Shown here piece by piece: positions 1 through 64,000 of a stretch of DNA of 64,000 nt. The position numbers were made by a program, and so were the translations under genes. Numbering within the stretch: position 1 is the stretch's first letter; each line of letters begins with the position of its first letter. This DNA comes from Flavobacteriales bacterium (GTDB taxonomy: Bacteria; Bacteroidota; Bacteroidia; Flavobacteriales_D; Sanyastnellaceae). The notes under the pieces were generated by a model. The model was not told where the DNA came from. It saw nothing but the letters and a program-made list of their open reading frames with translations, and did not search any database. The DNA is taken from NCBI GenBank assembly GCA_947448135.1, contig CANFLZ010000007.1, positions 1-64,000 on the forward strand, given 5' to 3'.

Positions 1-285
1 GGTGAATACTTGGATGGTGAGAAAAATGGTGTTTGGAAATGGTATTATTTCAATACAGACCAACCGGCATTTGAGGGAGAATTCAACTTGGGAATTCCAC
101 GTGGAAAGCATAAGATGTGGTTTCCCAATGGTCACGTCATGGAGAAGGGTGAATATGAAAGTGGCCTCCGCGAGGGAGATTGGATTTATTACAATGAATT
201 GGGTGAGCAACGTTTGGTTGTCACCTACGAAGCTGGAGAAATCATCAAAGTTGATGGGGTGAAAATCTTACCCAAGGGGATGTAA
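1..285 (+). CDS. MORN-repeat protein (YwqK-like), 3' part only
   Basis: The reading frame is already open at base 1, so the start lies outside the window; about 94 codons are visible before the TAA stop. The visible part holds three or four tandem units of the form GEY-GxKNGxWxxYY (for example GEYLDGEKNGVWKWYY, and GEYESGLREGDWIYY), the MORN-variant repeat found in Bacteroidota proteins often labelled YwqK-type antitoxin. Such proteins are usually secreted or lipid-anchored and of unknown function; the antitoxin name is an automatic label and nothing here shows a toxin partner. A second gene with the same repeat lies at 9882-10325. The family assignment rests on repeat pattern only. Confidence 0.8.
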   Translation, partial: GEYLDGEKNGVWKWYYFNTDQPAFEGEFNLGIPRGKHKMWFPNGHVMEKGEYESGLREGDWIYYNELGEQRLVVTYEAGEIIKVDGVKILPKGM

Positions 286-298
286 GCTTTGTGATTCT

Positions 299-678
299 TT
301 ACCACCAAGCGGGCCAGGACATTTTAAATTGAAACTTATATCCATCTCTAGGAGATACGGTGAAGCTGTTTTTTCCTGCGTAATCAGAGAATTTGATTTC
401 AAATGAATATACTTCATATTCTCCTGATCCTTCCTCTCGCATTAAAGTGATTTTGTAAGGTTTCTGTTCTTTTTCTCCACTGAAATTGGGATAAAAAGAG
501 GCGTCATTAAAAGGAGGATAAATGGGGGTTCTTTCCGTTTCGTCGTTGATTTCTTTTCCTTCAAACTTGAGATAATAGTTATTGGCAACAATGATGTTTT
601 CTAAAGCTGTTGTCTATCCGTTTCACGTGAAAGCAGGTAACGAACATTGACCTGTTTATTCTTCGTTCCGTTTAGCAC
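299..678 (-). pseudogene. Decayed gene, C-terminal remnant with a one-base frameshift
   Basis: No intact ORF exists here, yet the minus strand reads as protein in two consecutive frames. From about 678 it encodes VLNGTKNKQVNVRYLLSRET and DRQQL before a TAG at 601-603. From 613 down to the TAA at 299-301 another frame encodes ENIIVANNYYLKFEGKEIND through to KFQFKMSWPAWW. Adding one T to the TTT run at 604-606 joins the frames as QQLLENIIV. No ATG precedes codon 58 of the lower part, and the upper frame is closed by a TAG about 12 codons above 678, so the N-terminus is also lost. I do not recognise the family. A sequencing error could explain the frameshift but not the missing start. Confidence 0.6.
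619..634. promoter_or_regulatory. Imperfect parS-like palindrome
   Basis: CGTTTCACGTGAAAGC contains a perfect 12-bp palindrome (621-632) and matches 13 of 16 positions of the ParB-binding consensus TGTTTCACGTGAAACA. It lies inside the decayed minus-strand gene, where the same bases encode LSRET, so it may be chance. The full-length site 560 bp downstream makes a weak secondary ParB site plausible. Confidence 0.35.
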
Positions 679-713
679 GTTTGTATATGCCTCAAAAATC
701 GACTTTTGTCGGT

Positions 714-1160
714 ATGGCAGTATCTATTTATTTCCAAGGCGTAAAGCGCCCTTATTTCGCCTCTAATCGAAGAATTTCTCTTTGGTTGGAGCGTTTAGTT
801 GCACTCCATGGCCATTCTATCCGGGATTTGAATATCATTTTTGTTACAGATGAGGAATTGCTCGTAATGAACCGTCAATTTCTGGATCACGACTATTACA
901 CCGATATTATCACATTTGATTTGGGAACAGATAATAAATGTATCCAGGGTGAACTTTACATTAGCTTAGATCGTGTAAAAGAAAACGCTACTTCATTGAA
1001 TCAAAAATATAGCTTAGAATTCATTCGAGTAATAGCACACGGGTTACTTCATCTTATTGGTTATCAAGATAAAAAAAGTGAACAAATTGTTAAAATGAGG
1101 ACTTGCGAAAATGAAGCTATTGCCCTATATTTGTCTACAAATTCACCCTTAAAGAAGTAA
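714..1160 (+). CDS. ybeY: Endoribonuclease YbeY (16S rRNA maturation)
   Basis: YbeY is a metal-dependent single-strand endoribonuclease needed for 16S rRNA 3'-end processing and ribosome quality control. The product (148 aa from 714) carries the family signature HGLLHLIGY followed by QDKKSEQ; the third metal-ligand position is not the HEDE seen in Proteobacteria, which matches what I recall of Bacteroidota YbeY. Upstream blocks LNIIFVTDEELLVMN and YTDIITFDLG are also diagnostic. An in-frame ATG at 687 and a TTG at 681 give longer forms, but those codons overlap the remnant of the decayed opposite-strand gene, and MAVSIYFQG is a natural N-terminus, so 714 is preferred. It is followed by mnmG on the same strand. 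Confidence 0.9.
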   Translation: MAVSIYFQGVKRPYFASNRRISLWLERLVALHGHSIRDLNIIFVTDEELLVMNRQFLDHDYYTDIITFDLGTDNKCIQGELYISLDRVKENATSLNQKYSLEFIRVIAHGLLHLIGYQDKKSEQIVKMRTCENEAIALYLSTNSPLKK

Positions 1161-1194
1161 ATATTTTAGTATTGAAGTTATAAAATTAAAAAAT

Positions 1195-1210
1195 TGTTTC
1201 ACGTGGAACA
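1195..1210. promoter_or_regulatory. parS site (ParB/Spo0J binding)
   Basis: TGTTTCACGTGGAACA is exactly the reverse complement of the classical Bacillus subtilis parS sequence TGTTCCACGTGAAACA, 16 of 16 bases. It ends three bases before the mnmG ATG. ParB-CTP clamps load at such sites and organise the origin region for segregation; parS sites cluster near oriC across most phyla. The sequence match is direct; function is inferred. Confidence 0.85.
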
Positions 1211-1213
1211 TTT

Positions 1214-3085
1214 ATGGAAAATAGATTTGAAGTCATAGTAATAGGTGCAGGTCATGCAGGTAATGAAGCCGCTTCAGCTTCAGGTAATTTGGGTGCAAAA
1301 ACACTTTTAATTACTATGGATATGAATAAAATAGGCCAAATGAGTTGCAACCCAGCCATGGGTGGAATTGCCAAAGGTCAAATAGTTCGGGAGATTGATG
1401 CATTGGGTGGATACAGTGGAATTGTTTCTGATAAGAGTGCAATCCAGTTTCGTATGTTGAATATTTCCAAAGGTCCAGCGATGTGGAGTCCGAGGTGTCA
1501 GAGCGATCGAATGATGTTTGCTGAGGAGTGGCGCTTGCAACTGGAGTCGATTCCAAATGTCTTTTTTTGGCAAGATTCAGTGAAGGAAATTTTGTTTGAT
1601 AATGGACAGGTGAAGGGGGTTCGAACTTCTATCGGTGTTGAATTTTTTGCGCCAAAAGTCATCATCACAAGTGGTACTTTTTTGAACGGTGTGATACACA
1701 TTGGCGAACAACAATTGTCTGGTGGAAGAATGGGGGAGAAGCGCTCAGAGGGAATCACGGAACAGTTGGTGGCTATGGGATTTCAAGCCGGTCGAATGAA
1801 AACTGGAACGCCGCCACGAGTGGATGGACGTAGTTTGAATTATGATAAAATGGTTGAGCAGGAGGGGGATAAAAATCCTTCTAAGTTTTCTTATAGTTCA
1901 ACAACTGAACCCTTAAAAAAACAACGTTCTTGTTGGATTACAAACACCAATGAAACAGTGCACCAAATCCTTGCAGAAGGTTTTGAAAAGTCGCCGATGT
2001 TCACAGGAAGAATCATCGGTTCTGGTCCGCGATATTGCCCGTCGATTGAAGATAAGATTACGCGATTTGCGGATAAAGATCACCATCAATTGTTCGTCGA
2101 GCCTGAGGGTTGGCGAACGGTAGAAATTTATGTCAACGGATTTTCGACAAGTTTACCGGAGGAAGTTCAGGTTCGCGCTTTGCGAGAAATCGAAGGATTT
2201 GAAAATGCTCGAATTTTCCGACCCGGATATGCAATCGAATACGATTATTTTCCACCCAATCAATTGCTGCATACGCTCGAATCCAAAGATGTTCCAGGAT
2301 TATATTTTGCTGGACAGATTAACGGAACGACAGGTTATGAAGAGGCGGCATGTCAAGGCTTGATGGCAGGTATCAATGCGGCCCTTTCGGTTAAAGGAAA
2401 AGAGCCCATGATTTTGAATCGCGACCAAGCTTATATCGGGGTTTTGATTGATGACTTGATTACCAAGAGCACAGATGAACCATATCGAATGTTCACCAGC
2501 CGCGCAGAATACAGAACCCTCTTGCGCCAAGATAACGCCGATGAAAGATTAACGCCGATGAGCCATGCCCTTGGATTGGCAACAGATGAGCGCATGCGTG
2601 AATTGGAAATCAAACGACAAGAAACCCAAGAGATTATGGAGATGTTGAAAGAAACCAGCATCAAACCCGAAGAGGCCAATGCGTATCTCACTGAAATGGG
2701 TTCAAGTGAAATACCCAACAAGACCTCTGTTTTAAGCCTTTTATCTCGCCCACAAACAACCTTAAATGGGTTGATAGGGGTAAGTGAGCAAATATCCAAG
2801 AAAGTCGCTTTAAAGGGTTATAAACAAGAATCTTTGGAGCAAGCGGAAATTCAAGTGAAATATTCCGGTTACATCGAGAAGGAAAAATTATTAGCGGATA
2901 AGTTGACTCGATTGGATTATGTGAAAATTCCGATAGATTTTGATTACCACCAGATGCAAAGTTTGAGCACTGAAGCTCGACAAAAGTTGAGTGCCGTTCG
3001 TCCAGAGACCATCGGGCAAGCCAGTAGAATTTCCGGGGTTAACCCATCGGATATTGCGGTTTTGTTGGTGAAATTTGGCCGGTGA
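1214..3085 (+). CDS. mnmG: tRNA uridine-5-carboxymethylaminomethyl modification enzyme MnmG (GidA)
   Basis: MnmG works with MnmE to install cmnm5 on the wobble uridine (U34) of several tRNAs, using FAD, NADH and methylene-tetrahydrofolate. The 623-aa product has the usual length. It opens with the dinucleotide-binding motif GAGHAGNEAA (about residues 11-20), followed by MSCNPAMGGIAKGQIVREID, the first PROSITE-type block GPRYCPSIEDK near residue 270, and the second block AGQINGTTGYEEAA near residue 370. A parS site sits immediately before the start codon. In many bacteria mnmG lies beside oriC, and this placement together with parS supports an origin-proximal location. No partner mnmE or parAB is in view. 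Confidence 0.97.
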   Translation: MENRFEVIVIGAGHAGNEAASASGNLGAKTLLITMDMNKIGQMSCNPAMGGIAKGQIVREIDALGGYSGIVSDKSAIQFRMLNISKGPAMWSPRCQSDRMMFAEEWRLQLESIPNVFFWQDSVKEILFDNGQVKGVRTSIGVEFFAPKVIITSGTFLNGVIHIGEQQLSGGRMGEKRSEGITEQLVAMGFQAGRMKTGTPPRVDGRSLNYDKMVEQEGDKNPSKFSYSSTTEPLKKQRSCWITNTNETVHQILAEGFEKSPMFTGRIIGSGPRYCPSIEDKITRFADKDHHQLFVEPEGWRTVEIYVNGFSTSLPEEVQVRALREIEGFENARIFRPGYAIEYDYFPPNQLLHTLESKDVPGLYFAGQINGTTGYEEAACQGLMAGINAALSVKGKEPMILNRDQAYIGVLIDDLITKSTDEPYRMFTSRAEYRTLLRQDNADERLTPMSHALGLATDERMRELEIKRQETQEIMEMLKETSIKPEEANAYLTEMGSSEIPNKTSVLSLLSRPQTTLNGLIGVSEQISKKVALKGYKQESLEQAEIQVKYSGYIEKEKLLADKLTRLDYVKIPIDFDYHQMQSLSTEARQKLSAVRPETIGQASRISGVNPSDIAVLLVKFGR

Positions 3086-3172
3086 TTAAACAGGACATGC
3101 TCTCATTCCGTTTGTGTTTCTCCTTCTGAAATGACCACCCCGTCCAGACAGTGCTGGCGCTCGTCAGGACAT

Positions 3173-3206
3173 CCCTCCTTTCTCTCACTTCGTTCGAGTA
3201 GGAGGG
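3173..3206. repeat. Intergenic hairpin (CCCTCCT / AGGAGGG)
   Basis: A 7-bp inverted repeat, CCCTCCT at 3173-3179 and AGGAGGG at 3200-3206, encloses CTCACTTCGTTCGAG-like sequence. It is more GC-rich than its surroundings and sits in the 180-bp gap between convergent mnmG and the minus-strand kinase. There is no T tract, so it is a poor terminator. It has the look of an interspersed intergenic element, but only one copy is visible in this window. Confidence 0.45.
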
Positions 3207-3264
3207 AAAATCCGATACACTGATTTATTGATTTCCCGATTTACTGGCGAAAGCCAATTTGCCT

Positions 3265-3675
3265 CTATTTCCCGATCACCTCAAACCCTAACTTCACAAT
3301 TCGGCCGCCGTCTTCGAATTCGCAGCTGTCTGCGAGCTGGCGCATGAGGAAAACACCGCGCCCATGGGGCTTTTCAATGTTCTCGGGTGCTGTTGGATCG
3401 GGTAGGCTATTGAAGTCGAATCCTGCACCTTCATCTTCGACGGTGAAGTGCATAAACTTTCCGTCTTCTTCGAAAATAATATTGACTTCTTTGTTGGGAT
3501 CTAAACGATTGCCATGCACAATGGCATTGTTAACGGCCTCTGTCAGTGAAATCAAAATTTCACCATAGAACTCTTCACGCACCTGAAATGTTGCGCAAAC
3601 ATCATCTATCAATTGCTCAGCAAGGTGTATATTCTCTACATCAGAAGCAAACTTTAAAGTTCTTTGAGTGGCCAT
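3265..3675 (-). CDS. Anti-sigma-factor-type serine kinase / HATPase_c_2 protein (RsbW/SpoIIAB-like)
   Basis: A small single-domain GHKL ATPase of 136 aa. The N box EAVNNAIVHGN, the G1 box DEGAGFD and the G2 box HGRGVFLMRQLAD are all present and in order, as in RsbW and SpoIIAB. In those systems the kinase sequesters a sigma factor and phosphorylates an anti-anti-sigma (STAS) partner. No sigma factor or STAS gene is adjacent. A PP2C phosphatase that could act in the same type of pathway is encoded at 35295-36503. The ATG at 3675 is chosen over an upstream TTG at 3687. Target and partner are unknown. Confidence 0.85.
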   Translation of the reverse strand: MATQRTLKFASDVENIHLAEQLIDDVCATFQVREEFYGEILISLTEAVNNAIVHGNRLDPNKEVNIIFEEDGKFMHFTVEDEGAGFDFNSLPDPTAPENIEKPHGRGVFLMRQLADSCEFEDGGRIVKLGFEVIGK

Positions 3676-3737
3676 AATATTATTCAATTCGAAAGGTATA
3701 CGAAAATCAAAACGGAAGGTTTCAAAAATCGAAAAAT

Positions 3738-6700
3738 TTATTTTGGAATTTGATTCATGAGGTATTGATTGGCCTTGTTTCGATAGTAGGGCTTGAGTTG
3801 TGGCGGTATGGTTTGCAACAATTCAGCCTCTTTGTTTTTCTTTTTCATGTACTCTTCCAATCCGGGTGGTGGGGTTTGGTTGATGTTTTGCCCTTCTTTG
3901 CTCTCGCGTTTTTCATCTTCACCCTGGGTGCGCTCGGCATTCTCCGCTCGCAACAAGCGGGTGAGGATGTCCTTTTGTCTGCGCAAGGTTTCTTCGGTGA
4001 TGTTGTTGTTGACGATGTCTTTTTGGATCTGCTCCATCTCCTTGGCAATTTGTTTTATCTCATTTCCTTTTCCGCTTCCGTCTTGATTCATCTCCGCGGC
4101 TTTGTCTTCCATCATCTTGCGCAATGCAGCTTGCTTGGCCGCAGCACCCGCCAACTCCTTGCTGAGTTGTGGATTGTTGCCACTTTTGCTTTGCCCTTTG
4201 TTCTGCCCTTGTTTTTTCAAATCTTCTAATTGCTTGGACAATGATTCTTGCATCTTCTTCATCTGTCCCGCACTGGGCTTGGATTTGTTTTTTCCACCTT
4301 GACTTTGTCCGGGCTTCTTGCATTTGCCATTGCCAGACTTCTGACTCTTCTTTTGTTGCTGCTGTTGCTGCATTTGTTTGAGGGACTCGTCGAGCATCAA
4401 AGCCAGGTTGTTGAGTCCTGTCATCACAAATTGCTGCTCCGCGCGCGTTGCAGGTATTTGCCTTTCTGGAATCCATTTGAGCGCAGATCCCATGTGGTTT
4501 TGGATGTCTCCAACTTCTTTGTTGATGAAAGTAGAAAGTTCTGAAACGCGCTTGCTGAGGGCAAACAACGAATCTTCAACCATCTTCATGTCATCATTGA
4601 TTTTGCGCTGTCTTTGGCCGTAAGAATCGTAGTTGGGGTCTGCGATGTTCAATTTGGCAAAGTCATTCATCAATTTCTCTTGACTGAAACTCAAGGATAC
4701 CAAGTTTTCTAACAGCTGGCGTAATGCCGCGGCATCTTCTTCTTGCTGTTCTTCTTGCTCTTGCTCCATGGACGACTCCATTTTCTCTGCCATCTCCTGC
4801 ATTTTTTCTGCCGCATTTTTTTGATTTTTGCTGGCACTAGACTTTTTGCCGCCTTTTAAATCTTGGCTGCTTTTTTCTTGGCTATCGGAAATTTCTTTTT
4901 GCAACTCTTCCGTTTTGGGAAGGTCTTTGGGGTTTTCCAATTGTTGGTTGAGCTCCTCTAATTTCTTCAGGTCGTCTTGGACATCTTTGAATTTTTCATT
5001 CAAATCATTTTGTTCCTTTTGCAGTTGATTGGCATCTTTCTTTCCTTCTTCTGCTTCTTTGGAAAGTTCTTTTTGCTTTTCAGAAAGTTCTTGCAATTCC
5101 TGGATGGTTTTTTCCATTTTTTGCTCTACTTCCAATTCTTTCAATTGTTCGAGCGCGCGATCAATTTCTTTCTCCAGATTTTCTTCTTTGTTTTGAAGTT
5201 GATCCATTTCTTTTTGCAACTCATTTTTATCGACGTTCTCCATCATCTTGCGGAGCTCTTCCATCATCTTTTTGGTTTCGGGATCGATGAGCTGCTCCAT
5301 GAGCTCTTCCAGTTTCTTTTGTTTTTCCAGCAGTTCTTCTGGAAGTTCCATTTGGTTTTTCTGCTCCTCTTGGTGTTGCAGATTTTCCTTTTGCAGCTCC
5401 TTTAATTTTTCCTGTAATTGCTCTTGTCTTTTGAGAAGGTCGTCCAGTTTCTTTTTGTCCTGCCAATCCGCTTCTTTTTTCTCCAACATTTTTTTCTCCA
5501 AGTCTTTGAGCGCTTGTTGAATTTTTTGAGATTCCTGTTGGGCTTTGGAAAGGTCGTCAATCAATTCTTCACGTTGCTGGTCCGACTTGTTTTCCATGTC
5601 TTCGTCAGAGGGCACGATGTATTTTTGGATCAACGTTTTACTGGATTTGGCACCATGGATACCATCGTTGTCCCACACTTCGAAATAGTAAGCCAGAGTA
5701 TCTCCAGGATTCAGCGAGAATGAGCTGACATCAAAAGGCAAGAAGTAAATATCTGAAGTGCTTTGCGTGTTGATATTGACGTTTTGTTTGTTCCATTTTT
5801 GACCCGGTTGTTTTGTACAAAAGAACAACGCGGATAAACCATAGTCATCTTGAATTTCGCCGGTAAGTGTGTGCAAGTTGTTTTGGGTGGAATCCATTTT
5901 ATCCAGCAAGCTGATGGTGGGATATTGATCTGGAATAACGTTTACCCAGAAGGACAACGAGTCGGGACTTGGAGCCGCGGCGGATTGCGGAATGACTTGG
6001 TAGCCGAAGGAAGTCATCGCTTGTGTTTCCCATTCGGCGAGGTTATCCTCGACGGGAATGGTTTGCGACGATTGATTGACCATCAAAACAATTTGGTCAG
6101 CATTTTGGCTATTGAAATTCCAATGAATGGTACTTCCCTCCGGCACGGAGAGGTCGCCCGATTGTCCGATAACTTGAGGAGATTTTTTGAGATAGGCGGG
6201 AAAAGTAATGGTGGCTTGTAAGCCAAGCATTTTGGGTTCTGCGATGGTTTGCAGCAAAAAAGATTGGCTGTTGTAATCCGCGGCAGTGAAGTAAAAATCA
6301 AAAGATTCTTCGACGTGGGGAAATAGAATTTGGTGGTGGAAAAGGTCTTTTTTCTCCAACAATAGTTTTTGATTTCCCTTCACCAAATAAACCCTTTCGG
6401 GGATCTCATTTCCTTGAAGTTCGAGCTCGATAACAGCATCATGATTTTCCGTTACCCGCAATGGAGAGGTTACCACGAATTGAAAAGGAGCATCTTCAGC
6501 TGCTTTTGAAAATTGGACAATGCGTTTGGTGGGTCGCATGATGGTAGAAGGAGTAGCCACCAAAAGGACGCTCAGCAGCAACAAAGGAGGCAAGGCAAAC
6601 TTGAGGTATTTGGTATTTTCTCGAAAGTTGATGGCGTTTTGAAAAGCGATGGGAGAAAGCTCTGTTTGTTTTTGCTCAATAGCAGCCCACAGTAATGCAT

Positions 6701-7073
6701 TGTTTTCTTTTCTGGCGGCTTGGTGCAATTGAAGCGTGTTGAGCAGTTTGTCTTGGATGTTTGGAAAATGTTGGCCGATGATCCTTGCCGCTTCTTCATT
6801 GGAAATGATTTTTCCGAGACGAAATAATTTGGTCATGGGCCAAATGATGTAATAACCCATTACTGCGATAACCGATGCGGCGAGTGAGAAGAATAGGAAG
6901 GCTCGAACATTTGTGTTGAAGCGCCCCAAGTATTCCAAGAAAACGATTAGGAGATAAATGGTAATCGTTATTCCAACAGAATAGAGGGCGCCTCGAAGCA
7001 TTTTATTCTTGTAATACTTTCGAATAAAAGCATCCAGTTTTTGAATCAATATTTTGCTATCTACGCCCGCCAT
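3738..7073 (-). CDS. DUF4175 family membrane protein with long coiled coil
   Basis: A 1111-aa protein of the Bacteroidota DUF4175 type. About residues 30-90 contain two hydrophobic helices and residues 155-175 a third, so the N-terminus is membrane-embedded. Residues about 200-510 look like a beta-rich extracytoplasmic region. From about residue 530 to 1080 the sequence is extremely rich in E, K and Q, with leucine heptads (LEELMEQLID, ELQKEMDQLQ) and a polyglutamine run, indicating very long coiled coils; the end PPQLKPYYRNKANQYLMNQ is conserved-looking. Molecular function is not established as far as I know. Many overlapping opposite-strand ORFs are shadows of its biased composition. It stands alone, 62 bp from its minus-strand neighbour. 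Confidence 0.85.
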   Translation of the reverse strand: MAGVDSKILIQKLDAFIRKYYKNKMLRGALYSVGITITIYLLIVFLEYLGRFNTNVRAFLFFSLAASVIAVMGYYIIWPMTKLFRLGKIISNEEAARIIGQHFPNIQDKLLNTLQLHQAARKENNALLWAAIEQKQTELSPIAFQNAINFRENTKYLKFALPPLLLLSVLLVATPSTIMRPTKRIVQFSKAAEDAPFQFVVTSPLRVTENHDAVIELELQGNEIPERVYLVKGNQKLLLEKKDLFHHQILFPHVEESFDFYFTAADYNSQSFLLQTIAEPKMLGLQATITFPAYLKKSPQVIGQSGDLSVPEGSTIHWNFNSQNADQIVLMVNQSSQTIPVEDNLAEWETQAMTSFGYQVIPQSAAAPSPDSLSFWVNVIPDQYPTISLLDKMDSTQNNLHTLTGEIQDDYGLSALFFCTKQPGQKWNKQNVNINTQSTSDIYFLPFDVSSFSLNPGDTLAYYFEVWDNDGIHGAKSSKTLIQKYIVPSDEDMENKSDQQREELIDDLSKAQQESQKIQQALKDLEKKMLEKKEADWQDKKKLDDLLKRQEQLQEKLKELQKENLQHQEEQKNQMELPEELLEKQKKLEELMEQLIDPETKKMMEELRKMMENVDKNELQKEMDQLQNKEENLEKEIDRALEQLKELEVEQKMEKTIQELQELSEKQKELSKEAEEGKKDANQLQKEQNDLNEKFKDVQDDLKKLEELNQQLENPKDLPKTEELQKEISDSQEKSSQDLKGGKKSSASKNQKNAAEKMQEMAEKMESSMEQEQEEQQEEDAAALRQLLENLVSLSFSQEKLMNDFAKLNIADPNYDSYGQRQRKINDDMKMVEDSLFALSKRVSELSTFINKEVGDIQNHMGSALKWIPERQIPATRAEQQFVMTGLNNLALMLDESLKQMQQQQQQKKSQKSGNGKCKKPGQSQGGKNKSKPSAGQMKKMQESLSKQLEDLKKQGQNKGQSKSGNNPQLSKELAGAAAKQAALRKMMEDKAAEMNQDGSGKGNEIKQIAKEMEQIQKDIVNNNITEETLRRQKDILTRLLRAENAERTQGEDEKRESKEGQNINQTPPPGLEEYMKKKNKEAELLQTIPPQLKPYYRNKANQYLMNQIPK

Positions 7074-7132
7074 TTCGATGAATGCCCTAATTTACGCAAA
7101 CCACGCAAATACAATGCAAGTCTAACACAATT

Positions 7133-7381
7133 TTACAATTTGAATTCGGCCCATTGCCACTTGCCAATCATTTGCTTTTGCAGAAAAGATTTTGCTTGTG
7201 AGTACGCCAGTCTTTGTGTTTTAAACCAAACACTTTTTTCGTAGTGTGTTTCGATCGAAGTGTTTTCGATAGCGACAATATCCAAACCACGAAGAGGGGT
7301 TTTGTTTTTTCTCATCCACTCTAATTCGTTGAGCGCTTCGATTTTATTAAGGTATTGGCTACCGTCGATGATTTTGGGCAC
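7133..7381 (-). CDS. Small hypothetical protein downstream of the aldehyde dehydrogenase
   Basis: An open frame of 82 codons starts with GTG at 7381, four bases beyond the TGA of the aldehyde dehydrogenase, and could be translated by coupling. Composition is normal for a cytosolic protein (for example KIEALNELEWMRKNKTPLRG, and KWQWAEFKL at the end), with no signal peptide or membrane segment. The frame also extends back into the dehydrogenase gene in another phase, but that part reads as shadow. A shorter form could start at an internal ATG near 7312. I do not recognise the family; it could also be a relic of a longer gene. Confidence 0.45.
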   Translation of the reverse strand: MPKIIDGSQYLNKIEALNELEWMRKNKTPLRGLDIVAIENTSIETHYEKSVWFKTQRLAYSQAKSFLQKQMIGKWQWAEFKL

Positions 7382-7385
7382 GTGA

Positions 7386-8834
7386 TCAATGATTAGGGTC
7401 GATACAAATATTTTGTGGTTCGGTGAAGAAGCGGAAGGCTTCCCATCCGCCCTCTCTGCCCAATCCAGATTGTTTGACACCGCCAAAAGGCGTTCTTAAA
7501 TCGCGCATGAGCCATGTGTTGACCCACGAGATTCCTGTTTCTAAGGATTGAGCAACACGGTGGCCTTGTGAGATGTTGTTGGTCCAAATCGAAGCGGCTA
7601 ATCCGTATGGAGTGCAGTTGGCCCATTCGATGGCCTGTTCTTCTGTATCGAAGGGAATCAGCGTTGCGATAGGTCCAAAAATTTCTTCTTGATTGGTGCG
7701 GCAATGAGCGTCTAATCCTTCAATCAATGTAGGTTGTAAATAATAACCACCGGCTAGATCGCCCGTCATTTCTGGAGAGTAGCCACCGCAAAGGATGGTG
7801 CCGCCTTCACTTTTGGCAATTTCGATATAGGATTTCACTTTTTCCAAGTGCGCTGCAGAAACCAATGCGCCAAATTTGCTTTCAGGAGAAAGTGGATCGG
7901 AGACTTTCATTTTGGCTACTTTTTCGACCAAGGCTTTTTTGAATGCCTCGTATATTCCGCGTTGCACAAGGATTCTAGAACCACAAAGGCAAATTTGTCC
8001 TTGATTGGCAAAAGAAGCACGTACCACGTTGTTGACGGTTTTGTCGATGTCGACATTATCAAAAACCAAGGTGGCGTTTTTCCCACCCAACTCCAATGAC
8101 ATTTTTTTGAATTGCGGTGCAAGAATCGAGGCGATGCGTTTGCCTGTTGCTGTTCCGCCCGTGAAGCTCAAGGCTTTGATTTTATTGTTGTTGACAATGG
8201 CCTCTCCTACGTTGGGGCCAGTGCCGTGTACGATGTTCAATACACCAGCTGGCAATCCCGCTTCGATGCAAATTTTGGAGAACAAGAAAGCGGTGTATGG
8301 AGTCAATTCCGATGGCTTAGCCACCACGCAATTGCCCGCAGCAAGTGCGGGAGCAATTTTCCAAGTAAACAAATACAAAGGCAAGTTCCATGGAGAGATA
8401 CATCCAACGACGCCCAATGGTTTTCTGTAGGTATAATTGACAACACCATTTTCCATCACGTGACTTTCACTTGCGAAGTGTTGCGCGCCAGAAGCAAAGA
8501 AACGCATGTTGCTTTCAGCACGAGGAATATCGACGTGGCCAGCCAGGGATATTGGTTTTCCATTGTCCAAAGATTCTGCATGGGTCAATTCGTCATGATG
8601 AGCAGCAATGAGATCGGCGATGCGTGTCAGGATTTTGCATCGGTCTTCACTGGACGTTGTTTTCCATTTTGGAAAAGCAATTTGTGCCGCTGCTACAGCT
8701 TTTTCTACATCGTCTGCGTTACTATCTGGAATCGTAGAAAAAACTTTTCCATCACGCGGACTGATATTATCCAATTTACCACCTGATACTGCGGGAGTTA
8801 GCTCCCCGTTGATATAGTTTAAGATCTCAATCAC
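7386..8834 (-). CDS. Aldehyde dehydrogenase, 2-aminomuconic/2-hydroxymuconic semialdehyde type (ALDH8-like)
   Basis: An NAD(P)-dependent aldehyde dehydrogenase of 482 aa, normal for the superfamily. The cofactor/active-site elements are GCISPWNLPLYLFTWK (about 144-159), AKPSELTP (172-179), FTGGTATGK (224-232), the general base Glu248 in LELGGKN and the nucleophile Cys282 in NQGQICLCGSRI. The CLCGSRI context and the SPWNLPLYLFTWK block resemble ALDH8A1 and bacterial muconic-semialdehyde dehydrogenases of the kynurenine or meta-cleavage pathways; exact substrate is inferred. The start is a GTG at 8834; a TAACTTTG promoter box lies 16 bp upstream. No other aromatic or tryptophan catabolism genes adjoin, so a different semialdehyde substrate is possible. 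Confidence 0.88.
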   Translation of the reverse strand: MIEILNYINGELTPAVSGGKLDNISPRDGKVFSTIPDSNADDVEKAVAAAQIAFPKWKTTSSEDRCKILTRIADLIAAHHDELTHAESLDNGKPISLAGHVDIPRAESNMRFFASGAQHFASESHVMENGVVNYTYRKPLGVVGCISPWNLPLYLFTWKIAPALAAGNCVVAKPSELTPYTAFLFSKICIEAGLPAGVLNIVHGTGPNVGEAIVNNNKIKALSFTGGTATGKRIASILAPQFKKMSLELGGKNATLVFDNVDIDKTVNNVVRASFANQGQICLCGSRILVQRGIYEAFKKALVEKVAKMKVSDPLSPESKFGALVSAAHLEKVKSYIEIAKSEGGTILCGGYSPEMTGDLAGGYYLQPTLIEGLDAHCRTNQEEIFGPIATLIPFDTEEQAIEWANCTPYGLAASIWTNNISQGHRVAQSLETGISWVNTWLMRDLRTPFGGVKQSGLGREGGWEAFRFFTEPQNICIDPNH

Positions 8835-8850
8835 AAAAAATATTTTTCTA

Positions 8851-8858
8851 CAAAGTTA
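8851..8858 (-). promoter_or_regulatory. -7 promoter element for the aldehyde dehydrogenase gene
   Basis: TAACTTTG on the minus strand fits the Bacteroidota -7 consensus TAnnTTTG and lies 17 bp before the GTG start. It faces away from the tRNA-Gln promoter that begins 18 bp further on. Confidence 0.5.
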
Positions 8859-8875
8859 TCTATTTCAGAAAAGAC

Positions 8876-8907
8876 TTGCATTGTAAAGTAAAAACGTATT
8901 ATTTTTG
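8876..8907 (+). promoter_or_regulatory. Promoter of tRNA-Gln (TTG / TATTTTTG)
   Basis: A -33 TTG at 8876-8878 and a -7 box TATTTTTG at 8900-8907 are separated by 21 bp, the spacing expected for Bacteroidota housekeeping promoters. The tRNA begins at 8917. Confidence 0.6.
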
Positions 8908-8916
8908 CCACGCAAT

Positions 8917-8987
8917 TGCCCGATCGTCTAATGGCAGGACAGCAGATTTTGATTCTGCTTGTATAGGTTCGAATCCTGTTCGGGCAA
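8917..8987 (+). tRNA. tRNA-Gln (anticodon TTG)
   Basis: A 71-nt cloverleaf can be drawn. The acceptor stem TGCCCGA pairs with TCGGGCA at 8980-8986, the discriminator base is A. The anticodon stem GCAGA (8942-8946) pairs with TCTGC around the loop TTTTGAT, giving anticodon TTG at 8949-8951, which reads CAA. The T arm is ATAGG-TTCGAAT-CCTGT. CCA is not encoded. A promoter lies just upstream and an intrinsic terminator just downstream, so it is a single-gene unit. Confidence 0.95.
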
Positions 8988-8991
8988 CAGT

Positions 8992-9018
8992 AAAAAGGTC
9001 ACTTCGGTGGCCTTTTTT
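8992..9018 (+). terminator. Intrinsic terminator after tRNA-Gln
   Basis: AAAAGGTCAC, loop TTCG, GTGGCCTTTTTT forms a strong tetraloop hairpin with a T tract, starting five bases after the tRNA. It overlaps the end of the opposite-strand LysM gene, for which the A-rich arm could also serve as a terminator. Confidence 0.85.
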
Positions 9019-9340
9019 ATTTTCTTAATTTTATCTTGGACCCCTTGTCTATCTTGGCATTTGGGGTGAGATGATTGAATTTTGCGAGACGTTTGAGTTT
9101 AACGCAATTGTCTTGCGAGATTTGCCAAAGGGTGGTGTTTTTTTCGGCAATGATAAAATCGGGATGCCCATTTCTTTTTTTCGGCTGCAGATAAATACGA
9201 TCCGCCGCTTTCCACATTTGGACATCGGTATCGTTGTATTTCTTCAGCTCCCAGCTTCCGAGTTTGTATTTTTTGGTGAGAGAGGAAAGGTCGTCCTTGG
9301 GTTGGGCAATGATGTAGCGAATGCGTCCATCAAGAATCAA
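9017..9340 (-). CDS. LysM-domain half of a frameshifted cell-wall hydrolase
   Basis: This frame encodes two LysM-like modules of peptidoglycan-binding type: about IRYIIAQPKDDLSSLTKKYK to YLQPKK, then DFIIAEKNTTLWQISQDNCV to KGSKIKLRK. It has no credible start of its own (the first codon would be a TTG that overlaps the stop of the upstream frame). Extending it upstream reads KKTPGDILILDGRIRY, continuous with the upstream glucosaminidase if the run of ten adenines on the coding strand is read as eleven, or if the ribosome slips by -1. It is therefore the C-terminal half of the protein starting at 9885. Confidence 0.8.
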   Translation of the reverse strand: MILDGRIRYIIAQPKDDLSSLTKKYKLGSWELKKYNDTDVQMWKAADRIYLQPKKRNGHPDFIIAEKNTTLWQISQDNCVKLKRLAKFNHLTPNAKIDKGSKIKLRK

Positions 9341-9885
9341 TATATCTCCTGGAGTTTTTTTTTTAAGTCGTCCATGGAGATGGACTGTCCTTGATCTTGA
9401 TCGAGAAGATACAGTTGGTGCTTTTCAATGAGTTCGATTAAAAGCTGTGGATACTTAGGATTTGTTGCATAGCCACATTTTTTAAGGCCATGCGCCCAGG
9501 ATTTGTAATCTGTTGGATCCAATTGAAAGAGCGTCTCGTAGCGGGGTCTTTTTAAAAAAAGCGAATGGTCTTCAAAAGATTGTTGTGCCTCGTTATAAAC
9601 CCGGAAGCATTCATCTTTTTTATCATCGTCTTTGAAGAATTTTTTTCCGTCCCATTCATTGTGGCATTTTATGCCAAAATGGTTGTTGGCTTGAACGGCC
9701 AAATCAGAAGTGCCACTGGCTGATTCCAAAATGCCTTGCGCCATCGTGATACTGGCGGGGATGCCATATTTTTCCATTTGGAGAATACACTCATTTCTCC
9801 AATTTTCAATGTATAAATTGACAGAGGTTTGAGCTTTCGCGGAAAGCGCTAAAAATGAAATTGCTATGACTAGCCATTTGATCAT
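9337..9885 (-). CDS. Glucosaminidase-domain protein (GH73-like), N-terminal half
   Basis: A secreted peptidoglycan hydrolase of the FlgJ/LytG type. Residues 1-18 are a signal peptide ending AKAQ. The catalytic domain shows ITMAQGILESASGTSDLAVQ with the expected catalytic Glu in ILES, then NNHFGIKCH, DECFRVYNEAQQSFEDHSLF and WAHGLKKCGYATNPKYPQLL, all hallmarks of the family. In Bacteroidota such proteins normally continue into LysM repeats; here the frame ends at a TGA just after DDLKKKLQEIY, and the LysM part follows in the -1 frame. The junction is a ten-adenine run (9355-9364 on the complementary strand). It overlaps the upstream lipoprotein gene by four bases. Confidence 0.85.
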   Translation of the reverse strand: MIKWLVIAISFLALSAKAQTSVNLYIENWRNECILQMEKYGIPASITMAQGILESASGTSDLAVQANNHFGIKCHNEWDGKKFFKDDDKKDECFRVYNEAQQSFEDHSLFLKRPRYETLFQLDPTDYKSWAHGLKKCGYATNPKYPQLLIELIEKHQLYLLDQDQGQSISMDDLKKKLQEIY

Positions 9886-10325
9886 GGAACAATGATACTA
9901 TTTTCTTGCGCATCCATGTTGGATGTTTTGATAAGTGTACCGTCTTGCTGATAACTTTTCCAAACGCCTGAGGGTTTGTTGTCTTTGTAAAATCCATCGA
10001 TGCGCATTTGCCCATTCTCATACCAAAGTTGATACGGACCATTTTTTACCCCCAACTCATAAGTGTGCAAACTGAATGGTTTTCCGTCTTTGTAGAAAGA
10101 GCGGCAGGTACCATTTCTTTTGTCTTCTTTGTACAAAATATCGGTGTGAATCTGCTTGTTGTCGTAAAAGGTTTTCTCTTCGAGTTTTTCGCCGGTTTTG
10201 GGGTCTTTGTAAACCACATTCATTGGATTTCCGTTTCCGTAGGTGGCCAATACAACTTCCTCAGGACCGTTTTTGCAAGCGGAAAAGACGATAATAGCGG
10301 ATAAAAGGAAAAACAGGTTTCTCAT
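9882..10325 (-). CDS. MORN-repeat lipoprotein (YwqK-like)
   Basis: A 147-aa exported protein. The N-terminus MRNLFFLLSAIIVFSAC ends in a lipobox with Cys17, so it is probably a signal peptidase II lipoprotein. The body has repeated YKEDKRNGTCRSFYKDGKP and YELGVKNGPYQLWYENGQM units, the same repeat family as the partial gene at 1-285. It overlaps the glucosaminidase gene by four bases (ATGA) and starts at the stop of the polyprenyl synthase gene, so the three are likely co-transcribed. A role in the cell envelope is inferred from location only. Confidence 0.8.
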   Translation of the reverse strand: MRNLFFLLSAIIVFSACKNGPEEVVLATYGNGNPMNVVYKDPKTGEKLEEKTFYDNKQIHTDILYKEDKRNGTCRSFYKDGKPFSLHTYELGVKNGPYQLWYENGQMRIDGFYKDNKPSGVWKSYQQDGTLIKTSNMDAQENSIIVP

Positions 10326-11308
10326 TATTTATTTCTTTGAATCGTGAAGTCTACCAGTCTGTTCAATGCGAGGTTGACATCGTTTTGCGGGAATTGGGCC
10401 AGGATGTCTTTGGCTTTTTGTGCGAAGTTGAGCATGGCTTTTTGTGCGTATGCAATCGAGCCTGTTTGCATCAACAACTTTTGAAGTTCTGATAAATCCG
10501 CACTCAGAATATTTTTTTTCTTGAGCAAAGACTTTACGAATTTGATTTGCTCCGGCGTGCCGTTTTGCAGGACATGCAAAAGGGGTAGGGTCAATTTATT
10601 TTCTTGAATGTCCGCGCCAACAGGCTTTCCGATGTCTCCGCCAAATCCTAGATCCAATAAATCATCTTTGATTTGGAAAGCGATACCAATGGCCACCCCC
10701 ATGTCATACAATTGTTTTTGAATCTCTTCAGAAACGTTCGAGGCAGCACCGCCCATTTGGCAGCAAGCGGCAATGAGAGAAGCTGTTTTTTGTTGGATGA
10801 TTTGGTAATATACCTCCTCATTCACGTTCATTCTTCTTGACTTTTCTTGTTGCAACAACTCACCCTCACTCATTTGTTGTACGGCTGTAGCTACGATTTT
10901 GAGTAAATCGAAAGTGTTGTTTTCTACGCTGATTAATAAACCCTTTGAGAGTAAATAATCGCCAAAAAGAACAGCGATTTTATTTTTCCAGAGGGCATTC
11001 ACTGAGAAAAATCCTCTGCGCGTCATCGCTTCATCTACCACGTCATCATGCACAAGGCTGGCTGTGTGCAGCAGTTCAATCAAAGAAGCAGCGACGAAAG
11101 TTTTGTGAGATGTTTCGCTAAAAAGCTTGGCTGATAAAAAGACCAACATGGGACGCATTTGCTTCCCTTTTCTTTTGATGATGTAATGCGAAATACGGTC
11201 CAGTAGATTGTGATCACTTTTTAGGCTTTGTGCAAAAAAAGGTTCAAAATCACGCATTTCTTGCGCAATGGGCGCTTGAATATGTTGAAGCGTAATAGCA
11301 GAACTCAT
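10325..11308 (-). CDS. Polyprenyl diphosphate synthase (trans, IspA/IspB family)
   Basis: Chain-elongating prenyltransferase that condenses isopentenyl diphosphate onto an allylic diphosphate, probably for the menaquinone side chain. The 327-aa product has the first aspartate-rich motif LVHDDVVDEA (Asp88, Asp89, Asp92), followed by TRRG, and the second motif FQIKDDLLDLGFGGDIGKP. The upstream basic segment KRKGKQMRPMLVFLSAKLF is also typical. Long-chain specificity (hexa- to octaprenyl) is inferred from similarity to IspB-type enzymes and is not proven by motif. A TACATTTG promoter box lies five bases upstream of the ATG, so the transcript may be almost leaderless. It is followed by the MORN lipoprotein gene. 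Confidence 0.92.
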   Translation of the reverse strand: MSSAITLQHIQAPIAQEMRDFEPFFAQSLKSDHNLLDRISHYIIKRKGKQMRPMLVFLSAKLFSETSHKTFVAASLIELLHTASLVHDDVVDEAMTRRGFFSVNALWKNKIAVLFGDYLLSKGLLISVENNTFDLLKIVATAVQQMSEGELLQQEKSRRMNVNEEVYYQIIQQKTASLIAACCQMGGAASNVSEEIQKQLYDMGVAIGIAFQIKDDLLDLGFGGDIGKPVGADIQENKLTLPLLHVLQNGTPEQIKFVKSLLKKKNILSADLSELQKLLMQTGSIAYAQKAMLNFAQKAKDILAQFPQNDVNLALNRLVDFTIQRNK

Positions 11309-11312
11309 AGCG

Positions 11313-11340
11313 CAAATGTAATGAGAGTTAACGCGTGCAA
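11313..11340 (-). promoter_or_regulatory. Promoter of the polyprenyl synthase gene
   Basis: On the minus strand, TTG (11338-11340) and TACATTTG (11313-11320) are separated by 17 bp, matching the Bacteroidota consensus. The -7 box ends only four bases before the ATG, implying a leaderless or near-leaderless message. The upstream gene dprA ends at 11328, so the promoter overlaps its end. Confidence 0.55.
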
Positions 11341-12419
11341 GACACGCGATTTCCCGGAAGTTTTTGAACGATGCCTGAAAGTTCTAATTCGAATAAGGCT
11401 GCTGCAAAATGTGAAGCTGATAGACCACTAAAAATTTGAAGTTCATCCACGTGGAGCTCGCGGTATTGGCGGAGTGTGGTCAATAATTTTTCTCCGTTTT
11501 CCGTTAATACAGGCGTTTCAAATTTGATTTCCATCTGGTGTTTTATTCCCAATTGATGCAAGAGATCGGGAATGCTGGAAATGAGTTCACCGATATTTTG
11601 TTGAATGAGGTAGTTGCAACCCGCGCTTTTTTCGTCATGAATTTTACCGGGAAGGGCATAAATGTCGCGGTTGTAGTTTTGTGCAAATTGTGCGGTGATC
11701 ATGCTCCCGCCGGTCTTTTCGGATTCAATCACCAGCGTGGCATCCGACAAGCCCGCAATCAATCGATTCCGCATCGGAAATCGTTCTTTGTCCGCAAAAA
11801 TTCCAGGGCAATACTCTGAAATGATGCCGCCATTTTTCTTGATGCCATTGGCCAAACCTCGGTGGAGCGCAGGATAAATGGTGTGCAATCCATGGGCAAG
11901 ACAAGCGATATTGTTGATGCCAAGTTCGTTGCAAGTGCTGTGCGCAGCTTCGTCTATCCCATAGGCCAATCCCGACACTATGGTTACGGGATGATGCTGA
12001 ACGGCAGTTAGAAATTCTTTAACAAATTGAATTCCGTATGGCGTTGTCGATCGTGATCCCACAATGGAGAAAACAAAAGGAGTAGCGATGAGGGGATTGC
12101 CCTGAGAATACAACACAATCGGAGCGTCCTCACAATTTTTTAATCGATGAGGATATTTTGCGTCCTGAATAAAAGTAATATCAATTTTTAGCCGAATGCA
12201 GTCTTCCATTATTTTTTCAGCATTCAACATGATTTCTTTGGAGCGTAGGTGCTGAAAGATACCCGTATTGAAGAATGAAAGCGATTGGAAGTCGTGTATG
12301 GGCGCTCGAAACACCTCCATTGGGTCTTGAAAAATCTGGAGCATTTCACGCGTTCTTTTGGGCCCAAGTCCAGGAATAATGGAAAGCGCAATTTGTTGTC
12401 TTAAAAGTAAATCGTCCAT
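11328..12419 (-). CDS. dprA: DNA-processing protein DprA (Smf)
   Basis: DprA binds incoming single-stranded DNA during natural transformation and loads RecA. The 363-aa product has an N-terminal helical region (IIPGLGPKRTREML, helix-hairpin-helix-like), the Rossmann-like core with IVGSRSTTPYGIQFVKEF, VSGLAYGIDEAAHS, ISEYCPG, FPMRNRLIAGLSDATLVIES and GGSMITAQFAQNYNRDIYAL, and a C-terminal winged-helix segment (LTENGEKLLTTL to the end). All family blocks are present. Competence in this organism is a reasonable inference but DprA is also kept in organisms not known to be transformable. Confidence 0.95.
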   Translation of the reverse strand: MDDLLLRQQIALSIIPGLGPKRTREMLQIFQDPMEVFRAPIHDFQSLSFFNTGIFQHLRSKEIMLNAEKIMEDCIRLKIDITFIQDAKYPHRLKNCEDAPIVLYSQGNPLIATPFVFSIVGSRSTTPYGIQFVKEFLTAVQHHPVTIVSGLAYGIDEAAHSTCNELGINNIACLAHGLHTIYPALHRGLANGIKKNGGIISEYCPGIFADKERFPMRNRLIAGLSDATLVIESEKTGGSMITAQFAQNYNRDIYALPGKIHDEKSAGCNYLIQQNIGELISSIPDLLHQLGIKHQMEIKFETPVLTENGEKLLTTLRQYRELHVDELQIFSGLSASHFAAALFELELSGIVQKLPGNRVSCTR

Positions 12420-12482
12420 GGGACAAATTTGCCACTTTCAACAACGCGATGCCGCGCATAAATTATAGGAATATCCTATATT

Positions 12483-13229
12483 TTATTTGTTCTCGATGAT
12501 GTACTGCTCAATAGCAGCGCTCATGCTGGGAGAGTTGGGATTGGGCGCCATGATATTGACTTTGAGCTTGGCGTCTTTTGCCGCGTCTGCTGTGGTTTTT
12601 CCAAAAACAGCGATGCGCGTATTGTTTTGCTTGAACTTGGGGAAGTTCTTAAACAAGGATTCAATATCAGAGGGAGAAAAGAAAACCAACATGTCGTATT
12701 TCACGTCGGCAAGGTCACTCAAGTCACTGCAGACGGTTTTAAACATGGTAGCTATAGAGAAGTTAAATCCTTCTTTTTCTAAAGTGTTTGGAATATTTTG
12801 ATTCAATAAATCAGAACAAGGCAACAATAACTTGTCTCCTTTGTGTTTTTGAAGAATTTCAATCAGCGCTTGCAGAGTACCCGTTCCGTAGAAGATTTTT
12901 CTTTTTCGGAAAAGAATGTATTTCTGCAAGTAGAAAGCAATTGCCTCAGACATGCAGAAGTACTTCATTTCATTGGGAATGGTTAGCCTCATTTCTTTGG
13001 CCATTCTGAAATAATGGTCTACCGCATTTCTACTGGTGAAGATTACACCGGGATGTTCTAAAATGTCGACACGTTGCTGGCGGAAATCAATTGCAGGGAT
13101 TCCTTCGATGTGAATAAAAGGACGATAATCAATTTTGATTTTGTACTTTTTAGCAATATCGAAATAGGGGTTTTTCTCGTTTCCCGGATCTTGTTGCGTA
13201 ATCAGAATTGATTTAACTTTCTCTGCCAT
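12483..13229 (-). CDS. hemD: Uroporphyrinogen-III synthase
   Basis: Catalyses cyclisation and D-ring inversion of hydroxymethylbilane to uroporphyrinogen III in haem biosynthesis. HemD proteins are poorly conserved; the evidence is the Bacteroidota-type pattern KSILITQQDP at the start, HPGVIFTSRNAVDHYF, SEAIAFYLQKYI, FYGTGTL and the C-terminal VFFSPSDIESLFKNFP and IAVFGKTTADAAKDAKLKVN blocks, plus its placement next to DUF4271, which is the usual arrangement in the phylum. Length (248 aa) is normal. The ATG at 13229 (MAEKVKSILIT) is chosen; an upstream ATG at 13241 would add four residues. Confidence 0.88.
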   Translation of the reverse strand: MAEKVKSILITQQDPGNEKNPYFDIAKKYKIKIDYRPFIHIEGIPAIDFRQQRVDILEHPGVIFTSRNAVDHYFRMAKEMRLTIPNEMKYFCMSEAIAFYLQKYILFRKRKIFYGTGTLQALIEILQKHKGDKLLLPCSDLLNQNIPNTLEKEGFNFSIATMFKTVCSDLSDLADVKYDMLVFFSPSDIESLFKNFPKFKQNNTRIAVFGKTTADAAKDAKLKVNIMAPNPNSPSMSAAIEQYIIENK

Positions 13230-13248
13230 TTTCAAAAACAAAATGAAA

Positions 13249-13929
13249 TTACTTGAGCGCGTATTTTGAAATTAAAATGATTCCAATCCACAACGGCAAA
13301 ATTTCAAGAGTGCAAATGTAAAAAAAGATATAGAAAAAAGGAATGTTATTCGCAACGGCAGTCCAAGTTCCTTTTAAAATTCTCCAAACGACTACCCCGA
13401 TGACCAAACTTCCCAATAAGTAAACAAGGGATGTTGCCCAGCTCATATCTGTTACGGACAATACAATAACAAAAGGAAGTAGTGCAATGGCCAGTAGTCG
13501 GTTGGTGGCAAAAGTGCGGTACTGGTATTCGGAAAGTGTAAAATCACCGTCTGCCAACCAACGCGCGATTTGAATGGACATCCATTTCAAGCCATACATG
13601 ATCAATATTCCCGAAGACGTCAATAAGAAAAGGAGCCACGAAGCAATTTGATGCGGATAGATAATTTGATAGGCCAAATTCACGAATAGTCCAAGAACGA
13701 TGGCGTGTTGAAATGTGAGAAAGATGTGCGTTCTGGGGATAATGTTCTCTTCGCGCATCAATTGCCTCATGTAAATATCACTTCTAAACGCTTTGAATAC
13801 GCTTCTGATTTTGGCGGGATACACCGTGTTGAAATAAGCTAAAAACGACATGCACAGCACAAAAAGCAAGATCATCCAATCTTGGAATAAATTTTCTTCT
13901 GGCCGCAGCGTAGGCGTTAAAAGCAACAT
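13249..13929 (-). CDS. DUF4271 integral membrane protein
   Basis: A 226-aa protein with about six hydrophobic helices (first at residues 17-35, last around 195-220), matching the DUF4271 family that is usually found beside hemD in Bacteroidota. The conserved-looking block is RSDIYMRQLMREENIIPRTH between the first two helices. Function is unknown; genetic linkage to hemD suggests, but does not show, a role around tetrapyrrole metabolism or the membrane. It begins two bases after the pseudouridine synthase stop, so translation is probably coupled. Confidence 0.8.
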   Translation of the reverse strand: MLLLTPTLRPEENLFQDWMILLFVLCMSFLAYFNTVYPAKIRSVFKAFRSDIYMRQLMREENIIPRTHIFLTFQHAIVLGLFVNLAYQIIYPHQIASWLLFLLTSSGILIMYGLKWMSIQIARWLADGDFTLSEYQYRTFATNRLLAIALLPFVIVLSVTDMSWATSLVYLLGSLVIGVVVWRILKGTWTAVANNIPFFYIFFYICTLEILPLWIGIILISKYALK

Positions 13930-13931
13930 TT

Positions 13932-15158
13932 TTATCGAATCATCTTTAAAAATCCAACTTCAGAAGGAGTAAGGTGTCTGTATCTTCCGCGAGGAAGATC
14001 TTTTTTGGTAAGACCGGCGTACATCACACGGTCCATTTTCTTGACGCGGTAACCCAATGTCTCAAACATTCGGCGAACAATTTTGTTTTTACTGCTGTGA
14101 ATGCGCAATCCAACTTGCTTTTTGTCTTCACTGCCCTCTACATAGGCTACTTGCTCCACTTTCACAAAGCCGTCTTCAAGCTTGACGCCATCCAACATTT
14201 TCTTCATGTCGCCTTGTGAGATCTTTTCAGAAAGTTCAACATGGTACAATTGCGCGAATTCATTTTTTGGAGTAGTCAAACGTTTCGCCATATCACCGTC
14301 ATTGGTGAAAAGCAAAAGACCCGTCGCTTCTTTATCCATTCTTCCGACAGGATAAATCCTTTCCACGCAGGCATTCTGAATCAAGCTCATGACCGTTTCT
14401 CTGCCTTTTTCATCCTCGTCTGTTGTGAGGAATCCTTTGGGCTTGTTGAGCAATACATAACGGAATTGCTCAGGACGAATCACGCGATCATCATATTTGA
14501 CAACATCTTTTTGCGGATCGATTTTTTCTCCTAATTCCGTCACCACCTTGCCATTGATGCTGATAAGACCTAGTCCAATCAACTCATCAGCATCGCGGCG
14601 AGAAGCAATTCCTGCTTGAGACAAATACTTGTTCAAACGGACCAAGCCATCTCTTTCGGTTCTAGAAATAAATGCTTTTTTGGGTGTGAAATCGGTATCT
14701 AAATCTTTGGAGCTTTTTCTAAATCTTGGTTTTTGGTCAACCTCTTCTTTGTCCCATTTTTTCTTTCTAGGTCCGATGCCGGGCCCTTTTGAAAAAGGTT
14801 TTTTACCAAAAGGTTTGTCACCTCTTGGAGCAAATCCTTCTGATCTTTCACCACGTGGTTTAAAACCCTCTTTTCTTTCTGAACGAGTGCTTCCGCCTTC
14901 TGTTCTTGGTTTGAAACCTTCCTTTCTAGGGCCACGAGAGCCGCTATCTGTTCTTGGTTTGAATTCTCTTTTAGGCGCAGATTTTTGATCGCGAGAATCA
15001 GATTTTTCAGGACGAGATTTTCCTACGCGAAGACCGCCAGATGATTTTCCGCCGCGCTCTTCTTTTTCTCCCCCTCTTGATCTTCCTTTGTTTGTAGTTG
15101 TTGGTCTACCCTTTCTCTCTCCACCTTTATCTGAATCACGTTTTTGAAACTTTGCCAT
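13932..15158 (-). CDS. Pseudouridine synthase, RsuA/RluB family, with long basic N-terminal extension
   Basis: Isomerises uridine in rRNA. From about residue 170 the order is S4 RNA-binding domain (VRLNKYLSQAGIASRRDADE) then the catalytic domain with YPVGRMDKEATGLLLFTNDG carrying the catalytic Asp, VYHVEL-like and the final RRMFETLGYRVKKMDRVMYA block. Residues 1-165 are low complexity, repeating F-K-P-R, G-G, E-R-S and G-D-K-P-F motifs, strongly basic and glycine-rich like an RGG-type RNA-binding tail. The ATG at 15158 is chosen over a much longer open frame because a TAATTTTG promoter box and the 3' end of yraN occupy the upstream part. It is two bases from DUF4271. Confidence 0.9.
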   Translation of the reverse strand: MAKFQKRDSDKGGERKGRPTTTNKGRSRGGEKEERGGKSSGGLRVGKSRPEKSDSRDQKSAPKREFKPRTDSGSRGPRKEGFKPRTEGGSTRSERKEGFKPRGERSEGFAPRGDKPFGKKPFSKGPGIGPRKKKWDKEEVDQKPRFRKSSKDLDTDFTPKKAFISRTERDGLVRLNKYLSQAGIASRRDADELIGLGLISINGKVVTELGEKIDPQKDVVKYDDRVIRPEQFRYVLLNKPKGFLTTDEDEKGRETVMSLIQNACVERIYPVGRMDKEATGLLLFTNDGDMAKRLTTPKNEFAQLYHVELSEKISQGDMKKMLDGVKLEDGFVKVEQVAYVEGSEDKKQVGLRIHSSKNKIVRRMFETLGYRVKKMDRVMYAGLTKKDLPRGRYRHLTPSEVGFLKMIR

Positions 15159-15172
15159 ATCGTTGTTTTTGG

Positions 15173-15180
15173 CAAAATTA
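15173..15180 (-). promoter_or_regulatory. -7 promoter element for the pseudouridine synthase gene
   Basis: TAATTTTG on the minus strand, 14 bp before the ATG at 15158 and overlapping the gap just after the yraN stop. It supports the shorter start of the synthase. Confidence 0.45.
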
Positions 15181-15186
15181 GTGAAT

Positions 15187-15567
15187 CTAGAGCGAGCGAG
15201 CGGAAAGCAGTGTTGGATAAAAGTAAGATTCGATGTGAGAAATGCGCATTTGAGGCCCCGAACCAAAAATGGTAATGAGGTCAAAGCGAGGCTCAAGTAG
15301 GATATTGTAGCGCAAAATATAGGCGTGCGCACTTTTCATAATGCGTTGCTTTTGCTGGGATAAAACAATTCTGTCCGCAGGGATTTCAAAGCCATTGCGC
15401 GTTTTTACTTCGACAAAGACAATGTTTTCTTCCTTTTGAGCGATGATATCAATTTCATATTTGCCCAGTTTCCAATTTTGCTCTCGGATCTGATAACCGT
15501 TTTCTTTTAGGAACTGCATGGCCTGATATTCGCCGTTTTTTCCGATTTCTGTAGTGGGTGTTTCCAT
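15187..15567 (-). CDS. YraN family protein (UPF0102, endonuclease-like fold)
   Basis: A 126-aa protein with the family pattern GKNGEYQAMQFLKENGY, NWKLGKYEIDIIAQKEENIV and FVEVKTRN; the E-x-D and E-V-K residues correspond to the PD-(D/E)xK nuclease core. YraN-family proteins have no firmly assigned role, though links to recombination and rRNA processing enzymes are often proposed. It lies divergently from the outer membrane protein gene at 15604 with only a 36-bp gap that must hold both starts. Confidence 0.9.
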   Translation of the reverse strand: METPTTEIGKNGEYQAMQFLKENGYQIREQNWKLGKYEIDIIAQKEENIVFVEVKTRNGFEIPADRIVLSQQKQRIMKSAHAYILRYNILLEPRFDLITIFGSGPQMRISHIESYFYPTLLSARSL

Positions 15568-15603
15568 ATCTGTATTTTATTTGCACGAAACTAGAATCGG
15601 CCC

Positions 15604-16521
15604 ATGAAAAACCTTATTTGTATTTGCCTATATCTTATGTCTTTTTATGCAATGGCCCAAACCCCTGAGGCGGTTGAGAAAAATGGAAGGGAGTCCTATA
15701 TTTATTGGGGATATCACCGCAATTTTTATGCGCCATCCGACATTCACTATGTCAGTGATCGATACGATTTTACTTTGGTGGATGCCAAAGCGAATGATAT
15801 GCCTGCCAACCAGGATCAGTATTTTAAGTTGAAAGAGTTTTCTGTCCCACAGTTTAATTTTAGAATGGGAACTGAATTAAAGAACAATTGGTTTTTGTCT
15901 TTAGGGTACGATCATCACAAGTATCGATTGACACAAACGCAGAATGTTAAAATTGAAGGATACATTGATCCATCATGTTTGACCTATTACAGAGCCGATA
16001 GTGCAGATGGCAATATTTATGTAGGTCAATTTAATGCGGGAGATACAGTGCTTTATAAGCGTTCTTTCATGGATTTTCACCATAGCAACGGGATGAATTA
16101 TATCCGCGTACAATTGGAAAAGAGAGGGACAATTTTTCAATTTCCAAAATTAAAATCGCGAATAGATTTGTATGGAGGGATTGGAACAGGAGCCATTATC
16201 TGTTGGACGGATTACACCTTTATGCGCCAACGTTACTTGAACAATTTACATTTTAGTGGTATTGGAATCAGTGCGGTTTATGGTGTCCGTTGGGTGTTTA
16301 ACGATTGTTTTTTTGTACAACATGGTTTTCAGAATGGGATTAATTATTTGTTTGATATCCAGCTCGAAAAGCATGCCGTAGGCAACGGCATTAACGACGG
16401 TGGCGCAAGGGCTTCACAGACGATTCATTATTTTGAAAGAGGAGTACAAGTGGGTTATACTTTCAAAATAGGGCAGAAGAAAAAGAAAGTGACACACACG
16501 ACGATAACACCTTCATTCTAA
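15604..16521 (+). CDS. Putative outer membrane beta-barrel protein
   Basis: A 305-aa exported protein. Residues 1-18 form a signal peptide ([18 protein letters not shown] then Q). The rest alternates hydrophobic and polar residues with many aromatic ends, such as [20 protein letters not shown] and [15 protein letters not shown], and it finishes with a strand [10 protein letters not shown] followed by a basic tail. This is the pattern of an 8- to 12-strand barrel, but I recognise no specific family. The stop overlaps the start of the DUF1653 gene (TAATG), so both are probably on one transcript. Confidence 0.65.
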
Positions 16522-16742
16522 TGAATTATCCTATCCATTACCCAATGCCAGGCGAACGCTGGAAACATTACAAAGGCGGCGTTTATGAAGTAATTACACT
16601 GGCCAATCACAGCGAGACAAAAGAGCCATTGGTGATTTATAAAAGCATTCCGTTTGGAAGTGTATATGCACGACCCTTGTCCATGTGGCATGAGCCCTGC
16701 GAGTTGAACGGACACGCCGTCAATCGCTTTAGTTTGATCTAA
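16521..16742 (+). CDS. DUF1653 domain protein
   Basis: A 73-aa cytosolic protein starting on the last base of the preceding stop codon. The sequence [31 protein letters not shown] and [11 protein letters not shown] is the DUF1653 signature (Y-x-H-Y-K-G--Y-V, LVVYR, WVRP--MF). Function is unknown; structure-based annotations mention an SH3-like barrel. A terminator follows directly after the stop. Confidence 0.9.
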
Positions 16743-16773
16743 AAAAAAGAAGGCAACACGCCTTCTTCTTTTT
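16743..16773. terminator. Bidirectional intrinsic terminator
   Basis: A run of A, stem AGAAGGC, loop AACAC, GCCTTCTT and a T run. It can serve the plus-strand DUF1653 gene and the minus-strand lpdA, whose stop is at 16794. Confidence 0.85.
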
Positions 16774-16793
16774 ATAGTTGAAATTGTTTTCAA

Positions 16794-18197
16794 TTACATG
16801 TGCAAAGCACGATTTCCCGTGGCTGCTAATGCGGCCTCCTTCAAGCTTTCTGTGAAAGTCGGATGTGCGTGACAAATACGTGCGATATCTTCTGCTGTCG
16901 CTTTGAATTCCATAGCAACAACTGCCTCTGCGATCATATCCGCAACACGTGGTCCAATCATATGAACACCTAAAATTTCATCTGTCGAGGAATCTGCTAA
17001 AACTTTGACAAACCCATCGGTGTCCATACTGGCGCGCCCACGACCACTTGCTTTGAAAGGAAAGTTTCCAGCTTTGTAGGCAATTCCTTTTGATTTCAAT
17101 TCCTCTTCTGTATATCCCACAGCGGCTACTTCAGGCCAAGTGTAAACAACACCAGGAATCAACAAGTGATTGATGTGTGGTTTTTGTCCTGCTATCGCTT
17201 CAGCAACAAAAACGCCTTCCTCTTCCGCTTTGTGCGCAAGCATGGCGCCTTTGACAACATCGCCGATGGCGTAAATATTGGGTTGTGATGTTTGCAAATG
17301 TTCATTGGTAATGACGCGACCTCTTTCGTCCAATTGCACACCAGCCTTGTCAGCATTCAAACCGTCCGTGTAGGGTCGACGACCTACAGATACCAGCGTG
17401 TAGTCTCCTTCTAAAACCAATTCCTCACCTTTTGAGTTGTCTGCTTTTACAATTACTTTTTTACCTTTATTCTCAACAGATTTTACTTTGTGAGACAAAT
17501 AGAATTCAAATCCTAATTTGGTTAGTGATTTTTGCAATTCTTTTCCCAAAGACTTGTCCATGGTTGGAATAATACCCTCCATAAATTCTACCACACTTAC
17601 TTTAGCTCCCAAACGCGCATAAACACTACCCAGTTCAAGACCGATGACCCCACCACCAATGATGATCAAGTGCTTGGGAACTTCGGTCATTTCTAAGGCC
17701 TCGGTACTTGTGATGATGCGTTTTTTATCTATGGATATAAAAGGCAATGAAGCAGGTTTGGACCCAGTGGCAATGACAAAATTCTTGGCGCTTAAAGTGA
17801 TTGTTTCTTTTTCTCCTGCAATAGAAAGGGTGTGATTGTCGATAAAACTACCAACCCCTTGGATAACGGTGATTTTATTTTTTTTCATCAAAAATTGAAT
17901 CCCTTTCACAGTATCCGATACAACTCCCGCTTTTCGGTTAATCATTTGTTTGAGATTTACCTTGGGCGCGGAACTTAAATCGATTCCGTGTTCTGCAAAT
18001 TGATGAACCGCTTGATGAAAGTGTTCTGAAGAATCTAAAAGCGCTTTAGAAGGAATACAACCAACATTTAGGCAGGTGCCACCAAGACTGTTGTATTTTT
18101 CAATCAAGGCTACATTCATTCCCAATTGAGCACAACGAATAGCGCTTACATATCCCCCAGGCCCTGCTCCAATAATGACGACATCAAATTGATTCAT
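16794..18197 (-). CDS. lpdA: Dihydrolipoyl dehydrogenase (E3)
   Basis: FAD enzyme that reoxidises dihydrolipoamide in the pyruvate, 2-oxoglutarate and branched-chain dehydrogenase complexes and in the glycine cleavage system. The 467-aa product has FAD motif GAGPGGYVSAIRCAQLG, the redox-active disulfide GGTCLNVGCIPSK (Cys40, Cys45), NAD motif IIGGGVIGLELGSVYARLG, the ATG-box IYAIGDV, and C-terminal HAHPTFTE with the catalytic His-Glu pair. It is monocistronic: terminator below, own promoter above. gcvP at the end of the window is one possible functional partner. Confidence 0.97.
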   Translation of the reverse strand: MNQFDVVIIGAGPGGYVSAIRCAQLGMNVALIEKYNSLGGTCLNVGCIPSKALLDSSEHFHQAVHQFAEHGIDLSSAPKVNLKQMINRKAGVVSDTVKGIQFLMKKNKITVIQGVGSFIDNHTLSIAGEKETITLSAKNFVIATGSKPASLPFISIDKKRIITSTEALEMTEVPKHLIIIGGGVIGLELGSVYARLGAKVSVVEFMEGIIPTMDKSLGKELQKSLTKLGFEFYLSHKVKSVENKGKKVIVKADNSKGEELVLEGDYTLVSVGRRPYTDGLNADKAGVQLDERGRVITNEHLQTSQPNIYAIGDVVKGAMLAHKAEEEGVFVAEAIAGQKPHINHLLIPGVVYTWPEVAAVGYTEEELKSKGIAYKAGNFPFKASGRGRASMDTDGFVKVLADSSTDEILGVHMIGPRVADMIAEAVVAMEFKATAEDIARICHAHPTFTESLKEAALAATGNRALHM

Positions 18198-18213
18198 GAT
18201 TCATGATTTTTTA

Positions 18214-18245
18214 CAAAAATAGGGACATACAGAAGTAATTAACAA
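18214..18245 (-). promoter_or_regulatory. Promoter of lpdA
   Basis: On the minus strand, TTG (18243-18245) and TATTTTTG (18214-18221) are 21 bp apart. The -7 box lies 16 bp before the ATG at 18197. Confidence 0.6.
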
Positions 18246-18310
18246 GACAGAATGGACAAACTATTGTCATAAAATCTTGGAATGCCGTAAAAAACATTTA
18301 ATTTTCAACC

Positions 18311-18865
18311 ATGATTATGATTTTTGACATTGTTATCTTTCTTCTTCTGGGATTAGCGGCGTGGAGAGGATGGAAGAATGGATTTATCATGGAGATATTT
18401 TATCTTCTATTCATTTTTGTGTCATTGTATTTGGCGGTTCATTTTTCTGATTGGATTGCAGAGAAATGGGGAGGACCACAGCCCAACGGAACGGGACTCA
18501 AGTCATTTTTGATTTGTTTACTTGTCATAGCGGTTGTATTGTTTTTCATAGCTAAACTGGCGAGTTCTGCTATTAAAGCAGGTGGAGGTGGAAATGTGAA
18601 TTCATTTGCGGGGTTGTTTTTTTCTGTTTTAAAGACGTTATTGGTATTGAGTGTCTTGTTGGTTGCTGGAGAGAAGATAAATGGTAAGGTTCAATGGAAT
18701 ACACGGGAGCAAAGGGAGCAATCCTGGACGTATGAGCCCATCTACCAATTTTCCTTTATTGTTTTGCCTGTTATTGAGGAGAGCGCCCTCTATCACAATG
18801 GAATTAGCAAGGTAAAACAAGAGTTGGATTTGGAGGATTCTTCGCAGAAAGAAGGGGAAAAATAA
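18311..18865 (+). CDS. CvpA family membrane protein
   Basis: A 184-aa protein with four predicted membrane helices (about 2-20, 27-45, 68-88, 100-122) and a hydrophilic C-terminal tail. The pattern FDIVIFLLLGLAAWRGWKNG, followed by FFSVLKTLLVLSVLLVAGEK, is characteristic of CvpA/colicin V production proteins, which in other bacteria affect envelope stress tolerance and purF expression. Glycine-rich AGGGGNVNSFAG between helices three and four corresponds to the conserved NR-LG segment. It starts at ATG 18311 or 18317. A terminator follows at once. Confidence 0.85.
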   Translation: MIMIFDIVIFLLLGLAAWRGWKNGFIMEIFYLLFIFVSLYLAVHFSDWIAEKWGGPQPNGTGLKSFLICLLVIAVVLFFIAKLASSAIKAGGGGNVNSFAGLFFSVLKTLLVLSVLLVAGEKINGKVQWNTREQREQSWTYEPIYQFSFIVLPVIEESALYHNGISKVKQELDLEDSSQKEGEK

Positions 18866-18888
18866 AAATCCTCCCGAAGGAGGATTTT
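18865..18888 (+). terminator. Intrinsic terminator after cvpA
   Basis: AAAATCCTCC, loop CGAA, GGAGGATTTT. It starts at the cvpA stop codon and ends next to the 3' end of the opposing tRNA-Cys gene. Confidence 0.85.
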
Positions 18889-18890
18889 AG

Positions 18891-18961
18891 AGGTCCCGAG
18901 CGGATTCGAACCGCTGTACAAGCTTTTGCAGAGCTCTGCCTAGCCGCTCGGCCACAGGACC
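18891..18961 (-). tRNA. tRNA-Cys (anticodon GCA)
   Basis: A 71-nt cloverleaf on the minus strand. The acceptor GGTCCTG pairs with CGGGACC (one G-T pair); discriminator is T/U as expected for tRNA-Cys. D arm GCC-GAGCGGCTA-GGC, anticodon stem GAGCT/AGCTT around CTGCAAA, anticodon GCA (plus-strand TGC at 18927-18929), T arm AGCGG-TTCGAAT-CCGCT. CCA is not encoded. Its promoter is at 18973-19002. Confidence 0.95.
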
Positions 18962-18972
18962 CTGAGCGGTGG

Positions 18973-19002
18973 CAAATATAAGACGGAACATCGAAACAAC
19001 AA
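18973..19002 (-). promoter_or_regulatory. Promoter of tRNA-Cys
   Basis: On the minus strand, TTG at 19000-19002 and TATATTTG at 18973-18980 are separated by 19 bp, close to ideal. The divergent -7 box for the gene at 19031 begins seven bases away. Confidence 0.6.
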
Positions 19003-19008
19003 ACAACT

Positions 19009-19016
19009 TAATTTTG
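19009..19016 (+). promoter_or_regulatory. -7 promoter element for the gene at 19031
   Basis: TAATTTTG, 14 bp before the ATG. No clear -33 TTG is visible at the right distance. Confidence 0.4.
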
Positions 19017-19030
19017 TAAAAATATTTTTT

Positions 19031-19912
19031 ATGAATAACCGCGTTTATATCATCCTCATCAGCATACTGGCCGCCCTATCATTGTTCTTGGGGTATATGC
19101 TTTACTCAACAAAAAAAGAATTAACGGAACGCATTGTCTACGTTGACAAAGAAAATGGGACATTGATTGATGAAAGAGATGGACTACAAATGGAGTTGGA
19201 GCAAATGCAACAAACCTTTGCGGGAATGGAAACGGACAATGCGCAAATGAAGGACAGTATTGCATGGCAAGCGCAAAGAATAGGATCGTTGTTGCAAGCT
19301 GCACGCAGTAAGGATTTTGATATTCGGAAGCTCCGTGATGAAACGGCAACTTTGCGTAAAATCATGAAGGGATATATTCACGATATTGATTCTTTGCAGC
19401 GCGCCAACGATCGATTGATTGTAGAAAAAACCAACGAAACCAATCGCGCCAACCAAGCTGAATCCCAATCCAAACAACTTGCTAATGAGTTAAACTCATC
19501 ACAAGAGTTGGTGAGCAAGGGTTCTGTTTTAACCGCTGCTGGTTTTTCCAATCGCGGGATTAAAGAAAAGTCCAGAGGAGGAGAGAAAGAAGTAGAAAGA
19601 GCATCGCAAGCGGAGCAGATCAAGTCTTGTTTTACGATTCGTCAAAATACAATCGTCAAAGGCGGAACAAAGAAATTGTACATGCGTGTTGAGGGTCCAG
19701 GAGGATCGTTGATTGGCAATGCAGGATCTGTGAACATTGATGGTGCGCCAATGGCCTACAGCGCAGTAAGAGAAATTGATTATCAAAATCAGGATACTGA
19801 TGTTTGCATCTATTGTAATGCCGGAGGAGCCTTATCAAAAGGTACCTATCGCATCAGTATTTTTGAAAGCGGAAAAAAAATTGGAAGCTCTGAATTGGTG
19901 TTTTCAAGATAG
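19031..19912 (+). CDS. Membrane-anchored coiled-coil protein of unknown function
   Basis: A 293-aa protein with one N-terminal helix (about residues 5-25, IILISILAALSLFLGYML), then a coiled coil of roughly 130 residues rich in E, Q, R and L, then a compact C-terminal domain from about residue 200 (CFTIRQNTIVKGGTKKLYMR to SSELVFSR). The last domain is beta-rich with an LYMRVEGPGGSLI segment, resembling an Ig-like extracytoplasmic module, and has three cysteines. I do not recognise a family. The layout suggests an envelope spacer protein anchored in the inner membrane. It is flanked by tRNA-Cys and tatA, with its own promoter. Confidence 0.6.
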   Translation: MNNRVYIILISILAALSLFLGYMLYSTKKELTERIVYVDKENGTLIDERDGLQMELEQMQQTFAGMETDNAQMKDSIAWQAQRIGSLLQAARSKDFDIRKLRDETATLRKIMKGYIHDIDSLQRANDRLIVEKTNETNRANQAESQSKQLANELNSSQELVSKGSVLTAAGFSNRGIKEKSRGGEKEVERASQAEQIKSCFTIRQNTIVKGGTKKLYMRVEGPGGSLIGNAGSVNIDGAPMAYSAVREIDYQNQDTDVCIYCNAGGALSKGTYRISIFESGKKIGSSELVFSR

Positions 19913-19947
19913 TCAAATTTGAAGCACCAATGCATATTGTTTTCATT

Positions 19948-19955
19948 TATCTTTG
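19948..19955 (+). promoter_or_regulatory. -7 promoter element for tatA-gatA
   Basis: TATCTTTG, an exact TAnnTTTG match, 30 bp before the tatA ATG. Confidence 0.5.
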
Positions 19956-19985
19956 TCCCCAATTCATTGAAAAAAAGAAGAACCC

Positions 19986-20153
19986 ATGGGTAAATTAGGA
20001 GCTACCGAGATTATTCTAATTATTGCGGTATTGTTGTTGTTTTTTGGCGGTAAAAAAATTCCAGAGTTGATGCGCGGATTAGGCAAAGGAATGAAGGAAT
20101 TTAAAGACGCCAGTAAAGGCGAATCATCAGACGACAAGCCAGAAAAATTATAA
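19986..20153 (+). CDS. tatA: Sec-independent translocase protein TatA (twin-arginine system)
   Basis: A 55-aa protein: [20 protein letters not shown] then [20 protein letters not shown] and an acidic tail ending DKPEKL. This is the TatA/TatE layout: a short N-terminal membrane helix, the FGG-KKIPEL hinge, an amphipathic helix and a charged tail. TatA multimers form the translocation pore for folded proteins. No tatC is in the window. The TAA stop overlaps the gatA ATG by one base (TAATG), so gatA translation is probably coupled to tatA. Confidence 0.93.
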
Positions 20154-21580
20154 TGACTCCACGTTATTCTTCCGTTACCGAGATTCAAAAGGATTTGGGC
20201 AGTGGTGTTATTACCCTGACTGAATTGGTGCAGTATTATCTGGATCGTATTCAACAAAACCAACATCTGAATGCATTTGTCGAAGTGTATGCGGAAGAAG
20301 TTGTTTCTCGAGCGAAAGAAGTAGAATCCAAAATCAAATCTGGAACAGCCGGTAGGTTGGCCGGAATGGTAGTTGGATTAAAAGACAACTTGTGTTACAA
20401 AGACCACGTTGTTACAGCATCATCAAAAATTTTAGAGGGTTTTACATCGTTGTACACCAGTACGGCCGTACAAAGATTGTTGGATGAAGATGCCATCATC
20501 ATTGGGCGGTTGAGCTGTGATGAATTTGCCATGGGGTCGTCCAACGAGAAATCCGTTTATGGCCCGGTATTGAATCCTGTCAACGAAAAATGTGTTCCTG
20601 GCGGTTCGTCTGGCGGTTCAGCAGCAGCGGTTGCCGCTGATTTGTGTTTGGCAGCGCTGGGCAGTGACACAGGAGGAAGTATTAGACAGCCCGCCGCCTA
20701 CACCAATGTTATTGGCTTAAAGCCTACCTATGGAAGAATTTCTCGTTATGGCCTGATTGCCTATGCGAGCAGCTTTGATCAAATAGGGCCATTAACCCAC
20801 AGCTTAGAAGATGCGTTTTTATTGTTGGATGTCATGTCAGGACCGGATGGTTTTGATGGCACATTGTACAACGAGAAATACACGCTTTCGGAAGTTGAAG
20901 CAAAGCCGCTGAAAATTGCCGTTCTAAAAGATTGTTTGTACCGTGAAGGGTTGAACGTTGAAATCAAAGAACGATTTTTAAGCCTTATTGAAAAGTTAAA
21001 AAACGAGGGCCATACCATCGAAGAAGTTAATTTCCCTTTTGTGGATCAATTGGTTCCAACTTACTATGTATTGACGACAGCAGAAGCTTCTTCCAACTTG
21101 TCTCGTTTTGACGGAATTCATTATGGATATCGCGCAAAAGAAGCCAAAGGGATTGAAGAGACGTATAAGAAAAGTAGGACGGAAGGGTTTGGTACAGAGG
21201 TGAAAAGACGAATTATGTTGGGGACTTTTGTGTTGAGTTCTGGGTATTACGATGCATATTACAGTCGTGCTCAAAAAGTGAGACGGGTAATACAGAACAA
21301 AACCAACGAAATTTTAAGTCAGTTTGATGTAATTATTACACCCACAACGGCGGACACCGCTTTTGAAATGGGAAAGAAATCGGCCGATCCGATTGCGATG
21401 TATTTGGAAGATATCTTCACAGTACAAGCTAATTTATCGGGTCATCCAGCGATTTCAATTCCTTTGGGTAAAAAGAAAAATGAAATGCCTTTTGGTGTTC
21501 AATTATTAGGTCCCTCTTTCCAAGAAAACCATTTGCTCCAAGCGGCACGTCAGTTGGAAAAATGTATTTCAGGTTTTTAA
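20153..21580 (+). CDS. gatA: Asp-tRNA(Asn)/Glu-tRNA(Gln) amidotransferase subunit A
   Basis: GatA releases ammonia from glutamine for the GatCAB complex, which converts misacylated Glu-tRNA(Gln) or Asp-tRNA(Asn). The 475-aa product has the amidase-signature catalytic triad Lys77 (GLKDN), Ser152 in GGSSGGSAAAVA and Ser176 in GSDTGGSIRQPA, spacing identical to characterised GatA proteins. gatB and gatC are not adjacent. The gene starts on the last base of the tatA stop codon. Confidence 0.96.
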   Translation: MTPRYSSVTEIQKDLGSGVITLTELVQYYLDRIQQNQHLNAFVEVYAEEVVSRAKEVESKIKSGTAGRLAGMVVGLKDNLCYKDHVVTASSKILEGFTSLYTSTAVQRLLDEDAIIIGRLSCDEFAMGSSNEKSVYGPVLNPVNEKCVPGGSSGGSAAAVAADLCLAALGSDTGGSIRQPAAYTNVIGLKPTYGRISRYGLIAYASSFDQIGPLTHSLEDAFLLLDVMSGPDGFDGTLYNEKYTLSEVEAKPLKIAVLKDCLYREGLNVEIKERFLSLIEKLKNEGHTIEEVNFPFVDQLVPTYYVLTTAEASSNLSRFDGIHYGYRAKEAKGIEETYKKSRTEGFGTEVKRRIMLGTFVLSSGYYDAYYSRAQKVRRVIQNKTNEILSQFDVIITPTTADTAFEMGKKSADPIAMYLEDIFTVQANLSGHPAISIPLGKKKNEMPFGVQLLGPSFQENHLLQAARQLEKCISGF

Positions 21581-21671
21581 TAACCCTGTTAACAAAACCA
21601 TTCTAATTTTCGTTCAGCCACTTCTTATTCTTTCGGAACTTGTCCAAAGTTTAGGATGATATACATGTTTT

Positions 21672-23285
21672 TTGATAACCTCTAAAAATTTGGGCGTGAG
21701 ATTAATAGTTTTTTTCATTTTCTTTTTATCAGGATTTGCAGCATTAGCACAACCTACAGGATCGGGTGAGGGTAGTTTTTCAATTCAGAAGGACGATCCC
21801 GCCATTCAAGCCATCGACCGAATTTTGGTAGCTGGATATTTGAATCATTATTGTTTTTCGACAGACTCAACGTTGCTCAATCCGTTCGGATATGAGAAAG
21901 ATCAATTGCCCAGTTTCACGGCTGAGATCATCAGTCAGCGGATGAAGAATTTGGATGCGGAGACGCCATTTGATTTGGTTTATAACGCAACAGTTCAGGG
22001 TTTTATCGATCTATATGCGGTGAGAAGAAAGGATGTGACGGCCAAAGTTTTGGGATTGTCCCAGCTTTATTTCCCAATGATTGAAGAGCATTTGACCAAG
22101 TACAATATTCCTCTTGAATTGAAATATTTGGCCATCGTAGAATCCGCATTAAATCCTACCGCCATCTCCAGAGTTGGCGCCGGAGGCTTGTGGCAGTTCA
22201 TGCCAGGAACGGGGAAGCTTTATGGTTTGAATATCACCAGTTACCAAGATGAGCGTTTTGATCCTTACAAATCCACAGAGGCAGCATGTAAATATTTGAA
22301 ATTCTTGTATGACACTTTTGATGATTGGCAATTGGCATTGGCGGCATACAATAGTGGTCCTGGAAATGTCAATAAAGCCATTAGGAGATCAGGAGGCAAG
22401 AAGGATTTTTGGAGCATCAAACCATTTTTACCAAAAGAAACACAGGGTTATGTTCCCGCCTTTATTGCTGTGAACTACATCATGAATCATGCTGCGGAAT
22501 ACAATCTGTATCCCAAAAAGCCATTGGTTACTTGCTATGAAGTGGATACCGTAGATGTGAAAAGCAAAGTCGATTTTTCAGCCATGTCCAAAATCATTGG
22601 AATGAGTGTGGAAGACATTGCTTATTTGAATGGGACGTATAAATTAAAGCAAGTGCCGGACAATGGATACCGCCATTACTTGACTTTGCCTGTCAACAAA
22701 GTAGGTTTATTCTTAGCCAATGAGTCTTTGATTTATGCGCAGAGTGCTATCATTATCGAAACACCACCCTCAGCAATGGCCAATAACGGCGGGGCTTCTG
22801 GAGAAAGCCCACGCAAGGTTCAAGAGAAAGTAATCTGGGAAGAAATTTGGAAGACGCACAAAGTGAGTCGAGGAGAAAATATGGCGAGTATTGCCAGAAA
22901 ATACAACGTTACTACCAAGCAAATCAAAGATTGGAACCATTTGCGCAGCAATAGTGTAAAGTCAGGTCAAAAATTGAAGATCAAGACAAAAGTGAAAAAG
23001 ACCATTCAAATTACCGAGCAAGCGCCGATTCAGGCTGCAGACAAGGCAATGGAAAATGGTTCCGAGTCGGCGGATTCAGTAAAAACAACTACTCCAGCCC
23101 CTCGAGAAACACGAGCGACACCAGCAGCGCCCAAGAGCGCTCCAAAATATTACACCGTGAAGAGCGGGGATACTTTGACGCAGATTGCTAAAAAGAACAA
23201 CACGACGGTGACAGAATTGAAAAAATTAAATCCAAAATTGACAGACAAGTTGAAGGTTGGACAAAAAATAACGGTAAAAAAATAA
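21672..23285 (+). CDS. Membrane-associated lytic transglycosylase with two LysM domains (MltD-like)
   Basis: Cleaves peptidoglycan glycan strands with 1,6-anhydro product formation (GH23). The 537-aa protein has a signal peptide ending FAALAQ, a lytic transglycosylase domain at about 130-260 with the catalytic Glu in LKYLAIVESALNPTA, then GLWQFMPGTGKLYGL and AAYNSGPGNVNKAI, and two LysM domains: VSRGENMASIARKYNVT near 400 and YYTVKSGDTLTQIAKKNNTT at the C-terminus, linked by an Ala/Pro/Thr-rich spacer. No ATG fits; TTG at 21672 or GTG at 21696 are the candidate starts. The next gene begins four bases after the stop. Confidence 0.92.
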   Translation: MITSKNLGVRLIVFFIFFLSGFAALAQPTGSGEGSFSIQKDDPAIQAIDRILVAGYLNHYCFSTDSTLLNPFGYEKDQLPSFTAEIISQRMKNLDAETPFDLVYNATVQGFIDLYAVRRKDVTAKVLGLSQLYFPMIEEHLTKYNIPLELKYLAIVESALNPTAISRVGAGGLWQFMPGTGKLYGLNITSYQDERFDPYKSTEAACKYLKFLYDTFDDWQLALAAYNSGPGNVNKAIRRSGGKKDFWSIKPFLPKETQGYVPAFIAVNYIMNHAAEYNLYPKKPLVTCYEVDTVDVKSKVDFSAMSKIIGMSVEDIAYLNGTYKLKQVPDNGYRHYLTLPVNKVGLFLANESLIYAQSAIIIETPPSAMANNGGASGESPRKVQEKVIWEEIWKTHKVSRGENMASIARKYNVTTKQIKDWNHLRSNSVKSGQKLKIKTKVKKTIQITEQAPIQAADKAMENGSESADSVKTTTPAPRETRATPAAPKSAPKYYTVKSGDTLTQIAKKNNTTVTELKKLNPKLTDKLKVGQKITVKK

Positions 23286-23289
23286 AAAG

Positions 23290-23739
23290 ATGAAAGTTGA
23301 AAATGGAAAAACAGTAGCGGTACACTATCGCCTTCACTTGGATGGATTTGATGGAGAATTATTTGAAGAAACAACAGAAGACCAACCATTGGAGTTTGAA
23401 ATCGGTGCTGGAGAAATGATTCCTGCGTTTGAGGCAGCCATCATGGGCATGGAGGAAGGACAAGAATTTCAAATTCACATTCCTTGCGCAGATGCATATG
23501 GTGAGGAGAAAGAAGAGTTTTATATGGAGTTCCCAAAGAGTGATTTCTTGGGAGATGATGGAGAGATGGATGATGAATTGTTTGAGGTAGGAGAAGTCGT
23601 TCCCATGAATACACCAGAAGGTGAAGAGGTTTATGGCGTTGTCGTTGAGGTGAAGTTGAATTCATTGGTCATCGATTTTAACCACCCATTGGCCGATGAA
23701 GATTTGTATTTTTCAGGGGTAATTGCGTCAATTCAATAA
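23290..23739 (+). CDS. FKBP-type peptidyl-prolyl isomerase, SlyD-like
   Basis: Prolyl isomerase/chaperone of 149 aa. The start VENGKTVAVHYRLHLDGFDG, then LEFEIGAGEMIPAFEAAIMG and MEEGQEFQIHIPCADAYGE match SlyD, in which an insert-in-flap domain follows; here that region (about 75-120) is very acidic. The histidine-rich metal-binding tail of E. coli SlyD is absent. It begins four bases after the transglycosylase stop and its own stop is six bases before the ftsX ATG, so the three genes form one operon concerned with the cell wall and division. Confidence 0.88.
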   Translation: MKVENGKTVAVHYRLHLDGFDGELFEETTEDQPLEFEIGAGEMIPAFEAAIMGMEEGQEFQIHIPCADAYGEEKEEFYMEFPKSDFLGDDGEMDDELFEVGEVVPMNTPEGEEVYGVVVEVKLNSLVIDFNHPLADEDLYFSGVIASIQ

Positions 23740-23745
23740 TTGCGA

Positions 23746-24621
23746 ATGAGGACTTTCCTAAAAACATCAGCCAGCAAATCCGCTTCCATCAGCACATTCA
23801 TTGGAACAACAATGGTGTTGATATTGGTGGGATTGCTGTTGGTTTTTTGGATATTGGGAAGTGCATTAACCCAACATTTTCAAGACCAGTTGGTTGCTCA
23901 GGTTATGTTTATTCCTGATGCAAATGAAAATGATTTATTGGTGTTTAAAAAACAAATTGAGGCGGAGCGTTTTTGTCAGTCTACGACTTATGTCAGCAGT
24001 GAAGAAGCGGCCGCAATGATGAAAGAAGAATTGGGAGATGATTTTGTTGCGGGAGTTTTGGGATATAACCCGCTCCCCGCATCTCTTGATGTTCGCATGA
24101 ATCCTGAGGAAGCCGATTTACAGACCATTCGCCAGAAGGTGGAGGATTGGAAGAGGAGCCCGTTGGTGAAAGATGTTATTGTTCAAGAAAGTTTGATTGA
24201 AAAAATCAATCACAATATCGCCCATTGGAGTTTGATATTGATGACAATTGCAGGGCTATTATTAATGATTAGTATAGCCTTGATTGTGAATACCGTTGAG
24301 CTGACAATTTTTTCCCAACGATTTATCATCCGCAGCATGCAGTTGGTGGGTGCGACACAGTGGTTTATCATCAAACCATTTGTTTTAAAAAGTATGTGGC
24401 AAGGGGCAAGGGCGTCGCTCATTGCTTTGGTTATTATTTTCACAGGATTGTACTACATGATGCAAGATTGGCCAGATGTTATTTCTGTTCTCATGGAAAA
24501 AGGTCGCGCATTGTGGGTGATCTTGGGAACGTTATTGGTGGGCCTAAGTGTTTCTACGTTGGCCACCATTTTTAGTGTGCGTAAATTCGTAAGGCTGAAA
24601 TACGACGAGTTGAACGCCTAA
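23746..24621 (+). CDS. ftsX: Cell division protein FtsX
   Basis: Permease-like subunit of FtsEX, which activates septal peptidoglycan hydrolases. The 291-aa protein shows one N-terminal helix (about 22-45), an extracytoplasmic domain with LLVFKKQIEAERFCQSTTYV and YNPLPASLDVRMNPEEADLQ, then three helices in the C-terminal FtsX domain (VNTVELTIFSQRFIIRSMQL, VGATQWFI and the last helix ending in VRKFVRLKYDELNA). ftsE is not next to it, as is common in Bacteroidota. An upstream TTG at 23740 could add two residues. Confidence 0.92.
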   Translation: MRTFLKTSASKSASISTFIGTTMVLILVGLLLVFWILGSALTQHFQDQLVAQVMFIPDANENDLLVFKKQIEAERFCQSTTYVSSEEAAAMMKEELGDDFVAGVLGYNPLPASLDVRMNPEEADLQTIRQKVEDWKRSPLVKDVIVQESLIEKINHNIAHWSLILMTIAGLLLMISIALIVNTVELTIFSQRFIIRSMQLVGATQWFIIKPFVLKSMWQGARASLIALVIIFTGLYYMMQDWPDVISVLMEKGRALWVILGTLLVGLSVSTLATIFSVRKFVRLKYDELNA

Positions 24622-24646
24622 AAATTTCTCAAAAAGAAAACACAAA

Positions 24647-24681
24647 TTGTTTCCGTTTTAGGTGTTCCTTGCGTATGTTTG
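24647..24681 (+). promoter_or_regulatory. Promoter of the exbB-exbD-tonB operon
   Basis: TTG at 24647-24649 and TATGTTTG at 24674-24681, spacer 24 bp, slightly longer than ideal. The exbB ATG is at 24709. Confidence 0.5.
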
Positions 24682-24708
24682 GCGCACTAAAAAATTTATT
24701 TTAATCGT

Positions 24709-25524
24709 ATGAGTCAAGCGAAAAAACCACAAAGCGCTGAGAGCAGCTTTGATTTGTCTGCAATTTTCCCGTACATCGCCATTCCTGTGGCATTGGTTGT
24801 ATCGGCATTGTTGTTTGTAAATGTATTAGGAGACCCAATCAACTTTGAAGGGGGAGATGCAGAAAAAGGTCACCCTTTGAATGTACTTGGAACCATTCAC
24901 AAAGGGGGATTCATTGTACCTATTTTGATTACAGTTAACTTGGTCGTTATTATTTTCTTTGTTGAGCGTTTGATTAGTTTGTCAAAAGCAAAAGGAAAAG
25001 GAAGCACAAGCAAATTCGTTCGTCAAATCCGCACATTGTTGAACAATGGTCAATTGGATCAAGCAATTGCAGCATGCGACGCTCAAAAAGGTTCAGTTGC
25101 GGCAGTAGTAAAAGCAGGTTTGACAAAATTCAAGTCTGTAGATAGCGATGCAAGCATGGATAAAGAAGCGAAAGTAACAGCGGTTAAAAACGAGTTGGAC
25201 GAAGCGTCTGCTTTAGAATTGCCAATGTTGTCTAAGAACTTGGTTATTCTGTCTACTTGTGCATCTTTGGGTGTATTGGTTGGATTGTTGGGTACCGTTC
25301 GTGGTATGATCACTTCATTTGAGGCGATGGCAACTGCAGGAGCGCCCGACGCAACAGCACTTTCTTTGGGTATCTCTGAAGCCTTGATCAACACCTTCTT
25401 GGGTATCTTGGGTTCTGCTATCGCGATCATCCTTTTTAACTTCTTTAGTACACGTATCGATTCATTGACTCACGCTATCGATGAGGCAGGATTCAGTGTT
25501 GCTCAAGCAGTAGGTAAAAAATAA
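24709..25524 (+). CDS. exbB: MotA/TolQ/ExbB proton channel protein
   Basis: Proton-channel subunit that energises TonB. The 271-aa protein has an extra N-terminal helix (about 22-42), the ExbB helix IVPILITVNLVVIIFFVERL, and the paired helices with SKNLVILSTCASLGVLVGLL and ISEALINTFLGILGSAIAII, where the conserved Thr and Gly residues of the proton path lie. The segment GTVRGMITSFEAMA is a family hallmark. It leads an operon with two exbD genes and tonB, with gaps of 35 bp or less. The N-terminal extension is usual in Bacteroidota. Confidence 0.92.
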   Translation: MSQAKKPQSAESSFDLSAIFPYIAIPVALVVSALLFVNVLGDPINFEGGDAEKGHPLNVLGTIHKGGFIVPILITVNLVVIIFFVERLISLSKAKGKGSTSKFVRQIRTLLNNGQLDQAIAACDAQKGSVAAVVKAGLTKFKSVDSDASMDKEAKVTAVKNELDEASALELPMLSKNLVILSTCASLGVLVGLLGTVRGMITSFEAMATAGAPDATALSLGISEALINTFLGILGSAIAIILFNFFSTRIDSLTHAIDEAGFSVAQAVGKK

Positions 25525-25559
25525 TTTTAGAAGGTAAGGTCTAATAATAAGGTAGCAGT

Positions 25560-26234
25560 ATGCCAAAACCAAAAATGCCAAAAAGTGCCCCCAGCCTGGA
25601 CATGACGCCCATGGTTGACTTGGGTTTCTTGTTGGTGACCTTCTTCATCCTTACCGCTAAGTTTCGTCCGAACGAACCCGTATTGGTGGATACTCCATCA
25701 TCAACGTCAGAACTTTTGTTGCCAGAGAAAATTATGTTGGTGACAATTGATCAAGATGGTCGTGTTTTCTTTGATATTCATGGAAAAGATGTTCGTCGTG
25801 AAATGTTGAACGGGATGATTGAAAGACATCCAGAATTGAAAGTTACAGAAGATCAAATGAAACGATTTTCTGTGATGGGAATGTTTGGAATGGACTTAGC
25901 GAACCTCGGAAATTACTTGAGCGCCGATGAGTCGGTTCGTGCAAAAATGGATCAGTTGACCAAGGGAATTCCCACTGATTCATTGAAGAACGAATTGTCA
26001 GAATGGGTTCAAGAAGGATACGAGGCTTTTATGATTGATGCACAAAACAAAGGAATTAGTATTGAAAATCTTCGTGAAGACGAAGGTTTGCGTTACGCAA
26101 TCAAAGCCGATGGTGCAACAGATTATGAGAAGATCGAAAAGGTCATTGACATTTTTCGTGAGAAAAATATTTTTCAATTTAACATGGTAACCACGCTTGA
26201 AGCAGGAGTAGATATTTCTGCAGATAGCGAGTAA
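25560..26234 (+). CDS. exbD: ExbD/TolR biopolymer transport protein (first copy)
   Basis: A 224-aa protein: short cytosolic start, PSLDMTPMVDLGFLLVTFFI with the proton-relay Asp (about residue 20) at the head of the single helix, then an unusually long periplasmic domain of about 180 residues. It ends with the ExbD-like RYAIKADGATDYEKIEKVID block and FNMVTTLEAG. Classical ExbD is about 140 aa, so a 60-80-residue insert (about 85-150) is present. It differs clearly from the second copy and is probably a heteromeric partner. Confidence 0.9.
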   Translation: MPKPKMPKSAPSLDMTPMVDLGFLLVTFFILTAKFRPNEPVLVDTPSSTSELLLPEKIMLVTIDQDGRVFFDIHGKDVRREMLNGMIERHPELKVTEDQMKRFSVMGMFGMDLANLGNYLSADESVRAKMDQLTKGIPTDSLKNELSEWVQEGYEAFMIDAQNKGISIENLREDEGLRYAIKADGATDYEKIEKVIDIFREKNIFQFNMVTTLEAGVDISADSE

Positions 26235-26244
26235 ACGATATCCT

Positions 26245-26916
26245 ATGGCAGAAATCATAGAAAGTGGTGGTGGTGAAAAAGGTGGTAAAAAACGGCCCAA
26301 GAAAGGTGCGGTCCGCATGGATATGACTCCCATGGTGGATTTGGCTTTCTTGCTGTTGACTTTCTTCATCTTGGCTACCTCACTGAGCAAGCCCAAAACA
26401 TTGGAAATCATTTACCCCAAGGAAGTAAAAGATGAAACTGAAAAAACCAAACTAGCAGATGAGTTGGCAACAACGCTTTTGATTGGAGAGGGTGATGATT
26501 ACATTTTTTATTACAGCGGGAAATTTGATCCAGATACGACAACACTAATCAAATCAGACTTCTCCAAGGATGGCTTTCGCAAAGTGTTGTTGGACAAGAA
26601 CCGTTCGATCAACGAGCGTGTGTTTGAGTTGAAACAAGACTTGAATAGCAAGCAATTGAGCAAAGAGGACTATGAAGCACAATACAAGGAGGCTTATAGC
26701 AAAATCGTCAATGATGAGCAAGCTCCTTTCGTTATTGTAAAAACGATTCCAAAGAGCAAATGGAAGAACGTAGTGAATGCAATGGATGAATTAAACATCT
26801 GTAACGTTCGTAAGCGCGCCATTATGGATATGGACAAGCAGGAAGAAGCTTCATTAGAAAAGCGTGTTAAAGAATTAGGTTTGCCAGCACCAACTTCAGA
26901 TAATTCGAACGATTAA
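26245..26916 (+). CDS. exbD: ExbD/TolR biopolymer transport protein (second copy)
   Basis: A 223-aa protein beginning 10 bp after the first exbD. A basic leader (EKGGKKRPKKGAVRMDMTP) precedes MVDLAFLLLTFFILATSL with the conserved Asp. The periplasmic part is charged and again longer than classical ExbD, ending VVNAMDELNICNVRKRAIMD. The family helix is clear; the periplasmic domain is weakly conserved. It begins the tonB-proximal half of the operon. Confidence 0.9.
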   Translation: MAEIIESGGGEKGGKKRPKKGAVRMDMTPMVDLAFLLLTFFILATSLSKPKTLEIIYPKEVKDETEKTKLADELATTLLIGEGDDYIFYYSGKFDPDTTTLIKSDFSKDGFRKVLLDKNRSINERVFELKQDLNSKQLSKEDYEAQYKEAYSKIVNDEQAPFVIVKTIPKSKWKNVVNAMDELNICNVRKRAIMDMDKQEEASLEKRVKELGLPAPTSDNSND

Positions 26917-26951
26917 ACAAGTTGGCTGTACAGCCTTTAAAACGAACAGAG

Positions 26952-27818
26952 ATGGATACAATACTAACCCTTAGCATTTTCGCACTAATCATAGTTGCGT
27001 TGAGCTTTGAGTCCGGTTGGAATAATTTGTTCAGCCGCGACCGAAACGACCTTGTTTTCGAAGACAAGAACAAGGTATATGGTGCTTACTACATTCGTAA
27101 GGGGTATGGTAGATTCCTTTTGTATGCAGTTTTCTCAACCGTAGGATTTGCAACTTTGGTTGCCTATTCTCCAAAACTTTTGAGAGGAGCGCATGGAGAA
27201 GATGAGTCTTTCGAAGTGGAATTGTCTGCAGAGATGATAGCTCCACCCCCCACAGATCCGAATGAACCACCCCCACCACCCCCACCCCCACCACCACCCC
27301 CACCGCCCCCCAAGATTCGCGCGATTCAATTCACGAGTATCGAGGTAACAGATGAAGTTGTGGATAATCCGCCGCCCTCACAGGATAATTTGGATCGCCA
27401 AAATATCTCTACTGAGACAACGGAAGGTGAAGATGGTTTGATTGTTCCTCATGAAGACACTTACACAGTTGTCGACGTGAAGAAAGATCCTCCCAAAGTA
27501 TTTGACTTCGTTCAAGAAGTTGCTACTTATCCAGGTGGTGAAGAAGGAATGTACGCTGAATTGAGAAATTACATATCGTATCCAGAAATGGAGAAACAAA
27601 ACCAAATCGAAGGAACGGTGTTTGTTTCATTCATTGTAGAGGCAGACGGAGCGATATCCAATGTTGAAGTATTAAGAGGAGTTGAAGAAGGACCAGGTTT
27701 TGATAAAGTGGCCGTAGGCGCTGTACAAAAACTGAAAAAGAAATTTGCTCCTGCTAAAATGAATGGTAATTCGGTTCGATATCGAATGAGGATTCCAATC
27801 AAGTTTACACTGAATTAA
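26952..27818 (+). CDS. tonB: Energy transducer TonB
   Basis: Links the ExbBD proton channel to outer membrane receptors. The 288-aa protein has two hydrophobic stretches (about 3-20 and 47-65, the latter after the Bacteroidota-type segment NKVYGAYYIRKGYGRFLLYA), a periplasmic linker with about 16 consecutive or near-consecutive prolines (27258-27309), and a C-terminal TonB domain with YPGGEEGMYAELRNYISYPE, GTVFVSFIVEADGAISNVEV, PGFDKVAVGAVQKLKKKFAP and RMRIPIKFTLN. ATG 26952 is preferred to TTG 26922. The receptor at 48868 is one potential client. Confidence 0.93.
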   Translation: MDTILTLSIFALIIVALSFESGWNNLFSRDRNDLVFEDKNKVYGAYYIRKGYGRFLLYAVFSTVGFATLVAYSPKLLRGAHGEDESFEVELSAEMIAPPPTDPNEPPPPPPPPPPPPPPPKIRAIQFTSIEVTDEVVDNPPPSQDNLDRQNISTETTEGEDGLIVPHEDTYTVVDVKKDPPKVFDFVQEVATYPGGEEGMYAELRNYISYPEMEKQNQIEGTVFVSFIVEADGAISNVEVLRGVEEGPGFDKVAVGAVQKLKKKFAPAKMNGNSVRYRMRIPIKFTLN

Positions 27819-27821
27819 TGT

Positions 27822-27850
27822 AAAAAGGGAGTTAGCTCCCTTTTCTTTTT
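27822..27850 (+). terminator. Intrinsic terminator after tonB
   Basis: AAAAAGGGAG, loop TTAG, CTCCCTTTT then a long T-rich run. It divides the exb-ton core from the small membrane protein and PstS-like genes, which may be read through or have a separate promoter (TATCTTAG at 27880-27887). Confidence 0.85.
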
Positions 27851-27893
27851 TTAATAGAATGCAGACCGATTTCCGTTTGTATCTTAGCGCCGC

Positions 27894-28094
27894 ATGACTT
27901 TGCCCAAGTTGAATATTGCCCAAATATTGTCATTGATAACCATTCTTGTTATGTTGATGATGGTGGTATTGGTATTTACAAGCAACTTTTTTGATCCTGT
28001 ATTGCCGGGTTGGAGGAGGTGGGCATTTGGAGCAGTAATCGGCCTTTATGCAGTTATACGTTTACGAAGAATAACCAAACAATTGAAGTCATGA
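27894..28094 (+). CDS. Small membrane protein, unknown function
   Basis: A 66-aa protein with two hydrophobic helices (about 8-32 and 42-58) and a basic C-terminal end (RLRRITKQLKS). Its stop overlaps the start of the PstS-like gene (ATGA), so it is co-translated with it. I recognise no named family, but similar two-helix proteins are often seen between tonB and pstS-like genes in Bacteroidota; that statement is from memory. Its GCCGC-ATG start is preceded by TATCTTAG, a near -7 box. Confidence 0.65.
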   Translation: MTLPKLNIAQILSLITILVMLMMVVLVFTSNFFDPVLPGWRRWAFGAVIGLYAVIRLRRITKQLKS

Positions 28095-29014
28095 AAAAGT
28101 GGTTCGGAATTTTAAGCCTTTTGGCTACCTTGTCTTGCGGGAATTATGATCGATCTGGAGAATCAATCTCTTCTGGAAATTTGAAATTGGGCGTTGATAT
28201 TTCGTACAGCCTAATGATGGATTCTGAAATTGATGTGTTTCAAGAGTTTTATTCCAACGCCAAAGTGAATGCTCAGTATTTGCCAGAAACAGAGGTGATT
28301 CAACTTTTATTGAAAGACAGTATTCAAGCCGCTATCATCAACAGAAAATTGACAGCAGAAGAATTGAAGATGTTTGAATCAAAGAAACGTTTTCCAGAAA
28401 TGGTGAGAATAGCCATAGACGGAGTAGCGTTTATCATCAACCCAAGTAATCCTGATACGGCATTGACCAAAAGTCAAATTCAATCTATCATGACGGGAAG
28501 TGCTAAGAAATGGAAAGATGTAGGAGGCAGAAATTCAGGAGATATAAAAGTTGTTTTGGATAACAAAGCTTCTTGTAACGCTCGCTTCATTAGAGAAGAA
28601 TTTTTACGCAACGCTCCAATTCCTGAGAACTTTTTTGCGACACAAAAAAATGAGGATGTTATTGAATATGTTGCACAGCACAAAGATGCAATTGGTGTAA
28701 TAAGTGTTTCCTGGTTGAGTGATAGTGATGATTCCACCTCGAAATCTATCATGAAGAAGATTAAAGCTGTTGGTGTCATAGATGACAACAATAAGTATCA
28801 ATCCAAAATGGCAAGAGGCCCATACCAGGCCTACATCTTTGATCAGACCTATCCATATCGAAGAGATGTTTACGCTATTAGAACGGGATTAAAGGAAACG
28901 CTTGGCACGGGCTTTGTCTCCTTCTTGGCCGGAGAAAAAGGCCAGTTGATTATTCACAAAATGGGTATGGTGGCCGCTAAGGCTCCAGTAAGAACAATTA
29001 AAATCAAACAATAA
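28091..29014 (+). CDS. PstS-like substrate-binding lipoprotein
   Basis: A 307-aa protein with signal peptide and lipobox LLATLSCG (Cys17), followed by a periplasmic binding protein fold of the PBP-like 2/PstS type: GVAFIINPSNPDTALTKSQI, then IMTGSAKKWKDVGGRNSGDI, CNARFIREEF and DAIGVISVSWLSDSDD, ending with RRDVYAIRTGLKETLGTGFV and KGQLIIHKMGMV. The phosphate-binding serine signature is not intact, and no pst permease genes adjoin. In Bacteroidota this gene is commonly found in TonB operons; whether it binds phosphate is unknown. Longer open frame upstream overlaps the small membrane gene and is rejected. Confidence 0.8.
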   Translation: MKKWFGILSLLATLSCGNYDRSGESISSGNLKLGVDISYSLMMDSEIDVFQEFYSNAKVNAQYLPETEVIQLLLKDSIQAAIINRKLTAEELKMFESKKRFPEMVRIAIDGVAFIINPSNPDTALTKSQIQSIMTGSAKKWKDVGGRNSGDIKVVLDNKASCNARFIREEFLRNAPIPENFFATQKNEDVIEYVAQHKDAIGVISVSWLSDSDDSTSKSIMKKIKAVGVIDDNNKYQSKMARGPYQAYIFDQTYPYRRDVYAIRTGLKETLGTGFVSFLAGEKGQLIIHKMGMVAAKAPVRTIKIKQ

Positions 29015-29019
29015 GAGTT

Positions 29020-30819
29020 ATGAATCAAGTTGTAAAATCAGTCATGCTTACAGTTGCGGCGATGGGCATGTTATTGATCGCAGATGCACAAGTAACCATG
29101 CAAACTGCTAATCAAAGCAAAAGAAATGAGCAGTTTGGGAAAGCAGCTGCTGAATATCAAACATTGATCGGTTTCGCAAATGGAGCAATGGCCAGACAGG
29201 AAGCGGGCGCCGCTTTGAATCTATCAACCGCCTATTATGAATTGGGCGATAATTATATGGAATGGGCTTTGACCGAACAGGACAATGAGAGTTTCATGAA
29301 CGAGAAAGTTGATAGCGCCAATATTTATTTTGAAAAGGGTATCCGTATCATGGATGGCAATCCATTGAATCATATTGGTGCGGCTCGTGTCAAAGGATTG
29401 CGCAAGGATCACGCAGGTATGGACGCTAAGTTGACCTATGCCAATGAGAAGATGGGTGAGGCCAAGAAAAACAAGATGATGAAGGATATGATTCAAGAGG
29501 CATTGTTGGATTTTGCTGCGGTTTATACTACTTATGGAAATAAAGAGGATTTGAATAAGGCGTTGGTGGCATTGCAAGATGTAGAAAAACGCAACAATAA
29601 AAACCGAGATTTGTATGTGATTTGGGGAGACTATGAAGAGGCTTCTCGTCATTTTGCATCAGGAATTGAAGCGAGCAATTTGAGTAAGGCCATTGCTTTC
29701 TACAATAAAGCTATTGGAATTGATCCTTTGAACACCGATGCGGTATTAAGAAAAGGAAAATTGTATGAGCAGGTAGAAAACTGGGATCAGGCGTTGGATT
29801 TCTATAATGAAGCCATTAAAATCAATGATCATTATGCACCTGCATTCCGTGAAAAAGCTGAATTATTGAAAAGTGCAGGTCGCTACAGTCAAGCGGTTGA
29901 GGCGTATCAAAAGTATTTGGAATTGAACAATTCTTGTAGCGTTTCACAACGATATGCAACTTTCTTGTATTTGGCAAAAGACTATAAAGCGGCGATGCAA
30001 AAATTAGAGCAGACATTGCCATGTAACCCCAACAACTTTATCATGTACCGTGTATTGGGTTACACATGTTATGAAACAGGTGATTATGCAAAAGGATTGG
30101 AGAATGTTGAATTGTACATGCAAAAGGCGACAGATCCTAAATATATCACAGGAGGTGACTATGCATTGAAAGGAAAACTTTTGGCAGCACTTGGTAAGGA
30201 TAGCTTGGGTGTAGCCATGATTGCAGAAGCAATGAAATTGGATACAGCCTACCGTTCTGGTTATGACGAGATCATGGAGATTTTGAAAAGGACCAAGAAA
30301 TATGATCAAGTGGCGAGTTGGCAAGAAAAGAAGATTGCTCGTTTTGGCGGTCAACCCATCGATTATTTTAACTTGGGTCAGAACTATTATCTATCCAAGA
30401 ATTATGTAAAGGCTGATTCTTTATTTGCAAAAGTGGAAGACAACTTCTTTGAAGCAACCATGATGAGAGCAAAGGCCAACAATCGTATGGAAACAGCTGA
30501 ATTCAAAGGATTGGCAAAACCATTTTTCGAGAAATTTATTACACGTGTAACCAAAGACCAATCTCAAATTGAGAAGAGTAAAAAAGGTTTGATTGAAGCC
30601 TATGATTATTTGGGAGTATATTATGCAAGAACAGGAAATGATCCTTGTGCGAAATCAGCTTGGGGAGTGGTTTTGCAATTGGATGGAGCGCACAAGCGAG
30701 CAAACGAAATGATGGCCGAAAAAGAAATGTTAGCAGTGGATCCTACTACATGTACCTTGATACCTTCATTGAATCCTGCTCCTACTGAGCAACCCGCTCC
30801 ACAGGAAGAGAATAAATAA
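29020..30819 (+). CDS. TPR-repeat protein of the TonB operon
   Basis: A 599-aa exported protein with signal peptide (MLTVAAMGMLLIADAQ). It contains about ten tetratricopeptide-like repeats, clearest in KAIAFYNKAIGIDPLNTDAV, QALDFYNEAIKINDHYAPAF, QAVEAYQKYLELNN and AMQKLEQTLPCNPNNFIMYR. TPR solenoids are protein-protein scaffolds. It starts five bases after the PstS-like gene stop, making a six- or seven-gene TonB unit ending at the terminator at 30838. A periplasmic scaffold for the ExbB/ExbD/TonB complex is an inference from context only. Confidence 0.85.
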   Translation: MNQVVKSVMLTVAAMGMLLIADAQVTMQTANQSKRNEQFGKAAAEYQTLIGFANGAMARQEAGAALNLSTAYYELGDNYMEWALTEQDNESFMNEKVDSANIYFEKGIRIMDGNPLNHIGAARVKGLRKDHAGMDAKLTYANEKMGEAKKNKMMKDMIQEALLDFAAVYTTYGNKEDLNKALVALQDVEKRNNKNRDLYVIWGDYEEASRHFASGIEASNLSKAIAFYNKAIGIDPLNTDAVLRKGKLYEQVENWDQALDFYNEAIKINDHYAPAFREKAELLKSAGRYSQAVEAYQKYLELNNSCSVSQRYATFLYLAKDYKAAMQKLEQTLPCNPNNFIMYRVLGYTCYETGDYAKGLENVELYMQKATDPKYITGGDYALKGKLLAALGKDSLGVAMIAEAMKLDTAYRSGYDEIMEILKRTKKYDQVASWQEKKIARFGGQPIDYFNLGQNYYLSKNYVKADSLFAKVEDNFFEATMMRAKANNRMETAEFKGLAKPFFEKFITRVTKDQSQIEKSKKGLIEAYDYLGVYYARTGNDPCAKSAWGVVLQLDGAHKRANEMMAEKEMLAVDPTTCTLIPSLNPAPTEQPAPQEENK

Positions 30820-30837
30820 CAAACTGGATAATAATAA

Positions 30838-30868
30838 TGAAAAGGCTGGATTGTCCAGCCTTTTTTTG
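30838..30868 (+). terminator. Intrinsic terminator after the TPR gene
   Basis: AAAGGCTGGA, loop TTG, TCCAGCCTTTTTTT. A second short inverted repeat GAAAGCC-G-GGCTTTC follows at 30884-30898. Confidence 0.88.
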
Positions 30869-30913
30869 TTGCCCATCTTCCGTGAAAGCCGGGCTTTCTT
30901 CCAGTATCAACAT

Positions 30914-30943
30914 AAAAAAAGGCGATCACGTGATCGCCTTTTG
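30914..30943 (-). terminator. Terminator of atpDC
   Basis: A 26-bp perfect palindrome, AAAAGGCGATCAC then GTGATCGCCTTTT (30917-30942), flanked on the minus-strand 3' side by a T run. It lies 21 bp below the atpC stop. Confidence 0.85.
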
Positions 30944-30963
30944 TATTTCAAGTCAGAACACCG

Positions 30964-31200
30964 TTACTCGGCCAAAACAACCACCTTGTTGTTTAATACT
31001 TCAACAGTACCGCCATTGACATCAAAAGTTATTTCTTTACCAGAACCATCTTTAACACGGAGGGTTCCTTTCTTTAAACTTGAAATGAGCGGAGCGTGGT
31101 TATTCATAACACCAAGACTACCATCACTGCCAGGAAGGAAAACATAAGTTGCTTCTCCAGCGAATAATGTAGCATCGGGGGTGATGATTTCAATTTGCAT
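30964..31200 (-). CDS. atpC: ATP synthase epsilon subunit
   Basis: A 78-aa epsilon subunit reduced to the N-terminal beta-sandwich: QIEIITPDATLFAGEATYVF, PGSDGSLGVMNNHAPLIS and VNGGTVEVLNNKVVVLAE. The C-terminal helical hairpin that inhibits ATP hydrolysis in E. coli is absent, as is common in Bacteroidota. It starts five bases after atpD. Confidence 0.95.
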   Translation of the reverse strand: MQIEIITPDATLFAGEATYVFLPGSDGSLGVMNNHAPLISSLKKGTLRVKDGSGKEITFDVNGGTVEVLNNKVVVLAE

Positions 31201-31205
31201 AATTC

Positions 31206-32789
<1,584 letters not shown>

Positions 32790-32875
32790 TCAAGTCAGAG
32801 GCAAAAAAGATGTAAAATTGCAATCTCAAAATAATTTGATACTAATCTCGTTTTCTAACGCATTTAAAAATCAAA

Positions 32876-33886
32876 ATGGAATCCATGAACAATCCTGAAT
32901 CGTCTGAGAACCTTGTTGTTGTTGTGTTGAAGAATCGTAAGAAGCTGTTAGTTATAGGTTTAGCTGCCGCATTGGTATCTGCGATAGTTTCTTTTTTGAT
33001 TCCTGAGAAATATAAAAGCACCGTTGTTTTGTTTGCAACACAGCAACATTCATTCGGGGAACAATTGATGGAGGAATTGAAAAAGGAGGATGTTTTGGCC
33101 TATGGGGAAGAAGAAGATGCCGAAAGATTGATGCAAATTATCAATTCAGATCAAATCAAGTCGAAAGTCATTCAAAAGTTTGATTTGTGGACGGTTTATG
33201 ACATTCCAAAAACCGAGGCAGGAGCTAACACCCTGATTGGAAAGAAATACAATGATAACGTAAGTGCTAGTTTGACCAAGTTTGGTGGAATTGAAATCGA
33301 AGTTTTGGATGAAAGCCCCAAGCGCGCTATGGAAATGGCCAATGCAATTGCCGCATATACGGATTCTGTCAGCAATAGAATGCGCAGTGATCGAGCTAGG
33401 GATGCTTTTAATTATGCTGAGGCAACTTTAAAATATCAAGAGTCGAATTTAAAATCGATGGAGGATAGTATGAATGTGCTTCGCAATCATGGTGTGTATG
33501 ATTACAAAGATCAAATTGAAGCTTTGATGAAAGATTATAGCGCATCTATTTCCAAAGGACATCCAGACAGAGCCAAGGAAATCAAAGTGGAAATGGACCG
33601 GCTGTCGAAATATGGTACCATATTCAACAAGTTGGAATTGGATATTGAAGCGGCTCACGAGAAACTGGATATTTTGAAAAAAAGACATGAGTTGATGAAA
33701 ATTGACATAGAATCGGATTTGCCTTCTAAATTCATTTTGGACAATGCATCAGAGGCCGATAAAAAATCCTATCCTATTCGATGGTTGATAGTTGTTGTAT
33801 CCACCCTATCAGCGTTGATCTTTGGAGTCTTTGTAATCCTATTTATGGGGTATTGGAAGGATTTGCGTTCATCAGGCACCGTTTAA
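32876..33886 (+). CDS. Wzz-type polysaccharide chain-length/co-polymerase protein
   Basis: A 336-aa inner membrane protein with helices near residues 22-44 and 302-328 and a large periplasmic coiled-coil domain between them, the layout of Wzz/PCP proteins. The sequence after helix one, FLIPEKYKSTVVLFATQQ, matches the conserved start of the periplasmic domain. No tyrosine kinase domain is fused. It is followed four bases later by an O-antigen ligase/polymerase-type gene, so the pair probably handles surface polysaccharide length and assembly. Confidence 0.83.
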   Translation: MESMNNPESSENLVVVVLKNRKKLLVIGLAAALVSAIVSFLIPEKYKSTVVLFATQQHSFGEQLMEELKKEDVLAYGEEEDAERLMQIINSDQIKSKVIQKFDLWTVYDIPKTEAGANTLIGKKYNDNVSASLTKFGGIEIEVLDESPKRAMEMANAIAAYTDSVSNRMRSDRARDAFNYAEATLKYQESNLKSMEDSMNVLRNHGVYDYKDQIEALMKDYSASISKGHPDRAKEIKVEMDRLSKYGTIFNKLELDIEAAHEKLDILKKRHELMKIDIESDLPSKFILDNASEADKKSYPIRWLIVVVSTLSALIFGVFVILFMGYWKDLRSSGTV

Positions 33887-33890
33887 ATTA

Positions 33891-35318
33891 ATGTCTGTGA
33901 AGACCTTTAAAAGTGGCATTTTATCGATTGGTCTTTTGTTTGTTTTAATTACAGGCATTTGTCTTTATTTTGAATTTTATTACATCATTTTACTACCCCT
34001 TCTGTTGGTATATATTGCCATGGCATTTTTCAAATTGCATTGGGTGTATCAGACGTTGTTTTTTTTTACGCCGCTCAGCATCAATATTGAAGAATTGGGC
34101 GTTGAAGGGATTGGCTTGTTTTTGCCGACAGAAATAATTTTAGGATCTCTGCTGCTTCTTTATTTGGGACGGGTTTTGTCAGGGAGAGAGCGCTATCATC
34201 ACCATATCATTCAAATATGGGTAATATGTTATTTCTTGTGGCTTTTAATAACCTCTGTAACCAGCGAAATGCCAGCAGTTTCTTTTAAATATATTTTGAG
34301 TAGAGCTTGGTATATTTTGCCTTGTTTGATGATGATTCTTCCATTGATGGAGAAGGAAATAAAGGTGCGCAGACTCATGATGTTGTATTTTATGACTCTG
34401 ATTATTGTGATGCTTTATACCATTATAAGGCACTCAATGTATGGATTTGATAAAGACTCTGCACATTGGGTCATGGAGCCTCTTTTCAGAGACCATACCG
34501 TTTACGGAGCTGCATTGGCGTTGGTATTTCCTTATGTTTTTTTGCAACTGTTTTCGAAGGATCATACTCCTTTGGTGAAGTTTTTTTTCATTTCAGGGTT
34601 TATCGTTTTGCTATTGGCATTGATATTATCCTATACCCGAGCGGCATGGCTTTCCGTTGTCGTAGCCGGAATCGTTGGGATGTTCATGTCCTTTAAAATC
34701 CCATTTAAGTGGGTGTTGTTTTTAGGTTTGATTATAGGTGGAACGACATATGCTTTTATTGATGAAATTCAAATTGCATTAAATCGCAACAAGAAGGAGA
34801 GTTCGGATAAAATGGACGAGCATATCAAATCAATTTCAAATGTTTCTTCGGACGCTTCTAATCTAGAGCGATTGAACCGTTGGCATTGTGCCATGGAGTT
34901 GTTTGATCAGCGTCCAATTGTAGGTTGGGGTCCAGGAACATATCAATTTGTCTATGCGCCTTTTCAAAGGGCAGAAGATAGAACCATCATTAGCACCAAC
35001 CGAGGAGATGGCGGTAATGCGCACTCTGAATATTTGGGACCATTGGCAGAACAAGGAGTAATGGGAACCGTCATTTTTGTGGCCCTTGTTTTATTGGTTT
35101 GTTTTATGGGATTTCGGGTTTATTACCAGTCCTCTGATTATGAAGAGCGTTTGGTAATCATGGGATTGTTTTTAGGTTTGATTACCTACTTCGTGCACGG
35201 CGTATTGAACAACTTTTTGGAGATGGACAAAGTGGCTATTCCATTTTGGATTTCAATAGCCTATTTGGTGCATTTGGATATGCAGCAAAAAAAGTTAGAA
35301 GCGTCTAATGCTTACTAA
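33891..35318 (+). CDS. O-antigen ligase/polymerase family membrane protein (Wzy_C)
   Basis: A 475-aa polytopic protein with about eleven predicted helices. The Wzy_C signature appears as SYTRAAWLSVVVAGI, then a long periplasmic loop with NRWHCAMELFDQRPIVGWGP, GTYQFVYAP and NAHSEYLGPLAEQGVMGTVI, containing the conserved Arg and His. Members either polymerise O-units, ligate O-antigen to lipid A core, or attach glycans to proteins; sequence alone does not decide. The last 24 bases overlap the 3' end of the opposing phosphatase gene. Confidence 0.82.
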   Translation: MSVKTFKSGILSIGLLFVLITGICLYFEFYYIILLPLLLVYIAMAFFKLHWVYQTLFFFTPLSINIEELGVEGIGLFLPTEIILGSLLLLYLGRVLSGRERYHHHIIQIWVICYFLWLLITSVTSEMPAVSFKYILSRAWYILPCLMMILPLMEKEIKVRRLMMLYFMTLIIVMLYTIIRHSMYGFDKDSAHWVMEPLFRDHTVYGAALALVFPYVFLQLFSKDHTPLVKFFFISGFIVLLLALILSYTRAAWLSVVVAGIVGMFMSFKIPFKWVLFLGLIIGGTTYAFIDEIQIALNRNKKESSDKMDEHIKSISNVSSDASNLERLNRWHCAMELFDQRPIVGWGPGTYQFVYAPFQRAEDRTIISTNRGDGGNAHSEYLGPLAEQGVMGTVIFVALVLLVCFMGFRVYYQSSDYEERLVIMGLFLGLITYFVHGVLNNFLEMDKVAIPFWISIAYLVHLDMQQKKLEASNAY

Positions 35319-36503
35319 AGCGATGTCATCCACATATGGCATCGTTCCTTTGAAAACTTTTACTGCATCCGTCAATGCTTCGATAGAGGAATTTTGATTT
35401 TCAAGTAGGGCATGAATTATTCCCTCCTCTCCGAACTGTTCACTATTTTGATTTTCAATTTCGACGAGCCCATCGGTGTAACAAACCAATTCATCATTTG
35501 GTAGGAAGTTGGCCCACTTGCTTTCGAATTTTGGAAAACGATCAATCATTCCAAGTCCCGGAATTTGCGCGGATAACCATTGATGTGAGTTGTTGCTGTG
35601 ATTCTTCAAAAAGGATGGATTGTGTCCGCAATTGATGTATTCAATTTTGTTTGTTTCCGCATAAAAACGGGCGATGAAGAAGGTGACAAATTTCTCTCCT
35701 TGCGCATTTTCATTGACGATGGTATTGAGCTGATGAATGGCTTCTGCAAGTTCAATGGTTGTATTTTGGAACAAGGAACGAACATGCGCTTGCACATTAG
35801 ACATCAGAAACGCGGCGCTCAATCCTTTACCTGAAACGTCTGCTATACAGGCAATCCAATCGGTTTCATTGATGTAAAAAAAATCGTAATAATCACCACC
35901 TACTTCACCGTGTGCGTTGTAAAATGCTTCTACTTGTATTTGCGATGTCGTTGGAAGATTCTTGGGCAAAAGGTAGGATTGCATTTCCGCGGCAAGATGT
36001 AATTCTCGAGCCATAGCCGCTTGCGCAATAGATTGCTCAATATATTTTTTATTTTGAATTGCAACTACGAGTATGCTCGTCAAAGTCTGCACAAATTTCA
36101 TGTGCTTCAGACTAGGGCTGATGGTCATATTTTCTTCTTTCCCATCTCCAAGAATCACATAGGCAACAGCACTTTCATTTTTTTCAATTGGAATAATAAC
36201 CACATGTGAATTTTCTTTTTCTACGGTGGTAATTTCTAGCACATCTTGTTGGTGCAAATCGGCGATGAGTTGCTTCCATGGGTCTATTTCACTGAATCCA
36301 TGTGCGATGAGGCACTGCCATGAATGATCATGAATAAAAAGTAAAATCTGCGGAATGTGCAATTGAATTGAAAGCGAAAGGCGATAGTGCTCAACCAAAT
36401 CTTCAATGGATAAGTTACCATTGATGGCTTGTGTGATTTCAAGCAAAGACTGAAGCTTGTCATCGCGAAGCTTGATTTTATCTTTTAAATTACTTGCCCT
36501 CAT
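35295..36503 (-). CDS. SpoIIE/RsbU-type PP2C phosphatase with GAF-like domain
   Basis: A 402-aa protein: N-terminal helix and GAF-like region (about 20-165, with LLEITQAINGNLSIEDLVEH), a short linker (AMARELHLAAEMQSYLLPKN, which is the typical coupling helix of RsbU proteins), and a PP2C domain with EVGGDYYDFF, CIADVSGKGLSAAFLMSN, NTIVNENAQGEKFVTFF and DELVCYTDGLVE that contain the metal-binding aspartates. Such enzymes dephosphorylate anti-anti-sigma factors in partner-switching cascades. A kinase of the RsbW type is at 3265-3675. ATG 36503 is chosen because an upstream ATG would lie in the efp terminator. Confidence 0.88.
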   Translation of the reverse strand: MRASNLKDKIKLRDDKLQSLLEITQAINGNLSIEDLVEHYRLSLSIQLHIPQILLFIHDHSWQCLIAHGFSEIDPWKQLIADLHQQDVLEITTVEKENSHVVIIPIEKNESAVAYVILGDGKEENMTISPSLKHMKFVQTLTSILVVAIQNKKYIEQSIAQAAMARELHLAAEMQSYLLPKNLPTTSQIQVEAFYNAHGEVGGDYYDFFYINETDWIACIADVSGKGLSAAFLMSNVQAHVRSLFQNTTIELAEAIHQLNTIVNENAQGEKFVTFFIARFYAETNKIEYINCGHNPSFLKNHSNNSHQWLSAQIPGLGMIDRFPKFESKWANFLPNDELVCYTDGLVEIENQNSEQFGEEGIIHALLENQNSSIEALTDAVKVFKGTMPYVDDIALVSIRRF

Positions 36504-36523
36504 TGCTTTCGAAAGATGCAAAA

Positions 36524-36550
36524 AAAAGCCCTCAACTTGGAGGGCTTCAT
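36524..36550 (-). terminator. Intrinsic terminator of efp
   Basis: On the minus strand GAGGGCT closes on AGCCCTC around a six-base loop and continues in a run of seven T. It lies just below the efp stop at 36554. Confidence 0.8.
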
Positions 36551-36553
36551 GAA

Positions 36554-37120
36554 TTATTTTTTCACCCTATCGTGATACTGACCAGAGGCAGTGTCTACTC
36601 GGATGTTGTCACCTTCATTGATAAAAAGAGGAACGCGAACTTCAACGCCAACGTCTAATGTTGCAGGTTTCATGGCGTTTGTTGCGGTATCTCCTTTCAA
36701 GCCTGGCTCTGTATAAGTTACTGTGTACTCAACCAAAGATGGTAAGTCGCAAGACATGGGTTGATCATCTTCTGCGTTGAACATCACGATGCACTTCATT
36801 CCTTCTTTTAGGAAGCCTGGAGCGTTAATCATTGCTTCAGGAATTGTGATTTGCTCGTAGTCATCCATGTTCATGAAATTGTACGCATCATCCTTATACA
36901 AGTATTGATATTCACGTGTTTCAATGCGAACAGTTTCGATTTTTACTCCTGAATTGAAAGTGTGATCGATAATTTTTCCATTGTTCAAATTGCGTAATTT
37001 GGTTCTAACGAAAGCTGGACCTTTACCGGGCTTAACGTGTAAGAATTCGATTACTTTGTAAATGTGTGTGTCCATTCTGAAACACATTCCATTGCTGATG
37101 TCTGCGGTTGTAGCTGCCAT
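36554..37120 (-). CDS. efp: Translation elongation factor P
   Basis: EF-P relieves ribosome stalling at polyproline. The 188-aa product has the three-domain layout with the modifiable loop lysine at Lys33 in [36 protein letters not shown] and the C-terminal [20 protein letters not shown]. TonB encoded in this window has a long polyproline run and would be an obvious EF-P-dependent product. It is monocistronic with promoter box at 37140-37147 and terminator at 36524. Confidence 0.97.
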
Positions 37121-37139
37121 AACTTATTAATTGCGTGGG

Positions 37140-37147
37140 CAAATGTA
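37140..37147 (-). promoter_or_regulatory. -7 promoter element of efp
   Basis: TACATTTG on the minus strand, 19 bp before the ATG. Confidence 0.5.
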
Positions 37148-37158
37148 ATTGAAAAACC

Positions 37159-37695
37159 TTAAGGCTTGAATTCTACTGCTCCTTCTAGGATATAATTCAT
37201 TTGGTATACATCGTCTCCGTTGAGTTTAAACTTTCCTTTGAACGTAAGTCTTTCGTCGGTTTTATACGCTCTGTGTTTGCTTGTGAAGCGAATATCGACA
37301 ACAGATTCGGGGCCACCTCCACCGCAAAAGAAGCAATTGGCGTAGGGATATCGTGAGACAACATAAAACCCAGCATCATAATCAACAGGGATGACATAAC
37401 CCGTGACATACACTTCTTTTCCTTCGAGCGCTTTGACACTTGGGCCAAAGGTGGGCTTCCAATAATAGGCATCCAATTCTTTGACGTAAAGATCTTTGAA
37501 AGTAACGTCGGTTAGAATTTTCCAGGTCAGTTCTTGAGGACCTCCGGTATGTTTGAGTGGAATGGGAATTTTTACTTCAGTCGTAGATGTCTCAAAAGGC
37601 TTGGCTTTTAAAATCAAAACAGGTTCCGAGTTCCCCACAATGGAACATGAAATAAAACCGATGAGTAAGGTTAGGAAAAGTACTTTTTTATTCAT
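37159..37695 (-). CDS. DUF3299-like periplasmic lipoprotein of an ABC cluster
   Basis: A 178-aa exported protein with N-terminus MNKKVLFLTLLIGFISC (lipobox Cys17). The core LTWKILTDVTFKDLY, EGKEVYVTGYVIPVDYDAG and YPYANCFFCGGGGPESVVDI matches DUF3299: an OB-like fold with a C-x-x-C and glycine run. The open frame extends 18 codons further, but the ATG at 37695 gives the signal peptide. It overlaps the permease gene by eight bases and is the last gene of a three-gene cluster. DUF3299 proteins sit beside LolDE-like ABC genes in Proteobacteria too, where zinc-related roles have been reported; a metal role here is an inference. Confidence 0.75.
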   Translation of the reverse strand: MNKKVLFLTLLIGFISCSIVGNSEPVLILKAKPFETSTTEVKIPIPLKHTGGPQELTWKILTDVTFKDLYVKELDAYYWKPTFGPSVKALEGKEVYVTGYVIPVDYDAGFYVVSRYPYANCFFCGGGGPESVVDIRFTSKHRAYKTDERLTFKGKFKLNGDDVYQMNYILEGAVEFKP

Positions 37696-38983
37696 TTGAA
37701 AGCGTTTTAGAAATATCCAATTTGTATGCTTGGTAAGCGGGAATTGCACATGCCAATATGCCGCCTATCAGGGTGACGATGATCAACGCAATTTCTTGAA
37801 TTGACCCATCGTTGATTTGAAATTGATAGTGGAAGCTATTGTTGAGCTGCTGACTTAAAATGCTGAGACCAATTCTACTTAGGGCCAATCCGATGAAAAT
37901 TCCCAAAGAAGTAATCATCAATCCTTCGAACTGAATGAGCTTGACCACTTTCCATTTTGACGCTCCCATCGTTCTCATGAGCGCTAATTCGTATTTTCTT
38001 TTTTTGATTGAGTTGTATAAGGAGACAAAAATACTGATAAAAGAAAGTGCCATGATGACAATAGCAATGGCTTGCACGGTATCCATTCCCAATCCAAAGT
38101 TTTGAGAAAGGCGATTGATTTCAATGGCGGGCAATGCCAGTTGCATTTTGGAATCTTTGATCAAATTGGGTAAAATGATTTGCGCCATAGGCGTTCTTTT
38201 TTTCAAAAGATAGGCCGTCACTTCCTTGTTGTCGTTGGGCTCAGGTTTTGGGGCGTGGGCGGGTCGGAGCATCATCATAGGGCCTTTTTTGATGGCCGGA
38301 ATTGGAGCGGGTTGAAGGGCAGTATCCGCCGCGGTGGAGCTCACATTTTCTGAAGGTTCTTCTTCATGTGCGTGCCAAATTGTTTCCAAGGGAGTCAAGA
38401 TGAGTTTATCGATGACGGTCCCTGACTTTTCATAAATCCCTACAACGGTATATTCATGGTGATGCGCATGTTCTTCGTCACCTTGTTCTTTGTCCAAGCC
38501 GTGTGTACTCAAAAACGTGTCGCCCAATTTTAATCCTGTTGCTTGTGCCACTTCTGCGCCGATTGTTGCCTCATATTCTTTTGAGAATTCTTGACCTTGC
38601 ATCAATTTCATTTCATAGTGGATGGCGTAGTTGGCGTCTGTTCCAACGATTCTCCACTGCTCGTAATTGTCTCCATAGGCCAATGGAATTGCCGTTTCAA
38701 TGGTTGGGTTTTTGGTAATGATTTTGGCATCGCCTACTCTGATATTTCCAGTTGGCGCATCCACGTGGTACACATTGGCCAAGATGAGTTGTAGTGGACT
38801 TCCTTTGGCGCCCAATACCATATCAATGTCTTTGATGTTTTTGTTGAATTGTTCGGTGGTCTGTTTTTCAACCAAAAGCAACATGGAGATGGCGCCAACA
38901 CCAAACGACAGCAATAAGATACTGAGAGCAGAATCGAGCCATTGGTGTCGAATATTTTTGATGGCAAGTTTTAAAATATTCAT
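37688..38983 (-). CDS. FtsX/LolE-type ABC transporter permease with histidine-rich segment
   Basis: A 431-aa protein with one N-terminal helix (about 17-40), a large extracytoplasmic domain and three C-terminal helices (about 310-330, 358-378, 398-420), which is the MacB/LolE FtsX topology. Family blocks are ALMRTMGASKWKVVKLIQFE and the end CAIPAYQAYKLDISKTL. The extracytoplasmic domain has DEEHAHHHEYTVVGIYEKSG and LETIWHAHEEEP (about residues 170-210): seven histidines with acidic neighbours, suggestive of metal binding. It overlaps the ATPase gene by four bases and the DUF3299-like gene by eight. Confidence 0.87.
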   Translation of the reverse strand: MNILKLAIKNIRHQWLDSALSILLLSFGVGAISMLLLVEKQTTEQFNKNIKDIDMVLGAKGSPLQLILANVYHVDAPTGNIRVGDAKIITKNPTIETAIPLAYGDNYEQWRIVGTDANYAIHYEMKLMQGQEFSKEYEATIGAEVAQATGLKLGDTFLSTHGLDKEQGDEEHAHHHEYTVVGIYEKSGTVIDKLILTPLETIWHAHEEEPSENVSSTAADTALQPAPIPAIKKGPMMMLRPAHAPKPEPNDNKEVTAYLLKKRTPMAQIILPNLIKDSKMQLALPAIEINRLSQNFGLGMDTVQAIAIVIMALSFISIFVSLYNSIKKRKYELALMRTMGASKWKVVKLIQFEGLMITSLGIFIGLALSRIGLSILSQQLNNSFHYQFQINDGSIQEIALIIVTLIGGILACAIPAYQAYKLDISKTLSNE

Positions 38984-39606
38984 AGCTTGATGGTGTGTGA
39001 TATAGCGTTGTTCCAGCGGTGGTCGTGTGTTACAACAATCAAAGATGATTTATTTTCAGCGGCAACTTCAACCATTAAATCGATAACTCGAGTGGCATTG
39101 GTGTTGTCGAGCGCGCTGGTTGGCTCATCAGCAAATAACCATTTTGGTTGGTGCATGATGGCGCGCAAAATGGAAACACGCTGCTGTTCTCCCACACTCA
39201 GAGCGCTAATCGGTTTTCTAATTTTGTGTTCGAGATTTACTTTTTTCAGCAGTTGCAATGCTTTGTTTTCGTCTTGAATTTGATGAGATAAAAACAAAGG
39301 CATCATCAGATTTTCCAATACAGTCAAGGATTGTATAAAAGCAGATGATTGGAAAACAACACCAATATTTTTTCCGCGAAAATCATCTTTTTGGTGATTG
39401 GATAATGCGGTTAATTCAATGTTGTTGTATAAGATACTTCCATGTGTTGGCGTTCTTAAGCCCGCCAGTAAATGCAGCAAGGTTGTTTTTCCACAGCCGC
39501 TTTCACCCAATATGAGGCAATTGGTGGTTTCGGGAATTTCAATATCAGGGAACGCCAACATTTTGTTGTTGGGGTATTGATAGCCGAGTTGTTTTGTTTT
39601 TAGCAC
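38980..39606 (-). CDS. ABC transporter ATP-binding protein (LolD/MacB-type)
   Basis: A 208-aa ATPase with Walker A GESGCGKTT, Q-loop FQSSAFIQSLTVLENLMM, signature LSVGEQQRVSILRA, Walker B WLFADEPTSALD and switch His in VVTHDHRW. It is close to LolD and FtsE in sequence. The start is a GTG at 39606, only five bases from a TAAATTTG promoter box, so the message would be almost leaderless. It heads the three-gene ABC cluster and reads away from the peptidase gene at 39675. Confidence 0.9.
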   Translation of the reverse strand: MLKTKQLGYQYPNNKMLAFPDIEIPETTNCLILGESGCGKTTLLHLLAGLRTPTHGSILYNNIELTALSNHQKDDFRGKNIGVVFQSSAFIQSLTVLENLMMPLFLSHQIQDENKALQLLKKVNLEHKIRKPISALSVGEQQRVSILRAIMHQPKWLFADEPTSALDNTNATRVIDLMVEVAAENKSSLIVVTHDHRWNNAISHTIKL

Positions 39607-39610
39607 GAAA

Positions 39611-39618
39611 CAAATTTA
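39611..39618 (-). promoter_or_regulatory. -7 promoter element of the ABC cluster
   Basis: TAAATTTG on the minus strand, four bases above the GTG start of the ATPase gene. Confidence 0.45.
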
Positions 39619-39674
39619 ATGAATAGATGAACCAAAAGTTTTGAAATGATGTGAAATGCTTATACAATTGCAAT

Positions 39675-40805
39675 ATGAAAAAATGGTCCTTTCTTTTTTT
39701 GATGAGCACAAGCGTTGCAATTGCTCAGGTTGAATCAAAATCTAACGTTAAAGAAGAGTTTTTGTTTACGGTTGTGCAGAACAATGCCCATGGGCATGTA
39801 GAGGATCAATGTCAGACAGGAACGTGCTGGAGTTTTGCAACGGTTTCTTTTTTGGAAGCAGAGACCATGCGCATCAAAAAAGTAGACGTTGATTTATCTG
39901 AAATGGTGAATCCCCGTTACATGTACACCAAGAAGGTTGACTCTTATGTTCGTTTTCAAGGCAAACAACAATTGGGTCCCGGAGGTTTGAGCCATGACGC
40001 CATTCAGGTGATGCGAGAATATGGAGTGGTACCAGAGAGTGCCTACAGCGGATTTGTTTTAGGAGAAGAACGATACAACCACAATGTATTGGATGCGTAT
40101 TTAGAAGGATTGTCTAAACTCGTAATTGAGAAGAAGCTAAATGAATCGAACAACGATTGGAAAGTGGGCATAGAAGCCTTGTTGGATACTTACATCGGAA
40201 AATTACCGACTCAATTTGAGTACAACGGAAAGAAATTTACACCAGATTCATTTCGGAACGAATTGGGTCTGAACCCCAATGATTATGTGATGTTGACTTC
40301 TTTTGCGCATCATCCATTTTACAGTTCTTTTGTTTTGGAAGTTCCAGACAATTGGTCTAAAGGACAATATTATAATTTGCCTTTAAACGAATTTCAGTTG
40401 GTGGCGGACCATGCTCTGAAAAACGGATATACCATTGCATGGGATGCTGATGTAAGTGAGGCAGGATTTTCTTTTAGAAACAACATGGCCTTGTTACCAG
40501 TTGCCCCATTTAAAAAGGAGGAATTGTTTTCTCAAAAGCCCAATGAGATTCAAGTAACACAGGAAAGTAGACAAGCGGATTTTGATTCATTTGAAACCAC
40601 TGACGATCATTTAATGCACATTGTTGGTACGAGTAAAGACCAGTGGGGGAATTTGTATTATTTGACCAAAAACTCTTGGGGTGAGAAGAATAGTGCAAAG
40701 GGATATCAACATGTTTCTCAATCTTATTTCAGAGGAAAAACAGTATGCATGGTGGTTCACAAGGATGCGCTGCCTATGGATATTCGTAAAAAGATGGGAA
40801 TATGA
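39675..40805 (+). CDS. Secreted C1-family (bleomycin hydrolase-like) cysteine peptidase
   Basis: A 376-aa papain-fold peptidase with signal peptide (MKKWSFLFLMSTSVAIAQ). Catalytic residues are visible: Cys in QTGTCWSFATVSFLEAE near residue 48, His in HLMHIVGTSKD near 315, and Asn in LTKNSWGEKN near 333. Length and the wide spacing between Cys and His are as in C1B bleomycin hydrolase/PepC. Those are usually cytosolic, so the exported form is notable; aminopeptidase activity is inferred. ATG 39675 is chosen over GTG 39651. The stop overlaps the mtgA start by four bases. Confidence 0.87.
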   Translation: MKKWSFLFLMSTSVAIAQVESKSNVKEEFLFTVVQNNAHGHVEDQCQTGTCWSFATVSFLEAETMRIKKVDVDLSEMVNPRYMYTKKVDSYVRFQGKQQLGPGGLSHDAIQVMREYGVVPESAYSGFVLGEERYNHNVLDAYLEGLSKLVIEKKLNESNNDWKVGIEALLDTYIGKLPTQFEYNGKKFTPDSFRNELGLNPNDYVMLTSFAHHPFYSSFVLEVPDNWSKGQYYNLPLNEFQLVADHALKNGYTIAWDADVSEAGFSFRNNMALLPVAPFKKEELFSQKPNEIQVTQESRQADFDSFETTDDHLMHIVGTSKDQWGNLYYLTKNSWGEKNSAKGYQHVSQSYFRGKTVCMVVHKDALPMDIRKKMGI

Positions 40806-41635
40806 TTCGCAAAATCCTGGTTTGGATTTTAAAAATATTGGTGGCGTTTTTTATCGTCACTTTTTGTTGGGTATTGATATACCGATGGGTCAATCCCCCG
40901 ATTACATGGCTGCATATTTCCGATCAAATATTTTCTGATCATCCATCTGAATATCATTATGATTGGGTGGATAAGGAGGACATATCACCTTTTATGCCTT
41001 TGGCTGTTGTAAGCAGTGAAGACAATAATTTCATGACCCACAATGGATTTGATTGGGAAGCAATTGAAAAAGCTCGGACATACAATGAAAATCATAAGAA
41101 GAAACGCGGGGCAAGTACGATCAGTCAACAAACAGCAAAGAATGTTTTTTTGTGGCCTTCGCGATCTTGGGTCAGGAAAGGATTGGAGGTGTATTTTACT
41201 TTTTTAATGGAGATGTTGTGGTCAAAAGACCGCATCATGGAGGTGTATTTGAATGTTATCGAGATGGGGAATTGCACCTATGGGGTTAAGTCTGCGGCCA
41301 ATCAATATTTTCATATCGAACCTTCTCAATTGTCAAGAGAACAGTGCGCACTAATCGCTTCTTGTCTTCCTAATCCTAAGAAATTTAAACTTTCCAGTCC
41401 AACCGCTTATATGCGTAAAAGACAACGCGTCATACTCAGAATGATGTCGTGTCTGGGAGATGATTATTTCGAGCGTAACAGTAATCAAGAGGAAATCGTT
41501 AAGGACGATGTGAAAGAAAAAGAAGTGTCCCGTCAATTGGAGAAGATTTCTGAAGAGCCTGATTTTATTGAAACAGCGCCTTCAGGTGATGAGGATACTT
41601 TGCAAATAGCGCCGTCGGAAAGAGATAGTTTGTGA
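40802..41635 (+). CDS. mtgA: Monofunctional peptidoglycan glycosyltransferase MtgA
   Basis: Polymerises lipid II into glycan strands. The 277-aa protein has an N-terminal membrane helix (about 8-28), the GT51 motifs SSEDNNFMTHNGFDW with the catalytic Glu, GASTISQQTAKNVFLWPSRS, and KDRIMEVYLNVIEMGNCTYG. Residues from about 225 on form an extra acidic, low-complexity tail (EEIVKDDVKEKEVSRQLEKI and following) not found in E. coli MtgA. It overlaps the peptidase gene by four bases and is followed by a perfect 20-bp palindrome. Confidence 0.93.
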   Translation: MIRKILVWILKILVAFFIVTFCWVLIYRWVNPPITWLHISDQIFSDHPSEYHYDWVDKEDISPFMPLAVVSSEDNNFMTHNGFDWEAIEKARTYNENHKKKRGASTISQQTAKNVFLWPSRSWVRKGLEVYFTFLMEMLWSKDRIMEVYLNVIEMGNCTYGVKSAANQYFHIEPSQLSREQCALIASCLPNPKKFKLSSPTAYMRKRQRVILRMMSCLGDDYFERNSNQEEIVKDDVKEKEVSRQLEKISEEPDFIETAPSGDEDTLQIAPSERDSL

Positions 41636-41637
41636 GA

Positions 41638-41657
41638 TGCTTACAAGCTTGTAAGCA
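41638..41657. repeat. Perfect 20-bp palindrome upstream of the VWA gene pair
   Basis: TGCTTACAAG followed by its exact reverse complement CTTGTAAGCA. It starts two bases after the mtgA stop and ends 47 bp before the VWA gene ATG. No T tract follows, so it is a poor intrinsic terminator; an operator for a dimeric regulator is the alternative reading. Confidence 0.8.
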
Positions 41658-41704
41658 GAAAATATTGAATGATAAGGGCAGAGTTTTGCTCAAAATTATT
41701 CAAT

Positions 41705-42340
41705 ATGAAAACAACGCATTACTTATTTATTTTGGATCACAGCGGAAGCATGTCAAACTGTTGGTCTAGCACTATTGGAGCATTAAATGAGCAGATTAGT
41801 TCCATTCGCAACGCTCAAAAATTAAATCCAGAAGTTCCTATCAAGGCCAATCTGGTGGTATTTTCTAATGATGTTCAGTTTGAGTTTTTGAATGTTCCGG
41901 CGGCTCATTTGGAGGAAATAAACGCTCAACGAATACAACCGAGCGGAATGACTGCGATGCTTGATGGAATTGGTCAGGGAATCGCACGCATAGAGCATGT
42001 GATGGATGAGGGTGATGATGTCATATGTATTATCCTAACAGACGGGGAGGAAAATGTCAGTAAAGAATTTACATACCAACAGGTCGGTCACAAAATTGAG
42101 CAGTTGAAGAAAACCGAACGATGGACTTTTCTGATCATGGGTGCGGATTTTGATATTTTTGATATGGCAGATAAATTGAAAATAGATGCCGATCGACAAT
42201 TCAGATACAGCAAATCCCAAACGAATCAGGTGTTTCAAGAGGTTAATCATTCGATACAAGACTATATCCAAGCGAAAAGTGTGGGAAGCTTGAGGGATGT
42301 TTTTAAATTTGAAAAAGACGGGAAGCGTAAAAGACAATAA
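41705..42340 (+). CDS. Stand-alone von Willebrand factor A domain protein
   Basis: A 211-aa cytosolic VWA domain. The metal-ion-dependent adhesion site is intact: Asp11-His-Ser13-Gly-Ser15 (FILDHSGSMSN), Thr in PSGMTAMLDGIGQGI and Asp in IILTDGEENVSKEF. After about residue 170 a helical, basic tail ends KFEKDGKRKRQ. There is no signal peptide or membrane helix. ATG 41705 is preferred to an upstream ATG at 41669. The last base of the stop is the first base of the next gene, so the two are tightly coupled. Ligand and process are unknown. Confidence 0.85.
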   Translation: MKTTHYLFILDHSGSMSNCWSSTIGALNEQISSIRNAQKLNPEVPIKANLVVFSNDVQFEFLNVPAAHLEEINAQRIQPSGMTAMLDGIGQGIARIEHVMDEGDDVICIILTDGEENVSKEFTYQQVGHKIEQLKKTERWTFLIMGADFDIFDMADKLKIDADRQFRYSKSQTNQVFQEVNHSIQDYIQAKSVGSLRDVFKFEKDGKRKRQ

Positions 42341-43548
42341 TGATTAGAGCGCATTTGATACGAACGGCAGAAGTAGACGAGGAGTTATTTACTTCTGTCG
42401 TTCAGTATTTACAGCAATTTAAGGGTGAAGTAGAATTTGTAGGACACGCCGATATTTATGCCGTTTCGGGAAAGCCGCATCGTGTTATCAAAATGGATGA
42501 TGACGATTTTGATCAAGCGGATCCGAGAATGGATGAGGACTTTTCCATGATTCAAGAATCCAAGATTGAGTCTCAAAAGCTTGATTTTCCAGAGGTAAAT
42601 GCTTATCCATGGGAAAAGTTTTTTAATCTGATCAAAAAATTTAGACGAAAAAAGCGAACCCCAGCTCAGGAGAGTTTCCCTCAGGTAGTGCCCGCAAGTT
42701 CATCCCATCATGCTGTGAAGGACGAAGATCATGTATTTATATTGACATATCAATCCAACGTAGAAAAATGGTTTGTCGGCACAGAAATGCACAATGGAAA
42801 GAATCATTTCATTCACTTGTTGTATTGGCACCATTATCTGCTTTCTGAACCAATTTATCCAGTGGCTTATCATGTGATGTCTACCCTTTTGCGCAACCAG
42901 ACATTTGGGAATTTCAATGGTTATTTCCCCATTTATCATGAGCAGTCCAGAGGTTGTATGATGGATTTGTGTTTGGACAAAAAGGACATTATTTTGAAAA
43001 TGCGCACTGCTGATATTTGTCCCGATTGTATGCGTGCAATGCAGTCATTGGATGTAAATCAAAAGCTTTTGCGACAGACTTTGCAAGTATTTGATCACGT
43101 TCGCGCTCAGGTATTATTTCGCGAGAGATTTATTAACGCGCCAACTTTTTCTCATTTGATCATCGATGTTCAAAAAGGAGAATTGATATTTCCTGAAATG
43201 TCTGACTTGCGAATAAAATTAAATCCGTTGGAGATGACAGTTTACCTCTTTTTTATTCGCCATATGAATGGGGTTATCTTGTCTTATTTGCCGGATTATT
43301 TTGATGAGTTGTTATTGATTTATCAAGACATAGTTCCCCAATTGGACGGCGATGACGCCATTGCACGCATATCAGATTTGACCAATCCGCTCAGCAATTC
43401 AATCAGTGAAAAAATTTCACGGATTAAATCGAAACTAAAGAATATGTTGGGGGATGAAATTGCAGAAGAATATCTCATTTCGGGTCCTAATGGGGGAATA
43501 AAAAAGATTCGTATTTCCAGAGAATTGGTTCAAGAGAAATCGAATTAA
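42340..43548 (+). CDS. Unknown protein paired with the VWA protein; possible zinc-binding motif and winged-helix-like C-terminus
   Basis: A 402-aa cytosolic protein that I cannot assign. An acidic, low-complexity segment lies around residues 52-70, a basic RRKKR segment near 102-105. Cysteines 206, 211, 227 and 230 (GCMMDLC and DICPDCM) form a C-x4-C...C-x2-C arrangement that could bind a metal. Residues about 283-396, with RIKLNPLEMTVYLFFIRHMN, SNSISEKISRIKSKLKN and YLISGPNGGIKKIRI, look helical with a final beta hairpin, compatible with a winged-helix DNA-binding fold; that is inference. The overlap with the VWA gene implies a stoichiometric pair. Confidence 0.7.
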   Translation: MIRAHLIRTAEVDEELFTSVVQYLQQFKGEVEFVGHADIYAVSGKPHRVIKMDDDDFDQADPRMDEDFSMIQESKIESQKLDFPEVNAYPWEKFFNLIKKFRRKKRTPAQESFPQVVPASSSHHAVKDEDHVFILTYQSNVEKWFVGTEMHNGKNHFIHLLYWHHYLLSEPIYPVAYHVMSTLLRNQTFGNFNGYFPIYHEQSRGCMMDLCLDKKDIILKMRTADICPDCMRAMQSLDVNQKLLRQTLQVFDHVRAQVLFRERFINAPTFSHLIIDVQKGELIFPEMSDLRIKLNPLEMTVYLFFIRHMNGVILSYLPDYFDELLLIYQDIVPQLDGDDAIARISDLTNPLSNSISEKISRIKSKLKNMLGDEIAEEYLISGPNGGIKKIRISRELVQEKSN

Positions 43549-43573
43549 TACCATACGTTTTATTTTCATCGAG

Positions 43574-43581
43574 TATCTTTG
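43574..43581 (+). promoter_or_regulatory. -7 promoter element of purK
   Basis: TATCTTTG, four bases before the purK ATG, so the message would have almost no leader. Confidence 0.5.
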
Positions 43582-43585
43582 TGCT

Positions 43586-44725
43586 ATGTCTAAATCTTGG
43601 AATCATCAACCCGTCATTGGTATTTTAGGCGGGGGTCAATTGGGAAGAATGTTCATTGAAGAAGCGGCTCGGTATGATGTGAAAATCGATGTCATCGATC
43701 CACAGTCCAATGCTTCATGTGCGCACTTGGCGCATCAATTTACAGTTGGTGATTTCAAAGACTATCAGACGGTTGTGGATTGGGGTCAGGACAAGGATGT
43801 CATTACTATCGAAATAGAAAATGTCAATTTAGAGGCCTTGAAAAAATTGGAGTCTCAAGGTAAAAAGGTTTATCCCCAGTCTTCCGTTTTAGAATTGATC
43901 AAGGATAAAGGAGCGCAGAAAAAATTTTATACAGAGCATCATATTCCAACAGCACCCTATGTTTTGATTGAAAAAAGAGCCGAATTGCTCGCAAGTCATT
44001 TGCCATGTATGCAAAAATTGCGAACCGGCGGGTATGACGGAAAAGGAGTGTTACCCTTGAAAAATGAAGATGATTTTCAGTTGGCGTTTGATGCGCCAAG
44101 TGTATTGGAATCTTGGGTTGATTTTGAAAGTGAGATTGCCGTTATTGTTGCACGAAATGCCAACGGGGAGATGAAAACATTTCCAGCTGTTGATATGGAG
44201 TTTAATGCTGAAGCAAACCTTGTCGAGTTTTTGTTTACTCCATCTGAAAGACCCCAAGCGATTATTCAAAAGGCGGAGGCGATTGCCATTCAAGTTGCAG
44301 AAAAAATGGGAATCATTGGCGTTTTAGCGGTGGAGATGTTTGTTTTGAAAAACGGTGAAGTGTTGGTGAATGAGGTGGCGCCGAGACCGCACAATAGCGG
44401 TCATCATACCATTGAATGTTGTTACACCTCTCAATATGAACAGCACTTGAGGGCGATTATGAATTGGCCTTTGGGAGACACGGGCCTCATTCAATCTGCG
44501 GTGATGGTCAATTTATTGGGCGAAAAAGGAAGCGCCGGAAACGTCGTTTATCAAGGAATGGAGGAGGTGTTGGCCATGCCGGGAGTTTTTGTGCATTTAT
44601 ATGGTAAAAAGACAACAGCCTCCTTTCGAAAAATGGGACACGTTACGGTTTTAAACCAAGATCTTCCATCCGCCAAGCAAACCGCACGTGAGGTGATGCA
44701 GAAGTTGGTTGTAACGGGTGATTAG
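43586..44725 (+). CDS. purK: N5-carboxyaminoimidazole ribonucleotide synthase
   Basis: PurK carboxylates AIR with bicarbonate and ATP in purine synthesis. The 379-aa ATP-grasp enzyme has IGILGGGQLGRMFIEEAARY at the N-terminus, LRTGGYDGKGV (ATP-grasp loop), VDFESEIAVIVARNANGEM and VNEVAPRPHNSGHHTIE with the metal-binding residues. Length is normal. purE is not adjacent. thyA follows after 54 bp. Confidence 0.96.
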   Translation: MSKSWNHQPVIGILGGGQLGRMFIEEAARYDVKIDVIDPQSNASCAHLAHQFTVGDFKDYQTVVDWGQDKDVITIEIENVNLEALKKLESQGKKVYPQSSVLELIKDKGAQKKFYTEHHIPTAPYVLIEKRAELLASHLPCMQKLRTGGYDGKGVLPLKNEDDFQLAFDAPSVLESWVDFESEIAVIVARNANGEMKTFPAVDMEFNAEANLVEFLFTPSERPQAIIQKAEAIAIQVAEKMGIIGVLAVEMFVLKNGEVLVNEVAPRPHNSGHHTIECCYTSQYEQHLRAIMNWPLGDTGLIQSAVMVNLLGEKGSAGNVVYQGMEEVLAMPGVFVHLYGKKTTASFRKMGHVTVLNQDLPSAKQTAREVMQKLVVTGD

Positions 44726-44779
44726 ACGAAGAATTTAAAAACATATTATTTCAATCATTAAACGTATTAGTTTCGCTTT

Positions 44780-45574
44780 ATGAAGCAGTATCATGAGTTG
44801 TTACAACATTTGTTGGATAATGGAGTCTCTAAATCGGACAGAACAGGAACAGGAACATTGAGTGTTTTTGGATATCAAATGCGATTTGATTTGAGTCAAG
44901 GCTTTCCATTGCTGACGACTAAAAAATTACATACCAAGAGCATCATTCATGAGTTATTGTGGTTTTTAAAAGGAGATACCAATATTGCTTATTTAAAGGA
45001 GAATGGAGTTTCGATTTGGGATGAGTGGGCGGATGATAAAGGAAACTTGGGACCTGTATATGGATATCAATGGAGAAGTTGGCCCAATCCTGATGGCAGC
45101 CATACCGACCAAATTCAAAAACTGGTGGATAGTTTGACCAAGAATCCGGATGGTAGAAGACACATTGTTTCTGCATGGAATCCTTCGTTTATAGATCAAA
45201 TGGCATTGCCCCCATGTCATTGTCTTTTTCAATTTTATGTTGCAGAGGGAAAGTTAAGTTGTCAGTTGTACCAACGCAGCGCTGATACATTTTTGGGGGT
45301 TCCATTTAACATCGCGTCATACGCTTTGATGACCATGATGATGGCTCAGGTTTGTGGATTGCAACCAGGTGATTTTGTTTGGACGGGTGGAGATGTGCAT
45401 TTGTATAGCAACCATATTGAGCAAGCCAATCTCCAATTGACACGTGATTTTAGGCCATTGCCTACCATGAAAATCAACCCAGATGTAAAGTCTATTTTTG
45501 ATTTTAAATACGAGGATTTTACATTAGAAAATTACGACCCTCATCCACACATCAAAGCACCAGTAGCGGTTTAA
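44780..45574 (+). CDS. thyA: Thymidylate synthase
   Basis: Methylates dUMP to dTMP using methylene-tetrahydrofolate. The product is 264 aa, the same length as E. coli ThyA. Motifs include [20 protein letters not shown], the catalytic cysteine in [12 protein letters not shown] (near residue 147), [20 protein letters not shown] and [15 protein letters not shown]. It is followed four bases later by folA, which regenerates the folate cofactor consumed by ThyA. Confidence 0.98.
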
Positions 45575-45578
45575 TCCC

Positions 45579-46106
45579 ATGACAAAAGTATCCATCATTG
45601 TGGCCATGGGCCAAAATAGAGAAATTGGAAAGAACAATGATCTCATGTGGCATTTGCCAGTGGATATGCGGTTTTTTAAGGATACAACTTTGGGACATCC
45701 TGTCATCATGGGACGCAAGAATTATGAGAGTATCCCTGAGCAATATCGCCCATTTAAAAACAGGTTGAATATTGTTGTTTCGAATCAAAGTGAATATGTT
45801 GCTCCGGGTTGTCATTTATTTCAAAATTTAAATGATGCCATTGCGTTTGCTAAAGTCCAAGATCAACAAGAAGTTTTTGTGATCGGTGGCGGACAAATTT
45901 ATGCGGAGGCTTTAAAAATGAACCTTGTCGATACGATGTATATCACACACATTGCCGCTTCATTTCCTGATGCCCATACTTTTTTTCCAGAAGTTGATTT
46001 GAGTCAATGGAATGGAAAATTGATCATGCAGCACGAGGCAGATGAAAAACATTCTTTTGCCTTTGAGGTATTCGAATACACCCGATCGTTATCCTCTGGC
46101 TCCTAA
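45579..46106 (+). CDS. folA: Dihydrofolate reductase
   Basis: Reduces dihydrofolate to tetrahydrofolate with NADPH. The 175-aa protein has VSIIVAMGQNREIGKNNDLM, WHLPVDMRFFKDTTLGHPVI and MGRKNYESIP, and the NADPH loop VFVIGGGQIYAEAL, all in register with the family. It forms a natural pair with thyA just upstream. Its last 18 bases overlap the 3' end of the convergent amidohydrolase gene. Confidence 0.96.
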   Translation: MTKVSIIVAMGQNREIGKNNDLMWHLPVDMRFFKDTTLGHPVIMGRKNYESIPEQYRPFKNRLNIVVSNQSEYVAPGCHLFQNLNDAIAFAKVQDQQEVFVIGGGQIYAEALKMNLVDTMYITHIAASFPDAHTFFPEVDLSQWNGKLIMQHEADEKHSFAFEVFEYTRSLSSGS

Positions 46107-47276
46107 ATAAGCCATCAAGCCGACACCTGTGATCATTGCCTTTTCATCAATGTCAAAGCAGTTGTTGTGAACGGGCGCGTTGAATTGAGAACCGTCTGCC
46201 GATGAGGTTCCCAATCGATAGAAACAACTTGGATATTTTTGAGCGAAATAAGCGAAGTCCTCGGCTGTTGTTCTTAATGTCAATTCGACTACATTTTCTT
46301 CTCCCAAATATTCTTTCGCCAAATTCCAAGCTTGTTGGGTTACTTCAGGGTTGTTGAATAATGCTGGATATCCGATTTTGATATCCACTTCAATCGTTGT
46401 TCCTGTTGCTTCTGCAATTCCCTGACAGGTTTTTCTGATCCATTCATGCGCTTGGTATCGCCAGGTCTCATCAAAAGTTCTAAAAGTTCCCTCCAAATGA
46501 GCCAAATCCGGAATGATGTTGGTGGCGCCATTGGCGACGATTTTTCCAATGGTTAATACGGAAGGAGTGTTGGGCTCCGCATGACGGCTCACTACCTGTT
46601 GCAAGGCCAATATCAATTGTGCTGAGGCAACTATGGGGTCTATGCATTGATTGGGTTTTGCGCCATGTCCCCCTTTGCCTTTTACATCAATATAAATTTC
46701 ATCAGTACTCGCCATGTACCAACCAGACTTCATTCCGATTTTTCCAGCGGGTAATTCAGGATAAACGTGTTGTCCAATTATTTTTTCTGGATGAAACGAA
46801 TTGAAAATTCCTTCTTTGATCATTTCATTTGCACCACCGGGTAAGATTTCCTCTCCGGGTTGGAAAATAATCTGCACGGTACCTTCCCATTCATTTTTTA
46901 GTTCATTCAAAACGATTGCTGCGCCAAGAACACAGGTGGTATGCACGTCATGCCCGCATGCGTGCATGACGCCATCTACATTGCTTTTGTAATCGACATT
47001 GTTTTTTTCTAAAATCGGCAAAGCGTCCATATCTCCCCGAAGGCTGATGAATCGGGACTTTGGATTTTTTCCTTCGATTGTCGCGGTGATTCCTGTTTTT
47101 ACCCAACCACTCTCAAATGGAATTTGATGAGAAGCAAGAATGGACTGAATCCATTCAGAGGTTTTGAATTCTTGGAAAGATAATTCAGGATTTTGATGCA
47201 AATGTCTTCTGAATGCTATCCATGTGGGCAACAGCGCTTGCGCTTTGGCTTGTATGTTCTCTTTGAGATTCATCAT
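46089..47276 (-). CDS. M20 family amidohydrolase / peptidase
   Basis: A 395-aa zinc hydrolase of the M20D (hippurate hydrolase/N-acyl-amino-acid amidohydrolase) group. Metal ligands are visible: HACGHDVHTTCVLGAAIVL, FQPGEEILPGGANEMIKEGI, the His in IGQHVYPELPAGKIG and the C-terminal TTAEDFAYFAQKYPSCFYRL with NAPVHNNCFDIDEK. The substrate is not predictable from sequence. It starts within the stop of the upstream small membrane gene (four-base overlap), at ATG 47276 or 47273. Confidence 0.92.
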   Translation of the reverse strand: MMNLKENIQAKAQALLPTWIAFRRHLHQNPELSFQEFKTSEWIQSILASHQIPFESGWVKTGITATIEGKNPKSRFISLRGDMDALPILEKNNVDYKSNVDGVMHACGHDVHTTCVLGAAIVLNELKNEWEGTVQIIFQPGEEILPGGANEMIKEGIFNSFHPEKIIGQHVYPELPAGKIGMKSGWYMASTDEIYIDVKGKGGHGAKPNQCIDPIVASAQLILALQQVVSRHAEPNTPSVLTIGKIVANGATNIIPDLAHLEGTFRTFDETWRYQAHEWIRKTCQGIAEATGTTIEVDIKIGYPALFNNPEVTQQAWNLAKEYLGEENVVELTLRTTAEDFAYFAQKYPSCFYRLGTSSADGSQFNAPVHNNCFDIDEKAMITGVGLMAYLGARG

Positions 47277-47653
47277 TTACAAGGAGATTGATTTTCCATT
47301 CCTTTTCTTTCAATCGAAATAACTTGAAGAGTAGAATCGAATAACTGAACAGACACTGCGACCAAGTCGTTTTCCAATTGATAGATTTTGTTGGTTTGTT
47401 GGGTTTGGCTTTTATCAAAATTGATAGAACCATCGTTGAGCACCTCTTTCCATTCATTTTCAGCAATTGCGAAGTAGCGGGCTTGACAATTCGCGTTATC
47501 GGAAATGGACCATTTTTTCTCTCTGATGGACTGTCTAATTTGTTTACCGGGCAGCCATCCCAACCAATCATAATTGGGAAACATGATCCAGACCATGGCG
47601 CAACCGATGACTACTCCGATTAAAAAACGCAAAAGGCGTTGGGGAAATTTCAT
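47273..47653 (-). CDS. Small membrane-anchored protein, DUF4258-like
   Basis: A 126-aa protein with one N-terminal helix (about residues 8-25, FLIGVVIGCAMVWIMF) and a short soluble domain with WSISDNANCQARYFAIAENE and GSINFDKSQTQQTNKIYQLE. The pattern resembles the flavobacterial proteins labelled DUF4258, but I cannot confirm it without a search. It is co-translated with the amidohydrolase (four-base overlap) and reads divergently from ddl. Confidence 0.6.
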   Translation of the reverse strand: MKFPQRLLRFLIGVVIGCAMVWIMFPNYDWLGWLPGKQIRQSIREKKWSISDNANCQARYFAIAENEWKEVLNDGSINFDKSQTQQTNKIYQLENDLVAVSVQLFDSTLQVISIERKGMENQSPCK

Positions 47654-47721
47654 GCTACAAAGATGCAGATTTTTAGAGATAATACGCTATTCACTATCCA
47701 TCGTTAATGTTCAGTGAAAAT

Positions 47722-47733
47722 ACCTAGCTAGGT
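47722..47733. repeat. Perfect 12-bp palindrome upstream of ddl
   Basis: ACCTAGCTAGGT, in the 107-bp divergent intergenic region between the small membrane protein and ddl, 27 bp before the ddl ATG. It may be an operator; a chance palindrome is possible at this length. Confidence 0.5.
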
Positions 47734-47760
47734 CACCAAAAAAACTTTCATTTTTGGAAA

Positions 47761-48732
47761 ATGGAAAAAAAGCGAATTGCTGTAGTTTCAGGAGGTTTTA
47801 GTGGAGAGGCGCAGGTCTCTATGCGCAGTGCTAAAATGGTGATGACGCATATTGATCGTGATCTATACGAACCGACGCAAGTAGTTATTGTGCCGGAAAG
47901 ATGGTTTGCTATGGTTGGGGAGGAACAGGTGGAAATCGATAAAAACGATTTCAGTTTTTCACATCAAGGAAACAAGCAAAAATTTGATGGTGTTTTTATG
48001 ATTGTGCACGGCACGCCAGGAGAGGATGGGTTGCTTCAAGGATATTTTCAATTGATGGGCATTCCATGTACCACAGGAGATGTGCTGAATATGGCCGTTA
48101 CGTTTAATAAAAAGGCCACTACGGACGCCCTTAGAAATTTGGGATATACGGTAGCAAAAAGCCAAATGATTCGCCGTGGAGAAGTATTTAAGGTTGATGA
48201 GGTGGTTGCGTTTTTGGGCTTGCCTTGTTTTGTAAAACCCAATAATGGCGGCTCTTCGATTGGAACATCCAAAGTAAAAGAAGCTTCGGAGTTGCCAGGA
48301 GCGATTGAAAAAGCATTGCACGAAGATCACCAGGCTTTGGTGGAATCTTTTGTTCAGGGAACAGAGGTGACATGTGGTGTGATTCAATATCAAGGAAAAA
48401 TTACAGCTTTGCCTTTGACGGAGATTGTTACGGAAAATGAGTTTTTTGATTATCAGGCGAAATATGAAGGAGCTTCACAGGAAATTACCCCTGCCCGTTT
48501 GGATGAAGAGATGAGTTTGAAGGTTAGAAATTTGGCGGCTAAAATTTATTCAGATTTGAAGTGCGCAGGGATGATTCGTGTCGATTTTATTATCCAAAAT
48601 GGAGAGCCGCATGTAATAGAGGTGAACACAGTTCCTGGATTTTCAGAAGCCTCCATTATTCCCCAACAAGCAGCCGTTTTGGGAATTGATAAAAAAGAGT
48701 TGATTTCTACAGTAATCCAGTCATGTTTTTAA
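47761..48732 (+). CDS. ddl: D-alanine--D-alanine ligase
   Basis: Makes the D-Ala-D-Ala dipeptide for peptidoglycan. The 323-aa ATP-grasp enzyme has VSGGFSGEAQVSMRSAKMV at the N-terminus, VHGTPGEDGLLQGYFQLMGI, the lysine and glycine loop VKPNNGGSSIGTSKV, and the C-terminal metal site IRVDFIIQNGEPHVIEVNTV then PGFSEASIIPQQ. Normal length. It stands alone, with a palindrome in its upstream region. Confidence 0.97.
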   Translation: MEKKRIAVVSGGFSGEAQVSMRSAKMVMTHIDRDLYEPTQVVIVPERWFAMVGEEQVEIDKNDFSFSHQGNKQKFDGVFMIVHGTPGEDGLLQGYFQLMGIPCTTGDVLNMAVTFNKKATTDALRNLGYTVAKSQMIRRGEVFKVDEVVAFLGLPCFVKPNNGGSSIGTSKVKEASELPGAIEKALHEDHQALVESFVQGTEVTCGVIQYQGKITALPLTEIVTENEFFDYQAKYEGASQEITPARLDEEMSLKVRNLAAKIYSDLKCAGMIRVDFIIQNGEPHVIEVNTVPGFSEASIIPQQAAVLGIDKKELISTVIQSCF

Positions 48733-48867
48733 ATAATAAAAGTTTGGAATTCAGGGTTTTAAATCATAAATCATAAATAGTTCGTGTTAAGATGCGTTAA
48801 AAACATCGTTTTTAGTTATTTTAGCACCCTTTAATTAAGGAAAAATTTACACTAATTCAATCCAGAT

Positions 48868-51800
48868 ATGCGGAAAAAGATTACGCTATTGCTTGCAGGA
48901 ATCTTGTTGACCTTGACCAGTGCTTTTGCCCAGAACTCGGGTACTTTGAAAGGAAAGGTAACGGATAAAGATAACAAGCAGCCATTGCCATTCGTGAATG
49001 TAATTGTCTTCTTGAATGGTAATTTGGTTACCGGAGGTCAAACGGATATTGATGGTGAATACACCATTAAACCGATCGATCCGGGAACGTATGATATTCA
49101 ATTTAATTTTGTTGGATATCAATCTCAAGAGTTGAAAGGAGTGCCTGTTTCTGCTGGAAAAATTCAGTTTGCGAATACAGAAATGTCTGCGGGTGCTGAA
49201 ATGAAGACTTTGGAGATTAATGACTTTAAAGTTCCTTTGATTGATAAGGACGGTGGAGCATCAGGAGGTACCGTTACTCGTGAGGAGTTGGCGCGTATGC
49301 CTTCTCGTGATGCATTGGGATTGGCACAAACGGTGGCAGGTGTTAGCAGCGCTGGTACAGGCGGAGGAATCTCTATCCGTGGTGCTCGTACTGGATCTAC
49401 TTGGGTGTATATCGATGGTATCAAAGTTCGTGGATCATCAGCGCTTCCAAAATCGGCGATTGAAGAGGTTTCTGTTATCACGGGTGGTGTTCCAGCCAAT
49501 ATTGGTGACGTAACAGGGGGGGTAATCAATATCTCTTTGCGTTCCGCTTCTGCTAATTACACGGGAGGTGTTGAGGCGATTTCGTCTGGTATGCAAGTAG
49601 GTGATAAAGTGATTGGCTTGGACAAATACGGCTATAACTTGGTTGAAGGTTCTTTATCTGGGCCGCTTGTTTTCCGTAGAAATGCAGACGGAACAAAAAG
49701 CAAGAAGCCATTGTTGGGATTCTTCGTTTCAGGAAACTATACAGACATCGTCGATAATTCTCCAGCTTATGGTGGAGTATACAAGATGAAAGACAGCGCT
49801 TTGAGTTCAATATTGCAAAATCCGTTGCGCCAAAACGTACAGGCTGATGGTTCTGTCAATGGAGCACTTTACAATGCAGACTTTTTACAGTCAGATCAAT
49901 TTGAGAAAATTGATACCCGCTTGAATGTGAGAAACAAGACGGTTAATATGGTTGGTAAAATTGATTTTACTGCCAATCAGAACACAACCTTTACAATTGG
50001 AGGAACCGCTGCTTATAGAAAAGGAAATGACTTTGACTATAGCAATATGTTGATGAACACAGCCAACAATCAGCAAGCAACAGATTGGGATTGGAGAGCA
50101 TATGCGAAATTTAGTCAACGTTTCAATAATTCACAAAATGAGACAGGAACATTAAAAAATGTATTCTACTCAATTTTGGTAGATTACAGCAGTACATATC
50201 GTTTGCGTCAGGACGCAACACACAAAGACAAGCTTTTCCGTTATGGTCACGTTGGACACTTTGATGTAACTCGCGCTCGCTCTTATTCATTGGCAAACGA
50301 AGGAGGATACTATCAACAAAACGGATGGCAGGATGTGAATGTTGCGTTCACACCCAGCCAATACAATCCTGATTTGGCGGCCATTACCAATCAATTCTTT
50401 ACTTTGTTTGATACACCCAGTAGTGTTACAGAGGTGTTGAATGGTTCAGATCCTTACATCACGAATGATGGATTCTTTGATGCTGCAACCAATGAGTTTA
50501 CGACCGAGGCTTCTCAAATTGGAGACTCACCTTATTCTTCATTGACCAATATTCAAGGAAACAATGGATTGATCAATGGTCAGGTTCCAACAGATACATA
50601 CGGTTTATGGAATTATGTTGGTGGACAAAGCAACAACTACAGTGTTTCAAGCAATCGCCAGTTCCGTGTTTCTGGAACAGGTTCTGCTGACATTGGAAAC
50701 CATGCTATTCAAGTTGGTTTCGAATTTGAGCAACGTAAAGATGCAGGATATGCTGTTGCACCTGTTGGTTTGTGGTTGAGAGCTCGTCAATTGGCTAACT
50801 TCCAAATTTCTGAAATCAATAAGGATGATCCCTCATACTTCAGTAACAATGGCGTTACTTATGAAAACTATGGCGCTTTGGTGGGATCCGATCAATTTGA
50901 ATTTGACTACAATTTGCGCAATGCTTTAGGATTGGACGTGAATGGTTCTGATTATATTAATGTTGACAACATTAATCCAGACGATATGAATATTTCGATG
51001 TTTGGTGCAGACGATTTGTTGAACCAAGGAAATAGTCTTGTTTCTTATTATGGTTACGATCCATACGGAAATCGTTTGAAAGGCAATCGCCCAACAATCA
51101 ATGACTTTTTCTCTGAGAAATATACATTGGCAGATGGCAAGCAATTTAACACTAGAAGAATTGGAGCATTTGAACCAACTTACATCTCAGGATATGTGAT
51201 GGATAAATTTGCGTTTGATGATTTGATTTTCAACGTTGGTTTGCGTATCGACCGTTATGATGCCAACCAATATGTTCCAATTGATCCATACGTCATCAGC
51301 CAAGCAAATACCGCTTCAGAGGTTGATTATAGCAAATTCAATACATCGCGTCCATCAAACATCGGAGACAACTTCGTTGTTTATGTTGACAATATTGATC
51401 AACCTACTTCTATCACAGGTTACCGTGATGGTAACACTTGGTACAATGCTTCAGGAGCTTTGGTAACAGATCCATTTACATCGGTTGCTTCAGGCGGAAC
51501 TGTGAAGCCATATTTGAAAGTTGATCCAAAGGCTGATTTGACGGCAAGTGCGTTTAAAGAGTATCAACCGGTTGTCAACTTCATGCCTCGTATTGCCTTC
51601 TCATTCCCAATTTCTGATGAAGCTTTGTTCTTTGCTCACTATGATGTATTGACTCAGCGTCCAACAGAAAGCAATCGTTTTGACCCAACAGATTACTTGT
51701 ATTTGGCTAACGCTTCTAACCCAATCATCAACAATCCAAACTTGAAGCCTGAGCGCACAGTGGATTATGCTTTGGGATTCCAACAAGTATTGTCTAAAAC

Positions 51801-52632
51801 GTCATCTTTGAAAGTGGAGGCTTTCTACCGTGAGTTGCGTAATATGATTCAGATTCGTTCGATCGTAGGAGCTTACCCTGCTTCGTATAAGACTTTTGAT
51901 AACATTGACTTTGGAACAGTAAAAGGTTTGACGTTGTCTTACGATTTGCGTCCAACCGGAAACTTGTGGATGAAGAGTTCTTACACATTGCAATTTGCTG
52001 ATGGAACAGGATCTACCACACAAACTCAGTTGGCCTTGATTAACGCAGGTTTGCCCAACTTGAGAACAGTAAATCCAGTGAACTTTGACCAACGTCACCG
52101 TATTGTTACCACTGTGGATTACCACTATGGTTCGGGTTCAGATTACAATGGTCCAGTTTGGTTTGATCGTCAAGTGTTTGCCAATGCAGGTGTAAACTTC
52201 ATTGCCAACTTAGGATCAGGTACACCATACACGCCTCAGGTAATTGCTACGCCAATTACAGGTGAAATCTCTCCGACAACAGAAGGTTCTATCAATGGTG
52301 CACGTTTGCCATGGCAGTTCAATATGGATATGAATATTGACAAGAATATTCCTTTGGAATTTGGTAAAGCTGATGGTAAGAAAAAGGCAGCGAATTTGAA
52401 TATCTATTTGTGGGTAAACAACTTGTTGAACACGCGCAACATCACTGGCGTGTATCGTTTCACTGGTACTCCAAATGATGACGGGTTCTTGGCTTCGGCT
52501 CAATATCAAACACAAATTAATTCTCAAAACTCACCAAGCGCTTATCGCAATTACTATGGAATGTATGTGAATAACCCTTACAACTTGGGTTCGCCACGTC
52601 AAATTCGCCTAGGAATTCGTTTGGACTTCTAA
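48868..52632 (+). CDS. TonB-dependent outer membrane receptor with carboxypeptidase-like regulatory domain
   Basis: A 1254-aa receptor: signal peptide (ILLTLTSAFAQ), CarboxypepD_reg-like domain (about 24-110, GTLKGKVTDKDNKQPLPFVN and DIQFNFVGYQSQELKG), plug domain (about 130-235, with TREELARMPSRDALGLAQTV and GISIRGARTGSTWVYIDGIK), then a large beta barrel ending in SPRQIRLGIRLDF, whose terminal Phe is the usual BAM signal. It is SusC-like in layout but no SusD partner follows. Long extracellular-loop content (about 300 residues of N- and D-rich sequence) is evident. It starts a three-gene unit; energising TonB proteins are at 24709-27818. Confidence 0.93.
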   Translation: MRKKITLLLAGILLTLTSAFAQNSGTLKGKVTDKDNKQPLPFVNVIVFLNGNLVTGGQTDIDGEYTIKPIDPGTYDIQFNFVGYQSQELKGVPVSAGKIQFANTEMSAGAEMKTLEINDFKVPLIDKDGGASGGTVTREELARMPSRDALGLAQTVAGVSSAGTGGGISIRGARTGSTWVYIDGIKVRGSSALPKSAIEEVSVITGGVPANIGDVTGGVINISLRSASANYTGGVEAISSGMQVGDKVIGLDKYGYNLVEGSLSGPLVFRRNADGTKSKKPLLGFFVSGNYTDIVDNSPAYGGVYKMKDSALSSILQNPLRQNVQADGSVNGALYNADFLQSDQFEKIDTRLNVRNKTVNMVGKIDFTANQNTTFTIGGTAAYRKGNDFDYSNMLMNTANNQQATDWDWRAYAKFSQRFNNSQNETGTLKNVFYSILVDYSSTYRLRQDATHKDKLFRYGHVGHFDVTRARSYSLANEGGYYQQNGWQDVNVAFTPSQYNPDLAAITNQFFTLFDTPSSVTEVLNGSDPYITNDGFFDAATNEFTTEASQIGDSPYSSLTNIQGNNGLINGQVPTDTYGLWNYVGGQSNNYSVSSNRQFRVSGTGSADIGNHAIQVGFEFEQRKDAGYAVAPVGLWLRARQLANFQISEINKDDPSYFSNNGVTYENYGALVGSDQFEFDYNLRNALGLDVNGSDYINVDNINPDDMNISMFGADDLLNQGNSLVSYYGYDPYGNRLKGNRPTINDFFSEKYTLADGKQFNTRRIGAFEPTYISGYVMDKFAFDDLIFNVGLRIDRYDANQYVPIDPYVISQANTASEVDYSKFNTSRPSNIGDNFVVYVDNIDQPTSITGYRDGNTWYNASGALVTDPFTSVASGGTVKPYLKVDPKADLTASAFKEYQPVVNFMPRIAFSFPISDEALFFAHYDVLTQRPTESNRFDPTDYLYLANASNPIINNPNLKPERTVDYALGFQQVLSKTSSLKVEAFYRELRNMIQIRSIVGAYPASYKTFDNIDFGTVKGLTLSYDLRPTGNLWMKSSYTLQFADGTGSTTQTQLALINAGLPNLRTVNPVNFDQRHRIVTTVDYHYGSGSDYNGPVWFDRQVFANAGVNFIANLGSGTPYTPQVIATPITGEISPTTEGSINGARLPWQFNMDMNIDKNIPLEFGKADGKKKAANLNIYLWVNNLLNTRNITGVYRFTGTPNDDGFLASAQYQTQINSQNSPSAYRNYYGMYVNNPYNLGSPRQIRLGIRLDF

Positions 52633-52652
52633 AAATTAAGGAGAAAGAAATC

Positions 52653-55600
52653 ATGAAAACGAGATATATGAAATCAATATTGATTGTAATGATGGCCATG
52701 ATGTCTTTGACATCAATGGCGTACAAATCAGATGTTGTGCGAGTAGGATCCGACAATCAAGGCAGTTCAGGTCTGGTAAAAGCTGCGGCTTGTTCACCGG
52801 CAACTGGAATGCGTGACTTGGAATGGAACAACGTAAAGGCGCGTATCGAAACAGGAGGAAACATGTGGACAGACCGTGCCAATAGCCGTGCTGCTTATGA
52901 GGTTCCAAAGGGAGGTGGAGTTTCTTCTCTTTATGCTGGTGCTTTGTGGTTGGGCGGTCGTTCTCCTGACCAACAATTGAAATTGTCTGCGATTACTTTC
53001 CGTGCAAATGGAAATGATTATTGGCCTGGACCATTGACCAATGACGGAACGGCCTCTGTCAACGAAGCGGTTTGTGAGCAATATGATAGATTCTTTGTAT
53101 CCTATCGCCAAGATGCACAACGTCATCGTGCATATTATGATTGTATGCAAGCTGGTGGAAGTGATTGTGAAGAGAATTACTCAATTCCTGGTTATTTCTA
53201 TACTTATCCTGCAATTGGAAATACAGCACAAGGTCAAGATTTGTACTTGGCTCCTTTCTATGATTATGACCAAGATGGATTTTACAATCCGCAAAATGGT
53301 GACTATCCTTGGTATGATTTCTTGAGAGAAGTGAATTGTGCTTCGCGCAAACGTGAGGATATCGTTCCATTGTTTGGCGATGAGACTTTCTATTGGATTT
53401 TTAACGATAAGGGAAATGCACATACAGAGTCTCAAGGTCAGCCAATCGGAATGGAGATTCGTGCACAAGCTTTTGCTTTCAACTCAAATGATGAGATCAA
53501 CAACATGACTTTTTATAATTATGTTTTGATCAATCAAGGAACACAAACGTTGACAGATACCTATTTCGGATCATGGGTCGACTCAGATTTGGGTACACCA
53601 ACCGATGATTATGTGGGTTGTGACGTAAGACGTGGTTTGGGTTATGCCTACAATGGAGATAACAATGACCAAACATCAACAGCCTCTATGGGTTATGGAT
53701 TGAATCCTCCAGCAGTAGGTGTTGACTTTTTTGAAGGTCCATATCAAGATAATGACAATTTGGATAATCCGTTGACAGAAGATATCATCAACGCTACGGA
53801 TTCTTTGGGAATTCCCTACCGTGGTTTGGGTATTGGTTATGGTGACGGTGTAGCAGACAACGAGCGTTTTGGAATGCGTCGTTTTGTATACTATAACAAC
53901 AACCAAAATCCAATCAATGGTGAGCCATCTGTTGCGATTCACTTCTACAACTACATGCGTGGTATTTGGAAGAATGGTGCTGAAATGTTGTATGGTGGTA
54001 ATGGTGTAAGTGGTGCAGGTGTGTTGACAGGAGTTCCTGCTCAATACATGTTCCCGGATGATACTGACCCAGCAAGCTGGGGAACTTATGGAGTTCCAGT
54101 AGAGCCGTGGTCTGAAGTAAGCAGTGGTAACATTGCAGCTGACCGTCGTTTTATTCAATCTGCAGGGCCATTCACTTTGGAGCCTGGAGATTACAACAAC
54201 ATCACTGTGGGTGTTGTATGGGCACGCGCTACAAGCGGAGATGCATTTGAAAGTGTACGTTTGTTGCGTCAATATGATGACAAAGCACAAGCGTTGTTTG
54301 ACAATTGTTTTGAATTGGTTTCTGGTCCAGACGCTCCAGACGTAAGTGTTCGCGAATTGGATCGTGAGATCATCTTGATGTTGAGCAACAACAACCCAAT
54401 TTCTACCAATTACAATGAAGCTTATGGTCCTGACCAAGGCGGTTTCGACCCTAGCATTCCTGAAGAATTGGCGGATGGAACACAATTGGATACAGTTGCT
54501 CGTTCATACAAGTTTGAAGGGTACTTGGTATATCAATTGGCTAGCGCAGAAGTGAAGGCCAATGACTTAGAAGATGTTACAAAAGCAAGATTGATTGCAC
54601 AGTGTGATATCGAAAACGGTGTGACCAACATTGTCAACTTCACACGTGATCCAATCTCTGGATTCATTGTGCCTGAGTTGAAAGTGCAGGGTGCCGATCA
54701 GGGAATTCACAGAAGTTTCCAAGTGAAGAATGATGCCTTTGCGCAAGGAAACAATCGATTGATCAATCACAAGACATACTATTTCATGGTATTGGCTTAT
54801 GGATACAACAATTACTTGCAATATGACATGGGAGCAGAGAGTGGTCAGGATGAAGCGTTTTTGTCTTCTCGAAAAGGAGCAGTAGGTGAAATTCCTGTTG
54901 TTGCCGCTATTCCTCACAACAACCAACCAGCGTTTGGTGGAGCGATTTTGAATGCACAATACGGAGACGGGGTGACATTGACAAGAATTGAAGGAAAAGG
55001 AAATGGTTTGAATGAATTGCAATTGGACGCGGCATCTGAGAGCAATATCTTGAATAACATTACCTCTAGCGAGTGCACTTACTTGCCAGGCATGGGTCCA
55101 GTAGATGTAAAGGTTGTAGATCCATTGGCTTTGCCAGCGGCAGACTTTGCGTTGTCATTGGAATCGTCGTCCGCAGGGGAATTTGCAGCGGATAGTATGT
55201 ATTGGCAGTTGGTGAACTTGACCTCAGGTGATACATTGACTTCAGCTCATAGTTTCAAAGTTGGAAGTGAGGACATCTTGTTGGATTATGGATTGTCAAT
55301 TAACTGGAGTCAATACCAATATTTGATTGATGGAACAGCAGTAAAACATTATACGGAGTTTATTTCTGGAACAATGGAGTTCAGCAATGCTGCAAAACCA
55401 TGGTTTGCAGGTTTTGCCGATCAAGAAGGATTCTTTGAAGGAAACTGGATTCGTGCCGGGGCGGTGAAAACGGAAGGAACAGACGCAACAGCATTGTTTG
55501 AGCAATTGTATGATGATTTTGAACAAGGAAGTGGCACAGAACCATTCACTGATGCATCTGAGAAATACGAAGGTGTAGTTGGAGGAACTTGGGGTCCCTA

Positions 55601-56858
55601 TTGCTTGGCAGCTTATTCAATCTTGAATTTTGACCAAGATGGAGATCCAGCAACTCCAGGTGTAACGATCAACAATGTTGCACCAACAATTAATGACATC
55701 AAAGGAGATAACAACACGATTGATTCTGAACGTCGCAGTAGTATCCGTGGATTGAACAACGTAGACGTGGTGATGACTTCCGATAAAACAAAATGGACGC
55801 GGGTTCCAGTGTTCGAAGAAAATGCCAATAGTTTAGCGGAAGATGTCGATGGTATTGCCAATGGAACGCCGAGCAAAATGAAATTGCGCCATCACTTGTC
55901 CGTAGACAAAAATGGTAAAGTAGCAGGAGAGGCAGGTTATAACGCAGCAGAAGGAGATTTCAATGGTACTCAACCATGGGGTATGGGTTGGTTCCCTGGT
56001 TACGCAATTGACCTAGGAACAGGCGAACGTTTGAATTTAGCTTTTGGTGAAGATTCTTGGTTGGTTGGAGAAAATGGAAACGACATGTTGTGGAATCCAA
56101 CTTCTAACTTGGTTTCTCCACAAGGATTTGGTCAAGTTGCTGCCGGTCAACATTGGATTTATGTTTTCAAGAATTTTGCTAATGAAGACAACAGCACAAG
56201 TGTTTGTCCAGCCTATGACAACGGACAATTCTTGTATGATCAGTTGAGTAATACAAGCTTGAGTTCAAGCAACTGGAAAAAGATTTTCAGAGCATGTACT
56301 TGGGTTGGATCAGCGGCATTGGCTCCTGGTTATACCATGGAGAGCGCAGAAAATGGATTGATCCCAGGAGGTAATACTTTGCGTATTCGTTTGCGTGTGG
56401 CCAAAGATTATGACAAGTTCCGTTACAACAGTGGAGATGTGAATGATGCCTCTTCAGCGCAAAACGCTTGGAGACCATTGTACCATTTCAGTACAAAAGG
56501 AATTGCTCCAATCTTGAATAGCAACACAGCTTTGACCAATTCGTTGGATATGATCAATGTTGTACCTAACCCATACTATGCTTTCAGCTTGTATGAGACA
56601 AGCAAGTTGGACAATCGTGTCAAGATTACCAATTTGCCTGAAGAGTGTACTGTAACTATTTATGATATGAATGGAACAAGAATCCGTCAATTCAAAAAGG
56701 CAGATCCATTGACCAGTATTGATTGGGACTTGAAAAACAATAAGAACATTCCTATTGCTTCGGGTACCTATATCATCCATATTGAAGTTCCAGGAGCTGG
56801 AGAGAAAGTCTTGAAATGGTTCGGTGTAATGCGACCAGTAGACTTGGATAATTTCTAA
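52653..56858 (+). CDS. Very large secreted protein with type IX-style C-terminal domain
   Basis: A 1401-aa exported protein starting 20 bp after the receptor gene. The N-terminus (KSILIVMMAMMSLTSMAY) is a signal peptide; ATG 52653 or 52668 are possible. No enzymatic domain is recognised. The body is rich in aromatic residues, N, D and G, with calcium-loop-like stretches such as DYDQDGFYNPQNGDYPWYD and NFDQDGDPATPG. Residues about 1300-1401 look like an Ig/FlgD-like sorting domain: NVVPNPYYAFSLYE, CTVTIYDMNGTRIRQFKK, IPIASGTYIIHIEVPG, ending KWFGVMRPVDLDNF. Secretion by the type IX system is inferred from that domain and the PorV-like gene that follows 20 bp later. Confidence 0.82.
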   Translation: MKTRYMKSILIVMMAMMSLTSMAYKSDVVRVGSDNQGSSGLVKAAACSPATGMRDLEWNNVKARIETGGNMWTDRANSRAAYEVPKGGGVSSLYAGALWLGGRSPDQQLKLSAITFRANGNDYWPGPLTNDGTASVNEAVCEQYDRFFVSYRQDAQRHRAYYDCMQAGGSDCEENYSIPGYFYTYPAIGNTAQGQDLYLAPFYDYDQDGFYNPQNGDYPWYDFLREVNCASRKREDIVPLFGDETFYWIFNDKGNAHTESQGQPIGMEIRAQAFAFNSNDEINNMTFYNYVLINQGTQTLTDTYFGSWVDSDLGTPTDDYVGCDVRRGLGYAYNGDNNDQTSTASMGYGLNPPAVGVDFFEGPYQDNDNLDNPLTEDIINATDSLGIPYRGLGIGYGDGVADNERFGMRRFVYYNNNQNPINGEPSVAIHFYNYMRGIWKNGAEMLYGGNGVSGAGVLTGVPAQYMFPDDTDPASWGTYGVPVEPWSEVSSGNIAADRRFIQSAGPFTLEPGDYNNITVGVVWARATSGDAFESVRLLRQYDDKAQALFDNCFELVSGPDAPDVSVRELDREIILMLSNNNPISTNYNEAYGPDQGGFDPSIPEELADGTQLDTVARSYKFEGYLVYQLASAEVKANDLEDVTKARLIAQCDIENGVTNIVNFTRDPISGFIVPELKVQGADQGIHRSFQVKNDAFAQGNNRLINHKTYYFMVLAYGYNNYLQYDMGAESGQDEAFLSSRKGAVGEIPVVAAIPHNNQPAFGGAILNAQYGDGVTLTRIEGKGNGLNELQLDAASESNILNNITSSECTYLPGMGPVDVKVVDPLALPAADFALSLESSSAGEFAADSMYWQLVNLTSGDTLTSAHSFKVGSEDILLDYGLSINWSQYQYLIDGTAVKHYTEFISGTMEFSNAAKPWFAGFADQEGFFEGNWIRAGAVKTEGTDATALFEQLYDDFEQGSGTEPFTDASEKYEGVVGGTWGPYCLAAYSILNFDQDGDPATPGVTINNVAPTINDIKGDNNTIDSERRSSIRGLNNVDVVMTSDKTKWTRVPVFEENANSLAEDVDGIANGTPSKMKLRHHLSVDKNGKVAGEAGYNAAEGDFNGTQPWGMGWFPGYAIDLGTGERLNLAFGEDSWLVGENGNDMLWNPTSNLVSPQGFGQVAAGQHWIYVFKNFANEDNSTSVCPAYDNGQFLYDQLSNTSLSSSNWKKIFRACTWVGSAALAPGYTMESAENGLIPGGNTLRIRLRVAKDYDKFRYNSGDVNDASSAQNAWRPLYHFSTKGIAPILNSNTALTNSLDMINVVPNPYYAFSLYETSKLDNRVKITNLPEECTVTIYDMNGTRIRQFKKADPLTSIDWDLKNNKNIPIASGTYIIHIEVPGAGEKVLKWFGVMRPVDLDNF

Positions 56859-56878
56859 TTGAAAAGCGAAAGAGAAAA

Positions 56879-57913
56879 ATGAAAAAGAATATCATCGCGA
56901 TTATTGCCTTAGTGATTTCATCAACTGTGGCATTTGCTGGAAACCCAGACCGTGCGGGATCTGCAGGAGCAGGTCATCTATTAATCAATCCTTGGGCACG
57001 TAGTTCAGGAATGGGTTATTCTGCAATGGCTTCTATCAATGGAATTGAAGCGTCATACAACAACGTTGCAGGTTTGGCTTTTATCAATAAGACAGAGTTG
57101 TTGTTCACCAACACCAATTATTTAGTCGGCACAGGGATTAAAATCAATGCATTTGGTTTTGGTCAACGTGTTAGTGAATCCGGAGTCTTGGGCGTTTCTG
57201 TTACCAACATGAACTTCGGGGATATTCCAATCACTGAAGAGAACTTGCCAGAAGGTGGAATCGGAACCTTTTCTCCCAACTACACCAATATCGGATTGTC
57301 GTATGCAAAAGCATTTTCAAACAGCATTTATGGTGGATTGACAGTGAGATTGATTTCTGAAGCTATTTATAATGTGCGTTCACAAGGTGTATCTTTTGAT
57401 GCTGGTATCCGTTACGTGACAGGAGAAAATGACAACATTCGTTTCGGAATTACATTGCGCAATGTTGGACCGCCCATGCGATATAAAGGTGATGGTTTGT
57501 CTATTACGGCTACTATACCAACCAATGGAGCTTCTTTGACTGTTGAGCAACGTTCTGAGAAATATGAATTGCCATCTTTGGTCAATGTTGGTTTTGCTTA
57601 TGATTTCATCTTCAATGAAGAAACAAAATTGACAACCAATGCGCAGTATACTTCAAATTCATTCACCAAAGACCAATGGGGAATGGGGTTTGAGTTCAAC
57701 TTAAAGAATAAGTTCTTTTATCGCGCAGGATACCAGTGGGAAAAAGGTTTGAATTCAAAAGTTGATCGTACTACAGTTTTCACGGGTCCAACTGCGGGAG
57801 CCTCTTTGCAGTTCACCATGAACAACGCTTCGATCATCGGAATCGATTATTCTTACCGCACCACCAATCCATTTAACGGTGTGCACAGTTTGGGATTGCA
57901 TTTGACGTTGTAA
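56879..57913 (+). CDS. PorV/PorQ family outer membrane protein
   Basis: A 344-aa barrel with signal peptide (VISSTVAFAG). The start GSAGAGHLLINPWARSSGMG followed by YSAMASINGIEASYNNVAGL is the diagnostic N-terminal block of PorV/PorQ/FadL-like Bacteroidota proteins, and the chain ends with the strand GVHSLGLHLTL. PorV shuttles type IX substrates to the attachment complex; PorQ-type paralogues have less clear roles. Its position as third gene after a giant sorting-domain protein suggests a dedicated shuttle, which is inference. A terminator follows at 57942. Confidence 0.87.
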   Translation: MKKNIIAIIALVISSTVAFAGNPDRAGSAGAGHLLINPWARSSGMGYSAMASINGIEASYNNVAGLAFINKTELLFTNTNYLVGTGIKINAFGFGQRVSESGVLGVSVTNMNFGDIPITEENLPEGGIGTFSPNYTNIGLSYAKAFSNSIYGGLTVRLISEAIYNVRSQGVSFDAGIRYVTGENDNIRFGITLRNVGPPMRYKGDGLSITATIPTNGASLTVEQRSEKYELPSLVNVGFAYDFIFNEETKLTTNAQYTSNSFTKDQWGMGFEFNLKNKFFYRAGYQWEKGLNSKVDRTTVFTGPTAGASLQFTMNNASIIGIDYSYRTTNPFNGVHSLGLHLTL

Positions 57914-57939
57914 TTCCTGAAATTATTTATTAAATTTGT

Positions 57940-57971
57940 TGAAGAAACCTCGAAAGGGGTTTCTTTTTTTT
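57940..57971 (+). terminator. Terminator of the receptor/secreted protein/PorV operon
   Basis: AAGAAACC, a short loop, GGTTTCTT and a run of T. It closes the operon and precedes greA by about 20 bp. Confidence 0.85.
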
Positions 57972-57987
57972 CTAATACAATCAAGTT

Positions 57988-58458
57988 ATGGCTATTGCAT
58001 ATTATACCGCTGAAGGTTTAAAGAAATTGAAAGATGAATTGCATCAATTGAAAACCTATGAGCGTCCAAAAATCAGCCAGCAAATCGCTGAAGCTAGAGA
58101 TAAAGGTGACTTGTCGGAAAATGCAGAATATGATGCTGCAAAAGAGGCACAGGGTCATTTGGAGGCGCGTATCGCAAAGATGGAAGACTTGGTGGCCAAT
58201 GCGCGTTTGATAGACGAGTCTCAAGTAGATACCTCAAAGGTTTATATTCTTTCCAGAGTTCGTATTAAAAACAAGAAAACCAACGCTGAGGTAGAATATA
58301 CTTTGGTAGCAGAAAACGAAGCGAATTTGTCGGAAAAAAAGATCAGCGTGGATTCTCCCATAGGTAAGGGTTTATTAGGTAAAAAAGTTGGAGATACAGC
58401 CCAAGTTCAAGTTCCTGCGGGATTGATAGATTTTGAAATATTGTCGATTGAGCGTTAA
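57988..58458 (+). CDS. greA: Transcription elongation factor GreA
   Basis: Rescues backtracked RNA polymerase by stimulating transcript cleavage. The 156-aa protein has the N-terminal coiled-coil hairpin with the acidic tip (YTAEGLKKLKDELHQLKTYE, then EARDKGDLSENAEYDAAKEA) and the C-terminal FKBP-like domain with SPIGKGLLGKKVGDTAQVQV. Normal length. It is followed two bases later by the HIT-family gene. Confidence 0.97.
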   Translation: MAIAYYTAEGLKKLKDELHQLKTYERPKISQQIAEARDKGDLSENAEYDAAKEAQGHLEARIAKMEDLVANARLIDESQVDTSKVYILSRVRIKNKKTNAEVEYTLVAENEANLSEKKISVDSPIGKGLLGKKVGDTAQVQVPAGLIDFEILSIER

Positions 58459-58460
58459 TC

Positions 58461-58847
58461 ATGGCAAGTATTTTTTCAAGAATAGTTTCGGGTGAGATTC
58501 CTTGCTACAAAGTAGCGGAGGATGAAAACTATCTGGCATTTTTGGATATTTTGCCGGTAGCCAAGGGACATATTTTGGTTATTCCCAAAAGAGAGGAGGA
58601 CAAGTTGTGGAATTTGAGTGATGAGGAATATTTGGGATTGATGTTATTTGCCAAGCGAATTGCCAATAAAATGGAAGTTGTATTTGATTGCAAAAGAGTG
58701 GGAATGGCGGTGATTGGATTGGAAGTGCCACATGCCCATATCCATTTGGTTCCTATGAGCAGTCTCGGCGATATTGATTTTACAAAAGAGCGATTGAAAT
58801 TTACTCCGGATGAATACCAGGAGATGATCAATGCGATGATTCATTAA
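58461..58847 (+). CDS. HIT family protein (nucleotide hydrolase/transferase)
   Basis: A 128-aa histidine-triad protein. The motif VPHAHIHLVPM (H-x-H-x-H) near residue 96 is intact, and the N-terminal SIFSRIVSGEIPCYKVAEDE and LVIPKREEDKL are typical of the HinT branch, which hydrolyses phosphoramidates of AMP. The physiological substrate is not known. It is co-transcribed with greA and ends at a terminator. Confidence 0.94.
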   Translation: MASIFSRIVSGEIPCYKVAEDENYLAFLDILPVAKGHILVIPKREEDKLWNLSDEEYLGLMLFAKRIANKMEVVFDCKRVGMAVIGLEVPHAHIHLVPMSSLGDIDFTKERLKFTPDEYQEMINAMIH

Positions 58848-58872
58848 AAAAGGGGCATTTGCCCCTTTTATT
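58848..58872. terminator. Bidirectional terminator between the HIT gene and gmhA
   Basis: AAAAGGGGCA, TT, TGCCCCTTTT. It starts at the HIT stop and overlaps the last base or two of the convergent gmhA gene. Confidence 0.85.
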
Positions 58873-59440
58873 TTGTCATTCCAATTTCTATACCGTTGAT
58901 CAAGGCGTGAATAATCTTGATGTGAATTTCCTGAATGCGGTCTGCATATTCAAACCAAGGAATACGAACCTCTATATCGCAATAATCAGCCATTAGTCCG
59001 CCATTTTTGCCTGTAAGCCCTACGACAATCATTCCTTTGGCTTTGGCTGCCTTTGCTGCCTCGATAACATTTTTTGAGTTTCCGCTAGTGGTAATGCCCA
59101 ATAGGACATCTCCTTTACGCCCCATCCCCTCAATGAAGCGCGAGAATATTTGATCGTAACCGTAGTCATTTCCTACGCACGAAATATGCGAAGGATCGGA
59201 TATACTCATCGCGCGATAAGCCGGACGGTTGTCTCTATAGCGACCCGATAATTCTTCTGCAAAATGCATGGCATCACACATGCTGCCACCATTGCCACAT
59301 GAAAATATGGTTCCCTCATTTTTGAGTGATTTCACCATTGCATCAGTCGCCAAATCAACGGCAGAAATGATGCTCTCATCATTGACAACTTGATTCAATA
59401 AAGTTTGCGCTTGGAGCAAGTGCTCTTTAAAAATACTCAT
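58868..59440 (-). CDS. gmhA: Sedoheptulose-7-phosphate isomerase GmhA
   Basis: Makes D-glycero-D-manno-heptose 7-phosphate, the first step of LPS core heptose synthesis. The 190-aa SIS-domain protein has [40 protein letters not shown] and [20 protein letters not shown], with the zinc and active-site residues typical of GmhA rather than DiaA. It lies divergently from the glycosyltransferase gene at 59501, consistent with a surface-glycan cluster. Confidence 0.94.
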
Positions 59441-59477
59441 GCTGCGAATATCAAAACAAATCCTGAAACTCAGTGCT

Positions 59478-59485
59478 TATATTTG
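59478..59485 (+). promoter_or_regulatory. -7 promoter element of the GT2 gene
   Basis: TATATTTG, 15 bp before the ATG at 59501; it supports that start over an open frame reaching back into gmhA. Confidence 0.5.
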
Positions 59486-59500
59486 CCCTTTATTAAACAA

Positions 59501-60232
59501 ATGGAAATATCTCCAATACAACAGCTATCTATTGTCATTCCAGCATACAATGAAGGGAAGACCATCCACTTGATCTTGGATAAAGTCAAATCTGTTCAAT
59601 TGATCAACGGCATTCAAAAAGAGGTAATCATTGTCAATGATTGCTCCAAGGATGATACTGAAGCTGCTATTCTGCGCTATCAATCGCAAAATCCAGATTT
59701 GAATATCCAATATTTTAAGCACGAGGTGAACCAAGGAAAGGGCGCCGCGTTGCATACCGGTATTCAATGTGCAACTGGCGATGTGGTGATTATTCAGGAT
59801 GCTGATTTGGAATATGATCCCAATGAGTACAATGTACTTTTAAAACCGATCATTGATGGTTTTGCAGATGTTGTTTATGGTAGTCGTTTCATGGGTGGTC
59901 GTCCTCATCGTATTTTATTCTTCTGGCATACTATCGGGAATAAATTCTTGACTTTCTTGTCGAATGCCATGACCAACTTGAATTTGACGGATATGGAAAC
60001 GTGTTACAAAGTTTTTCGCCGTGAGACCATTCAATCATTGAAACTTCAAGAAAAGCGATTTGGATTCGAACCGGAAGTAACCGCTAAAATTTCAAGAATC
60101 CCAAAAATTAGAATCTATGAAGTGGGTATTTCTTATTACGGTAGAACGTATGAAGAAGGAAAGAAAATTGGCGCAAAGGATGGTTTTAGAGCCATTTATT
60201 GTATCTTAAAATACAATTTATTTAAGCGGTAA
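59501..60232 (+). CDS. Glycosyltransferase family 2 (dolichyl-phosphate mannosyltransferase-like)
   Basis: A 243-aa soluble GT-A enzyme. Visible motifs are [37 protein letters not shown], the acceptor block [20 protein letters not shown] followed by the DxD motif QDADLEYDP, and [17 protein letters not shown]. The end [18 protein letters not shown] is typical of DPM1-type transferases that make polyprenyl-phosphate sugars. No C-terminal membrane domain is present. The last 15 bases overlap the opposing glycosyltransferase gene. Confidence 0.9.
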
Positions 60233-61462
60233 TCCTTTTATTTTTTGGAAAAAAGATCGGTGATTGATCTCCGCATTATAGTCTTTTAAAATCTTCAATT
60301 GTGCAGACTTTGCCAGTTTCTGCCAATTCTCTTTATCCTGGTAGCTACTTCTAATTTGCTCAGCAAAAGGCAATAAATCGCCTTTTAATGGAATAACAAA
60401 TCCATTGTCTTTATTGACAATTTCTAAATTTCCAGGGATGTCCGAAACGATAAAAGGAATGCCGAACATGCCTGCTTCCATGAGGCTTACAGGGACACCC
60501 TCCCAAATACTCGTGTTGGCAAAAAAGGCGACCGAATTGTTCTCTAGAAATTCAAAAATTTCTTCTTTCGTCAAATATCCAAGTGTTTGGAAGGGAATAC
60601 CAAGCGATTGGCATCTTGCCTCGACATCCCTTTGAATTTTCTCTACCCCGGATCCAATGTGTATCCATTTAAAATCATTTTTGAGCACTTGCATCAAATC
60701 CACCATTCGATCCATGTTTTTGACTTTACCCATGAAAGCAATGGTGAGGATGATGGGCTGTGGATTTGAACGGATAGGATGCGGAATGACCGGAATCCCC
60801 AAGGGTTGATATTGAAATTTATAGGTCCAATGTGGAAATGTCTTTTTCAAATAGATCTCACCATGTTTGGAAACACTGTAGACCTGATCGAGATAGGCCA
60901 ATTTTTGTTTTTCGTAGGGCGCATACCCTAGCAAAGGCCAATCCTTGTGATAGCAATCTATCGAGTGCGCTCGCGCAATGCGACGTCCCGATTTTGCCCC
61001 TCTAGCCATTTTTTCAATCATTACCCCATCGTGCATCCAATAATGATAATGTGTGATATTACCATCTTTGGTGGAAAGCCAAATTTTCAGTTTTTCTGAT
61101 ATGGAAGAGTAATGGTACAAACGAAGAAAATTCTGCTTCAATCGAGCAATTGATTTCATTTTCTCTCTTGAGAAAAAACACTCATTAAAAAGAATAGAAA
61201 GTATCGAGAGACAAGCGCGAAATTTATCGCTCCAACTCCGTGTTTCCCTTTGATTCAGGAAAGGAACAACTTGAAATTGCTCATTCAGCGCAATCCTCAA
61301 ATCGGAAGGTTGAAAGTTGAATTCTGCGTAAGGAAGAAAATAGACCTCATCAAACGCTTCGTTGAGCGCGTTTAATTCATCGAGTATATAAGCCTCTTTA
61401 AAACCAAAGGGAAACTGTTTGGTATAAACCACAACAATTTCCCTTTGATGTTGATGCTTCAT
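60218..61462 (-). CDS. Glycosyltransferase (GT-B, family 4-like)
   Basis: A 414-aa protein with a GT-B layout. The N-terminal part has [20 protein letters not shown] and [15 protein letters not shown]; the C-terminal donor-binding domain has [25 protein letters not shown]-type [20 protein letters not shown] and [20 protein letters not shown] followed by [10 protein letters not shown], the E-x7-E region of GT4 enzymes. Donor and acceptor are unknown. It probably belongs with the GT2 and gmhA neighbours to surface glycan synthesis. It ends by overlapping the GT2 gene and lies seven bases after gcvP on the same strand. Confidence 0.85.
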
Positions 61463-61469
61463 AAAGAAA

Positions 61470-64000
61470 TTACGCGTTGGCGTAGCTTTCCATTGGAGGG
61501 CAAGTACAAACTAAGTTTCTGTCTCCATAAGCGTTGTCTACGCGACCCACTGAAGTCCAGAATTTGTTGTCTCTTAAACCTTCTACTGGATAAGCAGCCT
61601 TGCTTCTTGGGTATGCATGATTCCATTCATCACCAGAAACTTCAAGTGCTGTATGCGGCGCCATTTTCAAAACATTGTCTGCTTTGTCAGCGGTACCATT
61701 TTCAATTTCTTCAATTTCTTTTCGAATGGCAATCATCGCCTCGCAAAAACGATTCATTTCATTGAAAGGTTCAGATTCTGTTGGCTCAATCATAACAGTA
61801 CCTGCTACTGGGAAAGAAACCGTAGGAGCATGGAAACCGTAATCCATCAAACGTTTCGCAATGTCTTCTACTTCAACACCAGCTGCTTTGAAAGAACGAC
61901 AATCCAAGATCATTTCATGGGCCACATGTCCGTGGGTTCCTTTGTACAATACGGGATAATGTTTTTCCAATAAAGCCTTCATGTAGTTGGCATTCAGGAT
62001 GGCATATTTTGTTGCGTCCGTAACACCTTGACCGCCCAACATTTTGATGTAACCGTAAGAAATCAATAGGATCAGGGCACTTCCAAATGGTGCAGCAGAA
62101 ACAGATTCAATGGCTTGATCACCTCCAGTTTTCACCAAAGGATTGCCAGGTAAGAAAGGCACCAAGTGGGCTGCAACGCCGATTGGACCCATGCCAGGAC
62201 CGCCTCCTCCGTGAGGAATAGCGAAAGTTTTGTGTAGGTTTAAATGACAAACATCGGCGCCAATATTTCCAGGGTTGGTTAATCCTACTTGGGCGTTCAT
62301 ATTGGCTCCATCCATGTATACCTGACCACCGTTTTCATGAACGATGGAAGTAATTTCTCGGATGCTTTCTTCAAATACGCCATGCGTAGATGGATAAGTA
62401 ACCATCAATGCCGCCAAGTTGTCTTTGTGTTCAACAGCTCTTGCTTTTAAATCGGCAACATCAACGTTTCCATTTTCATCACATTTTACCACTACTACCT
62501 TGAAACCCGCCATGACCGCAGAAGCCGGATTGGTTCCGTGTGCGGATGAAGGAATCAAACAGATGTTTCTATGATGATCTCCGCGGCTTTTGTGGTAAGC
62601 CATGATCACCAACAAACCCGCCAATTCTCCTTGCGCGCCACTGTTGGGTTGCAACGAAACACCTGCAAATCCAGTGCATTGACACAAGTCATCGTGCAAA
62701 GTTTCAATCATTTTTTGGTAACCTAAAGTTTGGGTCACCGGCGCATATGGATGCATGTTGGCAAACTCAGGCATGGTCACTGGAATCATCTCAGAAGTTG
62801 CGTTTAACTTCATCGTACAAGATCCCAAAGCAATCATGGCATGCGCCAAACTCAAGTCTTTGTTCTCCAACTTTTTCATGTAACGCAACATCTCCGTTTC
62901 GCTGTGGTATTGGTTGAAAACCGGATGCGTCATGAAAGATGATTGACGAGCGAAATAGCTCAACACGTTTTCTCCTTTGCTAACAGCATTGTTTTTTCCA
63001 GTAATCACATACACCAAATCCGCAATGTCTTGCTCAGAAGTGTTTTCACCAATAGAGACAGAAACGTGTCCATTGTTCCAGAAGCGAACATTGATATTTT
63101 TTTCGTTGCAACGTGTTGCAACTTCGGCTTCGTTTACAGCAAACTTGACCGTATCGAAATAGGCATTGGATACAACATTAGCACCTGCCAACTTAGCAGA
63201 ATGTGCCAATGAAGTTGCTTTGCTGTGAATATCTTGTGCAATGGCTTGAATTCCTTTTGGTCCGTGATATACTGCATACATGGAGGCCATCACAGCCAAC
63301 AATGCTTGAGCAGTACAAATATTGGAGGTAGCCTTTTCACGACGGATATGCTGCTCACGGGTTTGCAAACTCATGCGAAGCCCCAAGTTTCCATGACGAT
63401 CTTTGGATACACCAATGATTCTGCCTGGCATGTTGCGTTTAAACTCTTCTGTCGCGCAGAAGAAGGCAGCATGTGGTCCGCCAAATCCCATGGGTACACC
63501 AAAGCGTTGAGAGTTACCGAAACAAACGTCGGCACCCCATTCTCCTGGAGGTGTAATTAAAGTCAACGCCATCATATCTGAGGCAACCGCAACAAAACAA
63601 CCGTTGGCATGCGCTGCATCGGCAAAAGCTTTGTAATCGTGCACTTCGCCAGAGTTGTTCGGGTATTGAATCAACGCACCAAAATATTGAGCGTCTAATG
63701 TGGCTGTATGGAAATCACCTAATACGATTTCAATTCCCAAGCGCTCAGCGCGTCCTTTCAATACAGAAAGGGTTTGCGGATAAATTTCGTTGTCTACAAA
63801 AAATAGGTTTGCATTGTTTTGTTCTTTTTCGCGAGAGCGAGAATGGAAGAACATGATCATCGCTTCGGCAGCAGATGTTGACTCATCAAGCAAACTGGCA
63901 TTAGCGATGGGAAGGCCTGTTAAATCAGTAACCAAAGTTTGGAAATTCAACAATGCCTCAAGACGACCTTGCGCAATCTCTGCTTGGTAAGGCGTGTAGG
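61470..64000 (-). CDS. gcvP: Glycine decarboxylase (P protein), 5' end outside the window
   Basis: PLP-dependent P protein of the glycine cleavage system, which decarboxylates glycine and passes the aminomethyl group to the H protein. About 843 codons are visible of a usual 950-960; the frame is open to base 64000 ([20 protein letters not shown] at the edge), so the start is beyond the window. Diagnostic blocks are [24 protein letters not shown]-type [20 protein letters not shown], and the PLP lysine in [20 protein letters not shown]. The lipoamide dehydrogenase at 16794 can serve as the L protein. Confidence 0.96.

Follow-up and report, generated by a model that had tools for sequence, protein, structure and literature searches.

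Among the genes of the window (the whole 64,000-nucleotide stretch of Flavobacteriales DNA analysed here), two tightly coupled ones raise an intriguing question: what is the role of a small VWA protein whose gene runs into that of a partner, here named PAR, and do the two really belong together? A first-pass annotation had proposed a two-component unit between mtgA and purK. It had the two reading frames right (Table 1), as well as the single base that they have in common, the A of a TAATG junction in which the VWA stop meets the PAR start, and the neighbours are those it had named, the purK-like frame on its sequence alone. Both products appear cytosolic, as judged by eye. The analysis described below suggests that VWA-PAR is an undescribed kind of bacterial regulator, which appears to regulate its own expression and that of a few further genes.

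Table 1. Features of the VWA-PAR locus, with positions in the window
Feature	Position	Strand	Description
mtgA	5' of the pair		
Proposed operator	41638..41657	.	perfect 20-bp palindrome TGCTTACAAGCTTGTAAGCA
Operator core, 14 bp	41641-41654	.	TTACAAGCTTGTAA
Predicted -7 element GAGTTTTG	41681..41688	+	TTTG at 41685-41688; 30 bp after the 14-bp core
VWA gene	41705..42340	+	211 aa; ATG 41705, stop TAA 42338-42340
PAR gene (partner)	42340..43548	+	402 aa; ATG 42340, stop 43548
PAR residues 1-240	42340..43059	+	archaemetzincin-like (M54) domain without HExxH; from hhalign and family matches
Probable zinc site H200-x5-C206-x4-C211-x15-C227-x2-C230	42937..43029	+	conserved residues
PAR residues 273-402	43156..43545	+	putative OmpR/ToxR-type winged-helix domain; AF2 model, pLDDT 62.7
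purK-like ORF	3' of the pair		named from sequence

Some features of the surroundings deserve mention. A gene for a C1-family peptidase (39651-40805; Peptidase_C1_2, 1.1e-19) overlaps mtgA by four bases and is retained upstream of the pair across the genus. On the other side, only 37 bp (43549-43585) separate PAR from purK; in four loci of the same genus (L018, L019, L020, L030) an opposite-strand gene of about 383-423 aa lies between them.

Pairing and co-inheritance

VWA and PAR adjoin in 34 loci from 19 genera, in differing contexts: 32 listed pairs, the window itself, and one locus (L085) that had been filtered out and was restored by hand. Before pairs were counted, PAR rows were excluded if their E exceeded 1e-15 or if they did not cover the zinc site; besides L085, this removed L086 (unpaired), fragments of split genes in L076 and L093, and L187, which is paired and has its PAR cut by the contig end. 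Within the genus the pair lies between mtgA and purK, and elsewhere it has other surroundings; the two genes are divergent in L023, and outside the class, in L204, PAR precedes VWA. When the neighbours in the fetched loci were clustered, and the cluster members named by eye from their sequences, the only genes recurring beyond groups of local synteny were PAR, VWA and DUF6717; a kinase, PP2C or AAA+ ATPase was not among the recognised common neighbours. The VWA and PAR trees (27 pairs) have most clades in common, and their distance correlation of r 0.66 was reached in none of 2000 permutations, the highest of which gave 0.37. Adjacency on this scale, together with the congruent trees, upholds the proposal of a genuine unit with a dedicated partner. 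Two findings had been named as telling against it, homologues that occur independently with no conserved linkage and a partner belonging to a housekeeping family; both were looked for, and neither occurred.

PAR and this VWA subfamily are each present in single copy in the window's own genome. Matches to PAR were found in 15 of 60 relatives, in 31 of 395 genomes of the class and in 15 of 345 of the phylum (each tally counts the own genome, and those for class and phylum include proteins with just one PAR domain), and VWA matches in 66 of the 395 class genomes. Seventy viral loci have VWA without PAR, none of them containing PAR or DUF6717, and a search of viral contigs for PAR found none. Since this VWA subfamily also occurs alone, in class genomes and in viral loci, PAR seems to depend on VWA more than the reverse. 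Ten PAR rows are unpaired. Five of them have at most 255 bases of upstream contig (L026, L028, L072, L074, L079), and the others are L067 (with 820 bases of it), L083, L093, the second PAR of L027, and L205, in which PAR and VWA seem to be parted by a transposase-like insertion. Two or more PAR relatives are without VWA, among them L083 and the second copy in L027.

The VWA protein matches Pfam VWA at 8e-6 (26.6 bits vs a cut-off of 23.8) and PHROG 7371 at 1.4e-35. Its MIDAS, read as intact in the first pass, is indeed complete (D11-x-S13-x-S15, T83, D113) and does not vary in any of the 11 homologues aligned.

A conserved palindrome and promoter upstream of VWA

The first-pass annotation mentioned metal-dependent switches and conflict systems as possible settings for such a pair. 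The more direct evidence on function, absent from that annotation, lies upstream of the pair, where a conserved operator and promoter point to a transcriptional regulator. The exact sequence TTRCAAGSTTGYAA occurs at one place in the window's own genome. Within the genus, the exact 14-mer is found at one place each in five genomes (G000-G004) and at two in G005, where the second marks another copy of this locus (L252); G006 has a diverged form. Across the phylum, the core pattern RCAASSTTGY lies within 260 bp 5' of VWA in 36 of 38 loci, a set that includes three contig-end VWA genes without visible PAR (L173, L179, L252) and omits L075, where the contig does not reach the start of VWA; VWA starts were assigned manually. 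In the two loci outside this distance, the palindrome leads a longer operon and has TTTG at 32 (L085), or stands before the insertion already mentioned, without TTTG (L205). The palindrome persists in L204 despite the reversed gene order.

TTTG follows the core by 29-32 bp in 33 of 37 sites, whereas random 260-bp windows from the same loci, true sites included, hold core plus TTTG in at most 83 of 20,000. The -7 consensus of Bacteroidota, as given in the available parts of two papers, is TANNTTTG (PMC6847099, PMC12632263). Position -11 is A in 32 of 32 scored sites and -12 is T in only 4 of them, the total being 32 and not 33 because the L020 slice ended earlier. The start of transcription would be near 41693. 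Such a promoter fits a VWA start at 41705, and its position is the reason for preferring this codon to a second in-frame ATG upstream, at 41669. The palindrome core would then span about -53 to -40, with its centre near -46.5, 5' of the -33 region. We regard the evidence for the pairing, the operator and the spacing as strong.

The palindrome is absent at the loci of the unpaired PAR relatives L028 and L086, and it was not found within 220 bp 5' of ten VWA genes without PAR (L165-L170, L171, L172, L174, L177). Two other VWA genes without an adjacent PAR (L176:7006 and L178:1714) have a comparable palindrome in front, followed at 32 bp by TTTG; in their lineage, genomes can hold PAR elsewhere (G442, L073), and these genes are possible targets in trans.

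A role as terminator was rejected for the palindrome, there being no T-run after it and a constant distance to the -7 element. LexA-like control was likewise dismissed, as the Bacteroidota motifs listed in the available part of one study (GGA-N5-TCC, CTAA-N5-TTAG and TTAC-AAATT-GTAA; PMC8565304) differ from it. One-mismatch sites in contigs C68 and C35 of the own genome are inside ORFs and were dropped. The window also has a second dyad around the -7 element (41663-41705), TATTGAAT ... ATTCAATA, which is not evident in the genus alignment.

The two domains of PAR

That the partner matches no named family, as the first pass had it, held throughout: Pfam, NCBIfam and PADLOC gave no family, the best PHROG match was only E 0.03, and 32 full-length relatives, scanned singly, had no common family. 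Family and structure searches by PAR sequence or profile gave no useful lead, weak matches such as BUD31, PNPase and uteroglobin being taken as chance. The partner is nevertheless not beyond naming, contrary to the same annotation, as it resembles an archaemetzincin-like domain without the catalytic motif followed by an OmpR/ToxR-type winged helix. We hold these two domain assignments with moderate confidence.

In the alignment of the 32 full-length relatives, H200, G205, C206, D209, K220, C227 and C230 are invariant, and C211 is kept in about 90%. The four cysteines described earlier as C-x4-C / C-x2-C (C206, C211, C227, C230) are thus present, while the incomplete conservation of C211 means that the C-x4-C half is not strict; with H200 they form a probable, predicted zinc site. 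The same domain in another protein (L213) matches PF07998 at 6.7e-4 and NF033823 at 4.1e-6, both below the curated cut-offs. Profiles of PAR-type domains were then compared by hhalign with 11 archaemetzincins, against 148 column-shuffled controls. The PAR family alone gave a weak result (prob 4%, score 23.5, shuffled maximum 21.9), all 44 domains of PAR and related proteins a score of 28.4 (shuffled maximum 20.6), and the nine non-PAR copies a prob of 68% and a score of 38.9 (shuffled maximum 18.9). The alignments cover up to 157 columns, and the H-x5-C and C-x2-C register agrees. The catalytic HExxHxxGxxHC of M54 is not found, as HExxH occurs in 0 of the 44 PAR and PAR-like domains; all 11 archaemetzincins have it, having been selected by that motif. 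Because the profile and the His-Cys register match but HExxH is absent from all 44 domains, residues 1-240 may be read as a dead archaemetzincin, an assignment that for PAR alone is thin and goes through intermediates. That this domain is instead an archaemetzincin with zinc-protease activity, as its profile resemblance to M54 might suggest, is extremely improbable given the lack of HExxH in every copy, a motif present in the 11 archaemetzincins chosen by it.

Proteins of other architectures also contain this N-terminal domain, joined to TIR (L091, L212), to a TIR of the CAP12/Pycsar type (L092), to an Mrr-type nuclease (L213), or to hydrophobic segments at the C-terminus (L207, L208, L209, L211) that by eye resemble membrane spans. 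It may be a sensor domain of defence proteins that has yet to be named.

For the C-terminal domain, which has no Pfam match by sequence, the winged-helix character suspected in the first pass is supported by the predicted fold. In VIA-align, 35 rows are listed for the model, and the top 30 are DNA-binding domains of the OmpR/PhoB/CadC/ToxR type or regulators that contain one, the best Z being 6.2 over 98-99 residues at 3.0-3.4 A; Foldseek is weak (best E 0.31) with the same fold type on top. The model, which has an extra helix, looks like a putative DNA-binding domain of the OmpR/ToxR type. A model of full-length PAR, made from two sequences, was poor (pLDDT 42.6), and its Foldseek list, mostly of unrelated matches, was left unused.

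The C-terminal ~130 residues recur in L087, L088, L089, L090 and L214. In L214 they stand behind a CARF domain (RtcR 1.8e-10, Csm6 6.2e-14), of which Pfam RtcR is over its cut-off and the others are below, or partial to, curated full-length cut-offs. No CARF family is among the 25 families listed for the 32 PARs at E up to 1.

Other genes behind the same operator-promoter

The operator-promoter also serves a divergent DUF6717 gene in L022 and L062 and a downstream one in L077, and in L085 it heads an operon DUF6717-DUF6717-deacetylase-VWA-PAR. In L070 it is divergent to a histone-deacetylase-family gene, with L068 arranged alike; at the site of L063 the divergent gene, of doubtful relevance, is for a TPR protein. 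Unlinked sites precede a DUF6717 gene (L256) and a gene for GGACT, gamma-glutamylamine cyclotransferase (L257). Two diverged PAR relatives without an adjacent VWA (L027:4009-5579 and L028:2187-3799) adjoin GGACT genes. DUF6717 is rare (12 of 395 genomes), and it occurs in 8 of 31 genomes with PAR vs 4 of 364 without (p 2.3e-7). The DUF6717 gene of the own genome (L185:3056-6556, contig C60) has no such palindrome; it adjoins an ADP-ribosylglycohydrolase and a WYL regulator.

Genome-wide, the operator-promoter pattern gave 110 matches vs 85 for reversed-pattern controls in 33 genomes with PAR, a small excess, and 63 vs 59 in 33 genomes without it. Fifteen of the 110 were examined in context as further sites, and a clear target appeared in only two, most lying inside genes. 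This small excess and the intragenic sites count against a large regulon. From the genes found behind the operator, the output seems to be a limited group of hydrolases and helper proteins; our guess is that the hydrolases hint at the reversal of acyl or gamma-glutamyl modifications.

A proposed mechanism and its alternatives

The pairing, the co-inheritance, the operator with its fixed promoter spacing, its presence at other genes and the domain resemblances were all computed; from them we infer that PAR binds the site and activates rather than represses, as well as the role of VWA, the signal and the purpose. VWA-PAR is probably an autoregulated unit, with PAR as a transcription factor, likely activating, that has a zincin-derived receptor domain and VWA as partner. 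PAR would act as a one-component-like factor, the N-terminal two thirds being a catalytically dead, archaemetzincin-like domain that receives the signal around a structural zinc site, and the C-terminal winged helix binding the palindrome as a dimer. Activators sit upstream of -33, and a site centred near -46.5, just 5' of that region, makes PAR most likely an activator of its own promoter. The VWA protein, co-transcribed with PAR, would probably use its Mg2+-MIDAS to bind PAR or the sensed ligand and so set the state of PAR. In various genomes, the same operator-promoter would also drive the genes for DUF6717, deacetylase-like proteins and gamma-glutamylamine cyclotransferase.

The same elements could be arranged for repression, with PAR on the palindrome blocking RNA polymerase until it is released by a signal that its zincin-like domain reads together with VWA. 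Such gene pairs often repress themselves, and there is one dedicated site, at the promoter. However, the 14-bp core is 5' of the -33 region and not over the promoter, the pattern at -12 and -11 is that of a weak promoter needing help, and relatives of OmpR, ToxR and CadC are mostly activators, so that we find repression rather unlikely. It is less probable still that an unlinked regulator binds the palindrome and that PAR and VWA are mere targets, for instance a stress or phage-defence sensor. The fusions of the zincin-like domain to TIR, Mrr-type nuclease and membrane-like segments do follow a pattern of defence proteins, and a similar operator does precede some VWA genes without adjacent PAR; yet PAR has a predicted winged helix of its own, genomes without PAR have no clear excess of sites (63 vs 59), and the unpaired PARs of L028 and L086 have no site.

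A different reading starts from VWA and likens the pair to TerY-P systems, as a switch working by metal or phosphorylation, or sees in it a chaperone module of the MoxR-VWA type minus its third partner. A small TerY-like VWA with a perfect MIDAS and the 70 viral loci with VWA relatives and no PAR would suit it, but with no kinase, PP2C or AAA+ ATPase recognised by eye as a common neighbour in the fetched loci, we consider it very unlikely.

Going beyond the activator reading, we would tentatively suggest that the archaemetzincin-derived, zinc-held receptor is a new class of bacterial sensor domain with several outputs, namely effectors of the TIR, restriction-nuclease or membrane type in defence proteins and the winged helix in PAR, where PAR and VWA would turn on a limited regulon of hydrolases that undo modifications (deacetylase, gamma-glutamylamine cyclotransferase, DUF6717). 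It would then be a modular plug-in, by analogy with CARF or SAVED domains. If these proposals are true, VWA-PAR represents a new family of Bacteroidota regulators whose operator is already known, so that binding is directly testable, and what the pair senses becomes a direct experimental question. DUF6717, absent from the open PMC papers listed in the search, would gain its first functional links, and a dead protease fold would have been reused as a receptor both in gene regulation and in probable defence proteins.

Relation to known systems

With domains of the OmpR/ToxR/CadC type, PAR has in common the best alignment of its C-terminal model and an activator-like operator position. It differs in the lack of a Pfam match and of a receiver domain, in the extra modelled helix, and in a site that is one short palindrome, whereas operators of that type usually consist of direct repeats. 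Its likeness to archaemetzincins (M54) comprises the H-x5-C ... C-x2-C register and the region before it, and unlike them PAR lacks HExxH and has an additional, putative DNA-binding domain at the C-terminus.

Every part thus has a known relative, and the layout, a sensing domain followed by a winged helix, recalls the CARF-wHTH regulators (Csa3 and its relatives; RtcR), as described in the accessible part of PMC4012209. The L214 protein, in which the PAR-type C-terminal domain stands behind CARF, links the two. The archaemetzincin-like N-terminus, the co-inherited VWA partner and the palindromic operator of its own set PAR apart. Among the matches listed for open PMC papers, none describes the VWA-PAR pair, its motif, DUF6717 or a link between archaemetzincin and TIR, nor was the combination of zincin-like receptor, VWA partnership and dedicated operator found there.

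The VWA protein, small, stand-alone and with an intact MIDAS, resembles that of the TerY-P triad of VWA, PP2C and kinase, as far as the available part of PMC11090510 describes it; here, by contrast, neither PP2C nor a kinase was recognised among the neighbours that recur in the clustering, and the partner is a putative transcription factor. The MoxR-vWA ternary systems are also alike in having a VWA with a dedicated partner, and the excerpted text of PMC7159879 proposes peptide capture by VWA; they differ in their AAA+ ATPase, which was not recognised among the recurring neighbours when the fetched loci were clustered.

A possible variant of the pair is seen in L089 (5663-7558) and L090 (3618-5534), where a VWA gene is convergent with one for a protein having only the C-terminal domain of PAR; in L089, a class-II glutamine amidotransferase gene adjoins the two.

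Follow-up and report, generated by a model that had tools for sequence, protein, structure and literature searches.

The window, a 64,000-nucleotide stretch of DNA from the assembly of a Flavobacteriales bacterium (contig CANFLZ010000007.1), contains three consecutive open reading frames on the + strand. They code for a TonB-dependent receptor of 1254 amino acids (TBDT; 48868-52632), a secreted T9SS cargo protein of 1401 amino acids that we call BIG (52653-56858; identified from its sequence, a TIGR04183 match and its sorting fold), and an outer-membrane barrel of 344 amino acids (56879-57913) that is a putative shuttle or anchor for BIG. The gaps between TBDT and BIG and between BIG and the barrel are 20 bp each, and a terminator-like hairpin with a T-run follows the trio (57941-57966, + strand), so the first-pass annotation was correct in describing three genes 20 bp apart that end at one terminator. 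The region has 11 terminator-like sites compared to 7.8 expected by chance, so it is the position of this hairpin, and not its mere existence, that counts as evidence. Downstream of the trio are two + strand genes (57988-58847), presumably a GreA-like and a HIT-family gene, which are syntenic in the window's order and lie outside the mechanism proposed below; these names, and the addA-like and RND-pump-like genes mentioned later, come from our recognition of the sequences.

The TBDT has an N-terminal CarboxypepD_reg domain and a Plug domain in Pfam (plug, PF07715, 49270-49524, + strand). It was initially described as SusC-like, but we rejected this assignment because the protein has no match at E ≤ 10 to NCBIfam models, including SusC/RagA; it is a CarboxypepD_reg TBDT outside that family. 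The initial observation that the receptor lacks a SusD partner holds: its neighbor is BIG, and the sole SusD match in the genome, a partial one, is on a different contig and not beside the TBDT. A sequence search of the PDB with the TBDT as query gave no match. The genome codes for about 20 plug-domain proteins, among which there is only one full-length receptor of the trio kind. Ahead of the plug, at residues 115-128, the TBDT has a conserved segment, Y-K-V-P-L-I-D-K-D, whose Y, P, L and I are kept in 48-50 of 51 sequences, and which we take to resemble a segment of Oar-type receptors.

BIG begins with a putative signal peptide (52653-52721, + strand), assigned by inspection, in which we saw no lipobox. 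No Pfam family matches BIG above its cut-off, and a BIG query against the PDB by sequence gives at most a weak match to PorZ. We therefore describe its domains from two predicted models, covering residues 40-770 (pLDDT 89.5) and 755-1401 (pLDDT 88.5, with an Ig-like domain at its end), both of which are mostly beta with a few short helices. The first 500 residues of the 40-770 model match the N-terminal supersandwich domains of dextran dextrinase, cellodextrin phosphorylase, glucoamylase and GH116 enzymes (Z 17-19, 3-3.7 Å over about 250 residues; best match Z 18.8, 3.2 Å, 253 residues), and we place a predicted beta-supersandwich domain at residues about 47-555 (52791-54317, + strand). The match list for the 755-1401 model is filled by the sorting domain and says little about residues 755-1290. 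We rejected the idea that BIG is an enzyme, because no Pfam family reaches its cut-off and the supersandwich is present without a catalytic barrel, which agrees with the first-pass annotation. Sugar binding by the N-terminal domain is only a fold resemblance in the model, and a shared fold does not prove it. The repeated calcium-loop-like motifs once noted in BIG were also rejected: there are just two strict DxDxDG motifs, at residues 204 and 992, of which only the one at 204 is conserved, and the count is close to the expectation from shuffled sequences.

The Ig-like sorting domain that had been proposed at the C terminus of BIG is present, at residues about 1293-1393 (56529-56831, + strand). 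In our model, its fold is nearest to that of the PorZ sorting domain (Z 10.6, 88 residues, 2.1 Å), followed by PorU (Z 8.6) and by RemA and mirolase (both about 7), and a PorZ model matches every BIG-family member scanned except for one 643-residue paralog. The two profiles suggested for checking the last residues gave a split answer. TIGR04183 matches residues 1323-1380 and barely passes (23.5 bits, cut-off 23), while it scores 21.8 bits, under the cut-off, in a second copy of BIG in the same genome, and is below the cut-off or absent in BIG orthologs. The type B model TIGR04131 has no match to BIG at E ≤ 10, so we rejected BIG as type B cargo.

Unlike ordinary type A cargo, BIG continues past the last strand of the sorting domain, into an extra conserved tail of 7-9 residues ending in [LI]xx[FY]; in the window this tail is PVDLDNF (56835-56855, + strand). 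The genome has 85 sorting-domain proteins over the cut-off and one SprA. Compared to 26 ordinary sorting domains from this genome, which have no counterpart of the tail, BIG proteins end 28 residues after the GxY motif instead of a mean of 18 (range 8-21), and none of the 26 ends in F. Within the window's order, F is the last residue of 71 of 90 BIG proteins, and L stands three residues before the end in 85 of 90; elsewhere, in other classes, the last residue is F or Y in 17 of 22. There are also proteins with BIG-like fronts and ordinary sorting ends. A 643-residue protein at L034:5286-7214, near a stand-alone BIG copy, has a PKD domain besides its BIG-like front, and its sorting domain is of the ordinary type A; two tandem proteins at L157:1070-7149 have BIG-like fronts and ordinary sorting ends with no adjacent barrel or receptor.

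The third gene was initially called a PorV/PorQ-type barrel, and this family assignment holds: it scores 159.2 bits against the NF033709 cut-off of 90. It is equivalent neither to PorQ (84.7 bits, cut-off 220) nor to PorV (68.7, cut-off 250), although the PorQ score is the higher, and it also fails the cut-offs for PorV2 (44 bits against 325) and for the PorP/SprF model (27.6 against 90.6). With the barrel as query, a PDB sequence search matched only PorV. The window's genome contains four PorV-family genes; canonical PorV is encoded apart from the trio, by C2:22492 (391 bits). An IQ-TREE phylogeny of 79 PorV-family proteins groups 44 of 46 trio barrels together (SH-aLRT 99.4, UFBoot 97) and keeps canonical PorV and the remaining sampled paralogs outside this clade; FastTree recovers the same 44-barrel clade with weak support (0.516). 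The BIG protein of every locus with a barrel in this clade has the tail, which is lacking at the two loci with barrels outside it, L173 and L183–an association that involves only two out-of-clade loci, and in which some loci are close relatives. These two loci (L173:7343-14495 and L183:7223-14744) hold a distantly related second receptor-cargo-barrel trio, whose tail-less cargo ends at the last strand of the sorting domain. Compared to the four PorV/PorQ-family genes here, some genomes of other classes (G150, G324, G173 and G189) have 19-28 each. Many of these may be cognate barrels of other cargo, so cognate barrels are perhaps a wider theme in those classes.

The order TBDT-BIG-PorV is found elsewhere in Bacteroidota, as the first-pass annotation had proposed to check, and far beyond chance: it occurs at 76 of the 112 BIG loci with usable flanking sequence. 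These comprise 47 of 77 scorable loci in the window's order, all five in f18, which is a second group of the window's class, and, among other classes, 24 of 30. The median gap is 23 bp between TBDT and BIG and 27.5 bp between BIG and the barrel. Loci without the trio order are mostly stand-alone second copies of BIG, and one locus scored as lacking a barrel (L063) has one on inspection. The GreA-like and HIT-family genes also trail the trio in other families of the window's order, whereas in other classes the order of the trio is kept and the surrounding genes are different. BIG is present in 58 of 60 genomes searched among the relatives, including the window's own, and in all 46 of those genomes that pass as clean and at least 90% complete. 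BIG loci in the named collection come from Flavobacteriales, Crocinitomicaceae, Fluviicola, Vicingaceae and others. Five MAG records titled Chryseobacterium gleum (L043, L047, L071, L087 and L101) have names that look wrong, and their locus is closely related to those of Flavobacteriales MAGs.

In an even sample of 296 genomes from the phylum, BIG was found in 155 (part of them by weak matches to the C-terminal domain only) and all 155 have SprA; another 73 genomes have SprA but no BIG, and both are missing from 68. Shared descent inflates any p-value for this co-occurrence, which has no exceptions. Our searches of cellular genomes for relatives of the trio covered the phylum Bacteroidota, and none were found in the viral collection. 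In the open-access journal literature we found no account of the trio, of several PorV-like shuttles side by side, or of T9SS cargo evolving in concert; the sole match for concerted evolution was PMC7323717. We conclude that the module is real and conserved over great distances, and that it varies the known theme of a cargo with a cognate barrel in a new way.

The second copy of BIG in the window's genome is on another contig (G000 contig C23, L031:7693-11916, 1408 amino acids), beside an addA-like gene and without an adjacent receptor or barrel. The two copies have 68-69% DNA identity up to residue 1306, and then 92% up to the stop codon. In ten other genomes (G004, G006, G009, G010, G020, G021, G024, G028, G041 and PACT01) the jump occurs at residues 727-771, from 66-69% to 93-100% identity. 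Thus the front halves of BIG copies (residues ~1-750) are about 68% identical and the back halves up to 92-100%, with the homogenized part ending at the stop codon. The breakpoint zone, which corresponds to 54831-54965 (+ strand) in the window, coincides with a poorly ordered linker (residues 761-770) at the end of the N-terminal model. Two genomes are assembled through the similar stretch, G041 (93% over 1743 nt) and PACT01 (100% over 1989 nt), and because differences between the copies persist in G041 it is not a collapsed repeat there. In most of the other genomes the contigs end inside the identical stretch, 127 or 149 nt (or similar) into it, which is how assembly graphs behave at a repeat; most two-copy genomes are short-read MAGs. 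A tree of front halves separates the receptor-linked copies from the stand-alone ones, whereas in a tree of back halves the copies pair within PACT01, within G017 and within the window's genome (support 0.99-1.0). By these sequence comparisons, the back half of BIG is under concerted evolution. No homogenization was seen in the copy pairs of G013, G038, G046, G031 and L115; those of G013 and G038 are far apart or in direct order.

The copies have also exchanged flanks in three species. G017 has two convergent BIG copies on a single contig, about 52 kb apart, in the orders receptor-BIG-barrel-greA-HIT and addA-like-BIG with RND-pump-like genes downstream. PACT01 has the reciprocal arrangement, also on one contig: receptor-BIG-pump genes, and addA-like-BIG-barrel-greA-HIT. 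L091 likewise has receptor-BIG-pump genes, and G004, which belongs to the window's genus, has receptor-BIG-alanine dehydrogenase-pheT, in contrast to the standard order in its relative G002. In G017, a frame break, possibly a sequencing error or the mark of a decayed copy, splits the receptor-linked BIG gene (L035:7983-12181). In L048, L050, L091 and L291, receptor-BIG is joined to genes that otherwise lie downstream of the stand-alone copy, and vice versa. Inversion between convergent BIG copies is a possible explanation of the swapped flanks, and misassembly across an identical repeat in short-read MAGs could be another source of them; together, the homogenization and the swapped flanks fit gene conversion or inversion. 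Since no TBDT lies upstream of the barrel in the swapped genomes, co-transcription of all three genes is not strictly required. This pattern of recombination is the most surprising part of our results and was absent from the first reading of the locus, which also missed the second copy of BIG, its C-terminal tail, its supersandwich domain and its homogenized back half. It hints that the front half of BIG is an exchangeable, surface-exposed binding part.

What might the trio do? Known T9SS proteins provide precedents. Type A cargo leaves SprA on PorV (PMC10994853), whereas type B cargo requires cognate PorP/SprF shuttles (PMC12618676), which can also anchor it (PMC9143113). The sorting domain of PorZ is not removed, and PorQ holds on to the protein (review, PMC10202324). 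By these precedents, the trio barrel would collect and hold BIG. Because of the conserved gene order, the T9SS sorting fold and the distinct, co-inherited barrel lineage, our best reading of the barrel is that it is a dedicated partner that delivers and anchors BIG, much as the first-pass annotation had supposed for delivery, and by analogy the two can be read as a cognate cargo and anchor like PorZ and PorQ or SprB and SprF.

We propose that a signal peptide takes BIG across the inner membrane and that SprA, the T9SS translocon, would take it across the outer membrane. There, BIG's own PorV/PorQ-family barrel, and not the general PorV, would collect it from SprA by its tailed sorting domain, and would go on holding that uncleaved domain to anchor BIG at the surface, in the way that PorQ serves PorZ and SprF serves SprB. 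BIG would then sit beside the TBDT with its N-terminal supersandwich facing outward as a binding head, and the TBDT would act on whatever the head binds. The second copy would present a different head while using the same barrel and receptor, and gene conversion or inversion between the copies would keep the shared back half alike; a common barrel and receptor would explain why back halves are similar and fronts differ. The stand-alone copies, which have no adjacent receptor, count against this explanation, as do the marginal TIGR04183 scores and the swapped genomes with their parted TBDT and barrel. We infer that the sorting domain is retained, that its tail is what the barrel recognizes, that BIG touches the TBDT and binds a ligand, and that the second copy shares the partners, and the coupling of BIG to the receptor, which had also been suggested earlier, is drawn from gene order alone. 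We give the explanation as a whole a probability of roughly 0.58. A bolder version, in which BIG is a T9SS-delivered counterpart of SusD in an uptake complex, pinned by a PorQ-like barrel and with two exchangeable heads, and in which gene conversion and inversions that swap the flanks of convergent copies preserve the common back half and let cells or lineages change the head behind the receptor, we consider speculative and rather doubtful.

Alternatively, BIG and the barrel could form a surface structure of their own, such as an adhesin or coat, to which the receptor is tied by regulation only, for example during starvation. The frequent lack of a receptor beside the second copy would be expected in that case, and the genome is rich in both protein types (the numbers of plug-domain and sorting-domain proteins are given above). 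However, the receptor adjoins BIG at 82 of the 112 scorable loci, and the trio order survives where genomes have no other neighbor in common, so we regard this explanation as unlikely. We are still more skeptical that the TBDT is an Oar-like protein that helps to export or assemble BIG, with TonB energy directed outwards instead of into nutrient import. The CarboxypepD_reg domain and the strongly conserved segment before the plug would suit such a role, and the Myxococcus TBDT Oar is needed for secretion of the protease PopC (PMC6434023). But the T9SS sorting domain of BIG is complete and no BIG occurs in a genome without SprA, so another exit is unneeded, and swapped and stand-alone copies lack an adjacent receptor. 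Finally, it is improbable that BIG is ordinary type A cargo, carried by the general PorV and cleaved by PorU beside a spare barrel paralog, because the barrel belongs to a distinct clade that stays behind BIG across the phylum and the conserved tail is missing from 26 ordinary sorting domains, even though BIG has the sorting fold and a TIGR04183 match, and even though in Flavobacterium johnsoniae all cargo of type A is served by PorV (PMC12618676).

T9SS cargo is matched to shuttles by two main rules: type A to PorV, and type B to cognate PorP/SprF. The phylum-wide loci suggest a third rule, in which a cargo with a tailed sorting domain, type A-like and close to that of PorZ, has its own PorV/PorQ-family barrel and is linked to a TonB receptor. 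Cognate PorV-like barrels have been suggested to shield sorting domains from cleavage (PMC10202324), and the trio makes this directly testable. The recurrent breakpoint marks the place where BIG splits into a head that can be exchanged and a body common to the copies.

Among known systems, the trio resembles PorZ-PorQ of the Porphyromonas gingivalis attachment complex, in which the sorting domain of a T9SS protein is retained by a PorV/PorQ-family barrel (PMC10202324) and whose PorZ is the nearest relative of the BIG sorting domain by fold and profile. Unlike PorZ, BIG has a supersandwich head and further beta domains, an extra C-terminal tail and second copies; unlike PorQ, for which it scores far below the cut-off, the trio barrel is encoded together with a TBDT. 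The arrangement of a large cargo gene followed by a specialized shuttle or anchor gene is as in SprB-SprF and other type B systems (PMC12618676, PMC9143113), but BIG does not match the type B model and its barrel is of the PorV/PorQ and not the PorP/SprF family. As for its head, BIG has in common with GH94, GH65, GH15 and GH116 enzymes an N-terminal supersandwich, a resemblance of fold alone, and is missing their (alpha/alpha)6 catalytic barrel. Oar of Myxococcus xanthus, which is not known to have a T9SS, is a TBDT whose role in protein secretion has been demonstrated (PMC6434023). The trio TBDT has the CarboxypepD_reg and plug architecture of Oar-like receptors, a likeness that is not proof of descent. 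Lastly, the trio may be likened to SusC-SusD pairs, as a TBDT encoded with a large protein that we propose to be surface-exposed, except that its receptor is outside SusC/RagA and that T9SS cargo bearing a signal peptide takes the place of a SusD lipoprotein.
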